A DNA stretch of 64,000 nt from Thermoplasmata archaeon (GTDB lineage: Archaea; Thermoplasmatota; Thermoplasmata; Lutacidiplasmatales; UBA184). A program made the position numbers and the translations under genes. How positions within the stretch are numbered: position 1 is the first letter of the stretch; each line of letters starts with the position of its first letter. Under the pieces are notes generated by a model. It was not told the DNA's origin, made no database searches, and saw only the letters and a list, made by a program, of their open reading frames with translations. Of this stretch, positions 1-64,000 are shown in pieces. The stretch lies in the NCBI GenBank assembly GCA_021819135.1, contig JAKASE010000010.1:1-64000 (forward strand), written 5' to 3'.

Positions 1-152
1 AACGAGCGGGATATGAGGAGGCGCGAGTCGCTGAACGATGGCGGGCCGCGCTATCGATAGCGGACGACGAAGGAACGATTCAGGTCGGCGAGTCCGGGAC
101 CGTTGAGGTTACCGGATAAGCTCTAAGGCGGAGCGTGTTGCGTCGAGGGGCC
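1..152. other. Left edge, no complete gene
   Basis: No complete gene is visible here. The plus frame beginning at base 1 is open until a TAG at 58-60, so bases 1-60 could be the last 19 codons of a gene that starts outside the window. The stretch is too short to recognise. The rest is the upstream region of the next gene. Confidence 0.25.
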
Positions 153-1133
153 ATGGCAACCCCCGCGGTGATGGATTGGCTCCTCGAAGGGAACCAGCCC
201 GCGGTGAGGTTCTACGCCCTGACCGACCTCCTCGGCCGCTCGGAGGACGACCCCGAGGTGCGCGCGGCCCGAGCCCGCATCCCGAAGGTCGGGTGGGCAC
301 GCACCCTCCTCGCGCGCCAGGGACCGGACGGCTACTGGGAGCGGCGGGAGCCGCGCACGGTGAAGGAGTATCTCTATTTCCTCTGGTTCCCGGAGTTCTC
401 GGCCACGATATGGAGCGCCATGGTGCTCGCCGATCTCGGCCTCACCGCGAGGGACCCTCGGATCCGGAGGACGGCGGAGCGGATCTTCGACTACAAGCTC
501 GGGCTCAGCTCGATGATCAACCTCTACCACGAGGAGATGTGCGCGGTCGGCAATGCCGCCCGGACGCTGACCCGGTTCGGGTACGCGGACGACCCGCGCG
601 TCGGACGGCTGTATGACTGGATCCTCGAGGACCAGCGGTCGGATGGGGGATGGAACTGCTCGCAGGGCACGCCGGGGACCCTCGAGCGCTGGGAGCCGCT
701 GGCCGCCCTGGCCGCGCTCCCGAGATCGGAGCGCTCGGGCCGGATGGAGCGATCGATCGCCCGGGGCGCGGAGTTCTACCTCCGCCGCCGCCTGTTCCGC
801 GAAGGTCCGCGCTACGCCCCCTGGTTCCGGTTCCACTACCCGAACCACTACTTCTACGACATCCTCGTGGGACTCGACCTCCTCACCCGGCTGGGCTATG
901 CGGACGACCCCCGGCTTCGCCCTGCGCTGAAGATCCTCATGGGCAAGCGACGCCGCGATGGCACCTGGGCCATCGACCGGGCGAATCCGGACGCGCCGCC
1001 GTCGCTCCTTCATCTGCATGTCCGCAGGGTGCGGCGGCTCCAGCTCGAGCCGCCCGGAAGACCGAGCAAGTGGGTCACGCTTACCGCACTCCGGGTGCTC
1101 AAGAGGGTCGAGGAGAGCGGTCCTCCGCGGTGA
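153..1133 (+). CDS. Terpenoid-cyclase-like alpha/alpha-toroid protein of unknown function
   Basis: Encodes about 326 residues when started at the ATG at 153; a GTG at 135 would add six residues. The protein carries three spaced DGxW-type elements (DGYW about residue 63, DGGWNC about 168, DGTW about 270), like the QW repeats of squalene-hopene cyclase and prenyltransferase alpha/alpha barrels. Long alternating helices rich in Leu, Arg and aromatics fit such a barrel. It is half the length of a true squalene-hopene cyclase and I see no DxDD protonation motif, so cyclase activity is not supported. It may be a stand-alone toroid scaffold or lipid-binding protein. It is convergent with the membrane protein at 1161. 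The fold is a reasonable call; the function is unknown. Confidence 0.7.
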   Translation: MATPAVMDWLLEGNQPAVRFYALTDLLGRSEDDPEVRAARARIPKVGWARTLLARQGPDGYWERREPRTVKEYLYFLWFPEFSATIWSAMVLADLGLTARDPRIRRTAERIFDYKLGLSSMINLYHEEMCAVGNAARTLTRFGYADDPRVGRLYDWILEDQRSDGGWNCSQGTPGTLERWEPLAALAALPRSERSGRMERSIARGAEFYLRRRLFREGPRYAPWFRFHYPNHYFYDILVGLDLLTRLGYADDPRLRPALKILMGKRRRDGTWAIDRANPDAPPSLLHLHVRRVRRLQLEPPGRPSKWVTLTALRVLKRVEESGPPR

Positions 1134-1160
1134 GCGGCCTGCGAGCCCGCTCGTTCGGGG

Positions 1161-1853
1161 TCACAGGAGCCCGGTGTAGTAAGTCCCCTGGACTACGACG
1201 ACGCTCCCGGCCGCGAACGATGTTCCGGGGTCGTCGCACGCGGCAAAGGGGAACGCGGTCCCGTTGCTGGAGGCGGCCATGTGCCCGTCCGAACTGTTGA
1301 CGTACACCCAACCCAGCGTCGTCCACCGGGGGGCGTCCGGCGCGAGCACCTGACTCACCGGGACTCCATTGACCGAGCGCCAGTCGTAGGCGAGGATCGC
1401 CCCCGCCGGGAGTACTAGCGTCTGCACCGGGCCGAGGGAGGTCGTCGAGCAGACGCCCACCGAGAGCGTGACCTGGACGGAGTGGGCGACCGGCACCGCG
1501 AAGAGCGGGGGAAGTACGAGCACCAGCACGATCGGGACGATGAGCGCGAGGCGCCGTGCCCACGGATGGCGGAAGGGCGGGTAGCGCAAGGGATCGAGGA
1601 GGAACTCCTCCTCACGGTCCCGCTCCTGCCGGCCGATCGACGCGAGGACGACCCCGAGGACGCCGATGGCGACCGTCAGCCCGACCAGGACGAACAGCCC
1701 GACGGTCGTGGACTCCGGTACCGGCATCTCGGAACCGAGCACCTGCAGCTTGAGCGCAACGGACTCGGCCACGACAACGACCAATCCGCCGATCAGGCTG
1801 AGGGCGATCAGTCCGTATCCCGCAAGCGCGGTCACCCCACCCCGTCCGACCAC
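1161..1853 (-). CDS. Membrane protein, three TM segments plus outer domain
   Basis: 230 residues. Two hydrophobic segments near residues 9-29 and 50-70 are followed by a charged cytoplasmic loop (RQERDREEE) and a third segment near residues 105-125. After that comes an extracytoplasmic domain of about 100 residues with Thr, Ser, Val and two Cys (VCSTTS, ACDD) that could form a disulfide. The GTG start at 1853 is preceded by a strong GGAGGAGC ribosome-binding site about 5 nt upstream. It begins 10 nt after the stop of the secreted protein encoded by 1864-2502, so the two are probably co-transcribed. I recognise no family. Confidence 0.65.
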   Translation of the reverse strand: MVGRGGVTALAGYGLIALSLIGGLVVVVAESVALKLQVLGSEMPVPESTTVGLFVLVGLTVAIGVLGVVLASIGRQERDREEEFLLDPLRYPPFRHPWARRLALIVPIVLVLVLPPLFAVPVAHSVQVTLSVGVCSTTSLGPVQTLVLPAGAILAYDWRSVNGVPVSQVLAPDAPRWTTLGWVYVNSSDGHMAASSNGTAFPFAACDDPGTSFAAGSVVVVQGTYYTGLL

Positions 1854-1863
1854 CGCTCCTCCT

Positions 1864-2502
1864 CTAGACCACCGACCCGCCCAGTCCCGGCGTGGGGGGG
1901 AGAGTACGGCGGAGCCAGAACACCACCAGGAGGGTCGCCGCCGCGGCGATCCCGAAACCGATCGCGAACTCGGTCACGGCCACCCCGACCGGGTTCGCGG
2001 CGGGTCCGACGGAGACGGACACCGGATCCGTCGTCACGGAGTAGCCATCTCCCCATGTCACTACGGCCGAGGCGACGAAGGTGCCCGTGTCGATGTAGTC
2101 GTACGAGATCGAGATCGACTCGTTCCACGGCGCTCCGGTACAGGACCGTTCGTTGGCGACCCCGGTCGTGGGGAGTCTCGCCCCGTCGCCGAACAGGAAG
2201 ATGACCGAGACCACCGCCTCGTCCGGCGGAGCCCCGGTGAGGCAGTTCGTGCCCGAAATGGTAAGGTGGAACGTCGACCCCGCTCCGGCGGCCACTGACC
2301 CGCTCGCGGCAAGTAATGTCGCGGTGCGTGGCCCGAGCGGATTCTGGAACGAGCCGACGGGGGCGATGGGCCCGCTCGCCGTGGCTCGCGTCGGCGGGAC
2401 CATCCCGGAAAGGGGGACCCCCAGCAGGATACCCAGGACGAGCAACGATCCCAAGACCACGGGCACACGCTTCATCCGCGTACGGGCGTGCGGATCCGCC
2501 AT
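1864..2502 (-). CDS. Secreted protein with PKD-like domain and C-terminal TM anchor
   Basis: 212 residues. A signal-peptide-like stretch (KRVPVVLGSLLVLGILLG) follows a short basic start. The middle is a beta-rich extracellular domain whose end (YIDTGTFVASAVVTWGDG) resembles a PKD or Ig-like strand pattern. A TM helix near residues 175-197 ends in RR and a short cytoplasmic tail. The topology is a surface-anchored domain. The ATG at 2502 has GGAG 4 nt upstream; an alternative ATG at 2475 would give a more classical signal peptide. It is the first gene of a two-gene unit with 1161-1853. The partner and ligand are unknown. Confidence 0.65.
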   Translation of the reverse strand: MADPHARTRMKRVPVVLGSLLVLGILLGVPLSGMVPPTRATASGPIAPVGSFQNPLGPRTATLLAASGSVAAGAGSTFHLTISGTNCLTGAPPDEAVVSVIFLFGDGARLPTTGVANERSCTGAPWNESISISYDYIDTGTFVASAVVTWGDGYSVTTDPVSVSVGPAANPVGVAVTEFAIGFGIAAAATLLVVFWLRRTLPPTPGLGGSVV

Positions 2503-2983
2503 CCCGCTCCGGGATGGGATTGAGGGACGATGAAGACTGCGCGACCGACCCGTATTTGCCGAGCGGGGGCGGGATCGTCACCTACTCAGGGCACGCAGTC
2601 CGAGGGACCCGGAGGGAGTTTGCTCCTCCGCGGTGAGCGGCTCGGCCACCCGCGGCGATGAAGGTCACCCGCTCCGCAACGCCGGGGCGACCTTTGGCGC
2701 CGGTTCATAGGGCACGCCCGTTACTCGGTACTATTCGGGGCACGGTGGGACCCGGGGATCGTGGGTCCGCGCGAGAAGGGGTACCCGAGATCACCGGTGG
2801 GAAGGGTTCGACGGTGGGATGGTTGGTCCCTCACTCGGGCCACGTCCGTTCTGGCCCCAGGAATCTCCGAACGGATGGGCGGCGTTCCGCGTCTCCTCTT
2901 CGGGGACTTCGGGGAATACCCTCTTCAGGAGGGTCGTGCTGCACACGATGACGGACGATCCTTCGCTCCCCAGGAGAGGACCC
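2503..2983. other. Intergenic region without a convincing gene
   Basis: About 480 bases between the divergent secreted-protein gene and the aquaporin gene. The plus frame of the aquaporin is open back to ATGs at 2819 and 2948, but the implied residues are Ser/Gly/Arg-rich and unlike an aquaporin N-terminus, so I treat this as non-coding. I see no RNA gene, repeat or clear operator. Confidence 0.4.
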
Positions 2984-3928
2984 ATGGACCTTCCCGATCG
3001 CACGAGCCGAGGCACTGCCCGTCGGTCTCCGAGTCTGGAGGGGATTCCGTCCGCCGCGTCGACCTCCCGGAACGTGCTCGAGATCGTACCGAACGAGTCG
3101 GTGCTCGAACGGATCCAGCGCGACTTCCGGGACCCGTCCTTGGAGTGGCGGAGACTGTTCGGAGAGGTGCTGGGGACGTTCTTTCTGGTCTTGGTGGCGG
3201 CTGGCGCTCCGGTCGTGAACGCGGTGAGCCACGGCGAGGTGTCGCTCGCCGCCCAGGTCACCGCTCCCGGTCTCATGGTCATGGCCATCATCCTGTTCAT
3301 GGGCGCGACCTCGGGAGCTCATCTCAATCCCGCGGTCTCGATCGCGTTCGCGGCCCGGGGAGACTTCCCCTGGCGCAGAGTGCCGGGCTACATCGTCGCG
3401 CAACTGCTGGGGGGCGTTCTGGCCGGAGGCCTCCTGGTCGGTCTGTTCGGGACCGCGGGGTCGGTGGGCGCCACGGTCCCCGGCCCGGGGATCAGCGAGC
3501 TCCAGGCCTTCGTCATCGAGGCGGTCCTCACGCTCGGGCTCGTCAGCACGATCCTCGGCACGGCCTCGAAGGCGCAGAACGTCGGCCCGCTCGCGGCGCT
3601 CGCCGTGGGCGGGTACATCGCGCTGGCGGGTCTCTGGGCCGCACCGATCAGCGGGGCGTCGATGAATCCGGTCCGTTCCCTCGCCCCCGAGTTCTTCCTC
3701 GGCAACCTTTCGCTCGCTTGGATCTACGTGATCGGGCCGATCGGGGGAGCCCTGGCCGCCGTGGCGGCCGCGCATGGGCTGCGGGGGCGGGGTGGTGACC
3801 AGCCGGCGATCCAGGCCGCTCAGGGCCGGCTCGAGGAGATCCTCGCGGATTCGGCCTCCCGCAACCCCGACCGGACGCCCGACCCGTCGGCCCCCTCCGG
3901 CGACCCGGTAGCGAGGAGGCCGGACTAG
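2984..3928 (+). CDS. MIP-family channel (aquaporin/glyceroporin)
   Basis: About 314 residues from the ATG at 2984, chosen because GGAGAGG lies 5-6 nt before it; in-frame ATGs at 2948 and 2819 lack such a site. The core is a six-helix MIP channel that conducts water or small neutral solutes. The first half-helix motif is intact (HLNPAVS). The second is NPV instead of NPA (MNPVRSLAPE), with the conserved Arg of the selectivity filter retained. Unusual are a 50-residue hydrophilic N-terminal extension and a 60-residue charged, Pro/Asp-rich C-terminal tail. The gene ends 2 nt before the PPK2 start, so the two are probably co-transcribed. The substrate cannot be set from sequence. Confidence 0.88.
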   Translation: MDLPDRTSRGTARRSPSLEGIPSAASTSRNVLEIVPNESVLERIQRDFRDPSLEWRRLFGEVLGTFFLVLVAAGAPVVNAVSHGEVSLAAQVTAPGLMVMAIILFMGATSGAHLNPAVSIAFAARGDFPWRRVPGYIVAQLLGGVLAGGLLVGLFGTAGSVGATVPGPGISELQAFVIEAVLTLGLVSTILGTASKAQNVGPLAALAVGGYIALAGLWAAPISGASMNPVRSLAPEFFLGNLSLAWIYVIGPIGGALAAVAAAHGLRGRGGDQPAIQAAQGRLEEILADSASRNPDRTPDPSAPSGDPVARRPD

Positions 3929-3930
3929 CC

Positions 3931-4740
3931 GTGTCGTTCCACCGTCTCCGCGTGCGTCCCGGCCAGCGGGTCCGGCTCTCCCGTATCGATGCGGCGGACA
4001 CTCGGCCGTTCCATGGGGGTAAGTCGCGCGCCGCCTCGCTCATGCCCGCGCGTCTGGGGGAACTCGACCGCCTGCAGGAGCTGTTCTACGCCGATGGTCG
4101 CCGCGGTCTGCTCGTGGTACTGCAGGGGATGGACACGAGCGGCAAGGACGGGGCGATCCGACACGTCTTCGAAGGCGTGAACCCTCAGGGGGTCCGGGTC
4201 TCGTCGTTCAAGGTGCCGACGGCGAACGAGCTCGGCCACGACTTCCTCTGGCGGATCCATCAGCACACCCCGCTCCGAGGGAACATCGCGATCTTCAACC
4301 GGAGCCATTACGAGGACATCCTCGCGGCGCGGGTACACCGCCTCGCTCCGAAGAAGGTCCTAGAGGCCCGGTACTCCGAGATCAACGACTTCGAGCGCGA
4401 GCTCACGAACGAGGGCGTGACGATCCTGAAGTTCTACCTCCATATCGACCGCGCAGAGCAGGGCCGGCGGCTCCGCGAGCGGCTGAAGGACCCCACGAAG
4501 CAGTGGAAGCTGAGCCCGTCGGATGCACGGGAGCGGGGGTTCTGGGACCAGTACATGCACGCCTACGAGGAGGTCCTGCGTCGCACGAGCACCGCGTGGG
4601 CGCCCTGGTACATCGTCCCGTCGAACCACAAGTGGTTCCGGAACGTGGTGATCTCCGAGATCCTTCTCGAGACCCTTCGGGGGATGGACCTTCGCTACCC
4701 GGCGCCGAAGGTCGACCTGGCCACCTACCGGCTCGACTGA
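3931..4740 (+). CDS. ppk2: Polyphosphate kinase 2 family phosphotransferase
   Basis: 269 residues, the usual length for a single-domain PPK2. These enzymes transfer phosphate between polyphosphate and nucleoside mono- or diphosphates. The Walker A motif is GMDTSGKDG (residues 66-74), followed by the family hallmark around the Walker B region (IAIFNRSHYEDIL). The lid-module arginines lie in RRLRERLKDP and the FWDQY and SNHKWFRN signatures are present. The substrate class (AMP, ADP or GDP) is not determined. It starts 2 nt after the aquaporin stop, implying one transcript. Confidence 0.93.
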   Translation: MSFHRLRVRPGQRVRLSRIDAADTRPFHGGKSRAASLMPARLGELDRLQELFYADGRRGLLVVLQGMDTSGKDGAIRHVFEGVNPQGVRVSSFKVPTANELGHDFLWRIHQHTPLRGNIAIFNRSHYEDILAARVHRLAPKKVLEARYSEINDFERELTNEGVTILKFYLHIDRAEQGRRLRERLKDPTKQWKLSPSDARERGFWDQYMHAYEEVLRRTSTAWAPWYIVPSNHKWFRNVVISEILLETLRGMDLRYPAPKVDLATYRLD

Positions 4741-5020
4741 TCCGCCGGAGGGTCCCGAACCGCGGGTGCGTTCGAGATGCTTTCGGGCGACGTTCCTCGC
4801 CGGAGACGGGAGGCCTGGCGGTCCGCCCCCATCGCCGAGTCGTCTCCCGAAGCCTCTTCGGGGTGGGGTCTTCCGTCCGGGTGCGCCCAACGCGAGAGCT
4901 TCATAGGGCCGTGAGGCACACGGCCTCCCGCCGATGCCGACCCGTGCGCGCTCCAGGCGGAGCCCACCGTCCCAAAGGTCGGGACGGTCGGCCTCGTCCT
5001 TGGTGGAGGTCCGTGTCCGG

Positions 5021-5674
5021 GTGCCGCGGCCCGAGGATGCGCTCTCCGCACGGTTGAGGCGGTCGGCCATCCACCCGCGTCTCATCTCCTGCCGACCCTA
5101 CGTTCGGGACGGGCGGACCCGTCTCCTCCGCTGGTTCGATCTCCAGGGGTCCCCGGGGGAGATCGCCCGGTTCGTGGAAGAGATGCGGTCGGCGAACTCC
5201 GGAGGGGAGCAGACTCGGATCTCCATGGGTGGAGGTCGGGCAGCGCTCCGGGCCATTGGACCGATGCCGAAGTTCTGCGCGGCCGTGTTCGGCTCGGGAG
5301 GAATATGCGTGTCGTGTCCGCTGCTGTCCACCGCCGATGACCGCTCGCGGGTCCGGGCGCGCGTCCTTCTCTCTCGGGATGCGGGGGCGGCTCGGTTCGG
5401 GCCGGCCCTAGAGGCCCGGGATGCCGGGGCAGTCGCCATCGAGAAGACCGGCACCTTCCGTCCCCGGAGCCCCCGGACCCCGCGGCAGGAACAGGCGCTG
5501 CGGATGGCGTTCCACCTCGGTCTCTACGCATACCCCCGGCGGGCCACGTTGGCGGAGGTCGCCCGGGCCCTTGGGGTCGGCCGGTCCGCGACGCTCGAGC
5601 TTCTACGGCGCGCGGTCTCCGATCTCGTGGCTCGCCAGCTTGTGGCGTTCCACGGAGCGGACGATCGCTTCTAG
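5021..5674 (+). CDS. Bat-type (HTH_10) transcriptional regulator
   Basis: About 217 residues. The C-terminus is a typical bacterio-opsin-activator type HTH_10 domain: TPRQEQALRMAFHLGLY, then PRRATLAEVARALGVGRSATLELLRRA, which should bind DNA. The N-terminal 140 residues are a sensor-like domain with several Cys (FCAAVFGSGGICVSC) that could bind metal or respond to redox state; this is inference. I place the start at the GTG at 5021 because GGAGGT lies at 5005-5010 and the residues implied by an earlier ATG (4934) are an Arg/Ser-rich string unlike the rest. The last 72 bases overlap the 3' end of the opposite-strand chorismate mutase gene. The target genes are unknown. Confidence 0.78.
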   Translation: MPRPEDALSARLRRSAIHPRLISCRPYVRDGRTRLLRWFDLQGSPGEIARFVEEMRSANSGGEQTRISMGGGRAALRAIGPMPKFCAAVFGSGGICVSCPLLSTADDRSRVRARVLLSRDAGAARFGPALEARDAGAVAIEKTGTFRPRSPRTPRQEQALRMAFHLGLYAYPRRATLAEVARALGVGRSATLELLRRAVSDLVARQLVAFHGADDRF

Positions 5675-6064
5675 ACCCCCGGGCACCGGCCCCGGGAGGA
5701 GACCGGCCGGGGGCTCATCTGCCGCCGCGAACCTCTCCTGCATCGGGTCCCGGCTCAGGCGGGCCCGAGGCGAGAGGCCCGAGGAGGACTTCCCGGCCTC
5801 GATCAGGGACCGGAGAAGGCCCTCGACGAGCTCGGGGCTGACGTCGGACTCGATCGCCCAGCGCCGGGCCCGCGAGACGACGCGGCGTTCCTGCACCAGG
5901 TCGGTCGGTCCTTCGCCCCGGCCTCGGCGCCGCTCGATCGCATGGCGCGCGAGGGAGAGCCGGAGCGCCACCAGCCGCACCAGGATCCGATCGAGCCGCT
6001 CGATCTCGCTCCGGAGCTCGCTCAGGGAAGGGATCGGGAGAGAACCGTCCACGGGCCACGCCAC
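5603..6064 (-). CDS. Chorismate mutase (AroQ-type)
   Basis: About 153 residues. The N-terminal 85 residues are an AroQ-fold chorismate mutase: LSELRSEIERLDRILVRLVALRLSLA, then ERRVVSRARRWA and SPELVEGLLRSLIEAGK, with the active-site Arg and Lys positions in place. The enzyme makes prephenate for Phe and Tyr, the branch opposite to the trp genes in the large aromatic run at 50-64 kb. The C-terminal 60 residues are unlike a mutase and the last part overlaps the regulator gene on the other strand by 72 bases, so this tail may be non-functional. The start is GTG, either 6064 or 6052; no ribosome-binding site is visible. It is divergent from the U32 gene. Confidence 0.75.
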   Translation of the reverse strand: MAWPVDGSLPIPSLSELRSEIERLDRILVRLVALRLSLARHAIERRRGRGEGPTDLVQERRVVSRARRWAIESDVSPELVEGLLRSLIEAGKSSSGLSPRARLSRDPMQERFAAADEPPAGLLPGPVPGGLEAIVRSVERHKLASHEIGDRAP

Positions 6065-6087
6065 GAGGCCGGAAACAAGGCCCCGCT

Positions 6088-6103
6088 CCCGCACCGGTGC
6101 GGG
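6088..6103. promoter_or_regulatory. Perfect 16-bp palindrome between divergent genes, candidate operator
   Basis: CCCGCACCGGTGCGGG is a perfect inverted repeat lying 24 bp from the chorismate mutase start and 35 bp from the U32 start. It sits where a regulator could control both promoters. The Bat-type regulator 400 bp away is a possible but unproven ligand. In GC-rich DNA short palindromes occur by chance, so confidence is limited. Confidence 0.35.
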
Positions 6104-6138
6104 ACCGGGCTCTTTTCCCTCGCGCGGTGCGGCCGACC

Positions 6139-7332
6139 ATGGAACTCGTCCTCGCGTCGAACTTCGACGATCGACTGGTGGCGGCCACCGCAGACCTGCC
6201 GGTCGCGACGTTCTTTGGCGGTTACCCGGTCCAGCTGACGGGGGGTGGACGTCCGCCCCGCATCCTGCCCCAGATCGGGCCGGAGCGGTTCCGTGCCCAT
6301 CTCGAGACCGTCCACCGGGCACGCCGTACGTTCTACGCTACCCTCAACAGCAACGACCTCGGCCTCCGGGAGTACGGAACCGGCTACATCGACCGCTTCC
6401 TCCGCGAGGTCCGCGACCTGATCGACCTCGGCGTGGACGGCCTGGTCCTCGCGATCCCGGTGCTCATCGAAGCCGTCCGGAGGGACTGGCCGGATATTCC
6501 GATCTCCGTGTCGACGTTCGCCCGGATCCGCACGGTCACCCAGGCCGAGTACTTCCTCGCGCTCGGCGCGCGGACGATCATCCTCGAAGAGGCGAACCGG
6601 GACTTCCGGCTGATCCGCGGACTCGTCCGCGCCGGGGCCGAGGTCGAGATCCTCGTGAACCAGTCCTGCCTGCCCTCCTGTCCGTTCCGGGGACACCACC
6701 TCAACACGAGCTCGCTCGCGTCGCAGCCGGGCGCCTCCTGCCCCCTCTTCGAGTACCCCATCCTCGAGTGCGGGCTCGAGTACGTTCGGGACCCGGCGAA
6801 GCTCCTCTCGGGCATCTTCGTGCGTCCCGAGGATCTCGAGGTCTACGAGGAGGCCGGGGTCTCGCGGTTCAAGATCTCCGGCCGGAACCAGCCGACCGAC
6901 TGGCTCGCCCGGGTCGCCCGCGCGTACACCGCTCGGTCCTACCCGGGGAACCTCGCGGACATCCTGAGCCTCGTCCAGTTGCGGGGTCCCCGGGCGGCCC
7001 TTCGAAAGCTCGCCGAGGGAGCGGAAAGGGAAGCAGTCCGGCCGTTCGCCGAGGCGTTCTCCGCGCTCGAGCGGCTGGAGATCGACAACACCGCGTTCCC
7101 GGATGGATTCCTGCGTCACATCGCCGCGATGGACTGCGAGCACACGACGTGCAAGGCGTGCGGGTACTGCCGACGCATCGCCGAGGAGGTCGTTCGCATC
7201 GACGGGCGTCCGCTCTCCGAGTACCGTGCCCCGGTCGATATCGGCCCTCCGCTCGAGCTGCTTCCGGTCCTCCGCGACCCGAACGACCGGTGTGCGGGCG
7301 ATCCGGTGGAGGAACGTCTCCTGCGTCCCTGA
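6139..7332 (+). CDS. U32-family peptidase-like protein
   Basis: 397 residues from the ATG at 6139. The TIM-barrel-like body resembles the U32 family (collagenase-like/YhbU-UbiU): FYATLNSND, a DGLVLAIPVLIEAVRR stretch, SVSTFARI, and RTIILEEANRDF. The conserved Cys cluster of Fe-S-binding U32 proteins is recognisable (NQSCLPSCPFRGHH, ASCPLF, then DCEHTTCKACGYCRR near the end). U32 proteins of this kind act as accessory oxygenation or RNA-modification factors rather than proven proteases; which role applies here is not known. It is divergent from chorismate mutase with a palindrome between them. Confidence 0.8.
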   Translation: MELVLASNFDDRLVAATADLPVATFFGGYPVQLTGGGRPPRILPQIGPERFRAHLETVHRARRTFYATLNSNDLGLREYGTGYIDRFLREVRDLIDLGVDGLVLAIPVLIEAVRRDWPDIPISVSTFARIRTVTQAEYFLALGARTIILEEANRDFRLIRGLVRAGAEVEILVNQSCLPSCPFRGHHLNTSSLASQPGASCPLFEYPILECGLEYVRDPAKLLSGIFVRPEDLEVYEEAGVSRFKISGRNQPTDWLARVARAYTARSYPGNLADILSLVQLRGPRAALRKLAEGAEREAVRPFAEAFSALERLEIDNTAFPDGFLRHIAAMDCEHTTCKACGYCRRIAEEVVRIDGRPLSEYRAPVDIGPPLELLPVLRDPNDRCAGDPVEERLLRP

Positions 7333-7407
7333 GACCGAATCGCGCATCCCGAACTCCCATTCCCGGCGTGCCGGACGCCCCCGGTCGAGCGGGGCTCCCC
7401 GGTCCGA

Positions 7408-8670
7408 TCACTCGGGAGCGGGGTAGTAGGCTTCCTCACCGAAGTGGACCTCGTCGAGGCCGGCCTTCTCCTCCTCGGCCGTCGTGCGGAGGGGAGAGAA
7501 GTAGTTGATCACGTAGAGAATCACATAGGTTGCCACGAAGGCGAAGACCGCGACGACCGCCACCGCGAAGATCTGGAGCAGGGCGAAGTGGGCGTTCCCG
7601 AAAATGAGACCGTTCGCGCCCGAGGCGTTGATCGCGGCCGATGCGAAGAGCCCGGTGGCCACCGTCCCCCACATCCCTCCGACCCCGTGGCAGGCGAAGA
7701 CATCGAGCGAGTCATCCAGGCGGGTCCGGGCGCGCCAACCGGCGACGAGGTTGCAGCCGACGCCGGCGACGATCCCGATGACGATCGACCAGCCCGGGCT
7801 CACGTATCCGGAGGCCGGCGTGACCGCGGCGAGCCCGCACACGAATCCGACGCACATCCCCACCGCCGAGGGCTTCCCCTTGCGGGTCCAGTCGAGGAGG
7901 AGCCAGGCGACCCCCGACGCCGCGGCCGCGAGGTTCGTGGTGACGAGGGCATTGACCGCGATATCGTCCGCGGAGAGGGCGCTGCCGGCGTTGAACCCGA
8001 ACCAGCCGAACCACAGGATCGCAGTCCCGAGTATCACGTACGGGACGTTGTTCGGCCGGCTTTCTTTGCCGAAATCCATCCCCCGCCCGATGACCAACGC
8101 CGCGGCGACCGCGCTGACTCCGGCGGTCGTGTGCACGACGAGGCCCCCCGCGAAGTCCTCGACACCGAGGGCCCGCAGCCAGCCTCCGTCCCCCCAGACC
8201 CAGTGGGCGACCGGGAAGTAGACGAAGGTGACCCACGCCAGGATGAAGATCAGGAGCGGCTTGAGTCGGATGCGTCCGGCGAACGCCCCGATGATCAGCG
8301 CCGGGGTGATCGCCGCGAACTTGAGCTGGAAGGCGAAGTACAGGAGAGCGGGGATCGTGGAAGAGTAGACCGTGTTCGCGGTCCCGCCGACATTGTTCAG
8401 GCCGAAGTACTGGAAGTTCCCGATGAAGCCGTCGAGCGAGGACGGCCCGAACGCGAGCGTGTAGCCCCAGATCGCCCAGGCGAGGCTGACGACGGCGAAA
8501 ATGACCATCGTCTGAACGATCGTGGAGACGAGATTCTTCCGCCGGACGAGTCCGCCGTAGAAGAACCCTAAGCCCGGGGTCATGAACATCACCAGGGCGG
8601 TGGCAGCGAGCACCCACGCGATGTCGCCCGAATTGCAGACGGCCCCCGTCGAGGGGACGCAGATCACCAC
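7408..8670 (-). CDS. amt: Ammonium transporter (Amt family)
   Basis: 420 residues with eleven hydrophobic helices. Family signatures are plain: DIAWVLAATALVMFMTPGLGFFYGGLVRRKN at the start, DFAGGLVVHTTAGVSA with the first pore His, and FACHGVGGMWGTVATGLFAS with the second. It moves ammonium across the cytoplasmic membrane. The C-terminal cytoplasmic tail is short (EKAGLDEVHFGEEAYYP) and normally contacts a PII protein; no PII gene is adjacent here. The start is GTG at 8670, which gives a normal Amt N-terminus without a cleaved signal peptide. It is convergent with the U32 gene and seems to be a single-gene unit. Confidence 0.95.
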   Translation of the reverse strand: MVICVPSTGAVCNSGDIAWVLAATALVMFMTPGLGFFYGGLVRRKNLVSTIVQTMVIFAVVSLAWAIWGYTLAFGPSSLDGFIGNFQYFGLNNVGGTANTVYSSTIPALLYFAFQLKFAAITPALIIGAFAGRIRLKPLLIFILAWVTFVYFPVAHWVWGDGGWLRALGVEDFAGGLVVHTTAGVSAVAAALVIGRGMDFGKESRPNNVPYVILGTAILWFGWFGFNAGSALSADDIAVNALVTTNLAAAASGVAWLLLDWTRKGKPSAVGMCVGFVCGLAAVTPASGYVSPGWSIVIGIVAGVGCNLVAGWRARTRLDDSLDVFACHGVGGMWGTVATGLFASAAINASGANGLIFGNAHFALLQIFAVAVVAVFAFVATYVILYVINYFSPLRTTAEEEKAGLDEVHFGEEAYYPAPE

Positions 8671-8739
8671 GCTTCCGTCCCCCCGGACGAAAGAACCCTG
8701 GACATCGACACGGCCCGTGGGGGTCCAGGTCTATCAACA

Positions 8740-9447
8740 TTACGTGGAATCGGCATCTGTCCGGGCGTCGACGCGACGGCCCTCGACCGCGGGCCGCTCC
8801 GTGCCGCCGGTTGCCGCACCCCGACCACTCGGAGGGCGCTCTCGCGGAGAGGTCGGCCGATCGACCAGGATCCGGCACACTGTGCAAAGGTGGACCGGGA
8901 GGTCGACCCGCGCGCGGGTGCCGTCCGATGAACGGTGCAGCGGCTCGGGTCCCGCACCACCGGCGGAGCTCCAGACGAGCGACCCCGGCTCTCCCGCACC
9001 GTCGATCGGCACCGGAAGATTCGTGGGTTCGAGCACGAGGGGCCCCTTGCGGGGACTGGCCAGGGTCGACCTCAGGTCAGCGAGGATCCGCTCCAGCGCG
9101 GCGGCCCGTTGCCGGTGCTCGGCGATCAGCGCGGCGACGAGGTCTTCGATCGTGCCGGTGGGGTCAAGCGCCCCGGGGGGCACGAGGTTTCGGAGTGCGC
9201 GTAACCATGGCAGGGTGTTCGCCTCCGAGTCCAGTGCCGCGAAGACCGTGCCGGCCGCCTGCCGAAAGTAGGGTCCTCCTCCCTCCTCGTCCGCGAGCCG
9301 TTCCAAGAGACCTATCCGCTGCAGCACGTCGTCGAGCTGGGCCCGCGCGTTGCTGAAGTACGACAGGTAAACCCGAGCCCGGGTCTCCTCGTTGAGGCGA
9401 TCGAGTTCCGCCTGAGTCCTCCGGCATAGATAGCAGGAGTCCGCCAA
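8740..9447 (-). CDS. Uncharacterised protein with two CxxC motifs
   Basis: 235 residues if started at the TTG at 9447. A CYLC motif sits at residues 5-8 and a second pair, CTVC, lies near residue 190, together able to form one Cys4 metal site. Between them is an Arg/Leu/Ala-rich helical region followed by a Pro/Gly-rich stretch. The last 40 residues are Arg/Pro/Gly-rich and look disordered. No family is recognised. The reading frame shows coding-like amino-acid composition and both Cys pairs, which argue for a real gene. No operon partner is evident. Confidence 0.5.
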   Translation of the reverse strand: MADSCYLCRRTQAELDRLNEETRARVYLSYFSNARAQLDDVLQRIGLLERLADEEGGGPYFRQAAGTVFAALDSEANTLPWLRALRNLVPPGALDPTGTIEDLVAALIAEHRQRAAALERILADLRSTLASPRKGPLVLEPTNLPVPIDGAGEPGSLVWSSAGGAGPEPLHRSSDGTRARVDLPVHLCTVCRILVDRPTSPRERPPSGRGAATGGTERPAVEGRRVDARTDADST

Positions 9448-9546
9448 TGTCGGGCACCCTCCGTACGGCTCCCCTCACCCTTCTTGAGACTGACGCCGCG
9501 GGTTCGGGAAACCCTGGGAGCTCCCGGGGCGGGTCCCCGAGGTCGG

Positions 9547-11547
9547 TCACTCGGCGGGGGAGGGGATCGGACGGTCGAACCGGACCCGCAGGAGGTAGTT
9601 CCCCTCCGTGACCTTCGTCTCGACGGGGAACCCGAGCTTGTGCATGACCTTCATCGCCGCGACGTTGTCCGGCAGGATCTCGGCGTCGAACGCGATGATC
9701 CCGTTCTCGCGCGCGATCCGCGCCAGGTACCGCACGAGGAAGGTGCCGATCCCGTGCCGCTGGAAGTCGTCCTGGACGACATAGGAGACCTCGGCGATGT
9801 TCGTCGCCGGGTTCAGGAAGTACCGGGCGACCCCGACGATCCGCTCCCGCTCGGAGGGGGGCGGGTCGCGGACGATCCCGATGATCCCCATCTCGTGCGT
9901 GTAGTCGATGTTCACGAAGTGGACGAGGTCGCGGTGGGGGAGCGACTTGAGCGACCGGAAGAACCGCTGGTAGATCGTCTGCTCCGAGAGGCGATAGAAG
10001 TGGTCCTTCAGCATCTCCTCGTCGGTCGGCTTGATCGGGCGGACGACCATCCGCGTGCCGTCCGATAAGGCGTGGACGGTCTCCCACTCGCCCGGATAGA
10101 TCGTCCCGACCTCGGGGATCTCGGGGATGTCCGGGGAGATGAAGTGGAGGCGTTTCGCCTCCCGGACGAGCCCGGGGCGGAACTTCGGATGCGCGATCGA
10201 GATGAGCGCGAGGGCCCGCTGCTGGATCGTGCGGCCATGGAGGTTCGCGACGCCCCACTCGGTCACGACATAGTGGACGTCGCCGCGGCTCGTCACGATC
10301 CCCGCCCCCGGCCGAAGCTCCGGGGTGATGCGGGAGACGGAACCGTCGGCCGCGGTGGACGGGAGCGCGATGATCGGCTTGCCGCCCTTCGAACGGGCCG
10401 CCCCGCGGACGAAGTCGACCTGGCCGCCGATGCCGGAGTAGAAGACCTCCCCCAGGGAGTCCGCACAGACCTGTCCCGTCAGGTCGACCTCGAGCGCGCT
10501 GTTGATCGCGACCATGCGGTCGTTCTGAGAGATCACGAACGGGTCGTTCGTATGGGAGACCGGGTGGAACTCGATGAACGGGTTGTTGTCGACGAAGTCG
10601 TAGAGAGCGCGCGACCCCATGCAGAACGCCGTCACGACCTTGCCCTTGTGCAGGGACTTCTTCATGTTCGTGATGACGCCGAGATCGACGAGCTCCATCA
10701 TCCCGTCCGAGAACATCTCGGTGTGGACCCCGAGGTCCTTCTTGTCCTTCAGCGAGCGGAGCACGCTGTCGGGGATCGCCCCGATCCCCATCTGTAGGGT
10801 CGATCCGTCCTCGATGAGGCCCGCGATGTGGTTCCCGATCCGCTGCGCGACCTCGTCCGGTCGGTGGATCTTCGCCTCGGGTACCGGGTAGTCGACCGGA
10901 ACGACGTAGTCGATGTCGTCCATGTGGACGAACGAGTCCCCGAGGGTCCGGGGCATCCGGGCATTGACCTCGGCGACCACGATCGAGGCGGCCTCGGTGG
11001 CCGGCTTCACGACGTCCGTGCTCACGCCGAAGGAGCAGTACCCGTGGGAGTCGGGAGGGCTCACCTGGATGAGCGCCACGTCGATGGCGAGCCGTCCGGT
11101 CTCGAACAGCCGCGGGATTTCCGAGAGGAAGATGGGGGTGTAGTCGGCCCGCCCCTCGGCGATCGCCTCCCGGACGTTCGGGCCGATGAACAGCGCGTTA
11201 TGGCGGAAGTTCTCGCCCCGGTTCGCCTCGGCGTAGGGCGCGCGCCCCAGCGTCAGGATGTGGACGATCTCGGCGCCGAAGACCTCCCGCCCCAGCCCGG
11301 TCAGGGCCTCCACGAGACGCTGCGGTTCGGCCGCCCCCGAGCCGATGAAGATGTGGCTGCCGCTCGTGACCACCCGGACGGCCTCCTCGGCCGTCCGGAT
11401 CTTGGCAGAGTAGCGGAGCTTCCATGGGGAGCCCGCCGCTCCCGCCCGAGTCTCCGTGCCCCCCGATCTCGGAGGCGATTCCGCCGAAGGGGGGCCCGAG
11501 GTCTCGGCGGGGTCGGCCGTTGGCATCCGGTCGGAGGTTCCGGGCAT
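9547..11547 (-). CDS. Acetyl-CoA hydrolase/transferase fused to GNAT acetyltransferase
   Basis: About 666 residues from the ATG at 11547; the frame stays open upstream but only antisense to the glycosyltransferase gene. Residues about 45-480 are an acetyl-CoA hydrolase/CoA-transferase: GSHIFIGSGAAEPQRLVEAL, the QMGIGAIPDSVL segment, HTEMFSDGMMELVDLG, and the EWGVANLHGRTIQQRA tail. This type interconverts acyl-CoA and acetate or acts on 4-hydroxybutyrate. Residues about 500-660 are a GNAT domain with the acetyl-CoA loop QDDFQRHGIGTFLVRYL. Such bifunctional fusions are known in bacteria and archaea; the GNAT part may acetylate lysines of a CoA enzyme, which is inference. A 40-residue Pro/Ser/Glu-rich N-terminus precedes the enzyme. 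Confidence 0.88.
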   Translation of the reverse strand: MPGTSDRMPTADPAETSGPPSAESPPRSGGTETRAGAAGSPWKLRYSAKIRTAEEAVRVVTSGSHIFIGSGAAEPQRLVEALTGLGREVFGAEIVHILTLGRAPYAEANRGENFRHNALFIGPNVREAIAEGRADYTPIFLSEIPRLFETGRLAIDVALIQVSPPDSHGYCSFGVSTDVVKPATEAASIVVAEVNARMPRTLGDSFVHMDDIDYVVPVDYPVPEAKIHRPDEVAQRIGNHIAGLIEDGSTLQMGIGAIPDSVLRSLKDKKDLGVHTEMFSDGMMELVDLGVITNMKKSLHKGKVVTAFCMGSRALYDFVDNNPFIEFHPVSHTNDPFVISQNDRMVAINSALEVDLTGQVCADSLGEVFYSGIGGQVDFVRGAARSKGGKPIIALPSTAADGSVSRITPELRPGAGIVTSRGDVHYVVTEWGVANLHGRTIQQRALALISIAHPKFRPGLVREAKRLHFISPDIPEIPEVGTIYPGEWETVHALSDGTRMVVRPIKPTDEEMLKDHFYRLSEQTIYQRFFRSLKSLPHRDLVHFVNIDYTHEMGIIGIVRDPPPSERERIVGVARYFLNPATNIAEVSYVVQDDFQRHGIGTFLVRYLARIARENGIIAFDAEILPDNVAAMKVMHKLGFPVETKVTEGNYLLRVRFDRPIPSPAE

Positions 11548-11696
11548 CACGCACCGATTGAGCGGCAACCGTCGGACGGAACATAGCGCTTCCGTGGTCG
11601 GCACCCCACGGCCCGCCGGAGGGTCACTGTCCTCGAAGCGGACCGGGGGCCATGCGGAACCCGACGGCGGTCCGCCGGTCGGGTCCGGGAGCGTGT

Positions 11697-13052
11697 CTAC
11701 CCGGGAACGGGGCGCGCGTGCGGGGCGAACCGCACCCACTCCTGGTGCCCCAGGCAGTTCCGGCACTTCGGCTCCTCGACATCGGTCCCCGCTACCGCGT
11801 AGAATCGGCGCTCGGCCCGGCTGAGGGAACCACCGCATCCCCGGCAGACGGTCGCGGGGAACGAACGGTCCGGCCCGATCGCGGGCGTGACGGTCGGCGT
11901 CGGCCGCGGGACGGTCGGGGCCGCAGTCGTCACCCGGTACGGGATTGGGTCCTTCCGGATGAAGTCGGTGAGATGGGTCCCCGTGACGAGCCCATACCAG
12001 GGCGCGAGCACGTCGACCAGCGCGCCCACGAGCCCGTAGGCGAACAGTCGGAGCGCACCGGGGGGCCGGTCCATGTACGACCGATGCAGGCGGGCCCCCT
12101 CGATGTACCCTGCGGCCATCGAGATCCATACGAAGCCGGAGAAGAAGCTCGTGAAGAGGAGAAGCGAGCCGTAGTGGAGTACGGCGCTCGCGACGAGCAC
12201 GACGGCGGACGGGAGGGCGGAGTACCACGAGATCGCCGAGTAGCTGATCGTCAGCCGACGCCGGGAGGACAGGACCCGTGACGTGCGGACCGCGTAGGTG
12301 ATCCCGCGGATCCATCGTCGGCGCTGTCGCAGCTGGTCTCGCAGGGTGAAGGCGCCCTTCTCGTAGGCGAACCCCTTCAGGATCCCGAAGACCGAGCCGA
12401 ACCGGGCCCGGACCCGGATCTCGAAGAGGAGGTCCTCGGCCGGACAGTACCCCTCGGCATCCCATCCGACCGCACCTTCGACGTCGGCCCGGACCACGAA
12501 ATGGGAGCCATGGAAGCCGGCGGTCGGATTGCCCGGCATCGTGAGCGAGTCGAGGACCCGCAGGTCGTCGTACGACCGCGTGAACTCCTGGACGTGCGAA
12601 GGGATCGGCATCCAGTCGAGCGGATACAGGATGATCCCCGCCCCGAGGAGCTCCCGACGACGTTCGATGAACTCGGCGATCCCCCGCAGCGTGTCCTCCC
12701 CCACGCAGGTCTCCTCGTCCTGGTGGTACACCCAGACCTCCGGCCCGTCGAGGCCTCGGGCCGAGCGAAGGTCACACGCGTACTGGAGCGCCCGCGCCTT
12801 TCCTCGGGTGCCCAGGGGAGTGCGGTACCCGGTCGGAACGATCCAGACCTCGATCCCGGAGGCGCGCCAGGCCTCGTAGAGCGAGGGAGCCGTCGCGTAC
12901 CCCTCGGGTTCCACGACGAGCCAGACGAGCGCCCGATGGCGAAAGCCGGGAGTCCGCCGGATCCAGTAACGGACCGACTCCACGGTCGTCTCGAGCGCTC
13001 GCGGGTTCGTCCCGATGGCTGTGACCTGGAAGATCACCGTCCCCGTCGTCAC
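11697..13052 (-). CDS. Family 2 glycosyltransferase with C-terminal Cys4 knuckle
   Basis: 451 residues, GTG start at 13052 overlapping the stop of the upstream gene (GTGA). The N-terminal GT-A fold carries an acidic metal site (VYHQDEET, about residue 112), a catalytic-region acid (CPAEDLLFE) and the processive-type QRRRWIRG motif. Four hydrophobic segments (about residues 265-375) anchor it in the membrane. The end holds CRGCGGSLSRAERRFY and CRNC, a four-Cys knuckle not normal for GT2 enzymes and nearly repeated in the protein at 13890-14615. Together with 13049-13876 and 13890-14615 it forms a three-gene unit, probably for a surface glycan. Donor and acceptor are unknown. Confidence 0.82.
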   Translation of the reverse strand: MTTGTVIFQVTAIGTNPRALETTVESVRYWIRRTPGFRHRALVWLVVEPEGYATAPSLYEAWRASGIEVWIVPTGYRTPLGTRGKARALQYACDLRSARGLDGPEVWVYHQDEETCVGEDTLRGIAEFIERRRELLGAGIILYPLDWMPIPSHVQEFTRSYDDLRVLDSLTMPGNPTAGFHGSHFVVRADVEGAVGWDAEGYCPAEDLLFEIRVRARFGSVFGILKGFAYEKGAFTLRDQLRQRRRWIRGITYAVRTSRVLSSRRRLTISYSAISWYSALPSAVVLVASAVLHYGSLLLFTSFFSGFVWISMAAGYIEGARLHRSYMDRPPGALRLFAYGLVGALVDVLAPWYGLVTGTHLTDFIRKDPIPYRVTTAAPTVPRPTPTVTPAIGPDRSFPATVCRGCGGSLSRAERRFYAVAGTDVEEPKCRNCLGHQEWVRFAPHARPVPG

Positions 13053-13876
13053 TTGGTCTCCGGGAGGTTCAGGTGGTTCCGATCGAGGACGCGATGGGTC
13101 CCCCGGAACGACAGCAGGAAGAACGGCAGCGGGACCACCCAGACGAGAGGGAGCACGGCGATCCAGACCGGGGGGCTGGTCGCGGGGGACCGAAGGACGA
13201 TCTCCACGAGGAGGATCGCGATGAGGGCCGACAGGAGGAGACTGACGATCACGAGCCCGGCGTGACGATCCTTGAGGGCGTCGATGGTCTCGTTGTAGCG
13301 GCGTACGGTGTATGCGGCATACACGGGCGCGGGAGGGACGGGAGGCGATTCCGACCGGCTCGGCCCGTACGGATGAGAGACCGCCACGACCTCGGCCGTC
13401 CTCGCCGCATCGACCGATGAGCTCCCCCCGGGTTCGGCGAGGCTCCCGGTGGTCCCGTCGCCCGTCCCGCGATTTGGCCTTGCTATCGAGGCTTCCGACG
13501 CCTCAAGCCGCAGACCGAGCCCCTCGAGCCGGCTCGTGATCGAGTCGAGGGCGCGGACCGTCCGGTCCAGATCGATCGGGGGCGCGGCGAGGAAGGTGTG
13601 GGATTGCTCTACCTCCGGTTCCATAAGCGCCCCCGGTCCGAACGGGTCGGATGGGCGCTCCGTCCGCGGAAGGTCGTCCGGGTTCCCCTCGTGGAGGGGC
13701 TGGGGCCTTCGGGCCCGGACCGCCTCATCGATACGCTCGAGCTCGAGGAGAACCGGGTCCGGCTCCGAGCTCATAGCCCCGTCCGTAGGGCCCTCCCCCG
13801 GCGGTCCTCCGGGGCTCTCGGGCGGAGTCGGGGGTCGACCGCCGCGAAGGGGGCCGGTCGATCTCTTCGTGACCAT
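13049..13876 (-). CDS. Membrane protein with long acidic N-terminus and two C-terminal TM helices
   Basis: 275 residues. Residues 1-190 are Pro/Glu/Ser-rich and probably flexible, with a short helical patch (LDRTVRALDSITSRLEGLGLRLEA) that could coil. Two hydrophobic helices follow near residues 208-230 and 236-256, and a basic tail. The gene overlaps the GT2 gene by 4 nt, so the products are likely made together and may form a membrane complex. An internal ATG at 13774 is an alternative start. Not a family I recognise. Confidence 0.6.
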   Translation of the reverse strand: MVTKRSTGPLRGGRPPTPPESPGGPPGEGPTDGAMSSEPDPVLLELERIDEAVRARRPQPLHEGNPDDLPRTERPSDPFGPGALMEPEVEQSHTFLAAPPIDLDRTVRALDSITSRLEGLGLRLEASEASIARPNRGTGDGTTGSLAEPGGSSSVDAARTAEVVAVSHPYGPSRSESPPVPPAPVYAAYTVRRYNETIDALKDRHAGLVIVSLLLSALIAILLVEIVLRSPATSPPVWIAVLPLVWVVPLPFFLLSFRGTHRVLDRNHLNLPETK

Positions 13877-13889
13877 GGCCCGGGTCGCC

Positions 13890-14615
13890 CTACGGTCGGA
13901 TACCGAGAGCCGGCGCGGACGGTACCCGAGGCGTCTTTTCGCGACCCGGGCCCGTCATCCCGCCCGATTCGCTCCGGGCGGAGAGGGTCGCGGCGTCGTC
14001 CGCCCTCTCTGCAGGTAGGGCTTCGTGGAGCCCCAAAGGCTCCGTGCCGTCGACGCCGGTCGAGGGCTCGGCCCCGGCCGTTTCCGAACGGATCGGCTCG
14101 AAGATCGGGGGCGAGTCGACCTGGGCGAGTTCCACGGCGAGCTCGCGGATGCACTGGACCGCTTCGGCCAGGCGGTCCTCCTCAACGTAGCGGCTGGCGG
14201 CGAGCCGGAGCCGCCGCGCGCCCGCGGCAAACCGGGCCGAGCGTTCCGCCGGGTCGATCTCTCCGTCCGAGTCGGCGATCCGATCCTCCGCTACGATCGG
14301 GACCGGACCTCGGATCGCGCGGGGCTCGGGTACCTCCGCACCCTTCGGCTCGGCGCGCAGGAGATCCGCGTACCGGCCCCGTGGCGCGGGTGCCTCCGCC
14401 GGGGTGGGGGAGGCCAGTAGCTCCTGTTCCTGCTGGAGCAGGCAGATGCGGCAGAGACACGGGGCATGGACCGCTTCGAGGAAGTAGAACATCCGTTCCC
14501 CGACGCTGAGCAGCCGGGAACACTTCGAACAGTATCGGACGACACGGTCCGGGACCGGGCCGGCGGAGGGGGCGGAGTCGGACGTATCCCCTTCGGGTGG
14601 CCGCGACGGACTCAT
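13890..14615 (-). CDS. Small soluble protein with N-terminal Cys4 knuckle, GT2-linked
   Basis: 241 residues from the ATG at 14615. The N-terminal knuckle reads YCSKCSRLLSVGERMFYF and then CLCRICL, the same layout as the tail of the neighbouring glycosyltransferase (CxxC, LS-x-ER-x-FY, then a second Cys pair). A helical segment near residues 120-160 (ARFAAGARRLRLAASRYVEEDRLAEA) is followed by an acidic, disordered C-terminus. It is the first gene of the unit; an A/T-rich element (TTTTAATAA on the minus strand, about 14671-14680) could be its promoter. It may be a regulatory or scaffolding partner of the transferase; this is inference. Confidence 0.55.
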   Translation of the reverse strand: MSPSRPPEGDTSDSAPSAGPVPDRVVRYCSKCSRLLSVGERMFYFLEAVHAPCLCRICLLQQEQELLASPTPAEAPAPRGRYADLLRAEPKGAEVPEPRAIRGPVPIVAEDRIADSDGEIDPAERSARFAAGARRLRLAASRYVEEDRLAEAVQCIRELAVELAQVDSPPIFEPIRSETAGAEPSTGVDGTEPLGLHEALPAERADDAATLSARSESGGMTGPGREKTPRVPSAPALGIRP

Positions 14616-14792
14616 GCGGATCGTTCCGGTCCGGCGCCCTGTGCCGGCGTTCGGCCGGTTTCTCCCGGGCGATTATTAAAACCCGCACGTCCAGCGGACG
14701 GGGCGACGGGAGACGAGTCCGCGGAGCGACGCCCGGGCCTTGGCGGCTTATCTAAGGGAGCGCCTTGCCGCGCGCCGGGAGAAGGGATCGCG

Positions 14793-16559
14793 TTGACGGC
14801 GGGTGGAGAACGGTCCACGGAGGCCGCGAAGGAGTTCCGAGCGTATCTCGACCGAGATTGGCACGAATGGATGGCTCTCGCTCCCGAGGTCGCCACGATG
14901 GTCGGGCAGCGGGGGTTCGACGACCGGTGGTCGGACGACTCCCCGGAAGGGGTTCGCGCCCGGCAGAACCAGCTCGCCCGGAGCGTGGAGCGGTTCGCCT
15001 CGTTCCGGAGGGACGCCCTGCCGCCGCGGGAACGTCTCAACTTCGACCTCTACGAGGACCTCCTGAACACCGCCGAGGAAGCGCTCCGATTCGGCGATGA
15101 TCCCCTGCCGTTCCGATTCGGTACCCCGAGGAACCTGTGGATGCCCCTGAACCAGATGGAGGGGATCCATGTCCTGGCCCCCGACGTCCTCGACCTGCAG
15201 CCCCGGGTCGCGGTCTCGGACTACGAGACCATCCTCCGTCGGCTCGAAGCACTGCCGAAGGCGATCGCGGAGACGATGGCGCTCATGGAGGCCGGACGCA
15301 CCAAGGGGTACACTCCGAGCCGGGTGGCGGTCCGCGGGGTGCCGTCCCAGCTCTCCGAGCTCGCCCCGTCCGACCCGGTCCAGAGCGCACTACTGCACCC
15401 GTTCACCGAGTTTCCCGCGCGCGTTTCCGAGGCCGATCGCGACCGGCTGCTCGCCGCCGCACGGCAGGTCTATGCGGGTCGGCTCGTGCCGGCGCTTCAG
15501 GAGCTGCGGGCGTACGTGGCCGATCGGTACCTTCCCGCGTGCCGGGAGACGGTCGGCGCTTCGCATCTTCCGGACGGGTCGGAGGCGTACCGCTTCCATC
15601 TCCGGTGGCAGACGACGACCGACCAGACCCCCGAGCAGGTGCACGAGACCGGGCTCGCCGAGGTGCGTAGGATCCAGGCCGCGATGGAGGCGCTCATGCA
15701 TCGCGTCGGGTTTTCGGGGGACCTCCCGGCGTTCCTCGAGTTCCTGCGGACCGACCGTCGATTCTTCCGGGAGAAGCCGGAGGAGCTCATCGAGGCGTAT
15801 CGGGCCCTGACCAAGCGGTGCGACCCGGAGCTCGCGAGGCTCTTCGGCCGCCTGCCGAGGCTGCCGTACGGGGTGCTGCCGCTTCCCCCGTTCCGGGCTC
15901 CGAACTCCCCCGCCGCGTACTACATGCCGGGCGTTCCGGCCAACGGCCGGGCGGGGTACTTCTACGTGAACACCCACCAGATCGGCACCCGTGCGTCGTG
16001 GGAGATGGAGGCGCTCGCGCTGCACGAGTCCGTGCCGGGCCATCACCTCCAGATCGCCCTCGCCCAGGAGCTCGGGGACCTGCCCGAGTTCCGGCGCTAC
16101 TCCGGGTACACCTCGTTCATTGAGGGCTGGGGCCTCTACTCCGAGAGCCTCGGGGAGGAGCTCGGCCTCTACCGCGACCTCTACGCGAAGTTCGGGCAGC
16201 TCTCCTTCGACATGTGGCGGTCCGTGCGCCTCGTGGTGGACACGGGCATGCACGCCCTCGGCTGGTCCCGCGAGCGGGCCGTGGCGTTCTTCCGTGACCA
16301 CACGAGCAGCAGCGACCAGGACATCGGGGTCGAGGTCGACCGGTACATCGCCTGGCCGGGCCAGGCGTGCGCCTACAAGATCGGCCAGCTCAGGCTCCTC
16401 GAGCTCCGGCGCCTCGCCGAGGAGCGCCTCGGGGAACGGTTCGACGTGCGCCGCTTCCACGACGTCGTCCTCGAGGAAGGCGCCCTCCCGCTCGGGATCC
16501 TGGCCGCGCGGGTCCGGCACTGGGTCGAGTCCGAGGCGGCGGCGAACCCGGCCCGCTGA
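14793..16559 (+). CDS. DUF885-family metallo-hydrolase
   Basis: About 588 residues if started at the TTG at 14793, which has GGAGAAGGG upstream; no ATG lies close and the frame is open further upstream. The fold matches DUF885 (PF05960), predicted zinc peptidases of gluzincin type. The diagnostic active-site motif ALHESVPGHHLQIA is at about residues 409-422, followed by the downstream acid region SFIEGWGLYSESLGEEL. GMHALGWSRERAVAFF and GQACAYKIGQL, also typical, follow. There is no signal peptide, so it probably acts in the cytoplasm. It is divergent from the small zinc-knuckle gene. Its substrate is unknown. Confidence 0.87.
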   Translation: MTAGGERSTEAAKEFRAYLDRDWHEWMALAPEVATMVGQRGFDDRWSDDSPEGVRARQNQLARSVERFASFRRDALPPRERLNFDLYEDLLNTAEEALRFGDDPLPFRFGTPRNLWMPLNQMEGIHVLAPDVLDLQPRVAVSDYETILRRLEALPKAIAETMALMEAGRTKGYTPSRVAVRGVPSQLSELAPSDPVQSALLHPFTEFPARVSEADRDRLLAAARQVYAGRLVPALQELRAYVADRYLPACRETVGASHLPDGSEAYRFHLRWQTTTDQTPEQVHETGLAEVRRIQAAMEALMHRVGFSGDLPAFLEFLRTDRRFFREKPEELIEAYRALTKRCDPELARLFGRLPRLPYGVLPLPPFRAPNSPAAYYMPGVPANGRAGYFYVNTHQIGTRASWEMEALALHESVPGHHLQIALAQELGDLPEFRRYSGYTSFIEGWGLYSESLGEELGLYRDLYAKFGQLSFDMWRSVRLVVDTGMHALGWSRERAVAFFRDHTSSSDQDIGVEVDRYIAWPGQACAYKIGQLRLLELRRLAEERLGERFDVRRFHDVVLEEGALPLGILAARVRHWVESEAAANPAR

Positions 16560-16603
16560 ACCGCCGTCCGGGCCAGGACCGGTCCAAACGGGGAACGCGC
16601 CGC

Positions 16604-16837
16604 TCAGCGCCGGGCCGCGGGTCCGTTCTGGGCGGACCCGTGCGTCCGGAGGTACCGGCGGCCGAGGGCCATGCCGACGAGGCCGAAGATGACCGCCCCC
16701 ACGACCACGCCGATCACGAGGTACAGGATGGCGGAGGTCAGATCGCTCAGGCTGTAGTAGCCGAACTGCTGACCCAGGACCACCGCGACGATCCCGAAGA
16801 CGATCCCGGAGGCGATCCCATGCGTGGTGGCGCTCAC
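16604..16837 (-). CDS. Small two-helix membrane protein
   Basis: 77 residues. Two hydrophobic helices (IASGIVFGIVAVVLGQQ and AILYLVIGVVVGAVIFGLVGMALG) are separated by a short YYSLSD loop, with a basic C-terminal tail (GRRYLRTHG). Its ATG overlaps the stop of the preceding secreted-protein gene by 4 nt, so the pair is translationally coupled and the products may associate in the membrane. No family recognised. Confidence 0.6.
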   Translation of the reverse strand: MSATTHGIASGIVFGIVAVVLGQQFGYYSLSDLTSAILYLVIGVVVGAVIFGLVGMALGRRYLRTHGSAQNGPAARR

Positions 16838-17607
16838 GACGCACCTCCGTCCGGAGGCGGGGACGACCCGACGTTCTCGGCCCCTTCGGCGGGACCCCCA
16901 GCGGACCCGTCCGCCGTTTCCGACGACGGCACGGTCGTCGGCTCGGGGGCGGACGACGATGGCGGCGTCGAGGACGGAGGACGGCGGCGCGAGGCGTGCC
17001 GTCCCGAACGGGCGAGCTCGTAGACCTCGTAGACACCGAGGAGGATCAGGATCAGGGGCAGGGCGGCCAGGATCGCGTATGGCGCGGAGGCCTTCACAAA
17101 GAACGACTCGCTCCAGACCGAGGTCCCGTTCGATGCGAACAGGCTCGCGGTCACCCCGTAGACGCCTTCGAGCACGTAGGTGAGCACGCCCGGGGTCCAG
17201 TTCATCGGGAAGCTCCCCTGGCTCTGGGGCACGCTCCCCGACTGGACGACGTCCCGGGTGGCGAGCGCGAGCCCGAAGTAGTTCATCGTCAGGCGCGCGT
17301 CATCGAGGTTCAGCGGCGTTCCCGGCGCCGCCGTCCAGGAGAATCGGACCGAGGCGGCCTGGGAGAAGTCCACCGAGAGCGCCGAAGAGGCGCTACTGCC
17401 CGAGCAGACATTGTTCCCGTTCCAGGTGACGTTGGCCGAGATCCCGTAGGAGGACGAAACGGCCGAGCACTGGGCGGCGGTCAAGGGCGTCGTATGGGCC
17501 GCCGCGAGCGAAGAGACCGGCAGGACCACGAGGAGGCCGAGGAGGATGCCCGCCGCCACGCGACCCCCGACGACGAAACGTCGCGGGCGGGGGGTCCACC
17601 TTCCCAT
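16834..17607 (-). CDS. Secreted, membrane-anchored surface protein
   Basis: 257 residues. A basic start is followed by a signal peptide (about residues 15-37, ending near AAAHTT). The extracellular part is Ser/Thr/Asn-rich with several N-glycosylation sequons and two Cys. A single TM helix (about residues 176-197, AILAALPLILILLGVYEVYEL) leads into a long cytoplasmic Ser/Pro/Glu tail. The plan resembles the protein encoded at 1864-2502 but the sequences are not clearly related. It is upstream of and coupled to the two-helix membrane protein. An AT-rich box lies about 30 bp before the start. Confidence 0.65.
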   Translation of the reverse strand: MGRWTPRPRRFVVGGRVAAGILLGLLVVLPVSSLAAAHTTPLTAAQCSAVSSSYGISANVTWNGNNVCSGSSASSALSVDFSQAASVRFSWTAAPGTPLNLDDARLTMNYFGLALATRDVVQSGSVPQSQGSFPMNWTPGVLTYVLEGVYGVTASLFASNGTSVWSESFFVKASAPYAILAALPLILILLGVYEVYELARSGRHASRRRPPSSTPPSSSAPEPTTVPSSETADGSAGGPAEGAENVGSSPPPDGGAS

Positions 17608-17707
17608 GCGTCTGGACGACGAGGGTCCCCCTCTATCTACCTATCGATTCCAGCAGACGGCGCGCGGAGCCCCGTCTCCCGGTCGCTCCGGCACCCGCCG
17701 GGTCCGC

Positions 17708-20700
17708 CTACGACGGGGAGAATGTCGCAACGATCCGTTCGAGATCGCGCTCGCGCAGGAGCTCGGGCGTGACGTGCAACCACACGCGCGCCTCGTGCGC
17801 GCGGGCCATCCGGTCGACCTCCTGGAGCTGGGCCGTGACGTTCTCCACGCCATGGAGGCGCGTGAGGTACTCGATCCCTTCGATGAAGAAGACCGCCGTA
17901 TGCTCGGACTCGAGCTGGCGCTGGAAGAACGATGCGAGCCCGGGGAGGTCGTTCGGCTTCAGGGTCCGACCACGACCGAGGTTCGTGAGCCAGTAGATGT
18001 CGACCGGCCGGCTGCCGGCCTGGGCCCGGATGCGTTCGGGGGATTCCCGGACGACGCAGACCCCCCGGAGACCTGCGCTGGTCGCCTCGAGGAACGGCTG
18101 AAGGGACCCCACGATCGAGGACCCCACGACCAGCTCGATCCCGCCCCGGGGAGGCTCGGGGACCGGGGGCGGGGCTGCCGGCGGTACCGGCGTCGGCGCG
18201 GACGGACCCGCGAGCGCCAACGGAGGGTTCCCGGCAGAGAGGGCGACGGCGTGAGGGAGTCCCGCGGTGCCGTCGGTCCGGGAAGCGGGCGCGGAAGGAC
18301 CCGGGGGCGGCGTTGGCTCCGCCTCCACCGGGACCGGAGGCGCCGGGCCCGCGGGCTTCGGCGTTGCGGAACCCCCGGGGGGCAGATCCGGCAGGTCCGG
18401 CGGGGTGGTGTCCGCAATCTCAGGCGCCGACTCCGGCGCGACTTCCCCAGCCGGAGAGGGCCCCACGTCGACCACGGTTCCGGCTGCGGGCTCGGCGGCC
18501 GCCGGGCTGTCCGAGACCGCCGGAAGCTCGGACAAGGAGTCCGCCGTGGACGGGGCGCCCGGCACGTCTTCCGGGAGCGACGCCGCCTCTGCAGGGGCGC
18601 CGGGTGGCGGCATGGTCGTTTCGGAGGGAACCTCCTCCGTGGAGGACTCGGAAGGAACTACGGCAGCCGGTTCCGGGGCGGCGGTCTCGCCCGCTTCCTC
18701 GTCTCTTGTTCCTGGTCGGGGAGCTCCTTGGGCCGAGACCGGCGGCTCGAGCAGGACCTGCGGTTCCGTCGGCGCGGGAAGGGACGGAGGCTCCACGCCG
18801 AAGTCCCCGGACGGCAGCTGCGGCTCGTGGTCGAGCCCGGGGATCGCCTCGGCCGGGGTCGCGTCAACGATGACATCCGCCTGCACCGGTCCCCGGTCCA
18901 CCGTCGCGGGGGTGGCGGGGGCTTCCGTCGGAAGAGGAGGGGACGGGGGGTACGGCTCGGCGGTCTCAGGGGGAGAGGCAGGCACCGGGACCTCCGAGGG
19001 GAGTCTGGGCGGTTCCTCCGCCGGCACAACGACCTCGGACGCCTCCGCGGGACCCTCCGTAGGGGCCGGTGTTGAGGGGGCTTCCGCCTGCTCCGGGGGC
19101 TCGGCCGCAGGGGGCTCGACCGGATCGAGAGGACCAGCGCCGGGTCGGGGTGCCTCGAGAACGGGTGCTTGCGGAACCTCCATCGAAGCCGCAGGTGGCT
19201 CGGGTTCGGGACCCGCGGAAGGGGTCACTCCGCTTGGGAGAACGTTCACAAGGTCCGGCGGGGAGACGCCGGGGGTGTCGCTCTCGGTCCGTGCGTCCGG
19301 CGGTGCCGACTCCGGTACCTCGGACGGGAGTCCAGGGATTTCGGCGCGCAATTCGGTCGGGGGCGGCGTGGCCGCAGGAGAACCGACGGTGTCGGTGCCG
19401 GAGGGCATAGGAGTGGTCTCTGCAGTACCGGCCGCTGTCGCAGGCGGTGACGGGGCCGGCACGGGTTCGATGCCCCGGTCGTTCCCCACGGCGAATCGGA
19501 CGACCGTCGCGTGGGCGCGGGCGGCGCGGACGGACCGGGGGGGCACCACGCCCCCGACGGCGGTGATCAGTCGCTCCGCGACCCCTCGGCCGAACCCTGG
19601 CAGCTCGTCGATCTCCTCGTACGACGCGTGCCGGAACCGTTCGAGGCTCTGGAATCCCAGGGACCAGGCCGATCGGAGCTTGGCGGGTCCAATGACCGCA
19701 GCGCCGAGCAGGGAGTCGAGTTCCCGGTTGAGGGCGCGGACCGACTCCTCTTGGGCAATGACCGGCTCCGCGGCATAGTCGACCCCCGGCGGGGCATCGG
19801 TCTCTCCCCGACGATGCGGCACGCGTCGGCTCGTGAGACGGGGGACCCGGTGCTTGGCGCGGGCCGCCCGTGTCGGCAGTCCGGGGAGGTCGACCCACCA
19901 CCGACTTCCGGTCCGGGTCCGACCCCGGAGCCGGTTCGGAGGCGCGGTCTCCTCGGGGTGGTCGAGGACGCGTAGTTCGGCGAGCCCAAGGTACTCCGCG
20001 AGCGGCTCGGCCGCCGCCCGGAGCTCGCTCGCCAGCGGGTCCGACGCGACGACGATCGCGACGCCCTCCGCCTGGGTCGGCGCCCCCCGGGCCCGGCGAA
20101 GACGGTGCTCCACGCGCCGGGCCAGCCAGAAGGCGTCCGACGAGAGCGGCGGGGGCGGCGGTCGGCCCGGACGTCCCGCACCGGGGATCCCGAGGTAGAG
20201 CTCTCCCAGGCTCCAGGGGACCGGGAGCATCCCCTCGGGGAGCGTCTCCACGTACTCGACCATGGAAGGGAGCAGGCGTCGGGAGAGGCCCTGGATCACG
20301 ACCGAGAGCTCGCCGGTCGCGGGCTCGGTGGAACGACGGAGCGGCATTCTCCGGAGCACGTGCGCGATCTGCGAGGCCTGGGCCGGGTACGCACGCTGGA
20401 TCTCCGACTCGACGGGCCGGACCCGCCGCTGGCGGCCCTGCCAGGGCTCTCGGGGAGAGCCGACATCGATGTGCCCGATGCGAGCGATCCGTTCGAGCAC
20501 CGATCGGTCGTCCCGCCACCGTTCGGCGGCGTCGTCCCCCCCGAGGACGGCCGCGGCGACCGGGATCGTCGCCTCCGGTGCGATCGCCTGAGCGACCCGG
20601 AACCCGGCGACCGCCGACAGGAACGATCGCCACCGGTCCCACGCCGCGACGAGCCCGTCATCCAAGAGGGCGCGGTCGACGGTCGGGACGTCGGTCCGGA

Positions 20701-22807
20701 ACAGGCTCCCGCGGTCGGGCGTGAGTCGCCGATAGATCGATTCGGCGAGGTAGGGCACGATCGGTCCCAGGAGCACCGAGCCGGTCCGGAGGACGTAGCC
20801 CAGCGTGCGTAGTACGCCCCGCTTCGAGACGGGAGTGCCGGGGAGCGCGAGCCGCGCGGACGTCCAGAGCCGGTAGGTGGCGAGATCGGTCTCGAGGAAC
20901 CGGAAGATCCGACGGTGGGCGGCCCCGGCCGACCCGTGGTCGTAATCGGAGATCGCGAGGACCCGGGTGCGTTCCCAACGGGCGAGCAGGGCCCGGTCCT
21001 CGCGCTCGAGCTCCCCGAGGAATCCGCTCACCGGCTGGGAGAACGTCGCGCGGGTCTCGGGGTCGGCAGACCCGAGGACCTCGCTCGCCAGGACCCATAG
21101 GCGCGCGAGCCGTCTCCGTTCCTGGGCGCACCGGTCGAGGAACGTCGCGGCCGTGCCGCCCCCGACCTCGGTCCGGACGAGCGCGGCGCGGACCGCGTCC
21201 GCCCCATCGGCGTGGAGCCGCTCGGCGAGGTCGAACTCGGGCAGCGTGGGGAGGACCGTGAGGCCGACGTTCGTGACGATCCCCTCGATGCCGGAGAGGC
21301 CGGCGAGCTGATGGATGAGCGCCGGGATCCGGCGCCGTTCGCAGAGATAGAGCCGGGCGGAGTCGGCGACCGGGAACGGATCGAACCGGGCCCATGCCCC
21401 CAGCGCCGACTCGATGGACGGGACGAGCCGGCGGCGGACCGGGTACATCGAGCCCCCGCACGGGCACGCCGGCCGGCCGTCGAGCGCATCGAGGCGCTCG
21501 CACCGGTTGCATTCGAGAAGCGCGATCCCGTCGGGGGCGTCCGTGGTGGTGGTCTCGCTGACCGGCCAGGGCGCCACTTCGACGCGATGCAGCGGCGGTC
21601 CCCCCGGGAGCAGCCGCTGGTAGAGATCGACGGCCTCCGGCGGGAGGCGGCCGGGTTCGAGGCACCACGCCCGGCCCGGGAACCAGATCATGGCGGTACC
21701 GCATTGCATGCAGTGCGGGACGCCGCGGCGGACGCGCAGCGTGGCGAAGACGGCGCCGGCCTCGTGGAGGTCTCGCAGCACGAACTCGGTCGCGGTCGCG
21801 AGGTCGAGCCCGGCGTACTTGTGCACGAGCGTGACATCGAGCGTCCCCCGGGTGGTGAGGATCGGCCAGCCGGGGATGCCGTGGGCCTCCGCGATCCCGG
21901 CGTCGGTGCCCCCGTGCCCGGGAACCAGGGGAACGATGCCCGTCCCGGTCCCCGAGACGTCGGCGACCGCGAGGACCGTCCCTCCGGGCGGGTCCACGGC
22001 ACCTCCCATCGGGAACTCGTGGCGCAGGGGGTACTGGTACGGTCGGCCGGCGAACTCGCGCCCCGGACGCTCCTCGAGGACCTCGAAGAGACCGTCGGGG
22101 ATCCATTGCCGGAACCGGTCGAGGGACGAGCGGGACGTGAGGATGAGCTCCTCGGCGCCCTTCCGGCGGTACCGGCAGAGGGCGTACGGTGCGTCGGGAT
22201 GGACGAGGATCGCCGTGGCGCCGAGCAGCTTCCACGGCGAGTCGACCCAGACGAGCAGGTGGACGACCCGTTCGTCGTACGCGACGTCGAACCGGATCAG
22301 GTAGGTATCGCCCTCCTCCTCCTGGTAGATGATCCGCTCGGGGCTGCGGGGGGCGCCGCACGTCGGGCAAAGGCGGAGGGGCAGGTCCCGCGAGACGATC
22401 GTGCCGCGCCTCGCCAGACGGCCGACGACCCGCTCGAGCCGGTCGTGCCGGACCTCGCCGTCCCAGGGGGTCCGGCCCGGGCCCCCGGTCCACACCCCGA
22501 GCGTGCGGAGGAGGTCCGCCCCTGGGGGTTCGTCCGGGCCGTCCGGGGCCCGCACCCAGCGCATTTCCCCGACCGACCGACGTCCAACGAGGGCCAGGTA
22601 TCGCGCTTCGACATCCGCCACGACCGCGCGGTAGGCCGCGAACGGGGACCCCGGCGGAACCCCCAGTTCACCTTCGAACAGGTGTAGCACCGGCCCGTCG
22701 GGCGGACCGAGCGTCCCCCCCGCCGGCGGCAGGCCGTGCGATTTCCAGAACCCTTCCACCTCGCCCGAGAGCCGCTCGGGATCGTAGGAGGAGTCGGTCG
22801 TGGTCAT
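17708..22807 (-). CDS. Degenerate isoleucyl-tRNA-synthetase-like protein fused to HhH, long linker and DUF835
   Basis: 1,699 residues in one uninterrupted frame from the ATG at 22807. Residues 1 to about 1000 follow archaeal IleRS: zinc knuckles CPTCG (about 145), CMQCG (365) and CNRC/CPCGG (435-455); a CP1 editing-domain core with [15 protein letters not shown] and [17 protein letters not shown]; and an anticodon-binding helical region. Both synthetic signatures are missing: the HIGH position reads [10 protein letters not shown] and the KMSKS loop is cut down to VLPTLPEF. Aminoacylation is therefore unlikely. A helix-hairpin-helix lies at about 1029-1082 ([19 protein letters not shown]). About 460 Pro/Ala/Glu/Ser-rich residues follow, then DUF835 at 1554-1699 ([22 protein letters not shown]). 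It is divergent from eIF5A. A tRNA-binding, editing or sensing role is inference; a genuine IleRS must lie elsewhere. Confidence 0.85.
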
Positions 22808-22851
22808 GGTGCCGCGCGACGGAACGCGGGTAGCGAATGGTTCCCTCCGGG

Positions 22852-22857
22852 CATAAA
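22852..22857 (-). promoter_or_regulatory. TATA-like box for the synthetase-like fusion gene
   Basis: On the minus strand GGTTTATGCC lies about 47 nt before the ATG at 22807. With the usual archaeal spacing, transcription would begin near 22828, giving a short leader without a ribosome-binding site. Confidence 0.4.
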
Positions 22858-22948
22858 CCATCCCGCCTCCAGGAGAAGCGGCCGGCCGAGTGCCCGCGTC
22901 GCAACCCTTATGGCGCCGGTCCCTTCCCCGGCCCTCGAGGAACGCTCG

Positions 22949-23335
22949 ATGGCCTGGACGCAGCAAGAGGTTCGGGAACTGAAGGAAGGCCGGTACATGT
23001 TGATCGACGAAGAGCCGTGCCGCATCCTCAGTATCCAGACCTCGAAACCGGGGAAGCACGGGGAGGCGAAGGCCCGGATCGATGCGGTCGGCATCTTCGA
23101 CGGGTCGAAGCGGAGCGTGGTCTTCCCGGTGAAGCACAAGGTGCAGGTGCCGATGATCGGGAAACGTCAGGCCCAGGTCCTGTCGCTCACCGACGCCGAG
23201 GTCCAGTTGATGGACCTCGAGAGCTACGAGACGTTCAGCCTTCCGATCGACGCCGAGACCCGCGGCCAGCTCAGTCCCGGCGCCGAGATCCAGTACCTGG
23301 ACGCGATGGGGAAGCGGCGGATCTCCCGCCCCTGA
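22949..23335 (+). CDS. eif5A: Translation factor aIF5A
   Basis: 128 residues from the ATG at 22949. The N-terminal SH3-like domain carries the hypusination loop [11 protein letters not shown] with the modified lysine at residue 36. The C-terminal OB domain ([19 protein letters not shown]) follows. The factor binds the ribosome and relieves stalling, for example at proline runs. Length and loop are standard for archaea. It is divergent from the very Pro-rich synthetase-like fusion, a product whose own translation would plausibly need this factor. The weak TTATGG element at about 22907 may be its promoter. Confidence 0.96.
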
Positions 23336-23381
23336 GCCCCGACACGTCCGGTCCGTACGGAACCACGGCGCGCTCGCTTCA

Positions 23382-23388
23382 TTTATAA
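23382..23388 (+). promoter_or_regulatory. TATA box of the helical-repeat gene
   Basis: TTTATAA in otherwise GC-rich DNA, 47 nt after the eIF5A stop. The predicted transcript start is about 23410, followed by AGGAGG at 23453-23458. This is the clearest promoter in the window. Confidence 0.6.
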
Positions 23389-23452
23389 GCGGGACGACGC
23401 ATGAAACGACTGCCCGAGCGGGCCGGTCTTCCGTATCGGCCCTGTCGGTAAT

Positions 23453-23458
23453 AGGAGG
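23453..23458 (+). promoter_or_regulatory. Strong Shine-Dalgarno without a canonical start codon
   Basis: AGGAGG is followed 7 nt later by ACG (23466) in frame with the giant helical-repeat gene; no ATG, GTG or TTG occurs at usable spacing. It points either to ACG initiation or to an altered or miscalled start codon. Confidence 0.5.
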
Positions 23459-23465
23459 CGGACGT

Positions 23466-26400
23466 ACGACGGGACCGGGCGGATCGGGAGCGCTCCCGTC
23501 GTCCCGCCTCACGCGCATCCTCCAAGAGAAGGCGGAGGCGCTCAAGCGCCAGCGACAGGCCGCGGAGGCCCAGCTGAAGCAGGTCGAGGACCAGCTCTCG
23601 TTCCTGGACCACCTCGGGATCACGCCGGCGGACGTCCCGGAGCGGGTCGCCGCGCTCAAGGATCTCCAGCGGCGGTCGGACTGGGACGGCGTGGAGAAGG
23701 AGTCGGTCGCGCTCCTCGGCCACCTCGAGAAGACGGTCCCCGAGACCCTGGAGACCCGTCGACAGCGAGCGCTCGAGACGATCGGCCAGCTCTCCGGGCT
23801 CGGGATCTCGGTCCGGGCGGAGGTGAAGACCGAGCTCGAGGCCCTCGCGCATCCGCCGTCCGGCGAGAGCTGGTCGACGACCGTCGGGCGTCTTGTCCGC
23901 GTCGACCAGCAGCTGCGGAGCGCCGAGGCGAGTCACGTCGACGGGGCCCGCACGCGCGCGCAGCGGGTCGCCGAGTGGGCCGGGTTGGCCCCGGAGCGGC
24001 GCGCGGCGCTGGAGAGCCAGCTCGACCAGGCGGCCGAAGCCGCGAAGGAGGGTCGCCCGGCGGAATCGCTGGGTGCGATTGCTCGGATGCTGCGCGAGGG
24101 CCTGCCCGAGGCGGTGGAGAAGCGACGCCGGATCCGGGACGCCGCGACCACCCTCTTCGAGCAGGCGAAGGAGCTCGGGGCCCCGACGGCGCGTCTCGAG
24201 TCCGCGCTCAAGGCCGGCGCCGATGCCGCGGTCGAGGAGTGGCCGGACACGGTCCCCCAGACCGAGGCCGCGGCGGCCGAGCTCGGTGAGGCGCTGCGGG
24301 AGCGCGCGAAGCAGTCGCTCCAGGCCCTCCGGGCGTCGGTCGACGCGACCGTCGAGTACGGGGTCGATCCGGGCGAAGCGCGTCGCACGATCGATGAGGC
24401 GCTCGCCTTGCTCGCCACGGCACCGGCGCTCGAGATCCATCCGGTCTTCGTCGAGGCCCGGAAGATCGCCGAGGAGCCGGTGGTGACGGTGATCGCGGGG
24501 CTGCTCGACGAGGTCCGTCCCCGCATCGCAGAGGCCCGTCGCCTCGGACGGGACCCGAGCGAGGTCTTCGCGTCCATGAACCGCGCGCGCGAGGCGCTGC
24601 GGCTCAAGATCTACTCCGAGGCGTTCGCGGCGAGCCAGGAGGCACTGGAACGGGTCACCCGGCTCACCGAGGACCTCTCCGCCGCCCGCGACGAGCTCCA
24701 GGCCCTCGACGAGATGATCGAGCGGTTCCGAACGGTCGGCTTCTCGGTCGAGGGGATCGACGCGACGGTCGGACGGATCCGTGCGCATCTCGAGAAGGGT
24801 GAGGTCGGCCCCGCCCAGGAGCTCCTGCGGACGAGCCTCGTCGCGATCGGCCGGGACGCCCTTCAGTTCTTCCTGGGTCGCTGGACCTCGCTCGACAAGG
24901 TCCGGGAGTACGCCCAGAACCACGGGTTCCTGGCCGAGAAGATCGACCACGGCCTCGGCGAGGCCCGGGAGCTCCTCGACCAGGGAAACCTCGCGGAGGC
25001 GGCCGAGTCGCTCTCCCGTGCCGAGGTCGACCTGCGCACGGCCGCGACGCCGTACGTGGGGCGCCGGGTCGAGGAGATGGTCCAGGGCCTTTCCGACATC
25101 CCCGACGATGCGCTCACCGCCCCGGTCCGCCGCCAGCTCGCCGACGCCGACGTCGCGCTGCGGGTCAAACAGGACCTCATCGGGTCGATCGAGAGCCTCC
25201 GGCGCGCCGAGCGGGACTTCGCCGCCGTCTTCGCCGCGCACGCTTCCTCCCTGGTGGAGGTCCTCGAGACCGAGGGCCACCTGCTCGAGCAGATGGGGGG
25301 TGGCAGCGACGAGATCCAGCGCCAGATCGACGAGGTCCAGCAGATCTTCAACATGGGAGACTTCGTCAAGGCGTCGCGGGCCTCCCAGGAGATCCGCACG
25401 CGCGCCCAGCAGCAGCAGCTCCTCCGGAGCGAGGAGGCGGTCTCGCACGCGAAGCTCTCCCTCGTGGAGCTCGAGACGATGGGCGTCGACCTCGCGCCGT
25501 TCCGCACCCAGCTCGAGGAAGCCCAGGCCGCGTCGCGGTCCGGCCAGTTCCTGGACGCGTACCGTTCGGCGACCAAGCTCGAGGAGGCCGCCGGGAGAGC
25601 CCGGGCCGCCGGCCAGCAGGTCATCGAGGGGATCGCCCATGCGGGCGATCAGCTGAACCGACTCCGCGAGGCCGGGATCGACCCGACGCCGTTCTACGAG
25701 CCCTTGCGGGAAGCACGCCTCGCCTTCCAGGCGCTCCAGTTCGACGCGGCGCGGACGACCCTCGAGTCGGTCGAGCAGCGCCTCGTCGAGGAGGGGGCCC
25801 GGCTCGAGACCACGCGGCTCCTCCACGAGATCGGGCTCCTGGTCGAGGACGGGCGACGTCTTTCGACGCCGATGGAGCCGTACGTGGCCCGCATCGAGCA
25901 GGTGCGGACCGAACGGGCGACCGCACCGGCGGAAGCGACCCGCACCGCCGCGCGCCTCCTGCACGAGGAGCTCATCGCGATCCTTCGGCCCGTGCTCGAG
26001 GAGAACCTGCGGAGCCTCGAGCGCGATCTCGACATCGCCCGGTCGGCCGGCGTCGACCTCGACCGGATCCTCGTGCCGCTCGCCGAGGCCCGGCGCCGCA
26101 TCGTGCTTCCGGTCCCGATCGGCGCGGCCGCGCTCCTCGACCAGGCGCGGGCGGAGTTCATCGAGACCCGCGGCCTGGTCGATCACGCCGAGCGGGTCGC
26201 GAAGCGCGCCCGCGACGCGCTCGGGCAGGCCGATCTCCTGCACGTCGACACCGTCGGGCTCAAGGGACAGATGGACCGTCTCGATCAATTGCTCGCGCAG
26301 CGGCAGTTCGCCCGCGCCATCGAGCTCGGGGGGCCGCTCGAGCGCGATCTCGTGCAGGCGACGTACCAGCACGTCTCGAAGACGCTCGCCGGGTTCCAGG

Positions 26401-27944
26401 CGACGGTCTCCCGCTTCCGGACCGCGGGAGTCGACACCTCGCTCGCCGAGAACCTGCTCCACCAGTCCCGGATGGCCCTCGACGAGGGCCGCGCGGTCGA
26501 GGCGCTCCAGCTGGCCGCCCGCAGCGAGTCCGAGATCGAGCGCGCGGACCTCCAGCGGAAGATCGCCGAAGGCTCGTTGCGGACGGCGGAGGCGAAGGTC
26601 GCGAAGGCCGCCGCGGACGGGATTGTGGGACCGGCCGCCGAGATCGAGTTCGAGCAGGCGAAGGCATCCTTCCAATCCCGGGCGTACCCCGATGTGCTCG
26701 AGCACTCGATGGCGGCGCTCGACGCCCTCACGGGCGCGCGCGACGGACATCGCCGGGCCCTGGACGCCGTGACCGCGGCCGACCGCCAGGTGGCGGAGGC
26801 CAAGGCGAACGGCGCGGACGTCGCCGAGGCCGGCGGCCGGCTCACCGAGGCCCGGCACCTGTTCGAGGCCGGCAAATACTCCGAGGCGATCCGGGCGGCG
26901 CGCGAGGCCGTCGAGGTCGGACGCTGGTCGATCGAGCGCCTGTTCGCGGTCCCCCTCGGTGACCTGCGGCGGCAGGTCGACGGGGCCCGGCGACAGGGGC
27001 TCACGACCGAGGTCGACCCGCTCGATTCCCTGGTCGGCGAGGGGGAGACGGCCCTACGGAGCCGCGAGTGGGGCCGGGTGAAGGAAGTCATCGGCCGGGG
27101 CGAGTCCCTCTCGCGCCGGATGCTCGACGAGCTGGTCGACGGGCGCTGGCGGGAGATCGAGGCGGAGTACGCCCGTGGGCCGACCCCCCCCGCCGCCGAG
27201 GGGACACGGCGGGCCGAGCTCGTCCAGCAGCTCAAGGCGCTGCGGGAGAAGCGCGACTTCGGCGCCGCGCTCGCCCTCGTCAAGCTCGAGGAGGAGACCA
27301 TCCGGCGCCGCCGCAAGGAGCTCGTCGAGGCGCGCATGGCGGAGTTCCGGGACCGTCTCTGGGTCGGCGAGCGGCTCGGGGTCGACACGACGCCGGTGAT
27401 GCAGAAGTTCAGCGAGGCCCGAGTGGCCCTCGATTCCGGCCGTCTCGAGGAGGCCGAGCTCCTCCTCGGCCGGGCCGTGACCGCCCTCGAGGGGGTCGTC
27501 CGGGAGCCGTACGGCCTGCGGTTCAAGGAGGTCCAGACCGAAGTGACGTTCGCGGAGGAGGGTCTCCATGTCTCGGTCGGGACGGTCCGGGACCGGCTGA
27601 AGCAGGCCGACGAGCTGAGCCGGGCCGGTCGGCTCCTCGACGCGGCGCGCCAGCTCCTGAAGACGGAAGAGGACCTCAACCTGAGGAAGTCGCTCCATCG
27701 GGAGCTCGTCAATCTCCACTACCTCATCGACGCGGCACTCGCGCGCGCCCACGACCGTCGGATCGACACCGCTCCGGCGCGGGCGCTGCTCGCGGAGTCG
27801 ATCCGGATCCGCGAGACCGACTACGCGGCCGCGCTCGAGAAGGCCCGTGAGGCGCTGCGCACGCTCCAGGAGGCCGGCGCCACCCCGACCGAGGCCGCCC
27901 CGTCGGCCTCCCCGCTCTGGCCGTTCCGTCGTCGGTCGTCCTAA
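23466..27944 (+). CDS. Giant all-helical repeat protein of unknown function
   Basis: About 1,492 residues from the proposed ACG at 23466; the first canonical in-frame start is the GTG at 23691 (1,417 residues), but the coding pattern clearly begins earlier (RILQEKAEALKRQRQAAEAQ). The whole protein is predicted helical. It is built from degenerate units of roughly 35-110 residues with a recurring theme: a G-[IV]-D-x3-[PF] turn, then LxEAxxAL, then GxYxEAxxxAxxA. This is reminiscent of TPR or spectrin-like solenoids. There are no TM segments; the C-terminus is PLWPFRRRSS. A scaffold or cytoskeleton-like role is possible, not shown. The stop codon is created by the IS630 insertion. Confidence 0.8.
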   Translation, partial: TTGPGGSGALPSSRLTRILQEKAEALKRQRQAAEAQLKQVEDQLSFLDHLGITPADVPERVAALKDLQRRSDWDGVEKESVALLGHLEKTVPETLETRRQRALETIGQLSGLGISVRAEVKTELEALAHPPSGESWSTTVGRLVRVDQQLRSAEASHVDGARTRAQRVAEWAGLAPERRAALESQLDQAAEAAKEGRPAESLGAIARMLREGLPEAVEKRRRIRDAATTLFEQAKELGAPTARLESALKAGADAAVEEWPDTVPQTEAAAAELGEALRERAKQSLQALRASVDATVEYGVDPGEARRTIDEALALLATAPALEIHPVFVEARKIAEEPVVTVIAGLLDEVRPRIAEARRLGRDPSEVFASMNRAREALRLKIYSEAFAASQEALERVTRLTEDLSAARDELQALDEMIERFRTVGFSVEGIDATVGRIRAHLEKGEVGPAQELLRTSLVAIGRDALQFFLGRWTSLDKVREYAQNHGFLAEKIDHGLGEARELLDQGNLAEAAESLSRAEVDLRTAATPYVGRRVEEMVQGLSDIPDDALTAPVRRQLADADVALRVKQDLIGSIESLRRAERDFAAVFAAHASSLVEVLETEGHLLEQMGGGSDEIQRQIDEVQQIFNMGDFVKASRASQEIRTRAQQQQLLRSEEAVSHAKLSLVELETMGVDLAPFRTQLEEAQAASRSGQFLDAYRSATKLEEAAGRARAAGQQVIEGIAHAGDQLNRLREAGIDPTPFYEPLREARLAFQALQFDAARTTLESVEQRLVEEGARLETTRLLHEIGLLVEDGRRLSTPMEPYVARIEQVRTERATAPAEATRTAARLLHEELIAILRPVLEENLRSLERDLDIARSAGVDLDRILVPLAEARRRIVLPVPIGAAALLDQARAEFIETRGLVDHAERVAKRARDALGQADLLHVDTVGLKGQMDRLDQLLAQRQFARAIELGGPLERDLVQATYQHVSKTLAGFQATVSRFRTAGVDTSLAENLLHQSRMALDEGRAVEALQLAARSESEIERADLQRKIAEGSLRTAEAKVAKAAADGIVGPAAEIEFEQAKASFQSRAYPDVLEHSMAALDALTGARDGHRRALDAVTAADRQVAEAKANGADVAEAGGRLTEARHLFEAGKYSEAIRAAREAVEVGRWSIERLFAVPLGDLRRQVDGARRQGLTTEVDPLDSLVGEGETALRSREWGRVKEVIGRGESLSRRMLDELVDGRWREIEAEYARGPTPPAAEGTRRAELVQQLKALREKRDFGAALALVKLEEETIRRRRKELVEARMAEFRDRLWVGERLGVDTTPVMQKFSEARVALDSGRLEEAELLLGRAVTALEGVVREPYGLRFKEVQTEVTFAEEGLHVSVGTVRDRLKQADELSRAGRLLDAARQLLKTEEDLNLRKSLHRELVNLHYLIDAALARAHDRRIDTAPARALLAESIRIRETDYAAALEKAREALRTLQEAGATPTEAAPSASPLWPFRRRSS

Positions 27945-27967
27945 ACAGAACGTCATAAATAATTGCG
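27942..27967 (+). repeat. IS630 left terminal inverted repeat
   Basis: Starts TAAACAGAACGTCATAA and matches the reverse complement of the right end at 20 of 26 positions, with shared blocks TAAACA, CGTC, TAA and AATTGCG. Confidence 0.8.
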
Positions 27968-27994
27968 AGTTGTTGAGGAGGGCTGAGGGCCCTC

Positions 27995-28501
27995 ATGCGA
28001 CCACTGACCGTACCGGACGCCGAGAACGTGATCCTCGCCCTGCAGGATGAGATCCGCCGGACCGACGAGTCCCGATACGACCATCGCCTCCACGGACTCC
28101 TCCTCGTGGCTCAAGGGATGACCGCACCTCAAGTGGGCCGGCTCTTGGGAGATTCTACCCGGAGCGTTCAGTATTGGGTCCGCCAATTCGATGAGGAGGG
28201 GTTGGCGGGCCTCGCCGAAGGCGTTCATCCCGGTCGCCCCCGTCGGTTGACGGAGGCCCAGTTGAAGACGATCGAGACGGTCCTTCGACAACGTCCCGAG
28301 GATGTGGGCCTCTCCGGCAACCTCTGGGATGGCAAGACGCTCTCCGCATTCCTCGAGCAGCGATTCTCGGTCGACCTGGGGGTCCGACAATGCCAGCGTC
28401 TGTTCCGTCAGTTGGGCTTCCGGATGCGCAAGCCGCGCCCCCACCTGGCGTCCGGTGACCCAATCGCCCAGGCGGCACACAAAAAAAACTCGCGGCGCTG
28501 A
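27995..28501 (+). CDS. IS630 transposase, N-terminal frame (orfA)
   Basis: 168 residues. It holds the DNA-binding half: an HTH (TAPQVGRLLGDSTRSVQYWVRQFDEEG), the IS630 linker GLAEGVHPGRPRRLT and a second winged-helix region ending QRLFRQLGFRMRKPRP. The ATG is 27 nt inside the left inverted repeat. Alone it lacks the catalytic residues. The frame ends shortly after an A8 tract at which a -1 shift would join it to orfB. Confidence 0.9.
   Translation: MRPLTVPDAENVILALQDEIRRTDESRYDHRLHGLLLVAQGMTAPQVGRLLGDSTRSVQYWVRQFDEEGLAGLAEGVHPGRPRRLTEAQLKTIETVLRQRPEDVGLSGNLWDGKTLSAFLEQRFSVDLGVRQCQRLFRQLGFRMRKPRPHLASGDPIAQAAHKKNSRR
28481..28488 (+). other. A8 slippery site for -1 frameshift
   Basis: Eight consecutive A residues. 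In the orfA frame the codons read CAC AAA AAA AAC TCG; slipping back one base gives AAA CTC GCG GCG CTG and continues without interruption into orfB, yielding the family-typical junction HKKKLAALNADP. Confidence 0.75.
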
Positions 28502-28515
28502 ATGCCGATCCCTCG

Positions 28516-29040
28516 GTGGATCTCTGGGCGATGGACGAGGTCCACTTTCAGCAGCACGGCTCGCGCTGCCGGATGTGGGTGCCTCCCGAGGTGAAGGACC
28601 CGGTCCTTCTCCACGCCTGGACCCACAAGACCATCGGCTACTGGGGTGCCGTTCGATTGCGAGATGGGAAGCTGGTCTATCGACGAGAGGAGGGGACGTT
28701 CGAGGGTCCCACCTGCGCGGCGTTCCTGGGTCAGTTCTATCGCGCCAGCACGCGGAGCCCGCGCCGAGTGGTGGTGATCAGCGACAACGCGAGCTACCAC
28801 CACTCCCGATGCCACAAGGAGTGGCGGGCTGAGAGGGCGAAGAGATTCGAGCTGTCGTTCCTTCCCGCCGCCAGCCCGGACCTCAACCCGATCGAGCGCG
28901 TGTGGAAGCTTACCCGACGCCGCGCGGTGCACAACCAGTACTTTCCCACGCTCCACTCCATCGCCGAGGCCGTCGAGAGCACCTTCGATGACTGGGCTGG
29001 TCCCAACGAGACGCTGCGGCGACTATGCGCAATTCATTAA
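28516..29040 (+). CDS. IS630 transposase, C-terminal DDE frame (orfB)
   Basis: 174 residues from the GTG at 28516; in the fused product the frame is entered at 28486. It contains the full DDE triad of the IS630 family: DLWAMDEVHF (first Asp), VVVISDNASYHHS (second Asp) and PDLNPIERVWK (Glu). The frame ends inside the right inverted repeat. No internal stop or deletion is seen, so the element may still be active provided the -1 frameshift occurs. Confidence 0.9.
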   Translation: MDLWAMDEVHFQQHGSRCRMWVPPEVKDPVLLHAWTHKTIGYWGAVRLRDGKLVYRREEGTFEGPTCAAFLGQFYRASTRSPRRVVVISDNASYHHSRCHKEWRAERAKRFELSFLPAASPDLNPIERVWKLTRRRAVHNQYFPTLHSIAEAVESTFDDWAGPNETLRRLCAIH

Positions 29041-29053
29041 GACGCCGTGTTTA
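29028..29053 (-). repeat. IS630 right terminal inverted repeat
   Basis: Reading inward on the minus strand it starts TAAACACGGCGTCTTAA and pairs with the left end at 20 of 26 positions. The outer TA (29052-29053) is the target duplicate. Confidence 0.8.
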
Positions 29054-29089
29054 GTCGGGACGCCGCGGGCTGGGCCCGATCCGCTGCCG

Positions 29090-29623
29090 CTAGTTCGATA
29101 GATACCCCGAGCCGACCCCGGTGGAGGGGACGTTGGGGATCCCGCGGGGGGGCCCGAGGGCGAGCCGGTCGTACTCGACCGTGTGCTTGATCCCCCGGCG
29201 GCGGAGGAGCGCCGAGACCTGCTCGGTGATCTGGACGACCTCCTGGCAGCGCGCGGGCTTGGTGAAGTAGAACTCCGCCCGTCGCGTCTCGACGATCGGG
29301 AAGATCAGCCGCAGACCGAACGCGTCCTGGCGGTTGTAGCCGACCGGCTTTCGGTCCCCTTTGAGGTCCCGGAGGTTCTCGTCGAGGAGCACCTCGGGGA
29401 GGAGGGGATCGGATTCCTTGACGAACGGCCGGTTCATCTCGACGACCCGCTTGTGGATCTCGGGATAGACCCGGACGAGGTCCTTGTACGATCGCTTCGG
29501 GTCGAGCAGGATGTGGCCGCTGCGGGCTTTGACGGGAGGGGTCACGTCGCCGGGAAAGGTCGTCGCGAGATAACAACGCCGGGGGACCCCGAGAACCGTC
29601 TTGGGCTCGGTCGGCCTGCCCAT
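29090..29623 (-). CDS. Conserved-looking hypothetical protein
   Basis: 177 residues from the ATG at 29623. It is soluble, with no signal peptide or TM helix, and has mixed alpha/beta character: RCYLATTFPGD, a GHILLDPKRSYKDL segment, and an aromatic strand AEFYFTKPARCQEVVQITEQVSALLRRRG. I cannot assign a family. Its start codon lies only 3 bp from the start codon of the divergent UPF0145 gene, so the two promoters must overlap each other's coding regions and the transcripts are probably leaderless. The 3' end is 37 bp from the IS element. Confidence 0.6.
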   Translation of the reverse strand: MGRPTEPKTVLGVPRRCYLATTFPGDVTPPVKARSGHILLDPKRSYKDLVRVYPEIHKRVVEMNRPFVKESDPLLPEVLLDENLRDLKGDRKPVGYNRQDAFGLRLIFPIVETRRAEFYFTKPARCQEVVQITEQVSALLRRRGIKHTVEYDRLALGPPRGIPNVPSTGVGSGYLSN

Positions 29624-29626
29624 GGC

Positions 29627-30037
29627 ATGTCCGCATACCCGCTGCCGTCGTCCTCGGGCACCCCGCTCTATGCGCCGCCGTCCGACTGCCTGGTCGTGAC
29701 CACCCCCTACCTTCCGGGCTACCGGGTCACGAAGGTGATCGGCGCGACGTTCGGCCTGATCGTCCGCTCCCGGGGGCTCGGTCGCAACGTGGTGGCCGGC
29801 CTACGGTCCATCGCGGGAGGGGAGATCACCGAGTATACGCAGCTCCTCGAACAGGTCCGTCACGAGGCGATCATCCGGCTTCGGGACCATGCGAAGAGCC
29901 TGGGGGCGAACGCCGTCCTGTCGCTGGGGTTCGATACGTCGGACATGGGCTCGGTGATGACCGAGGTGCTCGCCTACGGGACCGCGGTCGTCGCCGAGGC
30001 CGACCCGTCGATCCCGCAGCCGGTCGCCCTGCGCTGA
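29627..30037 (+). CDS. UPF0145/YbjQ-family protein
   Basis: 136 residues from the ATG at 29627. It matches the YbjQ family (PF01906, often called heavy-metal-binding): VVTTPYLPGYRVTKVIGATFGLIVRSRG, then GGEITEYTQLLEQVRHEAIIRL, then AKSLGANAVLSLGFDTSD and a final strand LAYGTAVVAE. These proteins form pentameric rings; their cellular role is unclear. A 20-residue Pro/Ser-rich leader precedes the domain, which may mean translation starts later, but no better start codon is present. Confidence 0.85.
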   Translation: MSAYPLPSSSGTPLYAPPSDCLVVTTPYLPGYRVTKVIGATFGLIVRSRGLGRNVVAGLRSIAGGEITEYTQLLEQVRHEAIIRLRDHAKSLGANAVLSLGFDTSDMGSVMTEVLAYGTAVVAEADPSIPQPVALR

Positions 30038-30089
30038 ACCGGCGACCTCACGAAAGGCTCAAAGAGCCGTCCCGATACGGGCGGTGGGC

Positions 30090-30191
30090 GCTCCCGTAGT
30101 CTAGTGGTCAAGGATAGAGGCCTCTCGAGCCTCTGACGCGGGTTCAAAGCCGGCCGGGTCCTCCCGGCCGGGGAGACTCCCGCCGGGAGCA
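30090..30191 (+). tRNA. tRNA-Glu (CTC) with hairpin insertion in the T-loop
   Basis: The acceptor stem GCTCCCG (30090-30096) pairs with CGGGAGC (30184-30190), with A as discriminator and no encoded CCA. The D-arm GTCTAGTGGTCAAGGAT is Glu-like. The anticodon stem GAGGC/GCCTC encloses CTCTCGA, giving anticodon CTC at 30124-30126. The T-stem is GCGGG (30138-30142) with CCCGC (30179-30183). The T-loop spans 36 nt instead of 7. Removing 29 nt (about 30148-30176) leaves a normal TTCAACT loop and a 73-nt tRNA. All stems are intact, so this looks like an intron-containing gene and not a pseudogene. Confidence 0.85.
30148..30176 (+). other. Candidate tRNA intron at the T-loop (about position 58/59)
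   Basis: 29 nt containing a perfect 9-bp hairpin (CCGGCCGGG at 30150-30158 with CCCGGCCGG at 30163-30171, loop TCCT). Exact boundaries may shift by a few bases because a strict bulge-helix-bulge motif is not clear. Removal would require the splicing endonuclease encoded at 49223-50287. Confidence 0.65.
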
Positions 30192-30561
30192 CCTTCCACA
30201 CGCGGATAGACTCGAATGGGCGAGAGTGCCCGCTCCAGAATCGTATCGCGGCGTCGATCCTGGTGCCGGAGATCGCCCGGGTTGCCCCCGAGTACGAGAA
30301 CCCCCATCGCGATCCACACGCCTTCGTGCTTCGTCCTCCTGCTCCTTCACACCGAGCGAGTTCGCTAGGCCGTCGCCCTACCACAGGCCCCTCGTTCTCG
30401 GGAGCCGCTACTGTCGTGGCTTTCCCTCGTCCCAGGATACCCACCGGCCTTGTGTGTTGCCGGGGACATCTCCCGGTACCGGGCCGGCGCCCCGCGGGTC
30501 TCGCTTGAAGTCCGAAGCGATTCCCCCGCAGGCTTGAAATCGCGAAGTCCATCGCCGTCGG
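30192..30561. other. 370-bp region without an assigned gene
   Basis: The stretch lies between tRNA-Glu and dtdA. Short frames exist on both strands but run into the tRNA or have shadow-like Arg/Pro/Ser composition, so I do not call them. I could not fit a second tRNA, an SRP RNA or an RNase P RNA by eye. It is long for this compact genome and could hold a non-coding RNA. Confidence 0.3.
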
Positions 30562-31437
30562 ATGGCCACCTCTCCGACGGAGACCGAGTACCTGATCGTG
30601 ATCTCCGAGGTGGACCCGGTGGCTGTCCGGGTGGCGGAGCAGTGGGGGCCGCTCGAGTCCATCGGGGAGCACATCGACGGGGCGGCGGTGCGTCGCCTCG
30701 GGCCGCGGACCCTCGTGCTGGGTCGCGCCGCCCATCATATCCACGATGACGACCTGGATGCGCGATTGCCCTCCGTCGTCCGGGACCGTCGGCCGACGAT
30801 CGTCTTCCCGTCGATCCATCGGAGCGCGCAGAACATTCCCTGCATCACCGCGCACCCCGTAGGCAATCCCGGACCGTCGGCCGATTTCGGTGGACGGCCC
30901 CGGACCCTTTGCCCATCGGACCCTCGGTCGATGACGTCGGTCCTCCGGTCCTTGGCCGAGTCCTCCTCACGCTCGGGACTCTCCGCGACGTACGAGTCGA
31001 CTCACCACGGACCGGCGCTCGGGCTGCCGACGTTCTTCGTCGAGATCGGGTACGGGGCCGACCCCGAGCCCCCGTCCGGCGCGGTGGCGGCGATCGCCGA
31101 CGCGCTTCGAGAGATACGACCGGACCCGGCCGACCGCGTCGCCCTCGCCGTGGGGGGAGGGCACTATGCCCCGCATTTCAGCGAGCTCGCGCTCGCCCGT
31201 CGGTGGGCGTTCGGCCACATCCTTTCCCGCCACGCGCTCGACTCCCTCGACCGCGCAACGGCCGCCGAGGCGTATCGAGGCACGCCGGGGAGCGAGGGGA
31301 TCCTTTTCGCCCGGGCCCAGGACGCCGGGCTCGCGGTGTTCGAGAGCCTCGGACCCCGACTCCGAGAGGCCGAAGCCCCGCTGTTCGAAGCGGCTCGGGG
31401 AGCGTCTACTCGCGGCGCTGGCCCTTCTGGAACATGA
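30562..31437 (+). CDS. dtdA: D-aminoacyl-tRNA deacylase (DTD2/GEK1 type)
   Basis: 291 residues from the ATG at 30562. This archaeal and plant enzyme hydrolyses D-amino acids from mischarged tRNAs. Family landmarks are VFPSIHRSAQNIPCITAHPVGN, the STHHGPALGLPTFFVEIG block and AVGGGHYAPHFSELAL, which carry the conserved His, Glu and Gly residues. The length matches archaeal homologues. The last 32 bases overlap the 3' end of the opposite-strand gene 31406-31660. It belongs with the translation-quality theme nearby, but no operon partner is evident. Confidence 0.95.
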   Translation: MATSPTETEYLIVISEVDPVAVRVAEQWGPLESIGEHIDGAAVRRLGPRTLVLGRAAHHIHDDDLDARLPSVVRDRRPTIVFPSIHRSAQNIPCITAHPVGNPGPSADFGGRPRTLCPSDPRSMTSVLRSLAESSSRSGLSATYESTHHGPALGLPTFFVEIGYGADPEPPSGAVAAIADALREIRPDPADRVALAVGGGHYAPHFSELALARRWAFGHILSRHALDSLDRATAAEAYRGTPGSEGILFARAQDAGLAVFESLGPRLREAEAPLFEAARGASTRGAGPSGT

Positions 31438-31660
31438 TGGCGCCGGAGCGGTAGACCGCCTTGCCCAGGCGGACCGGCTGGGTCGACGCCACGCCCGGAG
31501 AACGCTCGGCGAGCATGAGGCTCTCGACGATCTGTCGGAACAGGGCGCTCTGGTTGATCTCGGGGTGACGCTCGAGGAATTGGGCTTCCTCGGGCGTGAT
31601 CGTGATGTTCTTTCGCAGCATCCCCTGGATCGGCGTTTCCAGCTTCGGCCTCGGGGGCAT
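31406..31660 (-). CDS. Small ribbon-helix-helix-like protein
   Basis: 84 residues from the ATG at 31660. The central part (NITITPEEAQFLERHPEINQSALFRQIVESLML) has the strand-helix-helix pattern of ribbon-helix-helix DNA-binding proteins, with a short strand KNITIT before the two helices. The tail is basic. It is likely a small transcription factor; the target is unknown. A TATA box lies 26 nt before the ATG. GGGGAGG also precedes the ATG, although it would not be transcribed if the message is leaderless. It converges on and overlaps dtdA by 32 bp. Confidence 0.65.
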   Translation of the reverse strand: MPPRPKLETPIQGMLRKNITITPEEAQFLERHPEINQSALFRQIVESLMLAERSPGVASTQPVRLGKAVYRSGAIMFQKGQRRE

Positions 31661-31682
31661 GGACCTCCCCACGGGATTGACG

Positions 31683-31688
31683 TATAAA
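31683..31688 (-). promoter_or_regulatory. TATA box of the ribbon-helix-helix-like gene
   Basis: TTTATA on the minus strand, centred about 26 nt upstream of the ATG at 31660, the spacing that yields a leaderless archaeal mRNA. Confidence 0.5.
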
Positions 31689-31761
31689 TGCGTATTGGTG
31701 CGTAGGAATCGAGGTTCCGTCGGAGCCGGGCCGGGACCTCGACGGGATCGGCTCGGGCCGT

Positions 31762-32928
31762 TCACGATCTCGGTCCGAGCCACGCCAGCGAGAGCTGGGA
31801 TCCCTTCGACCATCGGGCGCCGTGGGGAACGATGCCGTAGGCGTTCGCCCGGGCCAGCTCCGAGAAGAGCCGGACGCCCCAGCGGAGCGGTTCGGCGGAG
31901 CCCTCGGAGACGCGGAACAGGTAGACCGAGTCCATCCGATGCGAATTCGCGATCGGTCGGGTGAGGCGTGCGGAGAACGGCCCCGGGGGCGACGCGCCGG
32001 TCAGCCGAGCCAGGACCCGGAGGCCATGCTCGCACCAGGTCGTCACCGCGGAGATGACCTGGCCGGGGAGAAGCACCACCGGCACCCGCCCGATGAGGCC
32101 GAACCCTCCTCGCTTCAGCACATTCACCCGCACCCCGGGGACCTCGAGCCGACCCAGCGCGGCGACGACCGGTTTCGTGATGTCCCGTTCTCCGACCGAG
32201 GTTCCCCCGATCGTCACGATGAGGTCCGCCCCGCGGCTGGCCCGCGCCAGCGTCCGGCGCAGGGCATCAGCCCGGTCCCGGACCGCAGGCAGTCTCGAGT
32301 AGATCGGACCGGGCGTGAGCCGCTCGATGAGCGGGGAAATCGTGTCGGGTGTGCGGTCCCCCGACCCGTGACGGCCCGGCACGAGCTCATCCCCGATCGG
32401 GACCAGCACGACGCGGGGACGACGCACGCCCACCCGCTCGATTCGCTGGGCCGTGAACAGTGCTGCGTGAAAGGGACGGATCGCCTCTCCCGCCCGAAGG
32501 ATGACCGTACCCCTCTCGAGGTCCTCTCCACGCTCGTGCACGTCGCTCCCGGCGCGGACGTCTCGCCTAAGACGGATCTCGGTCCCCGAGGCACGGGCCC
32601 ACTCCTTCCGGACGACCGCGTCCGCGCCCGGCGGAAGCCGGCCGCCGGTCGCGATCGCGACCCCCTCGCCAAGGGCGAGCGGCGACGCCCGCGCGGCCGG
32701 GGTCACGAGCCCCGGTCGGAGCCGGAAGGCACGATTTGCCGACCCGGGTCGGAACCGGACGGCGAAGCCGTCCATCGCCGCCCGGTCCTCGGAGGGCTCG
32801 TCGCGCCGCGCCTTCAGGGTCCGCGCGCTCGCGAGGCCGACCGCGTCGAACGGCGACACCCAGGTCTCGGCCACCCGGACGATCCGGGCCCGCTCGATCC
32901 TCCGGGACGCTTCGGCCAGCGGGAGCAA
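31762..32928 (-). CDS. moeA: Molybdopterin molybdenumtransferase MoeA
   Basis: About 388 residues. It inserts molybdate (or tungstate) into adenylated molybdopterin. Domain order follows MoeA: N-terminal linker with EDRAAMDGFAVRF, the lasso domain LALGEGVAIATGGRLPPGADAVV, the MogA-like domain with VTIGGTSVGERD and VPVVLLPG, and a C-terminal beta domain. The start is uncertain: the frame is open upstream but lacks ATG near the expected N-terminus, so I use the TTG at 32928 just before LPLAEASRRIE. It is divergent from mobB-mobA, 37 bp apart, forming a Moco locus beside formate dehydrogenase. Confidence 0.88.
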   Translation of the reverse strand: MLPLAEASRRIERARIVRVAETWVSPFDAVGLASARTLKARRDEPSEDRAAMDGFAVRFRPGSANRAFRLRPGLVTPAARASPLALGEGVAIATGGRLPPGADAVVRKEWARASGTEIRLRRDVRAGSDVHERGEDLERGTVILRAGEAIRPFHAALFTAQRIERVGVRRPRVVLVPIGDELVPGRHGSGDRTPDTISPLIERLTPGPIYSRLPAVRDRADALRRTLARASRGADLIVTIGGTSVGERDITKPVVAALGRLEVPGVRVNVLKRGGFGLIGRVPVVLLPGQVISAVTTWCEHGLRVLARLTGASPPGPFSARLTRPIANSHRMDSVYLFRVSEGSAEPLRWGVRLFSELARANAYGIVPHGARWSKGSQLSLAWLGPRS

Positions 32929-32965
32929 GAGGCTTGATACCGCCCGACGACGATCGCCGCCGGCC

Positions 32966-33460
32966 GTGCGCGACCGTCCGCTCGTCATCCAGGTGGTGGG
33001 AGACAGCGGTTCGGGGAAAACCCTTGTTATCGAGCGAACGACGCGCCGCCTCCGGCGACGGGGATTCCGGGTGGCGGTCGTCAAGCACTCGCACCACTCC
33101 CCCGACCTCCGAGGGAAGGACTCGGCCCGGTTCGTGTCGGCCGGTGCCGAGTTCGTCCTGTTCTCCTCGCGCGTCTCGTTCCTCGTGTTTCCCGGCGAGG
33201 ATCCCGACCTCGTCCGTCGCTTGCCGATCGACGTCATCCTGGTAGAGGGATACTCTCGCCGGCGGTGGCCCGGTCTTCGGTTTCACCTTCGCCACCCCGG
33301 CGAAGTTGCCCAGGTTGTCGCGGCCATCGAATCGCACGTGGGTCAGCCGCGCCGAGTCCGGTCCGTTCCCTCCCCCCGCCGCGCTCGGATCTCGATGGCG
33401 GCCCGCGCCGTCCGGGGTCCGTCCCGAGGCGCGGGCCGGCGGCGGGCGGACCGTTCATGA
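32966..33460 (+). CDS. mobB: Molybdopterin-guanine dinucleotide biosynthesis protein MobB
   Basis: 164 residues from the GTG at 32966. A small P-loop GTPase with Walker A GDSGSGKT near the start, followed by AVVKHSHHSPDLRGKDSARFVSAGA and DVILVEGYSR, all typical of MobB. The protein binds GTP and assists MobA in making the dinucleotide form of the cofactor. The C-terminal 40 residues are Arg-rich and divergent. The stop overlaps the mobA start as ATGA. Confidence 0.92.
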   Translation: MRDRPLVIQVVGDSGSGKTLVIERTTRRLRRRGFRVAVVKHSHHSPDLRGKDSARFVSAGAEFVLFSSRVSFLVFPGEDPDLVRRLPIDVILVEGYSRRRWPGLRFHLRHPGEVAQVVAAIESHVGQPRRVRSVPSPRRARISMAARAVRGPSRGAGRRRADRS

Positions 33461-34068
33461 CCGGTACCGGTCATCGGACGGGTCCGATCCAAGAGGCGTA
33501 CCTGCTCGCCGGTCGGGCGCTTCGGCTCCCCGGCAAGTTCCTCCTTCCGGTCGGCGGCGTTCCGATGATCGACCGCGCGGTCGGGGTGCTCCGGTCCCTC
33601 GGGCTCGAAGTGGCCGTGGTCAGCGCGGACCCGTCGCTCTCCTTCCGGAACGTGATGGTGATCCCCGACCGGTACGATCGCGGTCCGCTGGGAGGGCTCG
33701 CCACCGTGAGGGACCGGTCCGACGCGCCGATCCTGCTCTTCGGCGCGGACATGCCGTTCCTCGACGCGCCAAGCATCGAGCGGCTGTGCTCCCACTTCAC
33801 CGGTCGGACCCTCGTCCCGGTCGACCGCGCCGGCCACTGGCAGGTTCTCCACGCGGTCTACGCCAACGTGCCGGGCCCCTCGATCGACCGGGTGCTCCGG
33901 GAGGGTGGCGGCCTCGTGGACATCGTGCGGAAGGAACTCGACCGGGGGGCCGCGAGCCTGCTCCCGGCCGGCACCCTCGACGAGGGGTCGTTCGTGGACA
34001 TCGACACCCCCGAGGCCTACGCGCGGTGGCGCGAGGGGGTCCCTGCCCCCGATCGCGAACCGGACTGA
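33457..34068 (+). CDS. mobA: Molybdenum cofactor guanylyltransferase MobA
   Basis: 203 residues. It transfers GMP from GTP to molybdopterin to give the MGD cofactor used by formate dehydrogenases. Visible motifs are LLAGRALRLPGKFLLPVGGVPMIDRAV (a diverged nucleotide-binding start in which the usual GGxSxRMG is reduced), DRGPLGGLATV and LLFGADMPFLD with the metal-binding Asp. The altered glycine loop is unusual and may affect GTP binding. It is translated from the ATGA overlap with mobB and is followed by fdhA after 131 bp. Confidence 0.87.
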   Translation: MTGTGHRTGPIQEAYLLAGRALRLPGKFLLPVGGVPMIDRAVGVLRSLGLEVAVVSADPSLSFRNVMVIPDRYDRGPLGGLATVRDRSDAPILLFGADMPFLDAPSIERLCSHFTGRTLVPVDRAGHWQVLHAVYANVPGPSIDRVLREGGGLVDIVRKELDRGAASLLPAGTLDEGSFVDIDTPEAYARWREGVPAPDREPD

Positions 34069-34199
34069 GACGACCCTCCGCACGGTGGAACACTGTTCCC
34101 CGCGGTCCGCCCTATCCGTGAGACCCCCCTTCTCGCTCGCGCACCCTTTTACACCGACCGTGCTTCGGTATCGCACGGGAACCGGTGTCCCCGCAGAAT

Positions 34200-37121
34200 A
34201 TGGCCCGAATCGTACTGGACGGCGAGCCGATCGAGATCGCGACGGACGGTGCCTCCCTTCTCGGAGTGCTCCGGGACCAGGGACGGAGCGTTCCCAGCCT
34301 CTGCTATCATCCACGGCTCGGACCGCTCGAGACGTGCGACACCTGCCTCACCCTCGTGGACGGGAAGCTCGTCCGCGCATGCGCGACGGCGCTCCGGGAC
34401 GGCATGCGGATCGAGACCCGGGACCCGACGGTCCTCTCCGCCCGAGAGGCGGCGATCGCCCGCGTGACCCAGGACCACGAGTTCGCCTGCACGATCTGCG
34501 ACCGGAACAACGGCGACTGCGAGCTCCACAACCTCGCGGTCGCGACCGGGGTGACCCACCAGGACTTCCGGCCGAAGCCGTACCCGATCGATGACTCGAA
34601 CCCGTTCTACAGCTACAATCCGAGCCAGTGCATCCTGTGCGGGCGGTGCGTCGAGGCCTGCCAGGATGTGGTCGTGAACGAGGTCCTGCACATCGACTGG
34701 ACGCTGAACCCGCCGCGCGTGGTCTGGGACCACGGGACCCCGATCGACCGTTCCTCCTGCGTCTCCTGCGGCACGTGCGCGACGATCTGTCCGGTCGACG
34801 CGATGATGGAGAAATCGATGCGGGGGAGGGCGGGGCACTTCTCGGACCTCGCTCCCGTCACCCGCGACCGGCTCGTCCGCTGGACCAAGTCCGCGTCGCC
34901 GGATCTCACCCCGCTGTGGGTGACGAGCGAGCTCGAGGCGGCGACCCGGTCGGCGTCGATCCGGCGGACCAAGACCGTCTGCACGTTCTGCGGCGTCGGC
35001 TGCTCGTTCGAGGTCTGGACCCGAGGCCGGGAGGTCCTGAAGGTCCTGCCGAAGCCGGAGTCCCCCGCGAACGGCATCGCCTCATGCGTGAAGGGCAAGT
35101 TCGGCTACGAGTTCGTCAACAGCCCGAACCGGCTGACCGAGCCGCTCCTCCGCAAGGGACACGAGTTCGTGACGGCGGACTGGGAAGAGGCGCTCGACCG
35201 GGTCGCCGCCCGCTTCCGGGAGATCCGGGAGCGCCACGGTCCCGACTCGATCGCCGTGATCGCGACGTGCACCGGTACCGACGAGGAGGCGTATCTCACC
35301 CAGAAGTTCGCCCGCCAGGTCCTCGGGACGAACAACGTCGACAACTGCGCGCGGTACTGCCAGGCCCCGGCGACGACCGGTCTCTTCCGCACGGTCGGGA
35401 TGGGCGCGGATGCCGGGACGATCGACGACATCGAGCGGGCGGAGCTCGTGATGACGATCGGGTCGAACGCGGCGGAGGCCCATCCGGTCCTCGCCGCGCG
35501 CGTGAAGCGTGCCCAGAAGCTGCGGGGCACGAAGATCCTCGTGGTCGACCCCCGGCGCCACGAGCTCGCGGAGCGCGCCGACCTCTTCCTGTCCCCGCGG
35601 CCGGGGACGGATCTCGTCCTCCTGAACGCTGTGGCCCGGTACATCCTCGACCAGGGCTGGGAGGACCGGACGTTCATCCGGGACCGGACGGTCAACTTCG
35701 AGAAGTTCCGCGACGCGCTCGAGCGCTACACGCTCGACTTCGCGGTGACGGTCACCGGGCTCTCCCGCGAGGAGATCGTCCGGATGGCCGAGATGTTCCA
35801 CGAGGCCCGCTCGGCGTGCATCCTCTGGGCGATGGGGGTCACGCAGCACCAGAACGGGAGCGACACGTCGACCGCGATCTGCAACCTGCTCCTGGTCACC
35901 GGCAACTTCGGACGTCCCGCGACCGGCGGCTATCCCCTGCGGGGTCACTGCAACGTCCAGGGGGTCAGCGACTTCGGATGCCTCCCCACGTTCCTGCCGG
36001 GCTACGAGAGGTGGGACGACCCGATCGCGCGTCAGCGCGTCGAGAAGGAGTGGGGGACCCCGCTGCCCACGAAGAAGGGCTTGACGAGCACCGAGATCGT
36101 CGACGCGATCCTGGACGGGCGCATCCACGCGCTCTACATCCTCGGCGAGGACAAGCTCCTTGCGGACGCGGACGAAGCGAAGGTGGCGAAGGCGTTCGAG
36201 AAGATCGACTTCCTGGTCGTCCAGGACCTGTTCCTCACCCGGACCGCCCAGCACGCCGACGTCGTCCTCCCGGTCGCGGCGAGCCTTGAGAAGGAGGGGA
36301 CATTCGTCTCGACCGAGCGTCGTCTCCAGCGGCTCTACCCCGCGTTCCCGCCGCTCGGGCACGCCCGGACGGACGGCGACATCGTGATCGACCTCGCCCG
36401 CCGGCTCGGCTTCGCCTGGGAGTACCCGGGAGCGAAGGAGGTCCTCGACGAGGTCGCCCGGGTCGCCCCGATCTTCGCCGGCGCGAGCTTCGCGCGTCTC
36501 GAAGGGTTCTCCAGCCTCCTCTGGCCGATCGCCGCCGACGGAACGGACACCCCGACCCTGCACCTCGACCGGTTCCATTTCCCCGACGGGAAGGCCCATT
36601 TCTTCCCCGTCGACTGGTCCGAGCCGACCGCGACCGGGCCCGAGTTCGATCTCGAGCTCGACAACGGCCGGCTCCTCGAGCACTTCCACTGGGGGAATCT
36701 CACCTACGAGACCGGGGGGATCCGGCACAAGGTCCCGGGGACCTTCGTGGAGCTCTCTCCCTCGCTCGCCGCCGAGCGCGGGGTCCGCGAAGGCGAATGG
36801 GTGCGGCTGGTCTCGTCGACCGGGTCCCTCCGGGCGCGCGCCCACATCACCGAGCGGGTCCGGGATCGGACCCTCTTCCTCACGCTGCACGATCGGGGGG
36901 AGAGCGCGGTGAACCGGCTGACGAGCGATGTCCGGGACGGTCCGACGACGACCCCGGATTACAAGGGCGCGCGCGTGCGGCTCGAGCGGATCGAACCCGC
37001 CGGGCCGATCGAGTCACCGGTCGCAGTCTCGAACCCGCGCGGCAAGCCACGCGAGCCCCAGCGCGGGGTCCGCGTAGACGCGAAGTGGGCCCGGCCGGAC
37101 TATCGGTTCCCGGGGAGCTGA
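34200..37121 (+). CDS. fdhA: Formate dehydrogenase alpha subunit (FdhA-like)
   Basis: 973 residues from the ATG at 34200. Order: [2Fe-2S] ferredoxin domain (LCYHPRLG, CDTC), NuoG-like Cys/His segment (CTICDRNNGDCELHNL), two [4Fe-4S] motifs (CILCGRCVEAC, CVSCGTCATICP), the molybdopterin [4Fe-4S] site (CTFCGVGC) and the bis-MGD catalytic and C-terminal domains. It oxidises formate or reduces CO2. The metal ligand is Cys387, not selenocysteine; the next residue is Gln388 (ARYCQAP) where canonical enzymes have the catalytic His. That makes formate activity plausible but not certain. It is followed by DUF1641 and fdhD, the usual partners. A T-rich TTTTACA box lies 47 nt upstream. Confidence 0.9.
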   Translation: MARIVLDGEPIEIATDGASLLGVLRDQGRSVPSLCYHPRLGPLETCDTCLTLVDGKLVRACATALRDGMRIETRDPTVLSAREAAIARVTQDHEFACTICDRNNGDCELHNLAVATGVTHQDFRPKPYPIDDSNPFYSYNPSQCILCGRCVEACQDVVVNEVLHIDWTLNPPRVVWDHGTPIDRSSCVSCGTCATICPVDAMMEKSMRGRAGHFSDLAPVTRDRLVRWTKSASPDLTPLWVTSELEAATRSASIRRTKTVCTFCGVGCSFEVWTRGREVLKVLPKPESPANGIASCVKGKFGYEFVNSPNRLTEPLLRKGHEFVTADWEEALDRVAARFREIRERHGPDSIAVIATCTGTDEEAYLTQKFARQVLGTNNVDNCARYCQAPATTGLFRTVGMGADAGTIDDIERAELVMTIGSNAAEAHPVLAARVKRAQKLRGTKILVVDPRRHELAERADLFLSPRPGTDLVLLNAVARYILDQGWEDRTFIRDRTVNFEKFRDALERYTLDFAVTVTGLSREEIVRMAEMFHEARSACILWAMGVTQHQNGSDTSTAICNLLLVTGNFGRPATGGYPLRGHCNVQGVSDFGCLPTFLPGYERWDDPIARQRVEKEWGTPLPTKKGLTSTEIVDAILDGRIHALYILGEDKLLADADEAKVAKAFEKIDFLVVQDLFLTRTAQHADVVLPVAASLEKEGTFVSTERRLQRLYPAFPPLGHARTDGDIVIDLARRLGFAWEYPGAKEVLDEVARVAPIFAGASFARLEGFSSLLWPIAADGTDTPTLHLDRFHFPDGKAHFFPVDWSEPTATGPEFDLELDNGRLLEHFHWGNLTYETGGIRHKVPGTFVELSPSLAAERGVREGEWVRLVSSTGSLRARAHITERVRDRTLFLTLHDRGESAVNRLTSDVRDGPTTTPDYKGARVRLERIEPAGPIESPVAVSNPRGKPREPQRGVRVDAKWARPDYRFPGS

Positions 37122-37126
37122 CCCTC

Positions 37127-37600
37127 ATGGCGAAGGCGATCTCCACCCGCCCCCTCCCGCCGGCGAACGGGTCCCGGCGCGCGCGCACCGGGGCCTCCGT
37201 GTCGGAGGCGCTCGACGCCTCCGCCGACTCCCTACGGAACCTGCTCGAGCTGATCCGGCTCCTCGATGAGAAGGGATTCCTTCGACTCGGAACGGACGTC
37301 CTCCGGTCCGAGGACCGAATGATCTCCGTCCTCACGGAGCGCGTCGACCCGGCCGATGTCCGTGCGCTCGTGCGATCGGTCCAGCGCCTGGGCGCCGTCC
37401 TCGGTCCGGTGGAACCCGAGGCGGCCCGATGGTTGGGTCGTCGCCTACCGAACGCCCTGCAGGGAGCCCGGCAGGGGGAGGCGGAGCCACCCCTCGCCGC
37501 TCTCGACATCCTCAAGGCCCTCAGCGAGCCGGACGTGAACCGGGGGGTCCGGATGGTGCTCGGCTTCTTGCGGGGCATCGGCCGGGACCCTGACAGGTAG
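37127..37600 (+). CDS. DUF1641 protein, formate dehydrogenase-associated
   Basis: 157 residues from the ATG at 37127, 5 nt after fdhA. It is all-helical with the DUF1641 pattern (LRNLLELIRLLDEKGFLRL, then LTERVDPADVRALVRSVQRLGAVLG, then ALDILKALSEPDVNRGVRMVLGFL). The family is recurrent next to formate dehydrogenase and related molybdoenzyme genes; its biochemical role is not established. A 25-residue basic N-terminus precedes the domain. Confidence 0.88.
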   Translation: MAKAISTRPLPPANGSRRARTGASVSEALDASADSLRNLLELIRLLDEKGFLRLGTDVLRSEDRMISVLTERVDPADVRALVRSVQRLGAVLGPVEPEAARWLGRRLPNALQGARQGEAEPPLAALDILKALSEPDVNRGVRMVLGFLRGIGRDPDR

Positions 37601-37601
37601 C

Positions 37602-38450
37602 ATGGCCGAACCCGACCTCGCGAGCGTCGCCTCGGTCGAGAGCCTCAAGTGGTCGCTGCCCCCCGGGGGGACCGCGTTCTCCTTCCCGGTGCAGGAGACG
37701 GTCGTGACGGAAGAGCCGCTCGAGATCCGTCTCGTCCATGACGGCCGACCCGAGACCGTCAGCGTGACCATGCGCACCCCGACCGAGGACGAGCACCTCG
37801 CCGTCGGGTTCCTCTTCGCCGAAGGGATCGTCTCCGACCGGTCGGAGATCGCCGCGGTCTCGTCGCACCGCGCCGAGGGGGACCAGATCGTGGACGTCCA
37901 CGTGCGGCACCCGGTCCACGTCGACCGTTCGCTCACCCGATCGTTCCTCACGAACTCGAGCTGCGGGGTCTGCGGCCGGTCCCTCGTCCAGGGACTCCTC
38001 GCCGCGCGGGGCGGGCCGGTCGCGGGCTCGTTCGAGGTCGACGCCGAGCGGCTCGTCGCGCTCCCGCGGACCCTGCGGGCGGCGCAGCGCCTGTTCGATC
38101 GGACCGGTGGACTCCACGCGGCCGGCCTCTTCGACGCCCAAGGCACGCTCCTCCGCTTGGCCGAGGACGTCGGGCGGCACAACGCCGTCGACAAAGTGGT
38201 GGGGGCCCGCTTCCTCGAGGGGCGGCTTCCCGACCAGCAGGCGATCCTCCAGGTCAGCGGCCGCGTCAGCTTCGAGATCGTGCAGAAGGCGGCCGTCGCG
38301 GGGATCCCGGTCCTCTCGGCCGTATCCGCGCCTTCGAGCCTCGCCGTCTCCGCGGCCGACCGTCTCGGGATCACGCTCGCCTCGTTCGTGCGGGAGGACC
38401 GGCTGAGCCTCTACGCCCATCCGGAGCGGGTGCGCGGGGCCCGGCCGTAG
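37602..38450 (+). CDS. fdhD: Formate dehydrogenase accessory sulfurtransferase FdhD
   Basis: 282 residues, starting one base after the DUF1641 stop. FdhD passes sulfur to the molybdenum cofactor so that formate dehydrogenase becomes active. The sulfur-carrying loop is present (TNSSCGVCGR, Cys pair at about residues 124-127). Also typical are MRTPTEDEHLAVGFLFAEGI near the N-terminus and GLHAAGLFD with AEDVGRHNAVDKVVG in the second half. Its presence supports real formate dehydrogenase function of the upstream enzyme despite the unusual active-site Gln. Confidence 0.95.
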   Translation: MAEPDLASVASVESLKWSLPPGGTAFSFPVQETVVTEEPLEIRLVHDGRPETVSVTMRTPTEDEHLAVGFLFAEGIVSDRSEIAAVSSHRAEGDQIVDVHVRHPVHVDRSLTRSFLTNSSCGVCGRSLVQGLLAARGGPVAGSFEVDAERLVALPRTLRAAQRLFDRTGGLHAAGLFDAQGTLLRLAEDVGRHNAVDKVVGARFLEGRLPDQQAILQVSGRVSFEIVQKAAVAGIPVLSAVSAPSSLAVSAADRLGITLASFVREDRLSLYAHPERVRGARP

Positions 38451-38498
38451 ACCGGGGATCGCTCCGGACTCTCGGGGTCGCGGAACCCGCGGTCTTGC

Positions 38499-39764
38499 CT
38501 ATCGGACCGGTCCGGCGAGCACGGTGACCGCGGTGCGCGCGTCGAGCGCCACCGAAGCCGCGTGCCGGAGGTCCTCGGGCCCGACCGCGCGTAGCTGCGC
38601 CGGCCACTTTAGCCAGTAGTCCTCGGGGAGCCCGTGGTAGGCCGCCTCGACCGCGAGTTCGTGGGCGTCGGAGGTCGACTCGAGCGCCAGCGGGATCTGC
38701 CCGATCGCGCTCTCGCGGATCAGGCGGAGATCGGATGCGGGGAGCGTGGTCTTTGTGAGCCGCTCGACCTCCTCCCGCAGCATCGTGACGACCTTCCGCC
38801 AGCGGTCGGGGCCCGTGCCGGCCTGCGCCGTCCAGTGCCCGCCGTATCGCATCGCCTCGAGCTCGCTCGAGGCGTGGTAGGCGAGCCCCCCCTGTTCCCG
38901 GACCCGCTGGAAGAGGCGGCTCAGCATCGCCCGGCCGCCCAGGATCTCGTTCGCGAGGAACGCCGCCGGGTACTCCGGATGGGACCGAGGGATCGATACG
39001 CCGCCGAGACGGACCTCGACCTGGGAGCGGCCGGGGAGATCGATCGTCCTCTCTCGCGTCGCGGGACGGCCCACCGGGGGGACCGCGAGGACCGGGCCGC
39101 TCCTCGAGTCGAAGCCCCGGAACCACCGGCGGGCGACGCGCTCGACCGTGCCGAGACGGGCGGCCCCGGTGATGACCAGGAGCGCCCCGCCGCTCGAGTA
39201 GTGAGTGCGGTGGAACCGTAGCATGTCGTGGCGATCGATGCGGCCGAGGGAACGCGGGTTCCCGAGGCCCGACTCGCGATACGGATGCCCCTTCGGGAAG
39301 ATCGCGCGCAGAAGCTCGACCACCGCCCGGCTCGCTGGCTGCGTTTGCTCGCGCAACTGCCGTTCGCGCGCCTGACGGCGCGCGCGGGCGATGTCGCTCG
39401 GGTCGAAGCGCGGCCGGAGGACAGCGTCCGACAGGATCCCGAGGAGACGTTCCCACTCAGCGGCCGGTCCCCAGACCGTGACCTCCCCCGACTCGGGGGC
39501 CGCCTGCCGCGAGAGCGTCGCGCCCAGCCGGTCGAGGTGGCGGGCGAGCGCGACCCGGTCGAACCGACCGGCGGCGCTCGTGACGAGCTGATTGACGAGC
39601 CGCGCGACCCCTTCCGACCCCGACGGGTCGAACCCCCAGCCGGCCGGTCCGACGTACGTCGCCGAGAAGCTCGCGGACCCGGGCGGCGGCGGCTGGTGGA
39701 CGACCCGGAGCCCGTCGATCTCCGTCCCGTACTGGAACGTGAGCGGTCCCGCCGGGTCAGTCAT
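38499..39764 (-). CDS. M16-family peptidase-like subunit, catalytically inactive
   Basis: 421 residues from the ATG at 39764, overlapping the preceding M16 gene by 8 nt. It has the M16 fold, including the second-domain signature (ANEILGGRAMLSRLFQRVREQGGLAYHASS), but no HxxEH zinc site. Inactive partners of this kind pair with an active M16 subunit to form a closed chamber for peptide degradation, as in mitochondrial or bacterial two-subunit M16B enzymes. The neighbour encodes the active partner. It has no signal peptide. Confidence 0.85.
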   Translation of the reverse strand: MTDPAGPLTFQYGTEIDGLRVVHQPPPPGSASFSATYVGPAGWGFDPSGSEGVARLVNQLVTSAAGRFDRVALARHLDRLGATLSRQAAPESGEVTVWGPAAEWERLLGILSDAVLRPRFDPSDIARARRQARERQLREQTQPASRAVVELLRAIFPKGHPYRESGLGNPRSLGRIDRHDMLRFHRTHYSSGGALLVITGAARLGTVERVARRWFRGFDSRSGPVLAVPPVGRPATRERTIDLPGRSQVEVRLGGVSIPRSHPEYPAAFLANEILGGRAMLSRLFQRVREQGGLAYHASSELEAMRYGGHWTAQAGTGPDRWRKVVTMLREEVERLTKTTLPASDLRLIRESAIGQIPLALESTSDAHELAVEAAYHGLPEDYWLKWPAQLRAVGPEDLRHAASVALDARTAVTVLAGPVR

Positions 39765-41076
39765 CGTTCTCCTTCCCGGTCGGGGTGTACCGTACCGTGA
39801 CCTTCCCATCGTCCGTGAACAGGGCCCGGGCCTGCTCTCGCACGGCTTGAGGGGTGACGCGCAGGATCGCGCGATAGAGCTCGCCCTCGTAGGCGGGGGA
39901 GCGAAGGACCGAGAAGTACCCGAGCCGGAAGCCGGTGCGCGACGCCCCCTCGTAGGCGAGCGCCGCCCCCCGCCGGATCCGGGTGCGGACCTCCTCCACC
40001 TCCGACCGGGTGGGCCCGCGCCGGGCGACCGACGCGACCGTCCGCTCGATCTCCCGTTCGAGCCGGTCGAGCCCGACGCCCGGCGTCGCGAGCGCCTGGA
40101 CCGTGAAGAGCGACGGGAAGAACTTCGGTCGGAACTCGCTCGTCGCCCGGACCGCGAGCCCCGTATCGACGAGCGCCCGATAGAGCCGAGCGCTCGGGTG
40201 CTCTGCCGAGCGCCACCAGCCGGCGCCCGCCGAGAACATGCGGGTCTCCCCGCCGAGGAGCGTGTCGAGCACCATCGTCGCGGGCGTTGCGCGGTCGCCG
40301 AGCGCGGGAGAGCGCCAGCCGATCTGGATGTACGGCGTCGTCCCCGGGCCCGAGAGCTCGGCGCGTCGCTCGCCCCGCCCCGGAGGCTCGACCTCCCGTA
40401 CGGCGACATCCTCGCCGGTCGCGGGAAGGGGGGAGAACCGCTCCGTGACCTCGGCCCGGATCGCGTCGATCTCAAAGCCGCCGGCCACGACGAGGGTCGC
40501 GTTCCGGGTGCCGTAGAACCGGTGGTAGTACTCGCGGAGTTCGGCCGGGGTCATGCGGGCGATGTCCTCGCGATGCCCGAGCGCATCCCATCGGTACGGG
40601 TGGATCCGGAACGCGAGCTGGTAGAGCTCCTCCTCCACCCGGAACTCCGGCCAGTTCTCGTTCCCCTCCCGTTCGGAGTGGATGATCGTCCGTTCGCGCT
40701 CGACCTCCTCGTCGGCGATGAGCGCGCGGGTCATCCGGTCGGACTCGATGTCGAGCGGCACCGAGAGGTGCTCGCGGGGGACCGTCGAGAAGTAGGCGGT
40801 GAAGTCCGTGTCGGTGAACGCGTTGAGCTCCCCGCCGACGCGGACGATCGCGCGATCGATCTCTCCCTTGCCGTACCGGGGCGACCCCTCGAAGAGCATG
40901 TGCTCGACCCAGTGGGAGGCTCCCGTGATGCCGGGTCGCTCGTTCTTCGAACCGACCCGGTACCATACCCAGACGCTCGCGGTCGGGCTGTGGGGGATCG
41001 GAGCGAGCACGACGCGGAGGCCGTTCGGCAGCTCGAACGTACGGTGCGGAGGTTGCCTCACGCCATCCCGGGGCAT
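39757..41076 (-). CDS. M16-family zinc peptidase, active subunit
   Basis: 439 residues from the ATG at 41076. The inverted zinc motif HWVEH (about residues 55-59, in GASHWVEHMLFEGSPRYGKGEID) and the downstream Glu region ELNAFTDTDFTAYF and IIHSEREGNENWPE are in place. The second half contains the usual M16 repeat. A TATA box 26 nt upstream implies a leaderless transcript with this gene first and the inactive partner second. M16 pairs are widespread in bacteria and may have reached this archaeon by transfer, although base composition does not differ from the neighbours. Confidence 0.9.
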   Translation of the reverse strand: MPRDGVRQPPHRTFELPNGLRVVLAPIPHSPTASVWVWYRVGSKNERPGITGASHWVEHMLFEGSPRYGKGEIDRAIVRVGGELNAFTDTDFTAYFSTVPREHLSVPLDIESDRMTRALIADEEVERERTIIHSEREGNENWPEFRVEEELYQLAFRIHPYRWDALGHREDIARMTPAELREYYHRFYGTRNATLVVAGGFEIDAIRAEVTERFSPLPATGEDVAVREVEPPGRGERRAELSGPGTTPYIQIGWRSPALGDRATPATMVLDTLLGGETRMFSAGAGWWRSAEHPSARLYRALVDTGLAVRATSEFRPKFFPSLFTVQALATPGVGLDRLEREIERTVASVARRGPTRSEVEEVRTRIRRGAALAYEGASRTGFRLGYFSVLRSPAYEGELYRAILRVTPQAVREQARALFTDDGKVTVRYTPTGKENDD

Positions 41077-41099
41077 CGCGGGACGGGAGACGGCCCCCC

Positions 41100-41105
41100 A
41101 TATAA
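41100..41105 (-). promoter_or_regulatory. TATA box of the M16 peptidase operon
   Basis: TTATAT (within GCGTTATATG) on the minus strand, centred about 26 nt before the ATG at 41076, consistent with a leaderless message. Confidence 0.5.
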
Positions 41106-41347
41106 CGCAAAAGCGGCGCCTCGAGAACCCTTGTCGGAGGCCCGCCGCCCCGTACGGTAAGTTCCGCACGCAGGGGAAGAACGCAGCCCGGGGGGGCGGG
41201 GATTTGAGGAGCGTCGGTCATGGGGGAGGGATGGCCGCGGGGCCCGACGGGGCCGCCTTCCGCATGTACGTGCGGACCCAGCCTCACCAGTCCGTCCCAT
41301 ACCCCTCCCTGGGACCACGACCGGTCTCTGGGCTGGCACGCTTCCTG

Positions 41348-41662
41348 ATGCCGATGTCGCTCTACCCTCCGACGCCCGATAGCCCGTCCCTGTCGTCGCC
41401 CGACGGAGAGCTCACGCCGATGGAGGCCCAGTGCCTTTGGCTCGTGCTCGATATGGCGAATCGTCTGCACCGCCCGGTCGAGGTGATTGACGTCTCTCAC
41501 GTGGCCGTGCCTCCCGAGACCTTCGACGACGGCGAGGGGGACATGCTCCTCTTCCCGGTGCTCATCCGACCGGACGGTGCGCATCTCTCGGGAGAGCACG
41601 ACTTTACGCCCGGGCGCGTGCGGAACTTCCTGAAGGGCCGGCCGATACCGTTCCGCGGGTAG
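41348..41662 (+). CDS. Small hypothetical protein
   Basis: 104 residues from the ATG at 41348; ATG 41354 is equally possible and longer starts add a Ser/Pro-rich string. The middle segment (GELTPMEAQCLWLVLDMANRLHRPVEVIDVSHVAVPPE) is well-structured helix and strand, followed by an acidic stretch and a basic end. It is soluble, with no Cys pairs. I do not recognise it. It lies between the divergent M16 promoter and the convergent dph6 gene. Confidence 0.5.
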   Translation: MPMSLYPPTPDSPSLSSPDGELTPMEAQCLWLVLDMANRLHRPVEVIDVSHVAVPPETFDDGEGDMLLFPVLIRPDGAHLSGEHDFTPGRVRNFLKGRPIPFRG

Positions 41663-41731
41663 GGACCGTCTGCCCTGCGTGGGATCGAGACGTCGTTCCT
41701 GCGCGGCCCGCGGTCGGGGGACCGGACCCTC

Positions 41732-42430
41732 TCACGCGGGGGTCAGGTCCGTGAAGAGGAACCCATCCCGTTCGACCGTGGGCCCGACCGCGACCGGGAC
41801 AGGGCCGGAGAACATCGGACCGGCCGAGACGAACGTGTGGAACTCCCCCTTCTCTCCGCACGGGTCGACCGACGACGGAAGGTCTCGGAGGAACGCGGCG
41901 TCGAACCGACGCCCCGCGAACGTCCTCGGAAGGACCCGCGGGTCGAGGGAGACCACGTACGCCTCGAGTCCACCACCGATCATCTCCCGGGCGAGCGCAT
42001 CCGTGGGGCGATGCCACAGCGGGAAGACCGCCTCGAAGCCGGTCCCGCGGAGCCGGGATTCCCGGTACGCCCGGACGTCCTCCAGGAAGAGGTCTCCGAA
42101 GACGATGCGCCGGACCCCCTGGTCCCGCAGGGTTTCGAGCGCCCCCGCCATGGCCCGTTCGTACGCTTCGTTCGGGCACGGGTAGGGGATCTCCACCTTG
42201 AGGAGAGGGAGCCCGACGGCGCGCGCCTGTCGATCGAGCAGTTCCTCCCTGACACCGTGGATCGAGACCCGGTGGAACGAGTCGGTGACGGTGGTGAGGA
42301 GTCCCACGATGTCGTGCTCCCCCGAACGGCGAACTTCCCACAGCGCGTACGCCGAGTCCTTACCGCTGCTCCAGGAGACGACCGCCTTCTCCGCCACGCG
42401 CACCGGGGTCCCATGGAGGAGCGGAGCCAT
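41732..42430 (-). CDS. dph6: Diphthine-ammonia ligase (Dph6 family)
   Basis: 232 residues from the ATG at 42430. An ATP-pyrophosphatase with PP-loop SSGKDSAYALW near the N-terminus, then HGVREELLDRQARAVGLPL, the FGDLFLEDVRAYRE block and the C-terminal DPCGEKGEFHTFV signature of the family. It catalyses the last step of diphthamide synthesis on the His of elongation factor 2, an archaeal and eukaryotic modification. A Leu/Val-rich start without extra domains matches single-domain archaeal enzymes. It stands alone. Confidence 0.92.
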   Translation of the reverse strand: MAPLLHGTPVRVAEKAVVSWSSGKDSAYALWEVRRSGEHDIVGLLTTVTDSFHRVSIHGVREELLDRQARAVGLPLLKVEIPYPCPNEAYERAMAGALETLRDQGVRRIVFGDLFLEDVRAYRESRLRGTGFEAVFPLWHRPTDALAREMIGGGLEAYVVSLDPRVLPRTFAGRRFDAAFLRDLPSSVDPCGEKGEFHTFVSAGPMFSGPVPVAVGPTVERDGFLFTDLTPA

Positions 42431-42567
42431 AACACCGGGCGAGCGGTCCGGTCCGTTCGGACCCAGAGGCCCCTGCGCCGAATCCGACGGGGGCGACGAG
42501 AAGCGGTCCGACCCGGACGCCGTTCGGCGCGCGGAGCGGGAGGATTCGCGCCCTCCGGCAGGATTAT

Positions 42568-42870
42568 GTGCCGGGGCTCCCCTCACGCCCTTCTGAGACC
42601 ACGACCGCGCTCGAGGACTTCCTCCGGTCGCAGCGCCTTCCGGCGCTGCTCCACGAGGCATCGAGGACCCGGGCGATGGCCGGCGAGCTTCCGCTCTCCT
42701 TTGCCGAACAGGTGGCCGAACGTCCCGAGGCGCTCTCGGCGTTCTCCACGTGGCTAAGGAACCACGATCGTCCCGAGCTCGCCGATCAGGTGGAGATCGC
42801 CGCGAACTTCGGGGAAGGCTGGCGGGAACGGCTGACCCGCGTGCTCAACGAGTGCGCGCGGCGGCGCTGA
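42568..42870 (+). CDS. Small hypothetical helical protein
   Basis: 100 residues from the GTG at 42568. It is predicted almost entirely helical (ALEDFLRSQRLPALLHEASRTRAMAG, FAEQVAERPEALSAFSTWLRNHD, and GWRERLTRVLNECARRR). There is no signal, TM helix or metal motif. I do not recognise a family. It precedes the ether-lipid operon by 160 bp, with a TATA-like box in between, so it is probably a separate transcript. Confidence 0.5.
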   Translation: MPGLPSRPSETTTALEDFLRSQRLPALLHEASRTRAMAGELPLSFAEQVAERPEALSAFSTWLRNHDRPELADQVEIAANFGEGWRERLTRVLNECARRR

Positions 42871-43000
42871 CGGGTCCACGCCACGCCCCGTCTCGAACGC
42901 GGAAGGGTCGTCGGGGGGATCGGCGGACCCTCCGGTTCCGATCGGCCCGCCGGGGCGGAGCGCCCCCTCTCTCGAGACACCATGGCCGAGCACCAGTACG

Positions 43001-43006
43001 TTTAAG
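43001..43006 (+). promoter_or_regulatory. TATA-like box of the ether-lipid operon
   Basis: TTTAAG about 27 nt before the GTG at 43031, in line with a leaderless transcript starting at or next to the first codon. Confidence 0.4.
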
Positions 43007-43030
43007 CGAGCGACTTCGCCATCGCCCGGT

Positions 43031-43879
43031 GTGCACCCCCTGCTGCGGATCGTGAGGCCGGCGAACGTGGCGGTCTCGTTCGTGGGCACCGTCGTCGGGG
43101 CCGCCGTGGGCCGGGCCGCGCTGGAGAGCGCCCCGGCCTCGTTCTGGGTGCTCGCCGTCCTTGCGGCGATCTCGACCGCCTGCGTCACGTCGGCCGGGAA
43201 CGTGCTCAACGACCTCCTGGACCGGGAGGTCGACCGCACGAACCACCCGGACCGTCCGCTCGTTACCGGCGAGGTTCGGGTCGACACCGCCCGGGGCCTG
43301 GTCGTGGGGCTGTTCATGGCGAGCCTCTTCGTCGCGCTCCCCGTGATCGCGCTCGAGCCGCTGGTCGGGGTCATCCTGGCTGCGGCGGTGCTCGCCCTGC
43401 TCGGCTACGAGCTCCGGTTCAAGGCGCGCGGGTTCGTCGGCAACCTGGTCATCGCGTTCCTGACCGCGATGGTGTTCCTCTACGGCGGGGCCGCCGTGGG
43501 CCAGGCCACGCTGCTCCTGCCGTTCGCGGGGATGGCGTTCTTCGCGACGCTCGGTCGGGAGGTGATCAAGGACATGGAGGACATCCGAGGCGATGTCGGT
43601 CGAACGACATTACCGATGACCTACGGCATGTCGTTCGCCACCCGGACCGCGCGCGGGGCCGTCCTTGCCGGTGTGGTGCTGAGCGTCCTTCCGCTCGCCT
43701 GGTTCGTATCCGTGACCTCGGTCGCCGGGATTATCTACATCGTCCTGGTCGGGGCCGCCGACGCGGTCTTCGGGGTATCGGTGCGGTACCTTCCCGAGAG
43801 GCTCCACTACGAGCAGACCATGAGCAAGGTGGCGATGACCGTGGCCCTGTTCGCGTTCCTGGCGGTGGCGTTCCGGTGA
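43031..43879 (+). CDS. Digeranylgeranylglyceryl phosphate synthase (UbiA family)
   Basis: 282 residues, GTG start. This membrane prenyltransferase adds the second geranylgeranyl chain to GGGP in archaeal lipid synthesis. The first Asp-rich motif is NVLNDLLDREVDRTNHPDRPL (with the NDxxDxxxD pattern) and the second is REVIKDMEDIRGD. About eight hydrophobic helices are visible. It is followed immediately, by a GTGA overlap, by GGGP synthase, the enzyme one step earlier, which makes this assignment secure within the UbiA family. Confidence 0.93.
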   Translation: MHPLLRIVRPANVAVSFVGTVVGAAVGRAALESAPASFWVLAVLAAISTACVTSAGNVLNDLLDREVDRTNHPDRPLVTGEVRVDTARGLVVGLFMASLFVALPVIALEPLVGVILAAAVLALLGYELRFKARGFVGNLVIAFLTAMVFLYGGAAVGQATLLLPFAGMAFFATLGREVIKDMEDIRGDVGRTTLPMTYGMSFATRTARGAVLAGVVLSVLPLAWFVSVTSVAGIIYIVLVGAADAVFGVSVRYLPERLHYEQTMSKVAMTVALFAFLAVAFR

Positions 43880-44643
43880 CCGGTTCGCACAGTGTGGGAA
43901 AAGTAGAGCAGTACCTCGGCCGGACGCTCGCCGGCGGTCCGATCCACATCACGCTCATCGACCCGGACAAGTCCCCGGGAGATCGGGCCGCCGACGTCGC
44001 CCGCGGCGCCGTCGACCTCGGGAGCCACGTGATCCTCCTCGGGGGGTCGACCGGCATCTCGCGTGACGTGATGGGACGCGCCGCGGCGTCGGTGAAGGCG
44101 GCCGTAAAGGTCCCCGTCGTGATCTTCCCCGAGGGGCCGGGCTCCCTCGCGCCCGAAGCGGACGCGGTCCTCTTCATGAGCCTCCTCAACTCGCGGAACC
44201 TCGATCTCGTCATCCGTACGCACGCCCGGGCAGCACCCGTGGTCCGGGCGATGCGGCTCGAGCCGATCCCGATGGGATACCTCGTCGTCGAACCGGGGAT
44301 GCGGGTCGGCGAGGTCGGCCAGGTCGACGTCGTCGCCCGGGACGATCTCGAGGGGGCGGCGGGGTACGCGCTCGCCGCGCAGTTCCTCGGGATGCGGTTC
44401 GTCTACCTCGAGGCGGGAAGCGGGGCGCCCGCGCCGGTGCCGACGCCGATGGTCACCGCGGTCCGGGAGGCGGTGCATATCCCGGTGATCGTCGGGGGAG
44501 GGATCCGGACCGGCGCCGAAGCCCGGACGCTGCTCGCGGCCGGCGCGAGCGCGCTCGTGACCGGGACGATCACCGAGGAACAGGGGCTCGGCCCGGCGTA
44601 CCGGGCGATCCTCGCGGAGGTGCGTCGCGCCCGTGGTCGCTGA
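43876..44643 (+). CDS. Geranylgeranylglyceryl phosphate synthase
   Basis: 255 residues. It joins geranylgeranyl diphosphate to sn-glycerol-1-phosphate, the first committed step of archaeal membrane lipids. The TIM barrel shows HITLIDPDKSPG near the N-terminus, LLGGSTGIS (phosphate binding), YLEAGSGAP and IPVIVGGGIRTGAEA, all hallmarks of the GGGPS family. It starts at the GTG of the GTGA overlap with the UbiA gene and overlaps the next gene by 11 nt. Confidence 0.96.
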   Translation: MTGSHSVGKVEQYLGRTLAGGPIHITLIDPDKSPGDRAADVARGAVDLGSHVILLGGSTGISRDVMGRAAASVKAAVKVPVVIFPEGPGSLAPEADAVLFMSLLNSRNLDLVIRTHARAAPVVRAMRLEPIPMGYLVVEPGMRVGEVGQVDVVARDDLEGAAGYALAAQFLGMRFVYLEAGSGAPAPVPTPMVTAVREAVHIPVIVGGGIRTGAEARTLLAAGASALVTGTITEEQGLGPAYRAILAEVRRARGR

Positions 44644-46447
44644 GGCGGAGCCCCCGACCGTCTCGCGCCACCGGGACGTGCGCCGGCCGGGGCTCATGAT
44701 CCGCGCGCCGACGCCTCCCGTCACGATCGGGATCGTCGTCGTGCTCGCGGCCGCCCTGGCCGCGCTCCTGTGGCTCCCGAACACGACCCTCTTCCTCGAA
44801 GGGTTCCTCTTCGTCCTGGTCGTGCCGGCGCTCGTCGGCATCCTGGTCACGCCATCGTTCGCGATGGCCCTCGGTGGCCGCTTCGAGTTCCGGCGGTCGG
44901 CGTTCCTCACGCTGACGACCTTCCTCCTCGGACTCCCCCTCGCCGCGATCTGGCGGGGGGCCTACGCGCTAGTGCCGGGCGATGTCCCCGGTCTCCTCTA
45001 CCTCGCGACGTTCCTCGCCGGACCGGTGTTCTGGTTCCGCCACCTGACGCTCTACGGGGTCTCCCGGCCGGGGCACGGCCGGACGGTCGCTGTATCCATC
45101 CTGCCGGTGGCCCTCTACCTGGTCGCGCTCTACCTGCTCATCCCGCCGTCCTTCCACGTCCTCCTGGTCGCGATCGCGTCGCTGGTGATCGCGTTCGGCT
45201 GCGCGCTCTGGCTCCTGCGGGCGTCGGACCGCCCGATGCGGCGCGAGTTCCAGATCTCCGGGGTCGCGCTGATCCGCCCGCTGCTCGACCATGTCGGGCG
45301 CCGGGACTCCGGGGCGACCGCAGCGATCGAGGCGTTCTTCCTCCGGACGGCGATCCCGGCCGACCTCAAGGTGCGACTGATCTCGTTCCGTCGAGAAGGC
45401 CACCCCCCCGTCACGGTGGCTCTCCCCACCGTGCACCCCGGGCCGTTCGCCGCCCTCGGCGCGAGCGACCTGCCGCGGAAGTTCGCGGAGGGGTTGGGCC
45501 CGTCCGCCGGAACCGTGTTCGTGCCCCACACGCCCTCCGACCACGATCTCGATCTCCCCTCGGAGGCCGAGCTCGGGAAGGTGACCGGGGCCGCGAGGAA
45601 CCTTCTCGCCTCGCTCCCGCCTCCGCGCCGGACCCGGTACGGTCCCCTCGTCTCGCCCGGGCCCGACGGCCTCGCCCGGGCCCAGATCCTCGGGGACGTC
45701 GCGCTCGTCCTCGTGACGCAGGCGCCGGCGCCGACCGACGACATCCCGTACAGCCTCGCGGACCGCATTGTCCGGGAGATCGAGGCTCCGGGGAGCCCCG
45801 CGGTGGCGCTCGTGGACGCCCACAACTCCTACGTGGAAGGCCAGGGGGACATCATCTACGGCACGCCGACCGCGGACAAGCTGCTCAAGGACGTGCGCGC
45901 CGCCGTCGCGGCCGCCGAAGCGGCCGCGGGTACGGGCCCGCTCGAGGTCGGTGCGGCGGTCCGGTCGGGCTACTCGATCGGAAGCGACGGGATCGGCCCC
46001 GAAGGGATCCGGGCGCTCGTCGTACGGTGCGGAGGGCGCACGAGCGGCTACGTCGTGATCGACGGCAACAATCTCGTGGTCGGCCAACGGGCCCCGATCC
46101 TGCGGGCGCTCGAGGAGGTCGTGGACGTCGCGGAGGTCCTCACGACCGACAACCACGTCGTCCACGAGGTGGACGGTGGCATCAATCCGGTCGGGGAGCG
46201 CTACCCCCTATCCGACCTCGTGCGGGACGCGAAGGAGGTCCTCACGCGGGCCCTGGCGGATCTCGCGCCGGCCGAGACGCGGACCGGCCAAGTGGACGTG
46301 CCCGACGTGAGGGTCCTTGGGCCGGGTCTTACCGCTCGGCTTTTGACCTCCCTCGGCGACACCCTATCGATGTTCACGAACATGTTCCCGGCGACCCTCC
46401 TCCTGCTCCTACTCGGTACCCTGCTCGTCACCTACGCGCTCCGTTAG
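44633..46447 (+). CDS. DUF2070 membrane protein
   Basis: 604 residues from the GTG at 44633. The N-terminal 190 residues hold six or so TM helices. The long soluble part matches archaeal DUF2070 with HPGPFAALGASDLPRKFAE, VPHTPSDHDLDLPSE, VDAHNSYVEGQGDI and TTDNHVVHEVDGGINPVG, a conserved His/Asp-rich pattern suggesting a metal-dependent hydrolase-like centre. A final TM helix ends the protein. The function is not known. Its position inside the ether-lipid operon suggests a role at the membrane or in lipid handling; this is inference. Confidence 0.9.
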   Translation: MVAEAEPPTVSRHRDVRRPGLMIRAPTPPVTIGIVVVLAAALAALLWLPNTTLFLEGFLFVLVVPALVGILVTPSFAMALGGRFEFRRSAFLTLTTFLLGLPLAAIWRGAYALVPGDVPGLLYLATFLAGPVFWFRHLTLYGVSRPGHGRTVAVSILPVALYLVALYLLIPPSFHVLLVAIASLVIAFGCALWLLRASDRPMRREFQISGVALIRPLLDHVGRRDSGATAAIEAFFLRTAIPADLKVRLISFRREGHPPVTVALPTVHPGPFAALGASDLPRKFAEGLGPSAGTVFVPHTPSDHDLDLPSEAELGKVTGAARNLLASLPPPRRTRYGPLVSPGPDGLARAQILGDVALVLVTQAPAPTDDIPYSLADRIVREIEAPGSPAVALVDAHNSYVEGQGDIIYGTPTADKLLKDVRAAVAAAEAAAGTGPLEVGAAVRSGYSIGSDGIGPEGIRALVVRCGGRTSGYVVIDGNNLVVGQRAPILRALEEVVDVAEVLTTDNHVVHEVDGGINPVGERYPLSDLVRDAKEVLTRALADLAPAETRTGQVDVPDVRVLGPGLTARLLTSLGDTLSMFTNMFPATLLLLLLGTLLVTYALR

Positions 46448-46457
46448 GGAGGACGGG

Positions 46458-48089
46458 ATGGCGGGTTCCGCGGCCCAGGGAACGGGGACCGACCCCGGTG
46501 CCGGGCTCGGGAGCGAGGAGGCGTTGCGTCTCCTCGCCCAGCTCATCGCGATCGCGCCCACGAACCTCGAGGACCCGCTCCACGGACGCTGGGAGAAGCC
46601 CCACTACGGCCGGGCCTCCGAGGCGATCGTCCGGGCCGCCCGGTCGCTCGGCCTCGCGACCCGGATCTACGACCCGACCCTCTCGGGGGCGCCCGGGGTC
46701 GACTGGCACGGGGCGAGCCGCCCGAACGTCATCATCGACCTGGACGTCGGGGCGAAATCGACGGTGCTGATCCTCGCGCACTACGACGTCGTGCCGGTCC
46801 CGGCGGAGCAGCGCGCGCGGTGGAAGAGCCCGCCGCATACGCTCACCCAGCGGGCGGACGGCCGACTGTATGCCCGGGGCTCGAACGACGACCTCGGGAG
46901 CGGGGTCGTCGCATCGCTCACGGCGCTCGGGCATCTGGTCGACGCGAAGGACCTCCGGCACAATGTCCGGCTCCTGGTCTGTTGCGACGAAGAGACCGGC
47001 GGCCAGGGCGGGATCGACGCGATCCGAGACCACGATGACGCGCTCCCGCCCGACGACCCCGAGCGGATCCTGCGGGCCGACGTGGCGCTCATCCCGGACG
47101 GAAGCCCGGAGACGACGGCCGGCTCGAGCGGCATCGCGTTCCTGGAGGCCTCGTTCGAACGGCCGATCCCGCTCGCGCAAGCGCTTGCCGCGGGCGCTTC
47201 GCTCGTGGACCTGCACGAGCTCGCCAGGAGCTGGCGGTCGGTCTACACGTCGCCGGACTGGCCGGACCGTCACGCGCCCGAGCCGGTCCTGACCGGCCGG
47301 GCGACGGTGACCCAGTTCGACCTCGGCGACGCGAAGATCGACCCGGACCGGGTCGGCCTCCTCGAGGCCCATGCCGAGACCGATGCGGCGAACCAGGTCG
47401 CCCGCGCCGTCACGCTCCTCTTCGGCGGCCCGGCCCGACCGCTCGACGAGCTGCGAGCGCAGCTCGTGCCCCTCGTGCGCCCGCCGTACCGGCTCGAGCC
47501 GGTGGGCGCCTCCGCGCTGGATATCCCTCCCGGGGTGCGCGCCATCCAGGTGATCGGCGAGGCGACGCACGGCGGGTACCCGCACCGCGGGCACAACCCG
47601 GTCCCCGAGGCGATCCGTCTGCTCACCCTCGCGGCCGAGCGGGGACACATCGACGGTCGGTCGATCGGGGTCGCGAGCTTCACGGTCGATCTGCGATTGA
47701 TCCCCGAGATGGAGCTCGAGGAGGCGCTCGACCGCGTCCGGGAGCGGCTCGACGCCGATCCCGCGGTCCGCGCCTCCGGCATGAAGGTCGAGGCGCCCCC
47801 GGGCCGCCGCCGGGCCGGCTACGCGGTCGCGGTCGATCACCCGGCGGTCGAGAAGCTCGCGCGGACCCTGAAGGCGACGTTCGGCGTCTCGGGGGTCTAC
47901 GGGGAGTACGGCGGGACCGACGCGAGCGCGCTCCGGGGCCTCGCGACCCCGGCCGGCGACCCCCTCCCCGCTCTCGTGTTCGGCAGCATGGACCCGGCGT
48001 CGCACATCCACGACGCCGAGGAGAGCCTCGACCCTCGCCTGTTCCGCGGCGTGGTCGAGACGATCGAGCGGTACCTTCGAGAGCCGTAG
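46458..48089 (+). CDS. M20-family metallopeptidase
   Basis: 543 residues from the ATG at 46458. A dizinc exopeptidase or deacylase of the ArgE/DapE/carboxypeptidase group. Metal ligands are recognisable: LAHYDVVPV (His, Asp), ARGSNDDLGSGV (bridging Asp), CDEETGGQGG (Glu pair) and the late HIHDAEESL (His). The lid domain contains GEATHGGYPHRGHNP. It is longer than most DapE proteins, with an insertion near residues 210-330. The substrate is unknown. It sits between DUF2070 and carS in the lipid operon. Confidence 0.88.
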   Translation: MAGSAAQGTGTDPGAGLGSEEALRLLAQLIAIAPTNLEDPLHGRWEKPHYGRASEAIVRAARSLGLATRIYDPTLSGAPGVDWHGASRPNVIIDLDVGAKSTVLILAHYDVVPVPAEQRARWKSPPHTLTQRADGRLYARGSNDDLGSGVVASLTALGHLVDAKDLRHNVRLLVCCDEETGGQGGIDAIRDHDDALPPDDPERILRADVALIPDGSPETTAGSSGIAFLEASFERPIPLAQALAAGASLVDLHELARSWRSVYTSPDWPDRHAPEPVLTGRATVTQFDLGDAKIDPDRVGLLEAHAETDAANQVARAVTLLFGGPARPLDELRAQLVPLVRPPYRLEPVGASALDIPPGVRAIQVIGEATHGGYPHRGHNPVPEAIRLLTLAAERGHIDGRSIGVASFTVDLRLIPEMELEEALDRVRERLDADPAVRASGMKVEAPPGRRRAGYAVAVDHPAVEKLARTLKATFGVSGVYGEYGGTDASALRGLATPAGDPLPALVFGSMDPASHIHDAEESLDPRLFRGVVETIERYLREP

Positions 48090-48099
48090 CGGGGCCCCG

Positions 48100-48675
48100 G
48101 TGCTCGACCCGTTCTTCTCGAGCGCCCTCGCGGTCCTGTGGGTGCTCCTGCCGACGTACATCGCGAACGCCTTCGCGACCCTCCCGCGCGGCCGGGGTCC
48201 GCCGATGGACTTCGGCAGGAACTGGGGGGACGGGCGACGCCTCCTCGGCCCCTCCAAGACCTGGTCCGGGTTCCTCTTCGCCGGGTTCGCGGCGATGCCG
48301 TTCGGCCTCCTCGAGGCCTGGCTCATCCTCCTCGCGCCCCCGAACTGGAAGCTCGTGCCGGTCCTCGCGCCCACGGTCGCCGGCGCGGTCCCGCTCGCGG
48401 CGATCCTGACGTTCGGGGCGATGTCGGGCGACGCGATCGGCTCGTTCCTGAAGCGGCGCCTCGGCCGCGAGAGCGGCACCCGCACCCTCTTGCTCGACCA
48501 GCTGCCGTTCGTCCTCGTGCCGATCGGCCTCGGCTTCGCGTTCTACCCGTCGCTCTTCGCGTCGATCTTCCTCGCCTGGCAAGCGGTCTTATGGCTCATC
48601 GTGTTCACGCTCGGGCTGCACGCGGCCTTCAACTGGGTCGGCTACAAGGCCGGGCTGAAGCGGGTGCCTTGGTGA
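48100..48675 (+). CDS. carS: CDP-archaeol synthase
   Basis: 191 residues, GTG start. It activates unsaturated archaetidic acid with CTP to form CDP-archaeol, the third step of the pathway after the two enzymes 4-5 kb upstream. Family marks are the N-terminal LPTYIANAFATLP, DFGRNWGDGRRLLGPSKTWSG, and the conserved GAMSGDAIGSFLKRRLGRESG loop followed by LLDQLPFVLVP. About five TM helices. The stop overlaps the pyrE start by one base. Confidence 0.95.
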   Translation: MLDPFFSSALAVLWVLLPTYIANAFATLPRGRGPPMDFGRNWGDGRRLLGPSKTWSGFLFAGFAAMPFGLLEAWLILLAPPNWKLVPVLAPTVAGAVPLAAILTFGAMSGDAIGSFLKRRLGRESGTRTLLLDQLPFVLVPIGLGFAFYPSLFASIFLAWQAVLWLIVFTLGLHAAFNWVGYKAGLKRVPW

Positions 48676-49226
48676 TGGCGAGCGAGGAAGGGACGGGACC
48701 GAGCCGAGCGGAGATCCTCCGCCTGCTGCTCGACGCGCAGGCGGTCCGGTTCGGCGACTTCACGCTCACCTCGGGGGAGAAGAGCGACGTATACATCGAC
48801 GTGAAGCGGGCGTGGACCGACCCCGGTCGGCTCGCGACAATCGCCCACGCGCTCGCGCTCCGCGTCGGTTCGGAGGAGCGGCTCGCCGGGATGGAGCTCG
48901 GCGCCGTCCCGCTCGTTGTCGCGACCGCGCTCGAGACGCGGCGGCCGTACGTGGTCCTCCGAAAGGCGGCGAAGGAGCACGGGACGAAGCAGGCGTTCGA
49001 GGGGGAGATCCCGGCGGGTAGCCGCGTGCTCCTGATCGAGGACGTCTCGACCACCGGCGGGAGCAGCATCCGGTCGGTCGAGATCGTCCGGGCGGCCGGT
49101 GGGATCGTCGACCGGGCCCTGGTCGTCGTCGACCGGGAGGTCGGTGCGCGCGAGCGGCTCGCCGAGAAGGGCGTCCGGCTCGAGCCCCTCCTGACCCTCT
49201 CCGAGATGCGGAGCGCCCGACGGTGA
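48675..49226 (+). CDS. pyrE: Orotate phosphoribosyltransferase
   Basis: 183 residues. It converts orotate and PRPP to OMP in pyrimidine synthesis. The type I PRTase signature is VLLIEDVSTTGGSS (PRPP-binding loop), preceded by the family start FGDFTLTSGEKSDVYIDVKRA and the catalytic-loop region VVLRKAAKEHGTKQAFEG. The length is typical of archaeal enzymes. Start ATG at 48675, placed by the one-base overlap with carS; it overlaps endA by 4 nt (GTGA). Confidence 0.95.
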   Translation: MASEEGTGPSRAEILRLLLDAQAVRFGDFTLTSGEKSDVYIDVKRAWTDPGRLATIAHALALRVGSEERLAGMELGAVPLVVATALETRRPYVVLRKAAKEHGTKQAFEGEIPAGSRVLLIEDVSTTGGSSIRSVEIVRAAGGIVDRALVVVDREVGARERLAEKGVRLEPLLTLSEMRSARR

Positions 49227-50287
49227 GCGGCGTCCTGCTCGAGGACGCGACGGTCCAGTTCGACGACCCGGCCGAAGCGAGCAGCATCTACGGCAAGGGC
49301 TACTTCGGCACCCCGAGGACGGGGGGCGGGCTGACCCTCGACCGCTACGAGGCCGTCTACCTCGCCGAGATGGCCCGGGCCTCCGTCGTCGCCCCGTCGG
49401 GCCGGGCGGTGCCGTGGTCGACGATCTTCCGGCGGGCCGTGCGGGTCGACCCCGGCTTTCCCGTTCGGTACCTGGTCTACCGGGACCTCCGGCAGCGGGG
49501 GTACGTGGTCCGGGCGAGCCCTCCGCCGGTCGCGTTCGCGGTCCTGCCGCGGGGGGGCGTGCTCCACAAGACCCCGTCGCGCTACTGGGTCGAGGCGCTC
49601 AGCGAACGGGTCCCGTTCGACCTCGCCCGGCTCTTCGAGCTCGCCGACCGCGCCCAGTCGGCGAAGAAGGCGCTCCTCCTCGGCCTCGTCGACGAGGAGT
49701 CCGACCTCACGTACTACCGGGTCCGGCGCCCCGCCCCGAACGGCGCCCTCCCGCCGCGGCCGCTCACGGAGCCCACGGAGGGCTGGCTCTCCGAGGACCG
49801 CGTGACCGTCCTCGACCCGAAGGCGGTCGAGGAGCTCGGGCGCGAGCTCGCCTACGGGAGCCGCGTCGGGAACCGGCTCGAGCTCAGCCTGCTCGAGGCG
49901 GCGTACCTGGTCGCCAGCGGTCAGCTCACGCTCAAGGAGACGAAGACCGGTCGCTCGCTCCCCCTCGAGCAGCTCGAGCGGCGGGCGCACCGGCTCGACC
50001 CGCGGTTCCTCGAACGGCTGGCGGCGTACCGGGACCTCCGGGGCCGGCACCTTGTCGTCAAGACCGGGTTCAAGTACGGTGCGCATTTCCGCGCCTACCC
50101 CCGCAACCCCGCGAACGCGCACGCCCGCTACCTCGTGCAAGCCGTGCCGAGCGGGCACGTGGCCGCGTGGCCCGAGATCGCCGGAGGCGTCCGGGTGGCG
50201 CAGGGGGTCCGCAAGGAGTTCCTCCTGGCGGGCGTCGGACCCGAGTCGGCGGTCCGGTTCCTGTCCCTTGAGCGGGTGCGCCCGTAG
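49223..50287 (+). CDS. endA: tRNA-splicing endonuclease, duplicated-domain type
   Basis: 354 residues, GTG start. It cuts archaeal tRNA introns at bulge-helix-bulge structures. The length is twice that of the homotetramer type, matching the two-repeat homodimer form of many euryarchaea. The N-terminal half is a degenerate repeat (YLVYRDLRQRGYVVR without catalytic residues). The C-terminal half has the full triad: Tyr in GAHFRAYPR, His in AHARYLVQAV and Lys in QGVRKEFLLA. It would process the candidate tRNA-Glu T-loop intron at 30148-30176. Last gene of the plus-strand lipid operon; convergent with trpA. Confidence 0.95.
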   Translation: MSGVLLEDATVQFDDPAEASSIYGKGYFGTPRTGGGLTLDRYEAVYLAEMARASVVAPSGRAVPWSTIFRRAVRVDPGFPVRYLVYRDLRQRGYVVRASPPPVAFAVLPRGGVLHKTPSRYWVEALSERVPFDLARLFELADRAQSAKKALLLGLVDEESDLTYYRVRRPAPNGALPPRPLTEPTEGWLSEDRVTVLDPKAVEELGRELAYGSRVGNRLELSLLEAAYLVASGQLTLKETKTGRSLPLEQLERRAHRLDPRFLERLAAYRDLRGRHLVVKTGFKYGAHFRAYPRNPANAHARYLVQAVPSGHVAAWPEIAGGVRVAQGVRKEFLLAGVGPESAVRFLSLERVRP

Positions 50288-50313
50288 CGGCCCCCCGGGT
50301 GCTCCCGACGCCG

Positions 50314-51099
50314 CTAGCCGGCCCGGGGTCCGACGACCGACGCTAGCCAGCGACCGACTGCCGCCGGGCGCGGGTCCCGCTGGATCGCCTCCTCGAGGGC
50401 GGTGCCGATGACCACGCCGTCCACCCCGGTGCGGAGGGCCCGCTCGGCGCTCCCGCGGTCCCGGATCCCGAACCCGAGAAGGACCGGAAGCGCCGGCGCC
50501 GCCTCACGGGCCGCCCGAACGAGCGGGGCGAGGTCCGGGGTTCCGGTGCTCGCCGCGCTCCCCGTGGTCCCGTAATAGGAGACGAGGTAGAGGAATCCCC
50601 GGGATGCCCGGGCGATTGCCGCGATCCGCACCGGTGTCGCGCCGGGGGCGGCGAGGAGCACCAGCGCGAGGTCCGCGCGGTGCGACGCGGAGCGCCAGGG
50701 CCCCGACTCCTCGAGCGACAGGTCCGGAACGATCAGGCCCGAGACGCCGCTCCGGGCGAGCGCCGCGAGCCCGGCGGGTAGCGTGTGCCGGAGCACCGGG
50801 TTCGCATACGTCATCACCGCGGTCGGGAGCGAGCGGCTGGCGATCCGGGCCGCGGCCAGGAGGTCCCTCCAGTCCGTGCCGTGCGCGAGCGCCTGGTCCG
50901 CGGCGCCGGCGAGGACCGGTCCGTCGGCGATCGGGTCGGAGAACGGGAAGCCGAGCTCGAGCGCCGTCGCACCGGCGTCCCGGAGGGCCTCGACCGTTCC
51001 GCGCAGTCGTCCCAGACGCCGCCGGTCGACCAGGAGATAAGGCACGACCAGGCGGCGACGGGCCGATCGGGCGTCGGCCAGGGCGTCAGCGAGCCGCAC
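50314..51099 (-). CDS. trpA: Tryptophan synthase alpha chain
   Basis: 261 residues. It cleaves indole-3-glycerol phosphate to indole. The catalytic Glu and Asp lie in [16 protein letters not shown]; the phosphate-binding end [13 protein letters not shown] and DGVVIGTAL are typical. It is the last gene of the long minus-strand aromatic run and overlaps trpB by 14 nt. Confidence 0.96.
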
Positions 51100-52243
51100 C
51101 GAGCACCACCCCGAGGTCCTTGTCGCCCCGCCCAGAGAGGGTCACGACAACATGTTGCGTCGAGGGACGCTTCCGTGCCTCGGCGACCGCGGCGAAGAGG
51201 GCATGCGAAGGCTCGAGCGCCGGGAGGATCCCCTCGTCGCGGGCGAGCCAGTGGAACGCGCGGAGCGCGTCCGTGTCGTGCACCGCGATGTACCGGGCGC
51301 GACCGGACTCCTTGAGCCATGCGTGCTCCGGGCCGACACCGGCGTAGTCGAGCCCCGCGGAGATGCTCTCGGTGTCGGAGACCTGGCCGTCCTGGTCCTG
51401 GAGGACGTAGGAGAACGATCCGTGGAGGACCCCGGGACTCCCGGAGGTGAGGGACCCGGCACCTTTCGAGCCGCGGGGGCCGCCGGCCTCGACGCCGAGG
51501 AGCTCGACCTTCGTCCGGAGGAGGGGGCGGAAGGTGCCGATCGCGTTCGACCCGCCGCCGACGCACGCGACGACGAGGTCGGGGAGCCGGCCGAACGCAC
51601 GGACCGACTGGGTGCGGATCTCCCGGCCGATCACGCTCTGGAAGTCGGCGACGATCGCCGGGAACGGGTACGGGCCCACGGCGGAGCCGAGGAGGTAGTG
51701 GGTCGTGCGGACGTTCGCGATCCAGTCACGGAGCGCGGCATTGATGGCGTCCTTGAGCGTCCGCGCGCCGGTCGTTACCGGGATCACCTTCGCGCCCAGG
51801 AGGCGCATCCGCTCGACGTTCGGCTTCTGCCGTTCCATGTCGACCGAGCCCATGTAGACCTCGGTATCGAGGCCGAGCGTCGCTCCGATCATCGCGGTCG
51901 CGACCCCGTGCTGGCCCGCGCCCGTCTCGGCGATCAGCCGGGGCTTTCCCATCCGACGCGCGAGGAGCCCCTGCCCGAGGGCGTTGTTGAACTTGTGCGC
52001 CCCCCCGTGGACGAGGTCCTCCCGCTTGAGCCAGATCTCGGCCCCCCGAGCCCGACGGGTGAGGTTCCGGGCGAAGTAGAGAGGGGTCGGGCGGCCGCCG
52101 AGGGTCTCCGAGAGCCGGCGGAGCTCCCGACGGAACTCGGGGTCGCGCCGGGCCTCCCGCCACGCCCGGTCGAGCTCGTGAAGCGCGGGGACGAGCGTCT
52201 CGGGGACGAACGACCCCCCGAACGGACCGTAGCGCCTAGGCAT
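51086..52243 (-). CDS. trpB: Tryptophan synthase beta chain
   Basis: 385 residues from the ATG at 52243, the length of TrpB1, the form that pairs with TrpA. It joins indole and serine using PLP. The Schiff-base lysine is in [13 protein letters not shown]; the phosphate-binding loop is GGGSNAIG and the substrate motif [12 protein letters not shown] is intact. It overlaps trpF by 8 nt and trpA by 14 nt. Confidence 0.97.
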
Positions 52244-52883
52244 GACCCTTCTCGAACGCCTCCACCGCTCGGACGAACGCGCGCATCTTCTCGACGTCCT
52301 TGACCCCCGGCCGGCTCTCAACGCCCGAGGAGACGTCCACGCCCCACGGACGTACCGTGGCGAGCGCGTCGCCGACGTTCTCGGGGGTGAGCCCGCCGGC
52401 GAGGACGAACTTGCGTCCGGGATGGGCATCGACGATCCGCGCGCAGACCTCCCAGTCCGGCCGAGTGCCGTTCCCGCCCGGGAGCGGCTGGCCAGCCGCG
52501 TCGAGATGGACGCGGGAGAAGTCCTCGGCCGGGGGGATCGTCGGCATGGGCGCGTCCGCACCCGCCGGCGCGACCGGCACGGAGGGGACGAGGTGGTGGA
52601 TCTCGAGGAATTCGAGCCCGCCCGGGACCGGTCCGTAGACCTGGACCCGGTCGACGCCGGTCTCGTCGAACAATCGGTGGATCAGCTCGGCGGAGGGCCG
52701 CACGACCACGGCCCAGGCCTCCGCGTCCGGTGGGACGTTCGCGATCAGCTCCGCGGCCCGTTCGGGCGCGAGGTTCCGGGGGGACTGGGGGACGTCGATG
52801 ACGAAGCCCGCTGCCCCCCCGTCCGGGACCTCGGCGAGCGACTCGGGGTCGGTAAGGCCGCAGAACTTGACGAACGTCCTCAT
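52236..52883 (-). CDS. trpF: Phosphoribosylanthranilate isomerase
   Basis: 215 residues from the ATG at 52883, overlapping trpC by 4 nt. The catalytic Cys is in [10 protein letters not shown] at the start and the catalytic Asp region is [24 protein letters not shown] and [16 protein letters not shown] are the phosphate-binding and C-terminal signatures. Confidence 0.95.
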
Positions 52884-53689
52884 GGCGGGGCTCCTCGGGC
52901 GGAACGGTGAAGTCCCCTCAGGAAGCGAGCCGGGTCGCGGGCCCGGGCGACGGCGGTGCCGACCAGGATGCCGTCCACGCCGGACCTCCAGAATCGGGCC
53001 GCCTCGGCCGGCCCGTCGACCCCGCTCAGCCCGAGCAGCGGCTCGAGGCCGGCCATCCGGGCCTCGGCGATCGTGGCCCCGGCGGTTCGGCGTTCGATGG
53101 CGAGCGAGTCGAGGTCCCGGACGTTGACACCGTACATGTCGGCCGCCACCCGTTCCGCCACACTTAATTCTGCCTTATCGTGGAATTCGAGGAGAACCTC
53201 GAGGTCGAGCGCGTGGGCGCGTTGGGCGAGCTCGGAGAGCGGCACGGAGAGGAGGCCGGCCGTCTCGAGCCGCGCGATCAGGAGCACCGCGGCGGCCCCG
53301 GCTCGGCGGGCGACCTCGAGCTGCCTCGGATCGACGACGAAGTCCTTGAACAGCACCGGCCGGGACGTGGCGTCCGCGAGGCCGGCGACATCGGCGGGGC
53401 TCCCTTCGAACCGCGGGCCGGTCGCGAGGCAAGAGTATCCGGTGATCCCGGCCCCCTCGGTCGCGCGCACGAACTCCGACACGGAACGAACGGGGAGCCG
53501 CGGGTCGGACTGGCCGGGCGACACGCGCTTGTACTCGACCAAGAGCGCGCCGGACGCCCGATCGGCCTCGATGGCGGCGCGGAAGCGCGGTCGGTTCCCC
53601 CTCGCGGGCCGATCCGGGAGGGACGAGCCGTACGCGTCGGAGCGGACCTCCCGCTCGGTGGCGCGGACGATCTCCGAAAGGAATCCCAT
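52880..53689 (-). CDS. trpC: Indole-3-glycerol phosphate synthase
   Basis: 269 residues from the ATG at 53689. The TIM barrel shows LLVEYKRVSPGQ (catalytic Lys region, a diverged form of the usual KRASPS), VLFKDFVVDPRQL with the second Lys, VLLEFHDKAEL and YGVNVRDLDSL. DGILVGTAVARARDP binds the product phosphate. The start is 2 nt after the trpD stop. Confidence 0.94.
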   Translation of the reverse strand: MGFLSEIVRATEREVRSDAYGSSLPDRPARGNRPRFRAAIEADRASGALLVEYKRVSPGQSDPRLPVRSVSEFVRATEGAGITGYSCLATGPRFEGSPADVAGLADATSRPVLFKDFVVDPRQLEVARRAGAAAVLLIARLETAGLLSVPLSELAQRAHALDLEVLLEFHDKAELSVAERVAADMYGVNVRDLDSLAIERRTAGATIAEARMAGLEPLLGLSGVDGPAEAARFWRSGVDGILVGTAVARARDPARFLRGLHRSARGAPP

Positions 53690-53691
53690 GA

Positions 53692-54729
53692 TCAGGCCCC
53701 CCGTCGCGACGCGCGGGTCTCGGCGATGGCCCGCATGCCGAGGTAGATCGCCTCGGCGGAGCCGTCGTCCAGCGATTCGCGTGCTTGCTTCACCCCGTCC
53801 GCGAACGAGCGGGCCCGGCCGGCGATCCACAGGGCGGCGCCGCTCGTCAGCAGGACCGAGCCGCGGCGGGCGCCGCTTCCGCCGGCGAGGAGACGTTCCG
53901 CCTCCTCGGCCGCGGGTCCGGGCTCGAGCGCTCCCCAGTCACCGCGGCGGTCTTCCGGCTCGAGCCACTGTTCCGGTCGGATGCGTATCCGCTGTCGGCG
54001 GGGACCGTTCCAGACGACCGCGGTCGTGGGCCGGCGGGGGGAGAACTCGTCGCAGCCCTCCGAGGAGGTCATCGAGAGACCTCGCGACACCCCGAGCCGG
54101 GCGAGAGCCCCCGCGGCGCGCTCCGCCTCCCCCCGGTCGGGCATCCCCACGACCTGGAAGGGGACCCGGGCCGGGTTCGACAGCGGACCGAGCCGGTTGA
54201 ACACCGTCGGGATGCCGAGGAGCCGGCGGGCGTTCGCCACGACCCGGGTCGCTGGGTGGTAGAGTGGCGCGTGGAGGAACGCGAGCCGGTACCTCCGGTA
54301 GGTCTCCCGGGCGAAGTCGACATCCTGCATCACGGGCAGGCCCATCGCCTCGAGCAGGTCGCTCGACCCGCACGGACCGCGAGCACTACGGTTCCCGTGC
54401 TTGACGACCGGGGCCCCGGCGGCCGCGACCACGAAGGCGCTGACGGTCGAGACATTGAAGGACGGACGCGGGGCGCCGCCGGAGCCGCAGAGGTCCACCG
54501 GCTGGTCCCCTGAGGGTATGGGGAAGCGGCGGGAGCGCCGACGCATTTCGGAGGCGAAGGCGGCGAGCTCCTGAGCGTCGATCGTCCGGGACGCGAGGGC
54601 GACCAGGATCGCCGCGCGCTCGACATCGCTCCCCGCGGGGTCGAGGAGCCCCTCGAACATCGCGCGCACGTCCTTCGGAGAGAGGGGCGTCGGGTCGAAG
54701 GTCCGATGGAGGAGCTCGCCGAGGTTCAT
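53692..54729 (-). CDS. trpD: Anthranilate phosphoribosyltransferase
   Basis: 345 residues from the ATG at 54729. It couples anthranilate to PRPP. The core follows the family (SFNVSTVSAFVVAAAGAPVVKHGNRS, CGSSDLLEAMG, FNRLGPLSNPARV). The PRPP loop, GTGGDG in most homologues, reads CGSGGAPRPS, which keeps the glycines but loses the Asp. The rest of the active site is intact, so activity is expected. It overlaps trpG by 4 nt. Confidence 0.93.
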   Translation of the reverse strand: MNLGELLHRTFDPTPLSPKDVRAMFEGLLDPAGSDVERAAILVALASRTIDAQELAAFASEMRRRSRRFPIPSGDQPVDLCGSGGAPRPSFNVSTVSAFVVAAAGAPVVKHGNRSARGPCGSSDLLEAMGLPVMQDVDFARETYRRYRLAFLHAPLYHPATRVVANARRLLGIPTVFNRLGPLSNPARVPFQVVGMPDRGEAERAAGALARLGVSRGLSMTSSEGCDEFSPRRPTTAVVWNGPRRQRIRIRPEQWLEPEDRRGDWGALEPGPAAEEAERLLAGGSGARRGSVLLTSGAALWIAGRARSFADGVKQARESLDDGSAEAIYLGMRAIAETRASRRGA

Positions 54730-55307
54730 CGTCGGACCGCCTCGAGGAAGTTCGCGAGGATCTCCGGGCCATGCCGGGTGAGGTACGACTCCGGGTGGAA
54801 CTGGACCGACTCGACCGGCCGCGTACGGTGACGGAGGGCCATCACGAGTCCTTCTGGGTCCCGAGCCGACACTTCGAGCGCGGCCGGCACCGAGGAGGAA
54901 CGGACGACCAGCGAGTGGTACCGGGCGGCCGTCAGCGGGGACGGGACCCCCTCGAAGATCCCCCGGCCGTCGTGGATCACCTCGGAGAGCTCGCCGTGGA
55001 CGGGATGCGGAGCCCGGCCGACGGAGCCCCCGTAGTGCTCGCCGATCAGCTGGTGCCCCAGGCAGACCCCGAGGAACGGCCGCTCCCGGTCCCACCGCCG
55101 AAGGAGGGACCGGGCGAGCCCGGTGATCCGCGGGTCGGCCGGGTGTCCGGGCCCCGGCGAGAGGACCACCGCGTCTGGGTCGTACGCGAGCGCCTGCCGG
55201 AGCGGGACGGTCGCGCGGAGGCACCGGACCGTCGCGCCCCGGGCGGCGAGCCCCTGCTCGATGTTGTGGACGAAGGAGTCCTCGTGATCGATGAGCAGTA
55301 CCTTCAT
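54726..55307 (-). CDS. trpG: Anthranilate synthase glutamine amidotransferase subunit
   Basis: 193 residues from the ATG at 55307. A class I glutaminase supplying ammonia to TrpE: DHEDSFVHNIEQ at the start, VLSPGPGHP, the nucleophile GVCLGHQ and the His/Glu pair in VQFHPES. It overlaps trpE by 4 nt, so the two subunits are translationally coupled. Confidence 0.96.
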   Translation of the reverse strand: MKVLLIDHEDSFVHNIEQGLAARGATVRCLRATVPLRQALAYDPDAVVLSPGPGHPADPRITGLARSLLRRWDRERPFLGVCLGHQLIGEHYGGSVGRAPHPVHGELSEVIHDGRGIFEGVPSPLTAARYHSLVVRSSSVPAALEVSARDPEGLVMALRHRTRPVESVQFHPESYLTRHGPEILANFLEAVRR

Positions 55308-56500
55308 CGCGGCCCCCCGACCAGGACCGACTCGAGGTGGGAGAGCTTGGTCAGCGTCTCCTCGAACTCCTGGGCCGGGTCCGAGCGGTAGACGATCCCG
55401 GCACCGGCGGCGGTGTGGAGCGACCGACCGGCGGCGAAACCCGTCCGGATGGCGAGCGCCCAGTCCCCCCGGCCTCCCGGCCGCAACAGGCCGACCGCAC
55501 CGGCGTACGGCCCGCGCCAGCTCCCTTCCTCGCGTCGGAGGAGCTCGGTCGCCCGGATCTTCGGAGCGCCGCTGACGGTGCCGGCCGGGAAGGTCGCCGC
55601 GAGCGCTTCCCACGGTCCGACCCCGGGCCGGAGGTCGGCGACGACCCGGCTCACGAGGTGCGCGAGCCGGGCGTACCGCACCGTGCGTTCCCTCCAGGCG
55701 AGCCGCACCGAACCGGGACGGGCGACCTGGCCGAGATCGTTCCGGGCGAGATCGACGAGCATCCGGTGCTCGGCGAGCTCCTTCGGGTCGACCGCGAGCG
55801 GGGGCCGCCGGGAACGTGCGGGAGCGTCCCAGGTCGTTCCCGCGATCGGGTCGACCCGGGCCCGTCGCCCCTCGATCTCCACGACGGACTCCGGCGTGGC
55901 GCCGACGATCTCCCGGTCGCCGAAGCGCAGGTAGTAGAAGTACGCGAACCGTTCGGAAGAGCGCAGGTCGCCGGCCCGAGTTACGAGGTCATCCGGCCGC
56001 GGCCAGGTCCGGCGGTGGGCGAGCACGGTCTGGAACGTCTCCCCGTTCCGGATGTCCCGCTGCAACCGGCGCACGCTCGCCTCGAAGTGGGCTCGAGGCA
56101 GAGAATCCCGCTCCGGGCGGGGGATCCTCCGGACCGGCGAGGGATCGGTGCGCCCGGTCGGACCGACGCGGCGGACGACAGGGTCGCATACCCAGGCGAA
56201 CTCGCCCAGCGGGAACGGGGAGCCCGCCGGGAAGCGGGAGAGCGCAGGTTCGATGAGACCCACCGCGTCGAAGCCGGCATAGCCGATCACGGCCCGTTGG
56301 CCTCCGCGCTCGAGGAACCGGTTGGAGTCCCGGGCCAGCGCCTCGAGGTCCGACCGCGGCGAGAGCGTGCGGACCTCCTCGGCCCGTGTGAACGATACGG
56401 CGATTCCCGGCCCTCGGCCGAGCCCTGCGCTCCGCTCGAAGTAGCCTGCCGTCTCCGCCCCGGCGGCGCGCGACGCGAACTCCTCCCAGGGGTCGGTCAC
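55304..56500 (-). CDS. trpE: Anthranilate synthase component I
   Basis: 398 residues, GTG start at 56500. It converts chorismate to anthranilate. The catalytic domain has the usual IVGATPESVVEI, DPIAGTTW, EHRMLVDLARNDLGQV and GTVSGAPKIRA. It is about 60-100 residues shorter than most TrpE proteins; the N-terminal part that forms the Trp feedback pocket is reduced, so inhibition by tryptophan may be weak. This is inference. It overlaps lysC by 4 nt. Confidence 0.94.
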   Translation of the reverse strand: MTDPWEEFASRAAGAETAGYFERSAGLGRGPGIAVSFTRAEEVRTLSPRSDLEALARDSNRFLERGGQRAVIGYAGFDAVGLIEPALSRFPAGSPFPLGEFAWVCDPVVRRVGPTGRTDPSPVRRIPRPERDSLPRAHFEASVRRLQRDIRNGETFQTVLAHRRTWPRPDDLVTRAGDLRSSERFAYFYYLRFGDREIVGATPESVVEIEGRRARVDPIAGTTWDAPARSRRPPLAVDPKELAEHRMLVDLARNDLGQVARPGSVRLAWRERTVRYARLAHLVSRVVADLRPGVGPWEALAATFPAGTVSGAPKIRATELLRREEGSWRGPYAGAVGLLRPGGRGDWALAIRTGFAAGRSLHTAAGAGIVYRSDPAQEFEETLTKLSHLESVLVGGPR

Positions 56501-57825
56501 GGCGTCCGCTCCTCGACGAGCGCGCGATGGAGGGCCCGGAGCACCTCGGGGCCCCGTTCCTCGGGCACGGCGAGCGAGAGGGCGCGCGGCGTCGCGCTGA
56601 ACCCCTCGGCCCCCCGGACCGCCCGCGACGGGATGCGATCGAGGTCGCCCAGGATCCCGTCGCCGATCGCGATGACGAGCGTGACCCGGTACGGGCCCTC
56701 GACCATCGCCGCCGCTTCGCGGGTGACCGGGGCGAGCGCCCGGATCGCCGTCAGTACCTGGGGGGGCTCGAGCACCAGGCAGAGGAGGGCGGAGGACGTG
56801 TAGAGCTGGACCAGGTTCACGCCGGCGGTGGACAGTCGCTGCGACACCTCCGCGACGATCCCCGGTCGCTGGCGGCCGCCGGGGACGCGGAGTCGGACGA
56901 GACGGAGCGAGCGAAGGAGCGAGAGCGCCCGATTGTGTCGGTCGGAGCGACCGGCCGAGATCGTGGTGGCGACGCTCGGGTCCTCGAGCGACCGGACCCG
57001 GAGGACGACGCCGTGCGTGCGCGCCGGTTCGATCGTGAGCGGGTGGAGGACCTTCGCCCCGAACTGGGCGAGCTCCTCGGCCTCCTCGTAGGAGAGCTCG
57101 GGGATCGGCCGGGCTCCGGGGACCTCGCGGGGGTCGGCCGACAGGACCGCGACGTGCCGCTTGACGAGCTCGACCCGGGACGCCCCGATCAAGGCCCCGA
57201 TCCCCGAGGCGGCGTAGTCCGACCCTCCCCGTCCGAGCGTGGCGACCCGTCCCTCGAGGCTCCGGCCGAAGTATCCGGTGACGATCGGGACCTCTCCCCG
57301 GTTGAGCCGTCGGCCGAGTCCCGAGCGCACGGCGGCGCGCGAACGATCGAGGAGGATCAGCGACGCCCCGTAGGTATTGTCCGTGATCAGGCCGAGGTGG
57401 TCCGCCTCGATCGGGACGGCCGGGAGGCCGGCCTCCCGGAGCTCCGAGGCGAGCCAGTGCACCGCGAGCCGCTCCCCCTGGCTCAGCACTCGGTCGGCCA
57501 GGGGCCGGTCCCCCGCCGGCGCGGCCTCGACCGTCTCGAAGAGGCGCCGCAGGCGATCGAGCTGCCGCCGCTCGGCCGGCGGGAGCCGGGGATGCCGGTC
57601 GCGCACCTTCTCCCAGACCGACCGGTGAACGGCCCTGGACCGGGGGTGCGCGAGCGCCTCGCCGAGGAGATCGGTCACTCCCTGGCGGGCGGAGGCGACG
57701 ACCACGACCCGTCCGCCGTCCGACCGGACCGAGCGGATGTCCTCGACGACCCGCCGAACGTTCTCGAGCGAGGCCCCCCCGAACTTGAGCACGACCGGGG
57801 CGGACGGGCGCGAGGGGGACGTCAT
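56497..57825 (-). CDS. lysC: Aspartate kinase
   Basis: 442 residues from the ATG at 57825. It phosphorylates aspartate. The kinase domain begins VVLKFGGASLENVRRV and contains IVTGYFGRSLEGRVATLGRGGSDYAA; two ACT-type regulatory repeats follow (RLRVPGGRQRPGIVAEVSQRLSTAGVNLVQLYTS and the final 80 residues). It is coupled to asd by a 4-nt overlap. Inside an aromatic run it probably supplies aspartate semialdehyde for dehydroquinate synthesis as well as for Lys, Thr and Met. Confidence 0.95.
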   Translation of the reverse strand: MTSPSRPSAPVVLKFGGASLENVRRVVEDIRSVRSDGGRVVVVASARQGVTDLLGEALAHPRSRAVHRSVWEKVRDRHPRLPPAERRQLDRLRRLFETVEAAPAGDRPLADRVLSQGERLAVHWLASELREAGLPAVPIEADHLGLITDNTYGASLILLDRSRAAVRSGLGRRLNRGEVPIVTGYFGRSLEGRVATLGRGGSDYAASGIGALIGASRVELVKRHVAVLSADPREVPGARPIPELSYEEAEELAQFGAKVLHPLTIEPARTHGVVLRVRSLEDPSVATTISAGRSDRHNRALSLLRSLRLVRLRVPGGRQRPGIVAEVSQRLSTAGVNLVQLYTSSALLCLVLEPPQVLTAIRALAPVTREAAAMVEGPYRVTLVIAIGDGILGDLDRIPSRAVRGAEGFSATPRALSLAVPEERGPEVLRALHRALVEERTP

Positions 57826-58895
57826 GCGCCCCCGGCTCCGAGACATCCCCGGGCGCGTGCGAGCTCCGCGTTCAGGACCGAGCCGCCGGAACCTCCGCGG
57901 ACCGCGTTGTGGGAGAGGACGAAGAACCGGAGGAACGGCGGCTCCCAGCGGACCCGGCCGACCGTCGCGGCCATCCCGCGCGCGCGGGACGGCGAACCCG
58001 CCCAGCGGTCGCGCAGGGGTTGCGGGCGGTCCGCCTCGGCCCGGAGCTCGATCGGCGGGTGCGGAGCGGTCGGGAGGTCGAGCCCCCGGAGCGGATCGAA
58101 CGTCCGCCAGGCCCGTTCGATCTCGGAGCGCCGGGGGCGGCGGCCCGCCTCGACGGTGACGGCCTCGAGATGTCCCTCCCGGGTCGCGACGCGCGCGCAG
58201 TGGGCGACGAACGGCACGGGGAGCCCGGTGACACGACGGCCCCAAAGAGATCCCAGGATGCGCGCCGACTCGTGCGCGATCTTCTCCTCTTCCTCCCGGA
58301 TGAACGGCACGACGTTATCGGTGATCGTGAGCGACGGAACGCCGGGGTAGCCGGCCCCCGAGAGCGCCTGGTACGTCGCCACATGGACGGCCCGCGGCTT
58401 CACCAGGTCGATGAGGGGCGCGAGCGCAAGCACAAGGCCGGTCGTCGAGCAGTTCGGGTTCGTCACGAGGATTCCGCGCCTCCGCGTCGCTGGGGCGAGA
58501 AGGTCGAGATGGTCGCCGTTCACTTCGGGAACGAGGAGCGGCACCCTCGGGTCCATCCGGTGATCGGCCGCGTTCGAGAAGACCGAGACGCCCCGGCGCA
58601 CGAGGTCGGTCTCGAGGGGACCGGCGGTCCCGCTCGGCAGCGCGGAGAACGCGACCCGGAGGCCCGAACGGGCGAGCTTTCCCGGGCCCCCGGCCACGAG
58701 GCGGGCGCTCGCGAGGCCCTCGGGCGGCGGCTCGGCCAGCTGCCAGACCTCCTCGAGGCGGCGGCCGACCGACCGCTCGCTGCCGATGAGCAGCGGGGGC
58801 CCGAAGAACGGATGGTCGGCCAGGAGCCGGGCGAAGTGCTGGCCGATGTATCCGCTCGCGCCGAGGATGGCGGTGGGCAATGTCTCCGACGTCAT
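57822..58895 (-). CDS. asd: Aspartate-semialdehyde dehydrogenase
   Basis: 357 residues from the ATG at 58895. It reduces aspartyl phosphate to aspartate semialdehyde. The NADP loop is LGASGYIGQHFARLL, the catalytic Cys is in VTNPNCSTTGL, and the His region is the archaeal/fungal-type VPFVAHCARVATREGHLEAV. It is coupled to aroC (ATGA) and lysC (ATGA). Confidence 0.95.
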   Translation of the reverse strand: MTSETLPTAILGASGYIGQHFARLLADHPFFGPPLLIGSERSVGRRLEEVWQLAEPPPEGLASARLVAGGPGKLARSGLRVAFSALPSGTAGPLETDLVRRGVSVFSNAADHRMDPRVPLLVPEVNGDHLDLLAPATRRRGILVTNPNCSTTGLVLALAPLIDLVKPRAVHVATYQALSGAGYPGVPSLTITDNVVPFIREEEEKIAHESARILGSLWGRRVTGLPVPFVAHCARVATREGHLEAVTVEAGRRPRRSEIERAWRTFDPLRGLDLPTAPHPPIELRAEADRPQPLRDRWAGSPSRARGMAATVGRVRWEPPFLRFFVLSHNAVRGGSGGSVLNAELARARGCLGAGGA

Positions 58896-59977
58896 CGCAC
58901 GAACCCCCCGCGCAGCGCAAGGTCCGCGAGCGCCATCGCGGTGACCGACTCGAGGACCACGACCGCTCTCGGGACGATGCACGGGTCGTGGCGGCCGGTC
59001 ACGACGAGGGTCGTCGCGGTGTGGGTCACGAGGTCGACCGTGCGCTGGGGGCGCGCGATCGAGCTGGTCGGCTTCACGGCGACCCGGAAGACGATCGGCA
59101 TGCCTGTGGCGAGGCCCCCGAGGATCCCCCCGGCGTGGTTCGTCTCGGTAACGACCCGATCGTCGTGCCAGAGGAACGGATCGTTGTGCTCGCTCCCCCG
59201 CATCCGCGCCGCGATGAAGCCGGCCCCGAACTCGATCGCCTTGACCGCCGGGACCGAGAAGACCGCGTGGGCGATCGCGCTCTCGATCGAGTCGAAGAAC
59301 GGCTCCCCGAGCCCGACCGGGACCCCGGAGGTCCGCACTTCCACCACCCCGCCGACGCTGTCGCCGTCCCGACGGGCGGCTTGGATCACTTCCTCCATCC
59401 TCCCCGCCGCCTCCGGGTCGGGCGTACCGACCTCGTGGACCGCGGCCCGTTCGCGCAGCTCGGCCACGGAGATCGGGTCGGGGACCTTTCCCTCGACCTC
59501 GCCGATCGACCGGGTGAACGCGCCGATCTCGATACCGAGCGGAGACAGGACCGACCGAGCCACCGAACCGGCAATAACGAGACCGACCGTCATCCGACCG
59601 GAGAAGATCCCGCCCCCGGAAAGGTCGGCGTCAGCACCGTAGCGGACCCGCGCCGGATAGTCGGCGTGACCGGGGCGGGGGGTGTTCCGCAGGCGATCGT
59701 ACGGCTCCCGGCGGACGTCCTCGTTGGCCACGTGGGCCCGGAACACCGTGCCGTCGGTGCGGCCGTTCGCGAGGCCGGCGTCGACGATCAGCCGGTCCTC
59801 CTCCTGCCGGCGCGTGGCGAGACGGCGGCCGTACGGCCGGCGTCGGTCGAGGTCCCTCTGGACCCCGGCGGGATCGACCGGGGTGCCGGCCGGGATCCCC
59901 TCGATCGATACCCCGACCTCGGGGCCGTGGCTCGATCCGAACAAGGTCACGCGGAACTGCTCTCCGTATCGCATCAT
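58892..59977 (-). CDS. aroC: Chorismate synthase
   Basis: 361 residues from the ATG at 59977 (a GTG one codon upstream is possible). It makes chorismate from EPSP with reduced FMN. Signatures: FGSSHGPEVGVSIEGIPAG, RRPYGRRLATRRQEED, RPGHADYPARVRYG, the GGGIFSGRMT loop, and ETNHAGGILGGLATG. The TGA of aroA overlaps its start. Confidence 0.96.
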   Translation of the reverse strand: MMRYGEQFRVTLFGSSHGPEVGVSIEGIPAGTPVDPAGVQRDLDRRRPYGRRLATRRQEEDRLIVDAGLANGRTDGTVFRAHVANEDVRREPYDRLRNTPRPGHADYPARVRYGADADLSGGGIFSGRMTVGLVIAGSVARSVLSPLGIEIGAFTRSIGEVEGKVPDPISVAELRERAAVHEVGTPDPEAAGRMEEVIQAARRDGDSVGGVVEVRTSGVPVGLGEPFFDSIESAIAHAVFSVPAVKAIEFGAGFIAARMRGSEHNDPFLWHDDRVVTETNHAGGILGGLATGMPIVFRVAVKPTSSIARPQRTVDLVTHTATTLVVTGRHDPCIVPRAVVVLESVTAMALADLALRGGFVR

Positions 59978-61251
59978 CACCGGACCCCCCTGTCCGAGAG
60001 ACCCTCCAGGGCCTCCCAGAACCCGGGGAACGACTTGCGGACCGCCTCCGACTCCCCGATCGTCGACCGACCGTGCGCGGCGAGCGCCCCCACGGCCGCG
60101 CTCATCACGAGACGATGGTCGCGGAGCCCCCGCACCGAGATCGCCTTCGGACGCCGTGCGCCCTCGATCACGACGCGGTGGAGCGAGGGACGGGCGCTCG
60201 CGCCGAACGCGCGGGCGAGGCGGACCGTCTCCGCCCGACGGTCGGATTCCTTTCCCGCGACCTGCTCCGCCCCGCGGAGCTCGCTCCGGCCCGGGGTCGT
60301 CGCCGCGAGGACCCCAGCGAGGGGGAAGAGATCGGGAGAATCGGTGAGGTCGACCGTGAACGGACGGGGGGTCTCTCCCCGGACCTCCGCCCCGGAGCCC
60401 AGGCGCCGGACCCGGGCGCCCGCCCTCTCGAGGAGGTCCAGCACGGCGAGATCGGCTTGGGGCCAGGACGCCGGGATCCCTTCGACCCGGACGATTCCGC
60501 CGGACACCGCCGCGGCGGCCCACAGGTAGGCGGCCGACGAGGCGTCGCCGGGGACGTCGAAAACGGCCCCGCGGTACCGTTGCCGACCCGGTATGGTGAA
60601 CTCTCGGTCGGAGGAACGCACGGTCACCCGGTGATGGCGGAGCACGGCCAGCGTCGCGTCGAGGTACGGTCGCGAGACAACCGGACCGACCAGGGTGAGC
60701 CGGGAGTCCTCGTCCAGTGTCGGCAGGATGAAGAGCAGCGCGGAGGCGAACTGGGAGCTTTCGGAAGCACGGAGTCGGACCCGACCGCCGTGCACCGGTC
60801 CCTCGACCTCGAGCGGCAGACCATGCCCTCGCCTCGTCGATCGGCACTGGGCCCCCAAGTGTTCAAGCGCCAACCGAAGCTCGGCCATCGGACGGTCGCC
60901 GAGGCGCCCGTGGCCGATGAGCCGTACCGGCCTGTCCTGAAGGCTCGCGAGCGCCGAGACGAATCGGAGCGTCGTGCCAGACTCGCCGCAGTCGATCGGC
61001 GGGAGCGCGGATCCCCGGCTCGAGGCACGGGGCGTCAGGGTCCAAGCGTCGCGGGTCCGCCGTACCGTCGTACCGAGCGTCGCGAGGGCGCGGGCGGTGG
61101 CGCGCGTGTCGTCGGCGTCGAGCGGACCCCGGATCCGGTAGGACCGATGTGCGAGATGTCCGGCGACGAGAGCTCGATGGGTGTAGCTCTTCGAGGCCGG
61201 CGCCGAGAGCCGCCCCGTGGCCGTGCCGGGTCGGACCACCACGGCCGTCAT
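59977..61251 (-). CDS. aroA: EPSP synthase (3-phosphoshikimate 1-carboxyvinyltransferase)
   Basis: 424 residues from the ATG at 61251. It adds the enolpyruvyl group of PEP to shikimate 3-phosphate. Signatures: APASKSYTHRALVAG with the shikimate-binding Lys and Ser, DCGESGTTLRFVSAL (PEP loop, here ES in place of the common GNAGT), and KESDRRAETVRLARAFG with HRLVMSAAVGALAA near the end. It overlaps the kinase gene by 4 nt. Confidence 0.96.
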   Translation of the reverse strand: MTAVVVRPGTATGRLSAPASKSYTHRALVAGHLAHRSYRIRGPLDADDTRATARALATLGTTVRRTRDAWTLTPRASSRGSALPPIDCGESGTTLRFVSALASLQDRPVRLIGHGRLGDRPMAELRLALEHLGAQCRSTRRGHGLPLEVEGPVHGGRVRLRASESSQFASALLFILPTLDEDSRLTLVGPVVSRPYLDATLAVLRHHRVTVRSSDREFTIPGRQRYRGAVFDVPGDASSAAYLWAAAAVSGGIVRVEGIPASWPQADLAVLDLLERAGARVRRLGSGAEVRGETPRPFTVDLTDSPDLFPLAGVLAATTPGRSELRGAEQVAGKESDRRAETVRLARAFGASARPSLHRVVIEGARRPKAISVRGLRDHRLVMSAAVGALAAHGRSTIGESEAVRKSFPGFWEALEGLSDRGVR

Positions 61252-62126
61252 GGGGCCATCCTCGGGGCACCCGGCCCGTTCCGGACGAAGCCTACGCGGA
61301 GGTGCTCGCCCGGTTCCCGCGCGAGCCGTGCGAGGATCTCATCGGTGCGATGCGGCGGCGCGAGAGCCGCCAGAGCGGGACCGAGCCCGCTCACTCCCGC
61401 GGCCCCGGCACCGGCGCGATGAAGCGCGGATCGGAGGGGGGCGTAGTCGTAGCCCATGACCCGCTCCACGAGCTCGGTGTTCCGGCGCATCGCCTCGGCC
61501 CAGTCTCCCGATCGGGCGGCGTCCACGGCCCGGCGCCCGGCATCGTGCTCGCGCGCGAACTGAGAAGCCCATTCCGGCGAGGGCCGGTGGGTGCCCGGGG
61601 GGACCAGGACGGCGACCTCCCAGTCGTCGGTCAACGCCTCGGATCGCAGGACCCGCTTCTCCCGATTGTCGGTCACGACGAACCCCGGCTGGAGGCCGGC
61701 CAACGCATCGTCGAACGCACCGGTGGCGCTAACGCCGGCCTCGCGGCCCACGTCCGCCGAGAGGGAAGCGATCTCCTGGGCCGTGGGGTGCTGGTCCGCC
61801 GCGTCGGCGACCGCGAGCAGCACGGCGCTCGCGACCGCGCTCGAGCTCTTGAGCCCCCGCGCGACCGGGATCTCCGACCGGAGACGGACCTCCGCGGCCG
61901 CGGAGGAATCGGGAAGATACCGGGCGATCCCGGTCCGGACCGCCGTCTCGACCAGACGCGTGCGGGAGGTCGGCGCGATGCGCAGTTCGAACGGGGCGCT
62001 CCGGTCCCGGACCGTGAGGTCGACCTCGGCGGTGGCGGGAAGCTCGATCCCGATCGCGCACCCGATCCCGGTCGGGAGGGCGTTGACGATGGTGATCGCG
62101 GAGAAGGCGGTCCCTACGCCGTGCAT
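61248..62126 (-). CDS. Archaeal shikimate kinase (GHMP family)
   Basis: 292 residues from the ATG at 62126. Archaea use a GHMP-fold kinase, unrelated to bacterial AroK, to make shikimate 3-phosphate. The ATP loop is IPVARGLKSSSAVASAVLLA; the N-terminus AFSAITIVNALPTGIGCAIGIEL and the DDALAGLQPGFVVTDN segment are family-typical. Its place between aroDE and aroA confirms the substrate. It overlaps aroDE by 13 nt. Confidence 0.94.
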   Translation of the reverse strand: MHGVGTAFSAITIVNALPTGIGCAIGIELPATAEVDLTVRDRSAPFELRIAPTSRTRLVETAVRTGIARYLPDSSAAAEVRLRSEIPVARGLKSSSAVASAVLLAVADAADQHPTAQEIASLSADVGREAGVSATGAFDDALAGLQPGFVVTDNREKRVLRSEALTDDWEVAVLVPPGTHRPSPEWASQFAREHDAGRRAVDAARSGDWAEAMRRNTELVERVMGYDYAPLRSALHRAGAGAAGVSGLGPALAALAPPHRTDEILARLAREPGEHLRVGFVRNGPGAPRMAP

Positions 62127-63625
62127 TCTTCCTCCTTGAGGACCCGACGTATCTCCTCGGGGGCGGGTTCCTCTCCCCACCAGATCCCGAAGCTGGCGGC
62201 CGCCTGGTAGACGAGGAGCCGGGTGCCGTCCTCGTAGGTGCCTTCCTGCTCCTCGGTCTGCCGATGCAGCACGGGCGAATCCGCCGCGTAGACCCAGTCG
62301 ATGACGTGTGTGCCCTGACCGACGAGGGGCGCGAGCGGGACCTCGAGCGGGCCCGCGCCCGCGCGTCCCACGGGGGTGGCGTGCACCACGAGCTCGTCGA
62401 CCCGGGCGTCCGAGGGCGGCACGAACTCCGCGCCGAAGCTCCGCGCTACCGCTTCCCCGATCGCGCGGCTCCGGGCGTAGAGCCGCGCCGAGGCGCCCTG
62501 TTCGCGGGCCGCCGCGAGGGTCGCCCGGGCGGCTCCTCCGCCCCCGATGACCGAGAGCGACCGGCCGCTCCAGCGCCCGTCGTCCTTCAGTTCGTCCAGG
62601 CGACGAAGGATCGCGACGAGATCGGTGTTCTCGGCCGCGAGCCCGTCCCGGTCGAGCGTGAGGCAGTTCGCGACCCCGCACGACTCCGCCCCCCGACTGA
62701 CCTCGGAGGCGGCGGAGAGAGCGGCCGCCTTCCACGGGTGCGTGACGTTGAGGCCGCGGAACCCCCAGCCGGCGAGGAGCGGGAGCGAGGACAGGAACTC
62801 TTCCTCCGATCCGACGTCGAGCGGTACATAGAGACCCCGTCGTCCCGTGCGGCCGATCCACCGACCGTGGATCGAAGGGCTCCGCGAATGCGCGACCGGG
62901 TGACCGACGATCGCGAACAACGGAGCCTCGTCCGGCGCCTCGAGGTAGGGCCGGAGACGGTCGGCCGGGATCTGTCCGGGTTCCACGGGAGGACGAAGCC
63001 CGCTCTGGTCGAACCGTTCGGGGAGGCTCGCGAAGACGAACGGAAGCTCGAGACGACGTGAGAGCGCCCGGAGGAGCGGGGCGGACGGCCCGGTGGTGAG
63101 CGCGATCGCGCGGGCCTCCTCGGGCGGAGGGAGGGCCGGGATGAGACGCGTCAACGTCTCGGCCACTTCGGCTCGAGCGACGACCTTGCGCACCGCGCCC
63201 GCCGGGAGCTCCCGGCGGATCTCCTCGGACCATCGTTCCGGGGTCGTGCCGTCCGGCCAATGCGTGGAAACGATGCGACCGAGGCCAGGCGGGGGTGGCA
63301 GCGCGATCGCTTCCGGGCGGTCCCTCCCGTCCTCGAGGTCGATCCACCGGAACGGGAGCCGTCCAAGATCCTCGAGGATCGCGCGACGCTCCGCCGGGTC
63401 ATCCGGTCCGTTCCCCCCCTCGGCCCGCGACCGGAGCGTCGCGACCAGCGGGAGGGGGCTCGGGAAGAGCGCGTTGGCCCGCCGACGGTCGGACGGTTCC
63501 CACCGGTCGAATCGGACCTCCGCGAGGTCGGCCCCGGCGGCCTGCGCTTCCCGGACCTCGTCCCGGGCCTCTTCTGGGCCCCGGGCCGGGAGCGTCACGA
63601 TGATGCCGGGGACGGGGGACCTCAT
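62114..63625 (-). CDS. aroDE: Bifunctional 3-dehydroquinate dehydratase / shikimate dehydrogenase
   Basis: 503 residues. Residues 1 to about 225 are a type I dehydroquinase: IIVTLPARG, the EVRFDRWE strand, the catalytic His in VSTHWPDGTTP and the Schiff-base Lys in VRKVVARAE. Residues about 235-500 are shikimate dehydrogenase: GHPVAHSRSPSIHGRW (substrate Ser pair), LNVTHPWKAAAL with the catalytic Lys, AENTD with the catalytic Asp and IGGGGAARA for NADPH. Fusions of these steps are common in plants and some archaea. It catalyses two consecutive steps from dehydroquinate to shikimate and is coupled to the dehydroquinate synthase gene by ATGA. Confidence 0.95.
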   Translation of the reverse strand: MRSPVPGIIVTLPARGPEEARDEVREAQAAGADLAEVRFDRWEPSDRRRANALFPSPLPLVATLRSRAEGGNGPDDPAERRAILEDLGRLPFRWIDLEDGRDRPEAIALPPPPGLGRIVSTHWPDGTTPERWSEEIRRELPAGAVRKVVARAEVAETLTRLIPALPPPEEARAIALTTGPSAPLLRALSRRLELPFVFASLPERFDQSGLRPPVEPGQIPADRLRPYLEAPDEAPLFAIVGHPVAHSRSPSIHGRWIGRTGRRGLYVPLDVGSEEEFLSSLPLLAGWGFRGLNVTHPWKAAALSAASEVSRGAESCGVANCLTLDRDGLAAENTDLVAILRRLDELKDDGRWSGRSLSVIGGGGAARATLAAAREQGASARLYARSRAIGEAVARSFGAEFVPPSDARVDELVVHATPVGRAGAGPLEVPLAPLVGQGTHVIDWVYAADSPVLHRQTEEQEGTYEDGTRLLVYQAAASFGIWWGEEPAPEEIRRVLKEEECTA

Positions 63626-64000
63626 CGCTCTTCGATGGTCTCCGTGATCGCCCGGCCCAGGTGACGGGCCGCCGGTAACCGCACCCCGAACGCCTTCGCG
63701 CCGGGTTCGAGGTCCGTCGTGGCGACGCGTCCGGCCTCGGTCGAGAGCCGAACCGTCTCGGCCTCCTGGAGGAAGACCGTCCGTCGCTCCCCCTCGTCCT
63801 CGATGACCACCACGGTGAGCGGTCGCCGTTCGATCTTGATCCGTCCGACCCGCACCGACCGGGCCGGCCCGCGGGGCTCGACGGCCAGCACCGCGTCGCC
63901 GGGCCCGAGCTCGGAGAGGTAGCGGGTCGATCCGTCCGCCATGAGCACATAGGAGTGGGCCGCGCCGGCATTGACCCGGAACGGACGGGGACGGCTGAAC
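63622..64000 (-). CDS. 3-dehydroquinate synthase II, C-terminal part (runs off the window)
   Basis: The frame is open to the window edge and encodes at least 125 C-terminal residues. The sequence GAAHSYVLMADGSTRYLSELGPGDAVLAV and KIERRPLTVVV, then LQEAETVRLST and DLEPGAKAFGVRLP with a final AITETIEER, is characteristic of DHQS II (PF01959). This archaeal enzyme oxidatively deaminates the amino-sugar made from aspartate semialdehyde, replacing bacterial AroB. Its N-terminus and catalytic residues lie outside the window. It is the first visible gene of the aromatic run. Confidence 0.92.
   Translation of the reverse strand, partial: FSRPRPFRVNAGAAHSYVLMADGSTRYLSELGPGDAVLAVEPRGPARSVRVGRIKIERRPLTVVVIEDEGERRTVFLQEAETVRLSTEAGRVATTDLEPGAKAFGVRLPAARHLGRAITETIEER

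Follow-up and report, generated by a model that had tools for sequence, protein, structure and literature searches.

A DUF835-fused pseudo-isoleucyl-tRNA synthetase of Thermoplasmata, possibly retained as a tRNA-binding sensor

The window, a stretch of 64,000 nucleotides from a Thermoplasmata archaeon, contains a gene that, judging from its sequence, is very probably a former isoleucine-tRNA-loading enzyme, that is, a pseudo-synthetase of type-A origin. Here, type A denotes the fused and type B the standalone isoleucyl-tRNA synthetase (IleRS). The protein has type-A ancestry and has lost its catalytic motifs; its family is under purifying selection, which acts most strongly on the CP1 editing domain. 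The catalytic centre is lost, yet the gene and its signalling-type domain are kept by selection, which points to a second job. The complete reading, namely a pseudo-synthetase of type-A origin that was displaced by type B and retained as a tRNA-binding sensor acting via DUF835, has in our estimate an even chance of being correct.

Gene and domain architecture

The gene (17708..22807, minus strand, ATG start) encodes a protein of 1,699 residues consisting of a pseudo-IleRS, a helix-hairpin-helix (HhH), a linker and DUF835; read from 22807 to 17708, the minus-strand frame comprises 1,699 codons without an internal stop. The protein begins with a leftover of the first half of the catalytic domain (residues 1-145; 22373..22807, minus), from which the HIGH and G[WFY]DxHG segments are absent, followed by the core of the CP1 editing domain with the zinc cysteines C147, C150, C366 and C369 (residues 146-390; 21638..22372, minus) and the second half of the catalytic domain, which lacks KMSKS and carries the zinc cysteines C433, C436, C448 and C450 (residues 391-600; 21008..21637, minus). 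The anticodon-binding domain (Anticodon_1, residues 604-750; 20558..20998, minus; Pfam E = 2.1e-8) precedes the IleRS C-terminal region (residues 761-985; 19853..20527, minus), which is DUF5915 in relatives and is uncalled here by Pfam. Downstream are the HhH (HHH_5, residues 1033-1082; 19562..19711, minus; Pfam E = 1.1e-4, below cut-off), a linker rich in Pro, Ala and Glu (residues 1086-1550; 18158..19552, minus) and DUF835 (residues 1577-1692; 17732..18079, minus; Pfam E = 3.9e-15, 56.3 bits versus a cut-off of 33.1). The original prediction of an IleRS-like body with an anticodon-binding region, continued by HhH, linker and DUF835, is borne out by these matches. Within the family the linker varies considerably, from 80 to 576 residues for the part corresponding to 1086-1545 (21 members). 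A sequence link between the HhH and ribosomal eL32 was weak (E = 0.013) and was set aside.

The tail is a common property of type-A proteins: DUF835 occurs in 48 and HHH_5 in 40 of 50 uncut tails, and two proteins of family f6 have tandem HhH instead of DUF835. DUF835 is named as an inactive KaiC-like domain in the relevant part of PMC5847659. The Walker A pattern GxxxxGK[ST] matches none of the 50 type-A tails (last 220 residues), and no PDB chain matched the DUF835 profile at E-values up to 5. The core of the protein is matched in 44 of 61 same-genus genomes (own genome included, E < 1e-25, no stops; some contigs are cut); because of these matches and the prevalence of DUF835 in uncut tails, an assembly join of separate genes is ruled out.

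Type-A ancestry and missing catalytic motifs

The IleRS of T. thermophilus (1ile) aligns to residues 134-390 (E = 5e-22), which together with Anticodon_1 supports the proposed IleRS ancestry; the NCBIfam ileS model yields 99 bits versus a cut-off of 621, and the equivalog threshold is missed. HIGH (HxG[HTDL]) and the G[WFY]DxHG strand are found in none of the 27 family members read, and the KMSKS loop is absent from the alignment in all 27. One of the 27 proteins yields the sole match to the KMSKS expression, LSKR at residue 659, which is not part of the loop; the matches from f18 and from a single f6 protein represent a different motif. The window's own genome harbors an intact, separate ileS (G000:C4:76392-78854, 789 bits). 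Both the lost motifs and the second, intact ileS had been anticipated, as had the retention of the zinc knuckles. Two sets of cysteines in IleRS bind zinc, and all eight residues are kept in 27 of 27 family members as well as in 41 of 41 decayed proteins.

The tree (59 rows, catalytic columns removed) is unrooted and has long branches, and several rows of the same genus are unusual in composition; in it, decayed type A lies on one side of a branch (support 100/99) and type B likewise on one side (100/100). An initial FastTree gave the decayed group a support of only 0.82. With groups chosen after the tree was seen, AU tests rejected a grouping of the window protein with the ileS of its own family (p = 0.00013) and gave p = 0.0024 for a grouping with all type B. 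By the unrooted tree and the AU tests, the window protein shares the common ancestry of type A, apart from type B.

Fused and standalone IleRS across Thermoplasmata

For comparison we considered 40 genomes outside the window's own family, which belong to further families of the order and of the class Thermoplasmata. A single IleRS of type A is found in 16 of them; its DUF835 tail is seen in 14 (the tail is cut off in G067 and G072) and its motifs are intact in all 13 that were read (all but G070, G072 and G077). Intact fused type A carries HIGH (in the form HxGT), G[WFY]DxHG and KMSKS in 17 of 17 proteins read. Another 14 genomes combine a standalone IleRS with a decayed type A, which has lost KMSKS in all 14 and HIGH in 10. 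In four genomes an intact type A is accompanied by a second IleRS; three have an unfused type A as their sole IleRS, and three have no full-length type A. Seven families, the window's own among them, have decayed type A; all 15 standalone IleRS read in these families retain both motifs, and they cover 9 of the 14 genomes with decayed type A and 6 of the window's own genus. The window protein represents the extreme of type-A decay. The domain order had been thought new to this protein; this did not hold, as fusions of identical order with intact motifs are common across the class and are the sole IleRS of many genomes. The f15 protein is reduced to Anticodon_1, DUF5915, HhH, a Zn ribbon and DUF835.

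Selection and the CP1 editing domain

Of 351 pairs, the 12 closest have dN/dS ratios of 0.115-0.323, values that are rough because dS reaches 1.4. In all 6 pairs compared, dN is lowest in CP1, whose mean identity is 0.58, versus 0.40-0.47 in the other folded parts of the window family; the anticodon domain (0.41) shows no special conservation, and 183 columns are near-invariant among 21 members. In the intact fused enzymes (n = 17) the identity of CP1 is 0.52, below that of the catalytic halves (0.57); in type-B ileS of the same genus (n = 6) CP1 is also well conserved (0.70, versus 0.60 for the anticodon domain). The best-kept part of f6 and f9 is the C-terminal region; f9 conserves CP1 less than any other part and has mostly lost the editing Asp.

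In E. coli IleRS, Asp342 takes part in hydrolysis with Thr241, and Thr246 and His333 block hydrolysis of cognate Ile-tRNA, as described in the pertinent section of PMC9023258. We transferred this numbering via the 1ile alignment and shared motifs: D302 of the window protein takes the position of T. thermophilus D328, K193 replaces Thr and P293 replaces His. The editing Asp is kept in all 27 family members, the His is changed in all 27, and the Thr246 position holds Lys or Arg in 27 and Thr in none; the Thr241 position holds Thr in 10 and Val in 14. The predicted editing core stands as a domain and as the most conserved part of the protein, but not in its editing His and Thr residues, and the pocket is rebuilt in the window family. 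Elsewhere, the editing Asp is replaced by Glu in 2 of 2 decayed f2 proteins and by Ser or Gly in 3 of 4 decayed f9 proteins.

The gene is absent from 17 of the 61 same-genus genomes, 6 of these being at least 90% complete, and a profile search of 12 genomes of the genera g32 and g95-g97 detected none; its job is therefore dispensable. A search of viral contigs gave no confirmed relative.

Possible functions

Judging from the co-occurrence of both forms, a standalone type B may have taken over charging in the lineage leading to the window gene, and the fused type A would then have shed its catalytic site and stayed on for a second job. The kept domains suggest that the body binds tRNA via its anticodon-binding domain, its C-terminal region and the HhH; the rebuilt CP1 pocket might read a free amino acid or, on tRNA, the acceptor end or its aminoacyl group, and the long flexible linker would couple the body to DUF835, a putative inactive KaiC-like signalling module. 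We propose such a sensor or regulator mechanism tentatively, with some doubt. Reading by CP1 is not a role common to all decayed copies, because in f9 this domain is the least conserved and its Asp mostly lost. In a more specific version, which we regard as unlikely, the displaced synthetase would be an amino-acid or tRNA-charge sensor with a CP1 pocket that binds either the aminoacyl end of tRNA or isoleucine (or a relative) in free form, the state being passed through the linker to DUF835. The pocket in question lacks the blocking Thr and His, keeps the Asp and has gained Lys or Arg.

The data speak for a sensor or a scaffold somewhat more than for plain trans-editing. CP1 acting as a deacylase in trans, on mischarged tRNAIle or on cognate Ile-tRNAIle to tune charging, would agree with its rank as the best-conserved part of the family, the invariant hydrolytic Asp and the change of both blocking positions; yet Thr is kept at the Thr241 position in only 10 of 27 members (Val in 14), Lys or Arg occupies the Thr246 position, DUF835 is left unexplained, and we consider this reading decidedly unlikely. 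Trans-editing as a role common to all decayed copies is rejected, as f2 and most f9 proteins lack the editing Asp. A structural scaffold that gathers tRNA or translation factors, with the HhH and C-terminal parts docking and no sensing, is rather unlikely. It would fit the retention of the anticodon-binding and C-terminal regions, the Zn sites and mostly the HhH in decayed lineages, the reduced f15 protein, the well-kept C-terminal region of f6 and f9, and the neighbouring eIF5A gene (22949..23335, plus), which lies divergently, head-to-head, at 141 bp from the window gene and has a counterpart at 25 of 26 further loci of the genus. However, constraint in the window family is heavier on CP1 than on the docking parts, and eIF5A was not found beside the type-A gene in 34 loci of other families (flanks of 0.2-4.5 kb).

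That the gene is a functionless copy drifting towards loss is highly improbable: its presence is patchy, and in nine informative loci from gene-less genomes of the genus the 1.5 kb examined beside eIF5A showed no remnant, but the selection result disfavours it, with low dN/dS, stop-free matches in 44 of 61 genomes and the near-invariant columns. It is hardly credible that the gene is a decayed copy that arose recently from the resident ileS and was joined to DUF835 in this genome; both proteins are IleRS-like, yet the AU test rejects this origin under the model used, and intact fused relatives exist in other families of the class.

Comparison with known systems

The fused IleRS-HhH-DUF835 proteins of the class (e.g. 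L045) are direct relatives with identical domain order; they differ in their intact motifs and in being the only IleRS found in 16 of 40 genomes. This suggests that many Thermoplasmata charge tRNAIle via an enzyme that carries a signalling-type domain, an arrangement on which our literature search found no paper for this class. The proteins form a natural series: it starts with a working-type synthetase that has a signalling tail and is the only one in its genome, continues with a duplicate and ends with a catalytically dead copy maintained by selection. With such a series, the second job of a core translation enzyme is isolated and can be put to the test.

LeuRS-I of Sulfolobaceae, as portrayed in the corresponding part of the review PMC9437257, is likewise an extra archaeal class I synthetase that binds tRNA without aminoacylation; unlike the window protein, which lacks the catalytic motifs and keeps CP1 best, it remains able to form leucyl-adenylate and its CP1 is disrupted, and that part names no DUF835 for it. 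SbzA, an IleRS homolog of Streptomyces covered in the same source, is also IleRS-derived with a job outside charging, but it moves Ile from Ile-tRNA onto a metabolite, and neither HhH nor DUF835 is named in its description there (PMC9437257). The DUF835 proteins among archaeal response regulators share the Pfam domain, which in the account of PMC5847659 is attached to REC or PAS domains rather than to a synthetase.

The pseudo-synthetase gene and its catalytic motifs

The pseudo-IleRS gene occupies positions 22807 to 17708 of the minus strand, begins with ATG and encodes 1,699 aa without an internal stop. Pfam assigns the domains Anticodon_1, DUF835 and HHH_5 (the latter below cut-off), the NCBIfam ileS model yields 99 bits versus a cut-off of 621, and residues 134-390 form the stretch aligned with T. 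thermophilus IleRS (structure 1ile). The original prediction of catalytic degeneration is borne out across the window family, that is, the same-genus relatives: HIGH and KMSKS are both gone in its 27 proteins, by alignment as well as by regular expression, a single KMSKS-like regex hit falling outside the loop. Likewise, the anticipated second, intact ileS is present in the genome (G000:C4, 789 bits), separate from the pseudo-IleRS gene.

The motif survey comprised 112 proteins, aligned and read at the motif positions among the rows listed, and searched by regular expression. We denote the family of fused IleRS-HhH-linker-DUF835 proteins as type A and standalone IleRS as type B. Intact fused proteins carry HIGH (as HxGT), G[WFY]DxHG and KMSKS (as MSKS, MHKS or LSKS) in 17 of 17 cases. 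Among decayed type A proteins, KMSKS is lost in families f2, f13 and f18, with HIGH retained in 2 of 2 proteins (f2) and 2 of 3 (f13 and f18), and both motifs are gone in the nine proteins of f3, f6 and f9. Standalone IleRS from the seven families with decayed type A is intact in all 15 copies read, which span 9 of the 14 decayed-type-A genomes and 6 own-genus genomes. The situation is reversed in family f5, which has an intact fused copy beside a standalone IleRS that lacks KMSKS (3 of 3; L105, L109, L113). The second IleRS of f20 (L112) shows neither motif by regular expression (1 of 1), has odd HIGH and KMSKS regions and sits on a long branch in the tree.

Relatives across order and class

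We searched 40 genomes from other families of the order and class with ileS. Type A is the single IleRS in 16 of them (sequences partial in G070 and G072, split in two places in G077), and a DUF835 tail is seen in 14 of these 16 (12 within the 50-tail set described below, plus G070 and G077); in the other two, G067 and G072, it is truncated or was not seen. Decayed type A and standalone IleRS occur together in 14 genomes (f2, f3, f6, f9, f13, f18), the standalone match being partial in G093, in two pieces in G089 and interrupted by one TAG in G079. Four genomes combine intact type A with a second IleRS (f5, f20), three harbor an unfused type A (f8), and full-length type A is missing from three (two f19, one f15). 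From the co-occurrence we infer that type B displaced type A. Trimmed relatives exist in f15 (L185:2151-4937, 929 aa; L186:1740-4499, 920 aa); Pfam, run on L185, gives the order Anticodon_1-DUF5915-HhH-Zn ribbon-DUF835, with the synthetase core absent. The same kinds are found among the matches listed in 111 class genomes, a set that overlaps with the 40 and was classed without regard to motifs.

DUF835 is present in 48 of 50 type A tails, a set that omits 8 tails cut by contig ends and the 3 unfused f8 proteins. By reading, the two exceptions are f6 proteins (L082, L084) with tandem HhH. PMC5847659 counts DUF835 among inactive KaiC-like domains. In genus g32, DUF835 lies within or overlaps an AAA_16 ATPase domain in proteins of about 1,000 aa with TPRs (L187:471-3515, L188:130-3204); two g32 genomes have 6 and 10 DUF835 matches.

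Ancestry

An unrooted tree was built from 59 rows picked from the 112 proteins (615 columns, catalytic parts removed). One branch, with support 100/99, sets the decayed fused proteins apart, and another, with 100/100, does so for standalone IleRS, in a tree that has long branches and an odd letter make-up in several rows; in a first FastTree of 918 columns the decayed group had support 0.82. AU tests rejected a tree that joins the window family to the standalone ileS of its own family (p 0.00013) and one that joins it to all standalone IleRS (p 0.0024), the constrained groups having been chosen after the tree had been seen. There is good support for the window protein being a type A pseudo-synthetase. 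The data fit a scenario in which catalysis was lost once and several families then decayed further.

Editing pocket, conservation and possible function

In the 1ile alignment, D302 of the window protein is aligned to T. thermophilus D328. From shared motifs it follows that D302 would occupy the position of E. coli D342, and V188, K193 and P293 those of T241, T246 and H333. According to PMC9023258, Thr241 and Asp342 have a part in hydrolysis, while Thr246 and His333 prevent cognate Ile-tRNA from being hydrolysed. Within the window family the editing Asp is retained in 27 of 27 members and the editing His in none of 27; the Thr246 position holds Lys or Arg throughout (27/27), and 10 of 27 members have Thr at the Thr241 position. 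Every family member has D189 and H329, which none of the 17 intact fused enzymes shares. All eight cysteines of the two sets that bind Zn in IleRS are present in 41 of 41 decayed proteins.

NG86 estimates on the first 850 residues give dN/dS of 0.115-0.323 for the 12 closest pairs among 351, values that are rough because dS reaches 1.4. Mean pairwise identity among 21 uncut window-family members is 0.58 in the editing domain CP1, 0.40-0.47 in other folded parts and 0.29 in the linker. When parts are compared pair by pair, dN is lowest in CP1 every time (6 of 6 pairs), and dN/dS is lowest there in 5 of 6. In the 17 intact fused enzymes the order is catalytic halves (0.57), CP1 (0.52), anticodon and C-terminal parts (0.47). 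As a guard against over-reading, we note that CP1 is also well conserved in same-genus type B ileS (n=6; 0.70 versus 0.60 for the anticodon domain). In f6 and f9 the most conserved part is instead the C-terminal region (0.80 and 0.56).

The best reading of these sequence features, namely a retained body predicted to bind tRNA, a remodelled CP1 pocket and a tail of signalling type, is a putative sensor or regulator. Our literature search found no description of such a pseudo-IleRS-DUF835 protein.

Distribution and neighborhood in the own genus

A core match (residues 1-830, E < 1e-25) is found in 44 of 61 same-genus genomes, own included and some on cut contigs; no such match occurs in the other 17, six of which are at least 90% complete. 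Across own-family genomes at least 80% complete, the count is 44 of 71, spread over 3 of 7 genera. A profile built from 17 decayed cores, with matches judged by score and frame length and not by reading sequences, found nothing resembling the fused copy in 12 genomes of g32 and g95-g97, nor in same-genus genomes lacking it, except for a piece in G051, which is counted as present.

Divergent from the pseudo-IleRS gene, across a gap of 141 bp, lies eIF5A (Pfam). The same divergent upstream placement of eIF5A recurs in 25 of 26 other same-genus loci (23 at 131-263 bp, two near 2.4 kb) and in none of 34 loci of other families (flanks 0.2-4.5 kb). The eIF5A locus was recovered in 10 of 16 same-genus genomes lacking the fused gene or doubtful for it; nine show no trace of it within 1.5 kb on the expected side, and at the tenth (L175) the contig stops on that side. 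Beyond eIF5A, at 23691-27944 on the plus strand, the window encodes a 1,417-aa frame with no Pfam match, coiled-coil-like by eye, which is likewise located in 24 of 26 same-genus loci. A DUF885 protein (14466-16559, plus strand, E 4e-167) is also encoded in the window, and such a protein lies downstream in three other same-genus loci.
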